This document shows, piece by piece, positions 1 to 21,660 of a DNA stretch of 21,660 nucleotides. The first letter of the stretch is position 1. Each line of letters opens with the position of its first letter. A model generated the notes under the pieces. The model was given only the letters and a program-made list of their open reading frames with translations. It was not told the DNA's origin and did no database searches. Origin of the DNA: Hepatocystis sp. ex Piliocolobus tephrosceles (lineage: Eukaryota > Apicomplexa > Aconoidasida > Haemosporida > Plasmodiidae); assembly GCA_902459845.2 (NCBI GenBank), contig CABPSV020000236.1, positions 1 to 21,660 on the forward strand, given 5' to 3'. Made by a program: the position numbers and the translations under genes.

Positions 1-515
1 TTTTTAGTGCTAATTAATCCTATATTGTTTACTAAAAAAATATAAAATTTCCTAATTTTACAACTTAAGAATATGGCAATTTTTTTTAATAAAAAAAAAC
101 ATATATAAAGTATTTTCTTTCAGTTGTAAACTATGTATTTTTTTTTTTTCATCAATAATTCAGAACCATAATTTGTATAACATTATAGTAATACCGTTTT
201 TTATTATAAAAAAAAAAAAAAATAAGAAAATTGTTGTTATAAGAAAACATCAAGAACTCAGCATTTACAAAAATATAAGCATGTGCATATATATATATAT
301 ATATGTTTACAACAACAGCAAAAAAAAAAAAAAAAAAAATAATGACAATAACAATAATAAGACAAAAAGAAAGCACCATTACATGTATAGTATAGTGGAA
401 CATTGCTATGATGCCATAGTAGTCTATAACTTTAATTGAATAAAAATAAAAACAATTGGTTTGTTTATTATTTTAATTAGCTAATTATTTGTTTTGTTAT
501 CAATTTTTATACTAT

Positions 516-517
<2 letters not shown>

Positions 518-565
<48 letters not shown>
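518..565. repeat. T48 homopolymer
   Basis: An uninterrupted run of 48 T. Long dA:dT tracts are typical of haemosporidian intergenic DNA and are thought to exclude nucleosomes. The exact length may be affected by sequencing or assembly error. Confidence 0.9.
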
Positions 566-567
<2 letters not shown>

Positions 568-1164
568 CTTTTACATAAAGAAGTGGCATGGCTAAAAATT
601 TTATAATACACTTAATAATTTTTTTAAGATAGTGGCCATACATGTATAAGTACATATTTGTATATGTAAATTTGTGGAACTATTTTGACTTTTAATTATT
701 TCAAGTTAATGATCGTATGTTTTTTTTTTATTTTTTTATTCAATTTTTTATGTAGCCTTGGCTAATAATTGTAACTAATGCTTTTGCCATTTTTAATTTT
801 GGAATTTCTGTGAAAAAAAAAAAAAAAAGAAGCTTAAGCAAACGTAAATATACATATATATATAAAATACCAAAAAAAAAAAAAATGACGATATTAAATA
901 ATGCTTAAAAATTTATATATTTATGCGTACATGTTATAACAATTTTTTTTACAATGTCATGTCAACATATCAATTTCGTACATACATATATATATATGTA
1001 TACATATAAATATGCATAAATTTACAGTTTTTTTACAGTAGTATATGTATATGAATAAATATTTGTGAAATGTCAAGAGTATATACTTAATCGAACTAGA
1101 ACAGAAGTATTTTACGAATTGTGTTAAAAGTATAATTGCACTTTTGATAAGTTCCCCAACTCCC

Positions 1165-1193
1165 AAAAAAAAAAAAAAAAAAAAAAAAAAAAA
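1165..1193. repeat. A29 homopolymer
   Basis: An uninterrupted run of 29 A, flanked on the left by the C-rich patch gttccccaactccc, which is unusual in this AT-rich surrounding. Confidence 0.9.
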
Positions 1194-1307
1194 CATTTGC
1201 ATACCTATATTCATTATATATATATATATATATATATATGTACGGTTAAAAATAATAAAAAGGGCATTAAACAAGAATATACAAATATAATAAAAATATT
1301 ATTTTTA

Positions 1308-1503
1308 TTAAAAGATAATTTTATTAAAAGATAATTTTATTAAAAGATATTTTTATTAAAAGATAATTTTATTAAAAGATATTTTTATTAAATGATATTT
1401 TTATTAAATGATAATTTTATTAAAAGATATTTTTATTAAATGATAATTTTATTAAAAGATAATTTTATTAAAAGATAATTTTATTAAAAGATAATTTTAT
1501 TTA
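1308..1503. repeat. 16-bp minisatellite, about 12 copies
   Basis: Tandem array of the unit ttaaaagataatttta with exact 16-bp spacing. Variants change the centre (gatattttta) or give ttaaatgat. The period is not a multiple of three and the unit contains TAA, so it is not coding. It lies about 800-980 bp upstream of the ATG at 2291. Confidence 0.92.
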
Positions 1504-1540
1504 ATTTATTTTTGGTTTATCGTGATTATTTTTGTTTAAT

Positions 1541-1840
1541 TTTGTTTATCTTGCTTAACTTTGCTTAATTTTGCTCAATTTTGCTTAACCGTGCTTAATT
1601 TTGCCTACTTTTGTTTAATTTTGCCTACTTTTGCCTACTTTTGCCTACTTTTGCCTACTTTTGCCTACTTTTGCCTACTTTTGCCTACTTTTGCCTACTT
1701 TTGCCTACTTTTGCCTACTTTTGCCTACTTTTGCCTACTTTTGCCTACTTTTGCCTACCTTTGCCTACTTTTGCCTAATTTTGCTTTATCTTGCTTTATT
1801 TTGCTTTATCTTGCTTTATTTTGCTTTATTTTATTTAATT
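1541..1840. repeat. 10-bp minisatellite with diverged flanks
   Basis: The core at 1621-1790 is about 17 near-perfect copies of ttgcctactt. On both sides the 10-bp period continues with diverged units (ttgcttaatt on the left; ttgctttatc and ttgctttatt on the right), giving roughly 30 periods in all. Two forward frames stay open simply because the core unit lacks stops; the resulting hydrophobic translations are not considered genes. Confidence 0.92.
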
Positions 1841-2211
1841 TTATTTGTTTCTATTTTGTTTGATTTAATATAATTTATGGAAAAAAAAAAAAAAACTGTT
1901 GAGAAATGTGATTTGTTACTTCTTTTCCCCCATATGTTAAAAAAAAAAATTATATTTAATATAGGTATATATACATTTGTCATTTATAAATATATATACA
2001 ACTTATAACATACATATAAGTTATAAATATATGTACAATATGCAAATATATAGTATGGCAATAGATCCCACGTAAAAATAGAAAAATTTAAACAACATAT
2101 ATGTGAAAAATTTTCTTTTGTTATTTATTAATTTGTTTATATTTTTTGCATTTTTGCTATATATATAAATTTATACATACATACGTCTGTATGCATCTAC
2201 AATATATATAC

Positions 2212-2221
<10 letters not shown>

Positions 2222-2252
<31 letters not shown>
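2222..2252. repeat. (TA)n microsatellite before the ATG
   Basis: Alternating AT tract ending about 38 bp upstream of the start codon at 2291, in the probable 5' UTR. Shorter TA tracts precede it from about 2200. Confidence 0.85.
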
Positions 2253-2257
<5 letters not shown>

Positions 2258-2290
2258 AACGATTGGTAAAAATAATTGAAACTATATAAA

Positions 2291-5200
2291 ATGAAATATG
2301 ATAAAACACGCTGGAGTAATGATAGGGGAAAAAAACAGAATAATCAAGACATAAACCAGGAGAATTATAACGGCAATAACAACAACAATAACAACGATAA
2401 TGATAGAAACAACAATACAATGACTAGTATTAACAATCATTTTGAAGGAGAGTATAACAATCTACAATACACACAAACTTCTAATAATAAGATGCAAACA
2501 AATAAGTCATATAATGGTAGAAAACCTTATACAAATAGATCATATAGTAATAAACGATACGTTAATAAATCATATGTATACAAGCCATCTAGTAATAAAC
2601 TATATAGGAATAGTAAGTCAAATAGTATACCATTCGAAATGGATTCATCTGAATACCCTTTGAATAATACAATAACAAAAATAAATAATATTTATAAAAA
2701 TAAACAAAAAGGAGAAAATATAATTAATAAAAGTGATAACTACAATTCATCATCACCATCATCATATATAAAAAACAGAGCATCAAATGAAAATGAAAAA
2801 AATAAATTAAATAATATAAAAAATAATAATCAACCACGTTACCACAAAAAATATATAAGAAAAACTTCTACAGATAATTTAGTTAATTTTAATTCTGACC
2901 ATAGGAATTATAGGCCTACAAATAATAATACTACTACTAATAATAATTATAATAATAATATGGATGGATTTGACGAAGGACATTATAAAGATGTCAAGTA
3001 TCATAGTGGTGACGAGTACTATAACTGTAAAGATAATAATTTGGATAATAACAAATTTCATAACAGTGAAAATGGATATAATAACAAATTTCATAACAGT
3101 GAAAATGGATATAATGAACATTACAGTAATTATAATAGTGGACGATACGATGATCGACATTGGGATGATGGATATAGGGATGGTGAAAGACACCATGATG
3201 ATAGACACCATGATGATAGACATCATGATGATAGACATCATGATGATAGATATAGGGACGATAGATATAGGGACGATAAATATGGGGACGATAGATATGG
3301 GGACGATAGATACCATGATGGTGAATATCATGATGATGGATATCGTAATAATGATTGTAGTGGAAAGTATAATAATGAGCATAGTGGAAAGTATAATAAT
3401 GAGCATAGTGGAAAGTATAATAATGAGCATAGTGGAAAGTATAATAACAAGTTTATAAGTAAACATAATAGTAAATACACAAGTAGATACCATACTGAAT
3501 ATACTAATAAATATCGTAATGAATATAATGATAAATATCGAGATGAGTACAATGATAAACGTAATAGTAGTATTACGTACCAACGTAATGAAGAAATAAA
3601 ATTTCAACTTAATAAAATAAATGATTTACATAGTTCCTTATTTAATGGTTCAAAATTAAATGAAAATAATTATAGTAAAAATACATCTGATGACACGTAT
3701 TATATGAATAATAATAACAATAATAGTAATAGCGGTAATATAAGTATGGGTATTATCGATAGTGGAAATAATAATAATAATAATAATAATATTAATAATA
3801 TTAATAATAATAATATTAATAATAATATTAATAATAATATTAATAATAATATTAATAATAATAATAATATTAATAATAATAATATTAATAATAATAATAA
3901 TATTAATAATAATAATAATAATATTAATAATAATAATATTATAAAGAACGTACAAAATGATGAAACAATTAAAACAGGTAATAATAGTTGTGACAATAAT
4001 AGTGGTATATCAATAAAAAAAGATACTATTAAAGATAGTATACTAAGTAAACTATCTCTACTTAGAAATATACCTTTTAATGTAAAAAACGATGATAATA
4101 ATGACAAATGTAAAACTGATAATAATAGTGGAACTGTTGATTATAAAAATGAACAAGAAATAAGTAAATTAGAAAAACATACAATGATAATTAATGATTT
4201 AAGAAAATGTTTAATTAAAAACAATGATTCCAATTTGGATTTATCTAATAAAGAACATGAAACAAATAACATTAATAATTCAAATATGAATAATACTACT
4301 AAAGGTATAAATATCAATTCTATCGATAATGGTAATGCAAAAATAGTTAGTGATAACATACACTTAGAACCCAATTTTTATAATGATTATATACAACCGT
4401 TTATGGATACAAACATTAATAATAACAATATAAACATTAGTAATAACAATATAAACATTAGTAATAATAATATAAACATTAGTAATAACAATATAAACAT
4501 TAGTAATAACAATACAAACATTAGTAATAACAATACAAACATATTAATAAACAATCGAATGAATTCTTATAATGTTGATAATATTGAGTATGTTAATAAT
4601 AATGAGGAAATGTATATGGATTATACAAATGGTAGATTTTTAGAAAATAAAAACAATTTATATAATAAACAAATGAATCGTACGGACTGTATGAGTTGTT
4701 TTGATGTAAATAGCATGTTGCCACAAGAATCGTCTGTATCTTCTGTACTATTTAATGAAAATAATAGTGGTACTATTACTAGTTGCTACAAATCGAATGA
4801 ACTACAAAGATTAAACAAAATGTATGATATAAAAAATAATAACGTAACTTATAATAACAAACCTAATGCAAGTGGAAACAATTTTTTCCCAGAGGTACAA
4901 ATTAAAGAATCTTTAAAAGTATTAAATACATTACAAGTAGATATAGAAAAAGTATGTTGTTATATAAAACATTTTATAGAACCACCTGAGCAATTATTTG
5001 AAATAATGACAACTGTATTTTTAGATAGTACAGTATTAACAACTTCAAAAACAGCTATATTTTATGTATATAATCATTTGATACAAGAACTTAGAAATAC
5101 ATATAAAAATGACATGCAAAGATATCATAATATTGCTGAAAAAGGCTTACAGTTATTTGTTATTCCTATACTACGGTATATATTAATAGAAGGAACAAAT

Positions 5201-5674
5201 ACTGATATTATTAATAAATTTTTTAGATGTATAGATATATGGAATGATCGAAATATATATGGTAAAACAGTATGTGATCAATTAAAAAGTATGCAAAAAA
5301 ATCCACATAAAAAAATTGATTTAATATTAAAAGCTACACCTTACCAAGCACATAGTTTATTATCTAATGAACTTTCCAAATTCACATCCTTAAATTTTAT
5401 TTTAAAAATGCCTAGTATTAATAATGCTCATAAAAAAGCATTAGAAAATAAAATACTAAAAACTTTATTTAATAATATTTGTAAAGATAAATTAAAAGAT
5501 TTTAATTATGAAGAGATACAAGAAGCATCGAAAATTTCAGATAAAGTTATGCGTATGTTTGGACAAGAATTAATACTTCTAAATTCACAAATACTTGAAC
5601 TATCATCATTAATAAATGATAATAATGACCATTTATTAGAATTACAAAAAGAATTGAGCAACTTCAAAGAATAG
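2291..5674 (+). CDS. Asn-rich protein with C-terminal CID/RPR-like domain and coiled coil
   Basis: Single-exon gene of 1127 residues. The ATG at 2291 is chosen because it is the first ATG in the frame; an in-frame TTG lies 15 nt before it. Residues 1-860 are mostly low complexity. They include a Tyr/Asp/Arg/His block with DRHHDD units (about 283-352), four 8-residue SGKYNNEH units (about 357-388), an Ile-punctuated Asn tract (about 491-555) and a 7-residue Ile/Asn repeat (about 708-752). Residues about 871-1000 look like a CTD-interacting domain: a helical segment TAIFYVYNHLIQ (921-932) matches the family's LLYLANDVIQ-type helix, and IWNDRNIYGKTVCDQLK (983-999) matches the IWEERSVY...QLK-type final helix. 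Residues about 1082-1127 form a probable coiled coil. CID proteins such as Rtt103, Pcf11 and RPRD1 bind phosphorylated RNA polymerase II C-terminal repeats in the nucleus during termination or splicing-coupled transcription. That role is inferred here. The RPRD1/Rtt103 order (CID then coiled coil) fits, but the long N-terminal extension is unusual. Confidence 0.85.
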   Translation: MKYDKTRWSNDRGKKQNNQDINQENYNGNNNNNNNDNDRNNNTMTSINNHFEGEYNNLQYTQTSNNKMQTNKSYNGRKPYTNRSYSNKRYVNKSYVYKPSSNKLYRNSKSNSIPFEMDSSEYPLNNTITKINNIYKNKQKGENIINKSDNYNSSSPSSYIKNRASNENEKNKLNNIKNNNQPRYHKKYIRKTSTDNLVNFNSDHRNYRPTNNNTTTNNNYNNNMDGFDEGHYKDVKYHSGDEYYNCKDNNLDNNKFHNSENGYNNKFHNSENGYNEHYSNYNSGRYDDRHWDDGYRDGERHHDDRHHDDRHHDDRHHDDRYRDDRYRDDKYGDDRYGDDRYHDGEYHDDGYRNNDCSGKYNNEHSGKYNNEHSGKYNNEHSGKYNNKFISKHNSKYTSRYHTEYTNKYRNEYNDKYRDEYNDKRNSSITYQRNEEIKFQLNKINDLHSSLFNGSKLNENNYSKNTSDDTYYMNNNNNNSNSGNISMGIIDSGNNNNNNNNINNINNNNINNNINNNINNNINNNNNINNNNINNNNNINNNNNNINNNNIIKNVQNDETIKTGNNSCDNNSGISIKKDTIKDSILSKLSLLRNIPFNVKNDDNNDKCKTDNNSGTVDYKNEQEISKLEKHTMIINDLRKCLIKNNDSNLDLSNKEHETNNINNSNMNNTTKGININSIDNGNAKIVSDNIHLEPNFYNDYIQPFMDTNINNNNINISNNNINISNNNINISNNNINISNNNTNISNNNTNILINNRMNSYNVDNIEYVNNNEEMYMDYTNGRFLENKNNLYNKQMNRTDCMSCFDVNSMLPQESSVSSVLFNENNSGTITSCYKSNELQRLNKMYDIKNNNVTYNNKPNASGNNFFPEVQIKESLKVLNTLQVDIEKVCCYIKHFIEPPEQLFEIMTTVFLDSTVLTTSKTAIFYVYNHLIQELRNTYKNDMQRYHNIAEKGLQLFVIPILRYILIEGTNTDIINKFFRCIDIWNDRNIYGKTVCDQLKSMQKNPHKKIDLILKATPYQAHSLLSNELSKFTSLNFILKMPSINNAHKKALENKILKTLFNNICKDKLKDFNYEEIQEASKISDKVMRMFGQELILLNSQILELSSLINDNNDHLLELQKELSNFKE
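3139..3440 (+). repeat. In-frame coding repeats: DRHHDD-type and SGKYNNEH
   Basis: A 15-18-bp family encoding DRHHDD, DRYRDD and DRYGDD units is followed by a 24-bp array (agtggaaagtataataatga plus gcat) repeated four times. A 33-bp duplication encoding a K-F-H-N-S-E-N-G-Y-N-N-type unit precedes them at about 3050-3115. All periods keep the frame, which supports translation. Confidence 0.85.
3762..3946 (+). repeat. Asn tract punctuated by Ile
   Basis: AAT codons interrupted by ATT every 3-6 residues (about residues 491-555). The antisense and shifted frames are also open here, which is a by-product of the AAT repeat. Confidence 0.9.
4412..4545 (+). repeat. 21-bp in-frame repeat (7-residue unit INISNNN)
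   Basis: About six copies of a 21-bp unit encoding INISNNN, the last ones changed to TNISNNN. A seven-residue Ile/Asn period could support beta-rich or heptad-like assembly; only the repeat itself is seen. Confidence 0.9.
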
Positions 5675-5689
5675 TTTGTGTGTGACGAA

Positions 5690-5690
<1 letters not shown>

Positions 5691-5720
<30 letters not shown>
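5691..5720 (+). repeat. Genome-encoded A30 run, 16 nt after the stop codon
   Basis: Thirty A residues start 16 nt after the TAG of the CID gene. It would lie at the very start of the 3' UTR. Confidence 0.9.
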
Positions 5721-5722
<2 letters not shown>

Positions 5723-5994
5723 CTGTGCTTATCCCCCAACATGCCTACCCTACTTTCCATATAAATTCCATACGTATTATAGGTATTGTCAAATAGAATG
5801 TACGAAAAAAAAAAAAAATAAATAAATAAATAAACCGAAGTATCACCTTTATATATTATATTATTTGATACATTTTTTTATATTATTATTTTTTCAAAAC
5901 ACATACCACCTTTTTTTTTTTTTTATTAATAATCTTTTAAGTTATTGTATTTTTATACGTTTACTCATTTACGTATCCATTGTTTTTGTTTCTA

Positions 5995-6275
5995 CTTTTT
6001 GGTTATATTCCCTTTCTGCCCATATTCCCTTTTTGGTTATATTCCCTTTTTGTTTATATTCCCTTTTTGTTTATATTCCCTTTTTGTTTATATTCCCTTT
6101 TTGTTTATATTCCCTTTTTGGTTATATTCCCTTTTTGGTTATATTCCCTTTTTGGTTATATTCCCTTTTTGGTTATATTCCCTTTTTGGTTATATTCCCT
6201 TTTTGGTTATATTCCCTTTTTGCCAATATTCCCTTTCTGCCTATATTCCCTTTTTGGGTATATTCCCTTTATGCG
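5995..6275. repeat. 17-bp minisatellite, about 16 copies
   Basis: Unit ttccctttttggttata with strict 17-bp spacing of the TTCCC core (6008, 6025, 6042 ... 6263, sixteen cores). Variants replace the centre with tgttta, ctgccca, tgccaa or ggg. The strand asymmetry is strong: pyrimidine-rich on +, purine-rich on -. The unit has no stop in any + frame. Confidence 0.95.
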
Positions 6276-6839
6276 TTTAAATAACTTACCCAGTTTTTCT
6301 CCCCCATTGTTTTTGCTACTGTTTTTTGCGCCAGTTTATGTGCATTTCTTTTTGTTAATTTTATTTTTTTTTTTTAAGTTTATTTTTTTTTTTTCACAAA
6401 TTTTGAAAATGAAAAAACAAAAAAAAAATAAGATAAAAAAAGGTAAAAAACGATAAAGACAAAAAAAAAATATATAAGATAAAAAAAAGATGAGGACGAA
6501 AAAATAAGATAATATGTTCGAAATAATATGTTTGAAATAACCTATTCAAAATAGCCTGCTCAGAATGGTGAGTGAAAGCACAAAGAACGTTTCTATTATT
6601 TTATTATTATACTTATCAGTCAATTAGTTCACTAACGAGTTACCTATTTCCACTTCCTTCGCCACTCCCTGTAACAAAAAAAAAAAAAAATATACACATA
6701 TATATAGATATATATGTATGTATATATTTGCATCATGCATATGTCCAAACTTCCACACCTTTACATCAAACATACGTATGAATAAAAAAGTAAAAGCGAC
6801 AAATGCGCATATATCTACATTATTGTGCGTATGAATATC

Positions 6840-6842
<3 letters not shown>

Positions 6843-6890
<48 letters not shown>
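6843..6890 (-). repeat. T48 (A48 in the minus-strand transcript), 6 nt past the stop
   Basis: Read on the minus strand, the spliced gene ends TCG TAA, then gaatcg, then 48 A. The run is therefore the start of its 3' UTR. Confidence 0.9.
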
Positions 6891-6896
6891 CGATTC

Positions 6897-9800
6897 TTAC
6901 GAGGACGTCATTTGAATGTTTAACGATAGGGCTAATGATCTCTTCCAAAGCTCTCTTGTATAATCATCAAACATGACCATTTTAACTGTTTTTTCATTTT
7001 GCCTACTGTGCTTAATTTTATATTTTAGTGTTATTATACTTTCATTTTTGTTAACAAATTTAATCTTACTTAAAAATTCATTATTATATTTATGTTTAAT
7101 TTTTAAAAAATAATTATTTGCATATAGGTACCTTTTTTTTGCATTTATTTGTTTCACTGTTTGTATATTTTGTTCTTTTAAAAGTGCGTCCAGTTCGTAA
7201 CCACATTTTTGTTTGGTTGAATTAGCATCGTTACGTTCGTCATTTCTATTATGTCCGTCACGTGCATCCCACTCGTCACTCCCGTCCCATTCTTCTCTCT
7301 TAGAACTTCTCTCCGTTATCATATCTGTTGATAAAACAAAATTTTCATTCGTATATTCTGTGTTACTACCCGAATACATATGTCGGATGGTATTTTGAAG
7401 AGCATGCTTCCTAGCAAATAACACATTTTGGTCATCTACAACATGATTAACTACACCTAAAAAGTTATTTAAATATATTGGATAGTTTGTGAATACGTTT
7501 TTATTTGACTTATTATCCATTCCCACCACTACTCCATCGCTACTACATGTATCCGACTCAATAAATAAGTTTATATCATTTTTTTCTTCATCGATAAATG
7601 GATTTAAAAATATCCAATGCATATAATTTATTTTAAAAATATATAAATGATTTTTTGTTAATACAAAAAATACTAATATTCGTATAATTTTATTATTATT
7701 TGTATTTCTTCTAAAAATATCATAATTTTTACTATCAGTCCCATCATCTGATTCGGTACTAGTTGATGTCTTATTTGATGCATTCCCATTGTCACTATTA
7801 TCCGATGATAAAATAAATTTATTGCCACTATATTCATCTGATAAATCTGTTTCAGATTTATCTGAATATTCATATTTTTTTATATTATTATCTTCTTTTT
7901 TGTTTTTTCGATTTTGTCTTTTTTTACGCTTTCTTTTAGCCTCTAATTCTGATTGTTTAATTTCTTTATAACCAAAAGAAGTGATAATAATATTATTAAC
8001 GTTCATAAAATTTTTTAAATTATTTATAAAAATATTATCCTGAATTAAATCCACCCTTGTTTCATGATCTGATCCTGATAAAAAATGAGCATATCCTACT
8101 ATCTCATCACGTAAATATTTATTTAAACTAATAAACATGTCAAATGATTCATACATAACATCATGTTCATAACTTATATGACCAAATACAAAAAAATTAT
8201 CATTCACTTTACTCATACATATTCTTGTTATATCTATGTATTTTTTACTATTAAAAATAATTAACTTTAATCCTTTTTGTTCGGTTATGTTTTCTTCGAA
8301 ATCGTCTGGGATATACAGTAAGTAGTATTGATCTTGTCCCAGTGCGATAAAATACCATTCGATGGCTGTAAGAAAAAAAAAAAAAAAAAGAAGCAAATTT
8401 TGTAAAAAAAACAGATTTTATAAAAAAAGGTAAATTTTATAAAAACATGCAAATTTTATAAAAACAAACAAATTTTATAAAAAAAGGCAAATTTATGAAA
8501 AAAAAAAACACACACACACACACACACACACGCACTGACAATAAACACCGCATAATGCCTTTTTTCGTTACCATTGTTCCTTATGTATATAACAGGAGAA
8601 ATGTGAAAAATCTGCGTTGGACGTCTATTTTGAACCGAAAGCTGATTTTGAAAAAGTATGCGCAAGTAAATCAAATCATGATAAAAAAACAAAGCATAAA
8701 TAAGTGATTTTCTGAATAATACATTATGTATGTATTTTTTATAATTAATAAAATATATTATAAAATATTTAAGTTTAGTTGAAAAGCACATTAAGTAAGA
8801 CAATGTAACTAATGTGTAAAAAAATATAGTATGTATATAATTAAAAGAACTTTTGTGGTAAATATAAGCTGCATACACTGACCCATGATGTACTGTATTT
8901 ATATAAATAAATAAATAGCACAATAATAAAATATTATTTTTATAAAAAAAATGGAATAAGGAACAGTCGACACTCCATTTTTGTATTTCTTTATAGTGAG
9001 AAAATTGGATATATGTAATTTTTTGTATAAAAAAATAAAATAATTGACATACTTCTGTAAAAAAATACTGATCTTCTTTCAAAATGTTATATTCACTTGT
9101 TATCATTTTTTTTATAAATTCTTTTGACAATAGTTTACAATAATAAAAAAATATATTATAAAAAATTAGCATATCCATTGACTCGACAGATTTTATATTT
9201 ATTTTCATAATTTGACTGTATATAAGAAAAAACGATGCATATACATTACAATCATAAAAACTACATTGATTTAATACATTTATTATTGTCTTCAATACAT
9301 CTGTTTTTAAAAAAAAGGTTTTTATTGTTGTATAAATATCATTATTTATATTATTAATTAGTATACTATAAAAAATCCTTAAATAGGTGTATAATATATA
9401 TGCTTCATTAATTTCGCCTTTACTACTGTTAATGAAGATACCTTTTTTATGGAATAGTAATATATGTAAATTACTACATTTTTGTTCATATATTTTCTCT
9501 TTATTAAAATTTAATAATTCAGTTGAAACACGGTTTAACACGCTATAGTTTGGATCTTCACACGATACATTACTACTAATGCTACTGCTGATGGTGCTAC
9601 TACTGGTGGTACCACTACTGATGGTACCACTGTTGATGGTGCTATTGTTGTTGGTCTTACCACTTCCACTATTAAACACCGGGTAATGTATTCCATCTTT
9701 GTCATAATTTGACAAATTAACATTCTCATTTTTAATATTCTTACGAATCTCGTTATTACCACTACCATTACCACTACTACTACCATTATCAACAGTATCA

Positions 9801-12800
9801 ACCTTTTCAGCGACATAATTTTTTAAAATCATGTTTTTTGATGATAACTCTTTTTCCTCTTTTTGTAACGAATGTACTTGAACCTGTTCATCCATACTAA
9901 CACCCTTTGTATCAACCATTTCAGCATTATTATTTATATTTTTTTTAATACTATCATGTCCGTTTTGAAATTGCAATAGGTTATCTAACAATCCAGAAGC
10001 ATCATTTTTTGTTAAATCTTCCTTATTAGTATAACTTTTTATATTTTCATATTTTTTTTTTTTTTTTTCTTTTTTTTTTTTCTTTATAACTTTTTTAGTA
10101 AACCCAAATATATCCTCAATATTACACTCTATCTCATCTTCAACCAATGAAATATCAAATGTGTATTTAAAATTATTGTTATATAATAGTAAAAATAATT
10201 TTTCTTTTTTTTTATGAATATATTCAAGATCTCCTTGTAATTTTTTAATGACTCGTACACGAGTACTAGAGTAAGTAGTTTTGCTAATAGGCTCAACTGC
10301 TCCATTAACAACAACATCCTGTTTAACTATTTTGTCAAGTTTGTTTTTTATGTCTTTTTCTTTTCTTTTTAAGTTTTTAATTTTTTTTTCCAATTTCAGT
10401 ATGTAATATTTTAACACTCCTGGGAAATATTCTTCTTGTTGCTCTTTTTTTAAATCACTAAAAATATCTGTTTCGATAAAAGTACCAACAAGGTTAAACA
10501 AATACATAATATATTTGTTTAAAAAATTAAACAACTGTTTTTTATAATCATTTTTATCATCATTATTCATTAAAAAAAAATAATTACAAATTTTTCTTTT
10601 ATCCCAATGTATATTTTCAAGATCACATAAATCTAAAATGTTCATATTTAAACCAGTTTTAAATGAATAAAAATAACCACTAAATATATCAGCTAAAGCA
10701 ATTAAAAGACGAAAACATACTTTTTTATTTTTAGTTATTTTTTTTTGCATTACAGTTTTAAATATATTATCTATATCAGCACACCAAGTCCTTTCAATTA
10801 AAATGTCATAATCAATATTTAACTCGCTATATAATTCATTTTCATTTGATAATATATTTGTAAAATAATAAGCTACTAAATCGTTTCGCATATATTTACG
10901 TAAATCAATATTTCTTGAGCATATAATTAATAGTTTTAAACATATCTTATTTAGGTCTATATCTTTCTCATCATCTTCTTTAACAAAATGTTCTACTTCT
11001 GAACTTTTTTCTACGTTCTTTTTTGTTTCTTTCTCATATTCACTTTTTGTTTTCTTTTCTATCAAATTTTTCTTTGATAAACAAAAATTATTTTCCTTAT
11101 ATAACATAAAATCTTGTAATAAAAACTGATTTGTAATACGCAATATACTTATAAGACTTTTTTCAAAGTCATAACATTCTAACACGTTATTTACATTTTC
11201 ATTTTTTATTACTTTTATATAAATCTGTATACAATAGTAATATATACTTTTCCATTTCTCATTTATAATAATATTTTTATCGTGTAAAATGTAAAATATT
11301 TTATGTAACTCTATGAAGTGATAATCTTCGAATGATATTAAATAAATGCATTTGAGTAGTTTGATAGTGATTTCTTCATTTTTTTTCTCTAACAAAAAAA
11401 AAAAAAAAATAAAATAAAATAAAAAATAAAAAAACGCACACATATGTGGGTGTTTGTTTGCATAAACAAATGCCCATTTTTACAAGTATGCAAGTATGTC
11501 CCTATACGAAAAAATACACACACATGTATATATATATATACAAGCTCTTAAAATGGTATTTTTTTTTTTTTTTTTTTTTGTTGAGTCTTTTTTTTCTTCC
11601 TTCTCTTCCAATGCAACTTACCTAAACAAATTAACAGATAATAATTTATGTCACTATTTTTAAACGCTTTTTTAACCTTAATTATATTGTTATCAATAAC
11701 CCTTTGAAAAAAAAAAGCAATAATATCCAGCGTATACTTTACGATTTCGAATAATTGTTCTTCAAAATTATTGTTATTATTAGTATCAGTAATATCATTG
11801 TTATTACCATCATCTTTATCATTGTTGTCATTATCACCAAACTGTTGAAGTATATTTTTATATTTTTGACCAAACAGAAAAGACAATAATATATTCAAAT
11901 TGTTTGTATTTTTTAAAATATATTCAATATTATTTTTGTACGTTTCTTCATTTTTTAAAATAACCAATAAACCACCTAAACAAGCACTTAATACATATGG
12001 GTTGTTATGTTCTGTTTTTATACCAGTTAATAATAAATCAATAAAATGGTGTGTGTTACATAACTCTAATAAAGTTTCTGTATTTGATTTACAAATACTA
12101 TTTAATGTTAATATAATTATATTACAATAAATAGCTTTTTTTTTATTTATATTCACTAAACCTTCCTCTATTATTTCTTTAACTTTTTTTATGTACAATT
12201 TTATATATAGTTTTTCTTTTATTAATGATTCACAATGTTTATTGTAATTTGTACATATATGTAAAACTATCAAATAAGTGTATTCAAGAAAAGGTGGCAT
12301 ATTATCGATGTTAGTCTCTTCGTGCTTTTTCATTTCTTTGGTTAAAATCTGAGTAGTAAAATGAAGAGGAAAAGGGGGAGGTTTACGATAATAAACGTTT
12401 GTGTGCGAAAAATAAAAGAGAGCAAAAAAATAAAATGCATTGCAAATAGAATGTAAAATATTGCACTAACAGTAGAATGTAAAATATTGCACTAACAGTA
12501 GAATGCAGAAATAATGCACTAACAGTATAATGCAAAAATAATGCACTAACAGTAGAATGCAAAAATAATGCACTAACAGTAGAATGCAGAAATATTGCAT
12601 TAACAGTAGAATGCAGAAATAATGCACGATACACATTATATGTTTACCTTTAGAAGTCCTTCGTCATATGCTATTACACAATTTTCTCTATTCAACACCA
12701 AAACAGATAAAAATTTAAAAATATATTCATTAAACGTTTTTTTTAATAATCTTATAACTTTATGTATACAACCATTAAAACTACCTGCAATAAAAGCATC

Positions 12801-13636
12801 TTTCGGTAAATGAACCAGTCCCTTGAAAATATTGTCCAACGTTTCGGTCTAAACAGACAGAAAAAAAAAAAAAAAAAAAAAAAAATGACGGAAAAAATAG
12901 GTGACAATGTGAAGTGTCAAGTGCACATGAAACGATTTAAATGTAAGAAACATGTTAAACGTATGGTAAAAATAAAATGATAAAACGTATGGTAAAAATA
13001 AAATGATAAAATGTATGGTAAAAATAAAATGATAAAACGTATGGTAAAAATAAAATGATAAAACGTATGGTAAAAATAAAATGATAAAACGTATGGTGAA
13101 AATAAAATGATAAAACGTATGGTGAAAATAAAATGATAAAACGTATTCGCACGCGAACATATATATATTCCTACTTCAGAAGAGTTAACAATCGCTTCAG
13201 TTACAATTTCCTCAAAAACCGTGTAAATGTCATACTTATATTCATCATTAGTTGATACTATATTACAAAGTATACGTAAAATTTGTGTATTTAAGTTGTA
13301 ACAATTTATATATATTAATTTTGTTATTGCATATAAAAAGGTATTTCTACTATCCTTATATTTTTCCAATACTATTAATATTCGATCTACTATATATTGT
13401 ATTTTTTTTTGTTTTTCATTTTGTTTTTCATTCTTTATAAAAAATATTTTTTTAAAATTCAATGGATTTTCAAAACATAACGTTGTTAACTCGTTTAGTA
13501 TATTTACGTACTTATCATGAGTGTTCTCATGTACTATTATACCTTCAATTAAATTTAAAATATTCTCACTATGACTAAATGTGTCATCTTTTTTTTCGTT
13601 CGCTAAACTTAAATTTTTTAAAATTTTTTTTATCAT
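6897..13636 (-). CDS. Conserved-type multi-exon protein, helical (ARM/HEAT-like) with possible C-terminal PH-like region
   Basis: Five exons on the minus strand: 13636-13175, 12848-12648, 12348-11622, 11388-8572 and 8365-6897. Every junction has GT donors and AG acceptors (GTAGGA/TTTAG, GTAAAC/CTCAG, GTAAGT/GTTAG, GTAACG/TACAG). Phases agree throughout and the sum, 5676 nt, is exactly 1892 codons including the stop, so the model is well supported. The protein has 1891 residues. Residues 1 to about 860 and about 1080-1400 are runs of amphipathic, Leu/Ile/Tyr-rich helices of armadillo/HEAT style (my inference). A Lys-rich stretch near 895 and a Ser/Thr/Gly/Asn-rich linker to about 1083 separate them. 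The last exon begins IEWYFIALGQDQYYLLYIP, has a basic NLS-like cluster KRKRKKRQNRKNKK near residue 1540, then FVLTKNHLYIFK, and ends with FDDYTRELWKRSLALSL, which looks like the closing strand and helix of a PH-type fold. I do not recognise the gene and propose no function; scaffold or trafficking roles are common for such architectures. Confidence 0.85.
8366..8571 (-). other. Intron 4 with 18-20-bp repeat and (CA)n
   Basis: 206 bp; donor GTAACG next to 8572, acceptor TTCTTACAG next to 8365, phase 1. It contains about six diverged copies of an aaattttataaaaa-type unit at 8395-8500 and a CA microsatellite at about 8507-8531. The intron frame stays partly open, so an unspliced reading is possible, but the exon phases fit splicing exactly. 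Confidence 0.85.
11389..11621 (-). other. Intron 3 with a small inverted repeat
   Basis: 233 bp; consensus donor GTAAGT next to 11622, acceptor TTTTTGTTAG next to 11388, phase 1 (one G carried over, restoring a Glu codon). Unlike the other three introns it has no evident minisatellite. It contains T- and TA-rich tracts and an inverted repeat at 11447-11476. Confidence 0.88.
12349..12647 (-). other. Intron 2, largely a 27-bp minisatellite
   Basis: 299 bp; donor GTAAAC next to 12648, acceptor TTTTACTACTCAG next to 12348, phase 0. About seven copies of a 27-bp unit, recognisable by actaacagtagaatgc followed by aaaaataatgc, fill 12440-12625. Single-base variants distinguish copies (aga/aaa, aatgt/aatgc, aatatt/aataatg). 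Confidence 0.88.
12849..13174 (-). other. Intron 1, with a 26-bp minisatellite
   Basis: 326 bp; donor GTAGGA next to 13175, acceptor TGTCTGTTTAG next to 12848, phase 0. About seven copies of a 26-bp unit (core acgtatggtaaaaataaaat) occupy 12955-13146. A 25-base poly(A) run (poly(T) on the minus strand) lies at 12861-12885, just upstream of the acceptor on the sense strand, and forms an extreme polypyrimidine tract. Because the unit lacks stops in some frames, exon 1 can read through into the array, giving a false 239-codon frame. Confidence 0.88.
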
Positions 13637-13772
13637 TGTGTACGGTGTGCAGTCTACATATGTATACTTATATCTACGTGTCTATATATATATCTACGCG
13701 TCTATATATATATTTTATCACGTATGATTATTTTACATACTCTCTTAATTTTTCCTTATAAATCAGGCTCAT
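13637..13772 (-). CDS. Possible extra 5' mini-exon and extension of exon 1
   Basis: An alternative N-terminus for the spliced gene. An ATG at 13772-13770, directly after an A-rich run, opens MSLIYKEKLR and reaches a good donor (GTATGT) after 32 nt, exon 13772-13741. A CGTAG acceptor next to 13673 then joins in phase to YKYTYVDCTPYT and on into the ATG at 13636 without a stop. The intron would be only 67 bp (13674-13740). The stretch 13637-13655 is GC-richer than the surrounding intergenic DNA, which hints at coding. If used, the protein becomes 1914 residues. The competing and simpler view is that translation starts at 13636. Confidence 0.4.
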
Positions 13773-14787
13773 TTTTTTTTTTTTTTTGCATTGGTTTATA
13801 TTTATATTGTGTCTGCTCGTTTTTATCAAGTCTTGTTATAAAATAAAAAAGGTAAAAAAAAATGGGTTTGGTGCATACGTACATGTATACATAGTACACT
13901 TACATTTTTTTAAACTTTACGTGTTTCAATAAACTTATAAAAAAGTTGTTGAATGTGCCAGGTTATTGTTGCATTAAATAAAAAAAGGAAAAACAATGTA
14001 ACAAAATCGGTAGCCCAATTAGTACCTAAATAAAATAAAAACCAATCATATTAATGCAAAGCAAAGTGACATAAGTAAAAATGTAACAAATAGGATATAT
14101 CATATATTCATATACTGATTTGTATATGTACTATATATATATTTAAACGTATGGCTATAATTTATACTCAGTCTATAACCCAGTTTATTATATATATATA
14201 TATATATATATATCTATATAATATTTAAAAAAAATAAAACAAAATAAATGAGTAATACATAAACGTGTTTACTATTGAATGGTTAAAACTTTATTCAATA
14301 AAAAAACTACATTTTCTTTCATTTTCTCTTCTTCTTCTTTTTTTTTTTTTTTTTAATGACATATACATTTATACAACACAAAATTAATGTGTAAAAAATA
14401 TCATTTTCATTTTTTTTTTTTACATTTTTAGACTCGGCAGGCAAAGCAAATGCGATTTTTAACATAATGATTCATTTTTAGTGATAAAAATTTTTATTTT
14501 TTTTTTAATTTTCGTAATACAAAAATGAAAAAAGAAAATTTTTTTCTTCTTTTCTAGTTAAAGTTACACATGCGCGTTCACGTATATGTGTATATGTTTA
14601 GTCATATACATAGTTTTTTTTTTTTTTTTTCTCCATCGCTTAATGACTCAAATCCATATATTTAATAATTTTTTCAACGCATTCTTAATGTATGTGCCTT
14701 GACATTTTATTATATTTATAATAAATATGCTTGAAAATATCTCTTAATCTAGAATAAACAACGATTATGTACTATTTTTTAAAATAA

Positions 14788-14837
<50 letters not shown>

Positions 14838-15011
14838 AACAAGTATAAACACTTAAAATTTTTTAATCTGCATATTTTTCACTAATTAAAAAAAAAAAAA
14901 AAAAAAAAAAAATTGGAATATATGAAAGACTAATAAACATAATAAGCAAAATATGCTTAAATCTTATTTGCATAAAAGTGTTGTTATAAATAAGAAATTA
15001 AATTTACACAC

Positions 15012-15045
<34 letters not shown>

Positions 15046-15534
15046 ATATTATTTGTTTCTTTTCTCTTTTTTTTGTATAAATACCTTATTTAAATAACAT
15101 TTATACCGCACCTGCTGTGTAGAAACACAAATAGGTCAAGAAGTAATAAGGTATTGCTTTGACTTTAAAGATAAAAGTTTAAATATATGTACACATACGA
15201 GTATATACGTATGTAAAGCTTTAACATCGATTAAACGTCAATCAGGCGTCAGTTAAAAGACAACTTGCTTTTTTATCAGATTTAAAAAAAAACAATAAAA
15301 TGTCGATTTGTCTTTATATATTTTAGTCATTTTAATTTGTTTAATCTTTTTGTTTTATACAACTTTGTGCTATTTTGTCCAACCTTTTTTTTTTTTACCA
15401 CTTTCTTTTTGTCCAACCTTTTTTTTTTTACCACTTTCTTTTTGTCCAACCTTTTTTTTTTTTGTACCACTTTGTTTTTGTCCAACCTTTTTTTTGTACC
15501 CCATTGTTATTCGTAACCGTTTTATTTGTTATCG

Positions 15535-15572
<38 letters not shown>

Positions 15573-15745
15573 CTTTTTTGCTGACTTACAAACTGGATCT
15601 AGTAATAGCCCACGTATGTATGTATAGCAAATTTATGTAAACTGAACACTTTGTATTTGTATGTTTAAAAAAAAAAAAAAAAAAAAAAAAACACAAAAAG
15701 CGTAAAAAATCAATTTATTATATAGCTTTCCAAAAGCAACAATGT
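13773..15745. promoter_or_regulatory. Divergent intergenic region, probable promoters and 5' UTRs
   Basis: About 2 kb between the 5' ends of the minus-strand spliced gene and the plus-strand kinesin-like gene. It should hold both promoters, but no individual element can be proven. Visible structure: TA microsatellites at about 14189-14213, 14797-14834 and 15027-15050, A-runs at about 14888-14911 and 15667-15690, a T-run at about 15539-15568, an irregular 33-36-bp repeat at 15373-15490, and GC-richer patches at about 14431-14453, 15105-15165 and 15232-15262. The 110-codon frame at 15308-15640 is translated repeat and poly(T), not a supported gene. No tRNA-like element was seen. Confidence 0.65.
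15373..15490. repeat. Four-copy 33-36-bp T-rich repeat
   Basis: The motif tttgtccaacc followed by 8-12 T and a (g)taccac-type segment recurs with GTCC at 15377, 15411, 15444 and 15480 (spacings 34, 33, 36). Length variation is in the T run. It lies about 260-370 bp upstream of the kinesin-like ATG, in the probable 5' UTR. Confidence 0.85.
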
Positions 15746-18700
15746 ATGATGAATAAAATAAAGTGCTATGGTCGTTTTTTACCTGAACCCCAATTAGACA
15801 CAAAAAGAGATGAAGAAAAATATTACTTAAGAAAAGAAAATATTTTTACAAATATATATACCGAAACAAACTCAAATTTGCAAATTTATAATGAAAATTT
15901 TCAAGAACGAATCAAATATATGTCAAATAGCACTAACGACTTATTTATCGTAATCAGTAATAATGACAAAGATGCAAAGATATTAACAATAGGAGATTGT
16001 AGTTCCTTTGGTATTATTTTGTACATAATAAATGACCTAGTTTTTAGTAATAATAAACATTGTAAAAGCGTGGTTAAATTTAGTCACTTTGAAATTAAAC
16101 AAAATAGAATTAACGATTTTTTATATAATTATAATTTAACAGAAAATAATATGATTGACGCAAATAACATTTTTACGTTACCACAGACAAGTGATAATAA
16201 TGTGATTACTACGGACAACCAGAATGATTTAAACATGAATACGTTTTATTTTGATATATTTAAGAATAAAAACAAAACAAATAAAACAAAAAAAAAACAA
16301 AAGGAGTTAGAAAGTTTGGGTGAGTATGATATGACTTCCTCTAATGCTATAAATAAAAGTAACAGCAATGGAAAGCACCAAAACATGTATAATGTAGACA
16401 AAAATATGGACACGTATTTATTACATAAAGATTTGTACAATTTTACCAAAAGCAAACTAAAGGATACATGCCCTGATATTATAAATAATAATATGTGTTT
16501 ATGGGATCCTAGCAAAATTAGAAAAATATATGTAAACCAAAAAAACATAGGAAACTTATTTAAATTATTACTTCACTGCGATAATGTGATAAAAAAAGCA
16601 GACAGTGGAAATTCAAGTGACGGTGTAAAGGATGATGCAACTGACGAAGTAACGTATGAAATATTCGAATTGGAAACACAAATTATGAAAGGATGTCATT
16701 ACATAGACTCAAATATAATAAATAAAACCATAACAATAATAACCGTTAATAATATAAAAAATGCTAAATCATTAGAAAATAATTATTTATATAAGTTTTT
16801 TGAATTTTTTTCAAATATAAAAGAATATTCTATATTTAATAATAATTTAAAATTTGTTTCGGAATATAAAGACAAAAAAGAAAATATTATTAAGTATTTA
16901 TATAGTTTATATAATAAAAATAACACACTTTTATCAGTTAAAAATAATACAAACATCATCCCATTCGAATTAAACTTTATGTACATATCTAATAATTTTC
17001 ATAAATATAAAACTATAAATAAATTTATTTATGCTTACATAAAATATATGAACAATTATGTTTATACATTAAAAATAAATAACGAAATAGATTATTCAGA
17101 TAGTGACTTTTTCAAAATAGATGAAAATATATATATATTAAACTGTTTATTAAATTATTACAGTAAATATAAAACAGAAAATGACAACTTCTATAGTAGG
17201 TATCTAGGATTGATAAAACTTACTATAAATTTACACTTATCCATAATCCAAGTAAATAAATGTTTAATACAGGATGTTGGTTGTATGTTTGGACAAAACA
17301 GAAGCAGTAACAGTAACAATGATAGTGATAGTAACAATCACACATGTAATAGAATAAATAACACCAAAAACATTAACAACATAATAAACTTGTACAATCA
17401 AACAAGAAGTACCAGTTCATATGTTCCTACAAACAGACTCACTTCGTACGAGTTCATACAAATAAACAAAATATGTAAACTTACAAAAGAAAAACAAAAA
17501 GTAAATAATAACAATAGTAATAGCAGCAAAAATAAAAGTAATAACAAATTAATGCAGGAACAAAACAAAACACTAGTAAAGACATATACAAGTTTAAAAG
17601 AAAAAAAAAAACAAAGTCATATAAAAGAAAAAAAAAACGACTACACAAGTGATGATAAACATAATAAGAATGACGACTATAGTAACAAAAAGCGTGGTAT
17701 AAATAAAAAAAATTATTTAAAATTAAACAAATATTTAACCAAATCATTTTTTAATATGTTACTAAATAATGAAAAGAATGACACGCAAAAAAAAAATTTT
17801 CATCCATTAAACATAGACAAAGACAACATAAAAAAAGAATCGGAAAAAAATAAAAATCATAATAGGAAAAAAAAAAAAAAATATGCGAAACGTAGCGAAC
17901 TAACGAAAAACACAAAAAGCGATGATACAAAAAAAAAAGAGTTTTCATTAGTAGCGAAAATTAAGATACGAAATCAAGAAAAAGAAATTCCAAATGTCCA
18001 CTTGTTTAATAATACATTATATAACAACACAGATCATAGTTTATGTGTTATTGATAACAGAAGGAACAAAAAAAAACAGTTTATACATGTTAAGACTGTT
18101 GGTACGAGTTACCCTAGTAACAATTTAACTTTAATATATTCGGATGAAAAGGATGATAGTAGTTTAAACAAATATATGAATAACATTAAAATAAATAAAA
18201 AAGTTTTAAATCACATTTCTACTTCATGCGAAGATATTAAAAAAGAACAAAAGCGAAATGAGAAAAAAGCTAAAAACTTATTTGAAGAAGTAGAAAAATG
18301 TTTAGACAGATTAAATAACGAAGGTATAAAAAATAGTACGTATAATGACAAAAATCGTAGTCAAATCGATCCAACTTTGTTAAAAGAAATTGAAAGATGT
18401 GAATATCAAAATATAACCATACAAAATGAAAAGTTAAAAAAGGGTCAAAAACAAGATAAAAAAAAAAAAATCAAGCTTGCAAAACAAACCGAGTCTGCAA
18501 AACAAATTCAAGAATTGAATGATAAGTTAATGTCGTTACAATGTAAAATAAATCAAAATGGTATTAATGAACAGATGATAGTAACTAAAGTTGTGACAAA
18601 AAATCAGCCTCTTTGTTTTGAAGGCGGCGTTATCAACAACAAAAATAACAACAACAACAATAACAATAACAACAACAACAATAACAACAACAACAATAAC

Positions 18701-21426
18701 AACAACAATAACAATAACAACAACAACAATAACAACAACAATAACAACAAGGAAAACAATACGCTCGTACGCAAAAGTATGAACAATGCAATTAAAATAA
18801 ATACACCCAAAACAGTACATAATAAAAAAACTTCTAATTCTTTATGTAATAATACAAAAGAAACCGATAATCATCAAACAGGTTTATGTTCTCCCTATTT
18901 CCCTAAAGTACATAACAGTAGCAGCAATATTACTAAGCCTAATCAAAAGAATGTAAATATACTGAATGCCACAAAGGACAAAACAAAGGACAAAACAAAG
19001 GACAAAACAAAGAACGAAACAAAATGTAATATGCAAGAGTATTCTAATAGCAATATGATTCAACAAGCGGTTTTATATCCGCACGAAAATAGTACAACTA
19101 GTAACACAAACAGAAAGTATAATATAAATAAGCATGTAAAACAGAAGGAAGAATATCATCAAAGTGAGTACCCTTTTGACGATAGTTTTACATATTACGA
19201 TACGTTAAAGAATACCCAACAAGAGCTAAAAAAAAAAAACAATAATAATAATAATAATAATAATAATAAGAGTAATAATTATTTTGCTTCTAACCAATAT
19301 AATAACAAGTATGTAATACCAATGTCAAACAGTTTATATAGCTATGACATCTCTAGTGATACTAATACCGAACCACAACAGTTTAACCAGCCACAACATT
19401 TTAATCAAAATATGTTTGGACTAAGTTCTACTGAAATGAAAACGAATACAAAAATGGAAAAATCAGTCAATAATATGGATACATATAATAAAAAATCTGG
19501 GGCAAATAATATTAAAAAAATATATTCTTATGCTAGTAATAACAACATAGATACAACTGATTATATTTATGTAGATACACCTATACCAATTAAAACAGAT
19601 AATAAGTATAAACTGGAAGGTTTAATTGATGATGCAGTAAAAGTCAATTCAAAATCTTATACTTCTTCATATAATTTAAATGATAGTACTTATTCTTTTT
19701 CATCTAAAAGCCAAAACGAATTAAATCAAAATAGTGACATTTTTACTACTAATAACATAAACGATGAAATGGAGAAACATTCTAAAATGAAAAATAAAAA
19801 TTGTTCTTTAGAATTATTAAAACTATATCAGATGTATGAAAATAGTAATAATATTTTAACTGTAAGGGGAAAACAAAAACAAACACAAACAAAATCAATA
19901 GATACAAATAATTCGAATGTAGTATGTGTGAATGTTAATGACAGTACCATTTCCAATGTAAATGCCAGTATCAGTACCAGTGTCAATGAAAGTATCAGTA
20001 CCAGTGTCAATGAAAGTACCAATGCCAATGTAAATGCCAATGCCAATGTAAATGCCAATGCCAATGTAAATGCCAATGCCAATGTAAATGCCAATGCCAA
20101 TGCCAATGCCAATGCCAATGTAAATGCCAATGCCAATGCCAATGCCAATGTAAATGCCAATGACAGTACCAATGCCAGTTTAAACAGTACTACCAGTATT
20201 AATTTACTTTCAACTAGTTTATATTCATCCACTAGTAACAATAATAAAAGTGATAGCAATTTTGATCCTAAATCAATCGATAATAGTATTATACAGTATC
20301 ATAAAAATATAAAAAATTTAATAAACAAACATATGATAATGTTGAAACAAAAAGATAAGGAAGATAAAAACGATTTGGTTATTTTAAATAATATAAAATA
20401 TGCTAAAGGTATACTAAATGAATATAATAAATTTTTAAATAAAGATTATAGTAAAAAAGCTGACCAATTTTTGTTACTACACGAAATTATGACAAATAAA
20501 TATGAACAAGAAAAAAAAGAAAAACACATCAATGACAATGACGATTATGTCGCTTATGATAATACTGCTAATGATAATACTGCTTATGATAATACTGCTT
20601 ATGATAATACTGCTTATGATAATACTGCTTATGATAATACTGCTAATGATAATACTGCTTATGATAATACTGCTTATGATAATACTGCTAATGATAATAC
20701 TGCTAATGATAATACTGTTAATGATAATACTGCTTATGATAATACTGCTTATGATAATACTGCTTATGGTACTAATACTTATAAAAAAATAGAACAACAG
20801 AAAAGTAACTACTCAACATTATCAAATAATACATTAAACAAAATTAATTATACTAATGATGGGGATTATAATAATGAAGACTATGAGAAAATAAAACAAC
20901 AGAAGTCATACTATACAACACAACCAACTAATACATTAAATAACAGTTATAATAAATATTATCCTTCAGAAAAAAATGAAAATTGTAAAGAGGTCACAGT
21001 CGACAGTAGTTATTATAAGCAGCATTCAAATGAAACAAAAAATAAAGATAAACAAGAAATATACAAATATAAAAGTAATGACCTAGAAAGGGTTACTGAG
21101 GAAACCAAAAAAAAGGAGAAACGTGTAAAAAAGAACAGCAAAAAGTATACATATATGGAGACAGACACATGTACAGATACAGACATCGATACATTCATAA
21201 ATAATGAACACGAAGAACTAATAAGTTATACGTTACCTAAAAATAACGACACAAACACAGGTACATACACAAACACAGGTACATACACAAACACAAGTAA
21301 ATACACAAACACAGGTACATACAAAAACACAGGTGCATACAAAAACACAGGTGCATACAAAAACACAGGTACATACACAAACACAGGTACATACAAAAAC
21401 ACAAGCGCTAGCACTTTATCTGGGCC

Positions 21427-21457
<31 letters not shown>

Positions 21458-21660
21458 CCCAAAACAAATGCATATTCATACATGCAACAAAAAGAAGTAA
21501 CCATGGAAGATGAAAGTAACGATAATAGCTTTGAAAAAGGAAATATTTTAAAACATATGTATCATACGTTAAACAATCAACATTTAAAAAAGATAAAAAA
21601 AAAATATAATAATAAACATAACGATTGTAATAAACAACAGCAAAAAGTATACATATATGG
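15746..21660 (+). CDS. Divergent kinesin-like protein, N-terminal degenerate motor domain, 3' end outside window
   Basis: Open from ATG 15746 (ATG ATG, so 15749 is also possible) to the window edge with no stop: 1971 codons plus 2 nt. The N-terminus follows the kinesin motor order. IKCYGRFLP (5-13) resembles the first strand, NxxVxCRxRP. A ~50-residue stretch 34-84 has the spacing of the F...VF...Q..VY...YGQTGSGKT.TM.G block. GIILYIINDLV (89-99) resembles GIIPR...LF. VVKFSHFEIKQNRINDFL (109-126) resembles the V.VS..EIYNE.I.DLL strand-helix. YEIFEL (304-309) resembles HSIFTL, INLHLSIIQVNKCL (494-507) resembles the NINKSL..LG helix, and VPTNRLTSYEFIQ (560-572) resembles VPYRDSKLT.LLQ. The P-loop equivalent (72-79, NNDKDAKI), switch I and switch II lack catalytic residues. 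Large Asn/Lys insertions expand the domain. After about 600 come low-complexity stretches, short coiled-coil segments (about 830-870 and 1513-1590) and in-frame repeats. Motor activity is unlikely; a microtubule-associated or structural role is inference. Confidence 0.8.
18632..18750 (+). repeat. Asn tract with AAC-rich codons
   Basis: About 36 Asn codons, alternating AAC and AAT, starting near residue 966 of the kinesin-like protein. The AAC preference differs from the AAT tract of the CID protein. Confidence 0.88.
18972..19015 (+). repeat. 12-bp in-frame repeat encoding KDKT
   Basis: Three full copies and one variant (KNET) of aaggacaaaaca. Confidence 0.85.
19920..20190 (+). repeat. 6/12/18-bp Asn-Ala/Val/Ser repeat
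   Basis: Hexamers aatgcc, aatgta, agtacc and agtatc alternate to encode NA, NV, ST and SI pairs, forming a long NANVNA array (about residues 1393-1482). The flanks (SISTSVNE units) look like older diverged copies. Confidence 0.88.
20558..20769 (+). repeat. 15-bp in-frame repeat encoding DNTAY/DNTAN, 14 copies
   Basis: Unit gataatactgcttat at exact 15-bp spacing from 20558 to the last full copy at 20753; variants change the last codon to AAT and one GCT to GTT. Confidence 0.93.
21254..21415 (+). repeat. 18-bp in-frame repeat encoding NTGTYT, 9 copies
   Basis: Unit aacacaggtacatacaca with variants giving NTSKYT, NTGTYK and NTGAYK; the last copy degenerates to NTSAS. A (AAT)n Asn run follows at about 21430-21455. 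Confidence 0.92.

Follow-up and report, generated by a model that had tools for sequence, protein, structure and literature searches.

Can a protein keep the head of a kinesin and lose every part with which a kinesin uses ATP? The question is raised by the Hepatocystis contig analysed here, whose full length of 21,660 bases we call the window and which is one of the 611 contigs of a 12.4-Mb draft genome. An initial annotation, made from the letters of the window alone, had read the N-terminal part of a giant ORF as a kinesin motor that keeps at least six landmark segments in the right order and has lost its nucleotide-binding motifs. Based on the observations set out below, we consider it probable that residues 1 to ~436 represent a kinesin motor head without nucleotide binding, a pseudo-kinesin, kept as a docking surface. 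All three nucleotide motifs are absent in six species, and the core of the domain is conserved, with a variable insert between its elements (Table 1).

The ORF, which lacks a P-loop, has no stop codon up to the contig end at 21660; it runs off the end because the window is the entire contig. A protein search returned five orthologs, all from Plasmodium (P. gonderi, P. coatneyi, P. inui, P. fragile and P. knowlesi; E 4.9e-71 to 5.9e-60), and a second search, by full-length profile, again gave these five. The hosts of these species are monkeys. The orthologs are 2,871-3,212 aa long, and their annotations read hypothetical, uncharacterized or unknown function. All five begin MN[ST][VI]KCYGR, starting at the same residue, so that the second methionine of the window's ORF, at 15749, is the likelier start. 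Judging from the ortholog lengths, the ORF would represent roughly the N-terminal two thirds of a haemosporidian protein of ~3,000 residues. The six sequences can be aligned from residue 1, and over the domain the window is 35-39% identical to the orthologs.

Neither of the two protein searches returned an ortholog from P. falciparum, P. vivax, P. malariae, P. ovale, P. cynomolgi or the rodent parasites P. chabaudi and P. vinckei, and the kinesin-8 of each of these seven species is present in the same database. The first search scored only the candidates that shared most words with the query, and the profile search covered only proteins of ~1,579-5,024 aa (0.55-1.75 times the query length); the missing orthologs may reflect split or differently sized gene models. 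P. vivax is close to species that possess the ortholog. For these seven species, the observation could be due to limits of the searches and of the gene models, or else the distribution may be patchy.

Table 1. Features of the giant ORF, with positions in the window; residues are counted along the ORF.
Feature	Residues	Position	Strand	Remarks
Giant ORF		15746-21658	+	1,971 codons; start sequence MMNKIKCYGRFLP...
Kinesin-like head, beta1 to alpha6, at the extreme N-terminus	~2-436	15749..17053	+	N-half by profile matches; full span by guided AF2 model only
beta1-like IKCYGRFLP	5-13	15758..15784	+	aligns with kinesin [I/V]xVxxRxRP
beta3 and P-loop position, DLFIVISNNDKDAKILTIG	65-83	15938..15994	+	ungapped against six kinesin fragments
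alpha2-like FGIILYIINDL	88-98	16007..16039	+	kinesin GI(x6)DLF; Gly invariant in all rows of both alignments
beta4 and following, ...FSHFEIKQNRINDFL	108-128	16067..16129	+	kinesin SYLEIYNExIRDLL; aligned to kinesin-1
Poorly conserved insert	141-250	16166..16495	+	at the kinesin beta5/loop 8 region
beta5/alpha3-like WDPSKIRKIYVNQKNIGNLFKLL	251-277	16496..16576	+	helix at the equivalent position of the guided model; 46-50% identical to P0001/P0002
beta6-like EVTYEIFELETQIM	301-314	16646..16687	+	strand in both models; no preceding SSRSH switch I
beta7-like TITIITV, then NNIKNA at the putative switch II position	324-340	16715..16765	+	strand in both models
alpha5-like ENIIKYLYSLYNK	379-391	16880..16918	+	helix in both models
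beta8 IPFELNFMYIS and alpha6	405-436	16958..17053	+	strand, then helix in the guided model
Conserved post-head helix SDFFKIDENIYILNCLLNYYSKY	453-475	17102..17170	+	57-70% identical to P0002/P0001; helix in both models
Low-complexity tail, Asn/Lys-rich, with tandem repeats		17246..21658	+	continues past the contig end
Tandem repeats of the tail		18634-18750, 20001-20177, 20552-20768, 21249-21403	+	repeat detection

Taken one sequence or one family at a time, nothing connects the domain with kinesins. A Pfam scan of all six domains matched no family, PF00225 included, up to E 10; the ORF and some of the orthologs, scanned with Pfam and NCBIfam, gave nothing relevant (Cornifin in the repeats of ortholog P0001, a weak FlaF in P0002); a phmmer search of the PDB with residues 1-600 as a single sequence was empty up to E 1; and an HMM built from five kinesins of the same genome failed, under default filters, to match any of the five orthologs P0001-P0005. 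The PF00225 matches of this genome fall on seven contigs other than that of the window, C223 (C63, C107, C126, C130, C147, C235 and C325), and identity of the ORF with one of the PF00225-positive kinesins was rejected for that reason. The kinesin relationship is visible to pooled profiles and missed by such single-family scans. When a profile of the six domains was compared with PDB sequences, 12 matches were obtained up to E 10, of which the ten best are all kinesins (kinesin-1 and yeast Kip3; E 0.0043-0.0079), spanning positions 32-127 up to 32-151 of the profile; the remaining two are ribosomal protein uS2 (E 1.5 and 2.1). The profile comparison that the initial annotation had proposed as a check thus ranks kinesins first. 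Furthermore, hhalign of residues 1-140 against a 34-sequence kinesin profile gave P 8.7e-5 in a single comparison, and against the N-half of the kinesin profile it gave a score of 33.6, compared with a maximum of 21.4 among 60 column shuffles and 10.8 for the reversed profile. Conversely, when the profile of the N-piece was run against 124 kinesin motors, it matched 23 at E<=10, the best at E 0.013 (database size 177,635). As far as profile statistics go, these comparisons establish kinesin-related sequence at about residues 20-130, within the half that runs from beta1 to beta4.

The residues that carry this likeness are well kept. The arginine of beta1 is invariant in 17 alignment rows, and over residues 2-13 the window is 83-92% identical to P0002 and P0001; the glutamate and aspartate of the beta4 region are invariant in all rows of both kinesin alignments. 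Compared with P0001 and P0002, the window is 47-92% identical over beta1, beta3, alpha2, beta4, alpha5, beta8 and the post-head helix, and its identity is 39-42% in alpha1, 46-50% in alpha3, 36-43% in beta6, 54% in beta7 and 33-50% in loop 11/alpha4. The insert at residues 141-250 is only 16% identical to either ortholog, against 39-92% for the core elements of the N-half, and the remaining loops of the C-half are 0-36% identical. Conservation is high again in alpha5 (75% between the window and each of P0001 and P0002, 83% between those two) and in beta8 (82%), followed by alpha6 (48-52%).

Does the kinesin fold continue beyond residue 130? The sequence tests are negative for the C-half. A whole-domain hhalign against 124 kinesins gave a probability of 34%, with only residues 30-129 well aligned, and in global mode it was not significant (P 0.21); 51 of 60 shuffles equalled or exceeded the score of the C-half alone against kinesin, and the C-half profile matched none of the 124 kinesins at E<=100. 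AF2 run with the six orthologous sequences and no kinesin rows returned a model too poor to use (pLDDT 31.5), and a Foldseek search with this unguided model had no kinesin named among the matches listed (50). Primed with kinesin N-half rows, AF2 returned a kinesin fold at low confidence and with the priming uncontrolled (pLDDT 43.7, pTM 0.45); Foldseek aligned this guided model with moderate TM-scores (0.31-0.57 by target) and a large rmsd (8.9-32) over the whole chain. Vik1 and other known pseudo-kinesins were not named among the matches listed for the guided model, which does not exclude them. The structure prediction that the initial annotation had called for therefore gives a kinesin when kinesin N-half rows are in the alignment, whereas without them it is unusable. 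As to the six landmarks in order, those of the N-half have statistical support, whereas the sequence tests are negative for those of the C-half, whose order comes from the guided model only. That the remainder of the head folds as kinesin beta5-alpha6 is supported by the guided model, though not independently shown: over the whole fold, the sequence tests were negative, the guided prediction was positive and the unguided one failed.

These results leave room for a partial relative, in which the N-terminal ~130 residues derive from a kinesin head and the C-half has been replaced or refolded. Such an origin would explain why sequence support ends at about residue 130, and the kinesin order of the C-half does derive from the primed model. 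We nevertheless think it unlikely. Even in the unprimed model the low-confidence C-half shows a helix, a strand, a strand and then helices in nearly kinesin order, with a helix rather than a strand at the beta8 position. Moreover, the elements of the C-half are about as conserved as those of the N-half (33-82% versus 39-92%, window against P0001/P0002), and an isolated kinesin N-half would be without its central-sheet partners.

That there is no homology at all, the likeness to kinesins being chance in a low-complexity protein rich in K, N and I, is in our view improbable. The single-sequence searches are empty, individual E-values are modest and the unprimed model is without a named kinesin among the matches listed, as chance would have it. 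However, chance would hardly produce a list of PDB matches headed by ten kinesins, nor an ungapped P-loop position flanked by R, G, E and D residues that the kinesin rows share. A kinesin HMM scored the N-parts of all six sequences at 15.1-20.9 bits (E 0.0014-0.079 at a database size of 177,635), whereas the best of the shuffled sequences, of which 1,800 were made and 1,549 scored, reached 8.8 bits.

Given a kinesin-like head, what has become of its nucleotide site? The P-loop was examined in an alignment of 12 rows, comprising the window, the five orthologs and six kinesin fragments, four of them from the same genome. NNDKDAKI is present at residues 72-79, where the initial annotation had seen it in place of G-x4-GK[ST], and by alignment the octamer begins one residue earlier, as SNNDKDAK (residues 71-78, nt 15956-15979). 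At this position the orthologs read NNEKKDAT, SNEKKDSA, NNEEKDGT, NNEKNDGT and NNDEKDAT, and the kinesin fragments read GQTGSGKT, GCTSAGKT or GATGSGKT, with the P-loop kept in all six. The lysine of GK[ST] is absent from the window and every ortholog, its place being taken by A, S, G, G and A in the orthologs and A in the window. All 12 rows are free of gaps from beta3 to seven residues past the octamer, and the stretch from the octamer end to the alpha2 glycine is 10 residues long in the window, as it is in four of the six kinesins, against 15 in the other two and 11-12 in the orthologs. As this spacing is near that of kinesins, a missed exon carrying the P-loop is unlikely, and this candidate was rejected.

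The motif has not moved elsewhere. G-x4-GK[ST] occurs nowhere in the five full-length orthologs or in the 1,971 aa of the window, so that the orthologs do not keep what the window has lost; three orthologs have a bare GK[ST] at 272 and one has it at 544, neither site being that of the P-loop. None of the six sequences has SS[RK]SH of switch I or DLAG of switch II within its first 560 residues, as had been claimed of switch I in the window, and the loss of the switch motifs is thus independent of how the C-half is aligned. TVNNIK does stand at residues 333-338; its assignment to the switch II position, made in the initial annotation, holds only if the guided model is right. The domain is accordingly without the P-loop, the switch I and II motifs and the PF00225 match that mark a catalytic kinesin. 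The octamer has an invariant asparagine in column 2 and an invariant aspartate in column 6, where kinesins have the glycine before the lysine. Since these two residues are the same in six species, the loop seems newly constrained, which suggests a new role for the dead P-loop.

The same two residues could be taken to mean that the head still binds nucleotide in an unorthodox manner, without Walker A, switch I and switch II. We regard this as very improbable, given that the lysine of GK[ST] is missing from all six sequences, that G-x4-GK[ST] is found in none of them and that neither DLAG nor SS[RK]SH occurs up to residue 560. A pseudogene in decay or an error in the local sequence, which a draft assembly and a contig ending inside the gene might invite, can be dismissed, as the ORF has 1,971 open codons with conserved core elements and the P-loop is also lost in five orthologs from other genomes.

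The pseudo-motor reading of the initial annotation is supported by the absence of a P-loop from all six sequences and by a profile comparison headed by kinesins. Because every part needed for the use of ATP has been lost, we believe that the head is probably a docking module and not an engine, and the conservation of its core without a nucleotide site points to a domain kept for a surface. We propose that the head would bind microtubules or tubulin independently of ATP or, alternatively, a partner protein, possibly one of the catalytic kinesins of the parasite; the long tail would tether the head to another structure. In our judgement, binding to microtubules or tubulin falls a little short of an even chance, and binding to another protein, kinesins included, is possible and ranks somewhat lower. 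Loops 8 and 11 of kinesins face the microtubule. As these loops are among the most changed, the microtubule reading is weakened: the variable insert of ~110 residues at the loop 8 region counts against a simple microtubule clamp, and the distance from the switch II position to the alpha4-like LSHLCEL is 13 residues in P0002, compared with 24 from DLAGSE to NQSLLAL in the kinesin-8 of the same genome, so that, given our pairing of the helices, loop 11 is apparently ~11 residues shorter. In favour of microtubule binding, the loop 12 stretch carries a net positive charge in all six sequences (+2 to +4).

Kinesin-like proteins with a degraded ATPase include KIF26, VAB-8 and Costal-2; compared with these by description, the heads studied here stand out as being without any match to the Pfam Kinesin model. 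The closest likeness is to yeast Vik1 and Cik1, whose heads are unable to bind or hydrolyse ATP and provide a microtubule-binding site and a foothold for Kar3 (PMC4338441). Here too there is a kinesin head without the elements for ATP binding and hydrolysis, conserved among orthologs, with the caveat given above for its C-half. In contrast to Vik1, in which the head is C-terminal (residues 351-647 comprise head plus neck) and pairs with Kar3 (PMC4338441), the head studied here is N-terminal in a protein of ~3,000 residues and its partner, if any, is unnamed. We would call the heads analogous, likening them by description alone and claiming no kinship. The pseudoKinesin-21 group, an orphan kinesin-related group from a superfamily tree, is unique to fungal taxa (PMC5076506); by description it is likewise a pseudo-kinesin, though fungal only.

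Nine kinesins are described for P. berghei, namely kinesin-4, -5, -8B, -8X, -13, -15, -20, -X3 and -X4, of which X3 and X4 are divergent, and the Plasmodium counts given there include no kinesin-1, -2 or -3 (PMC9333250). These nine come from the same parasite group as the pseudo-head and probably share its fold family. In Toxoplasma, two 'divergent kinesins' are named, KinesinB and TGGT1_201230, with no catalytic status given in the accessible part of that source (PMC9436416). The main text of a structure-based domain search of P. falciparum unknowns contains neither 'kinesin' nor 'motor' (PMC11079077). Within the openly licensed literature, as far as its text is accessible, we came upon no description of a kinesin without catalytic activity in Plasmodium or Toxoplasma, in agreement with the earlier remark that no such protein was known to have been characterised in malaria parasites; 'malaria parasite' should there be read as 'haemosporidian'. 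A conserved non-catalytic head, if true, would add to the nine kinesins of Plasmodium a member that is invisible to PF00225, and it would prompt the question of whether some kinesin of the parasite pairs with a silent partner to work as a heterodimer. Tentatively, and with more doubt than confidence, we put forward a tenth haemosporidian kinesin-type protein, a giant scaffold whose head would be an ATP-free microtubule clamp or the silent partner of a catalytic kinesin, which would be the first Vik1/Cik1-type arrangement in this group.

Beyond the head, similarity falls off quickly. Past residue ~540 of P0002, the window and this ortholog are 4-38% identical per 60-residue bin, where computable, and in the ortholog alignment the conserved segments of the tail look helical by eye only. 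The most conserved block of the whole protein lies near its C-terminus, at residues ~2281-2400 of P0002, where P. gonderi and P. coatneyi are 78-85% identical in 60-residue bins, compared with 63-65% over residues 1-120. The contig of the window stops short of this block. The P0002 copy of the block had no clear match in the PDB (best E 0.11), and a search for the ortholog block in the rest of the assembly gave no match, an empty outcome that is uninformative there.

The GC content of the window is 18.8-26.8% in 1-kb bins. Hepatocystis contigs have been reported inside the red colobus assembly, with a parasite GC content of 22.05% (PMC7425995). The kinesin-8 of the genome studied here is 84-88% identical to 11 named Plasmodium entries over 98-99% of the query. 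It is also 98% identical, over 68% of the query and part of the motor, to the UniRef entry P0018, which is filed under Piliocolobus tephrosceles; over a longer stretch, the identity with the red-colobus-filed protein is 77% (717 residues). Given the 98% identity, the kinesin filed under red colobus is very probably a misfiled Hepatocystis protein. By this one gene, the genome studied here is probably that of Hepatocystis or a near relative, and, with 77% identity over the longer stretch, of another isolate than the one in the red colobus assembly.

Upstream of the giant ORF, the window holds a plus-strand ORF at 2276-5674 (1,132 aa), which is Asn-rich and has no Pfam, NCBIfam or significant PDB match; its C-terminal ~230 residues are non-repetitive and all-helical by eye. 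On the minus strand, four adjacent ORFs at 6897-13636 (499, 995, 261 and 239 aa) look like one multi-exon gene, and the last of them has a sub-threshold match to ARMC9_ARM (E 0.59), the sole family match. Long arrays of tandem 10-30-base units occupy 1303-1842, 5995-6270, 12447-12627 and 12957-13146. The array at 5995-6270 consists of 16 copies of a 17-base unit and leaves all three plus-strand frames open, and that at 12957-13146 sits inside a minus-strand ORF.
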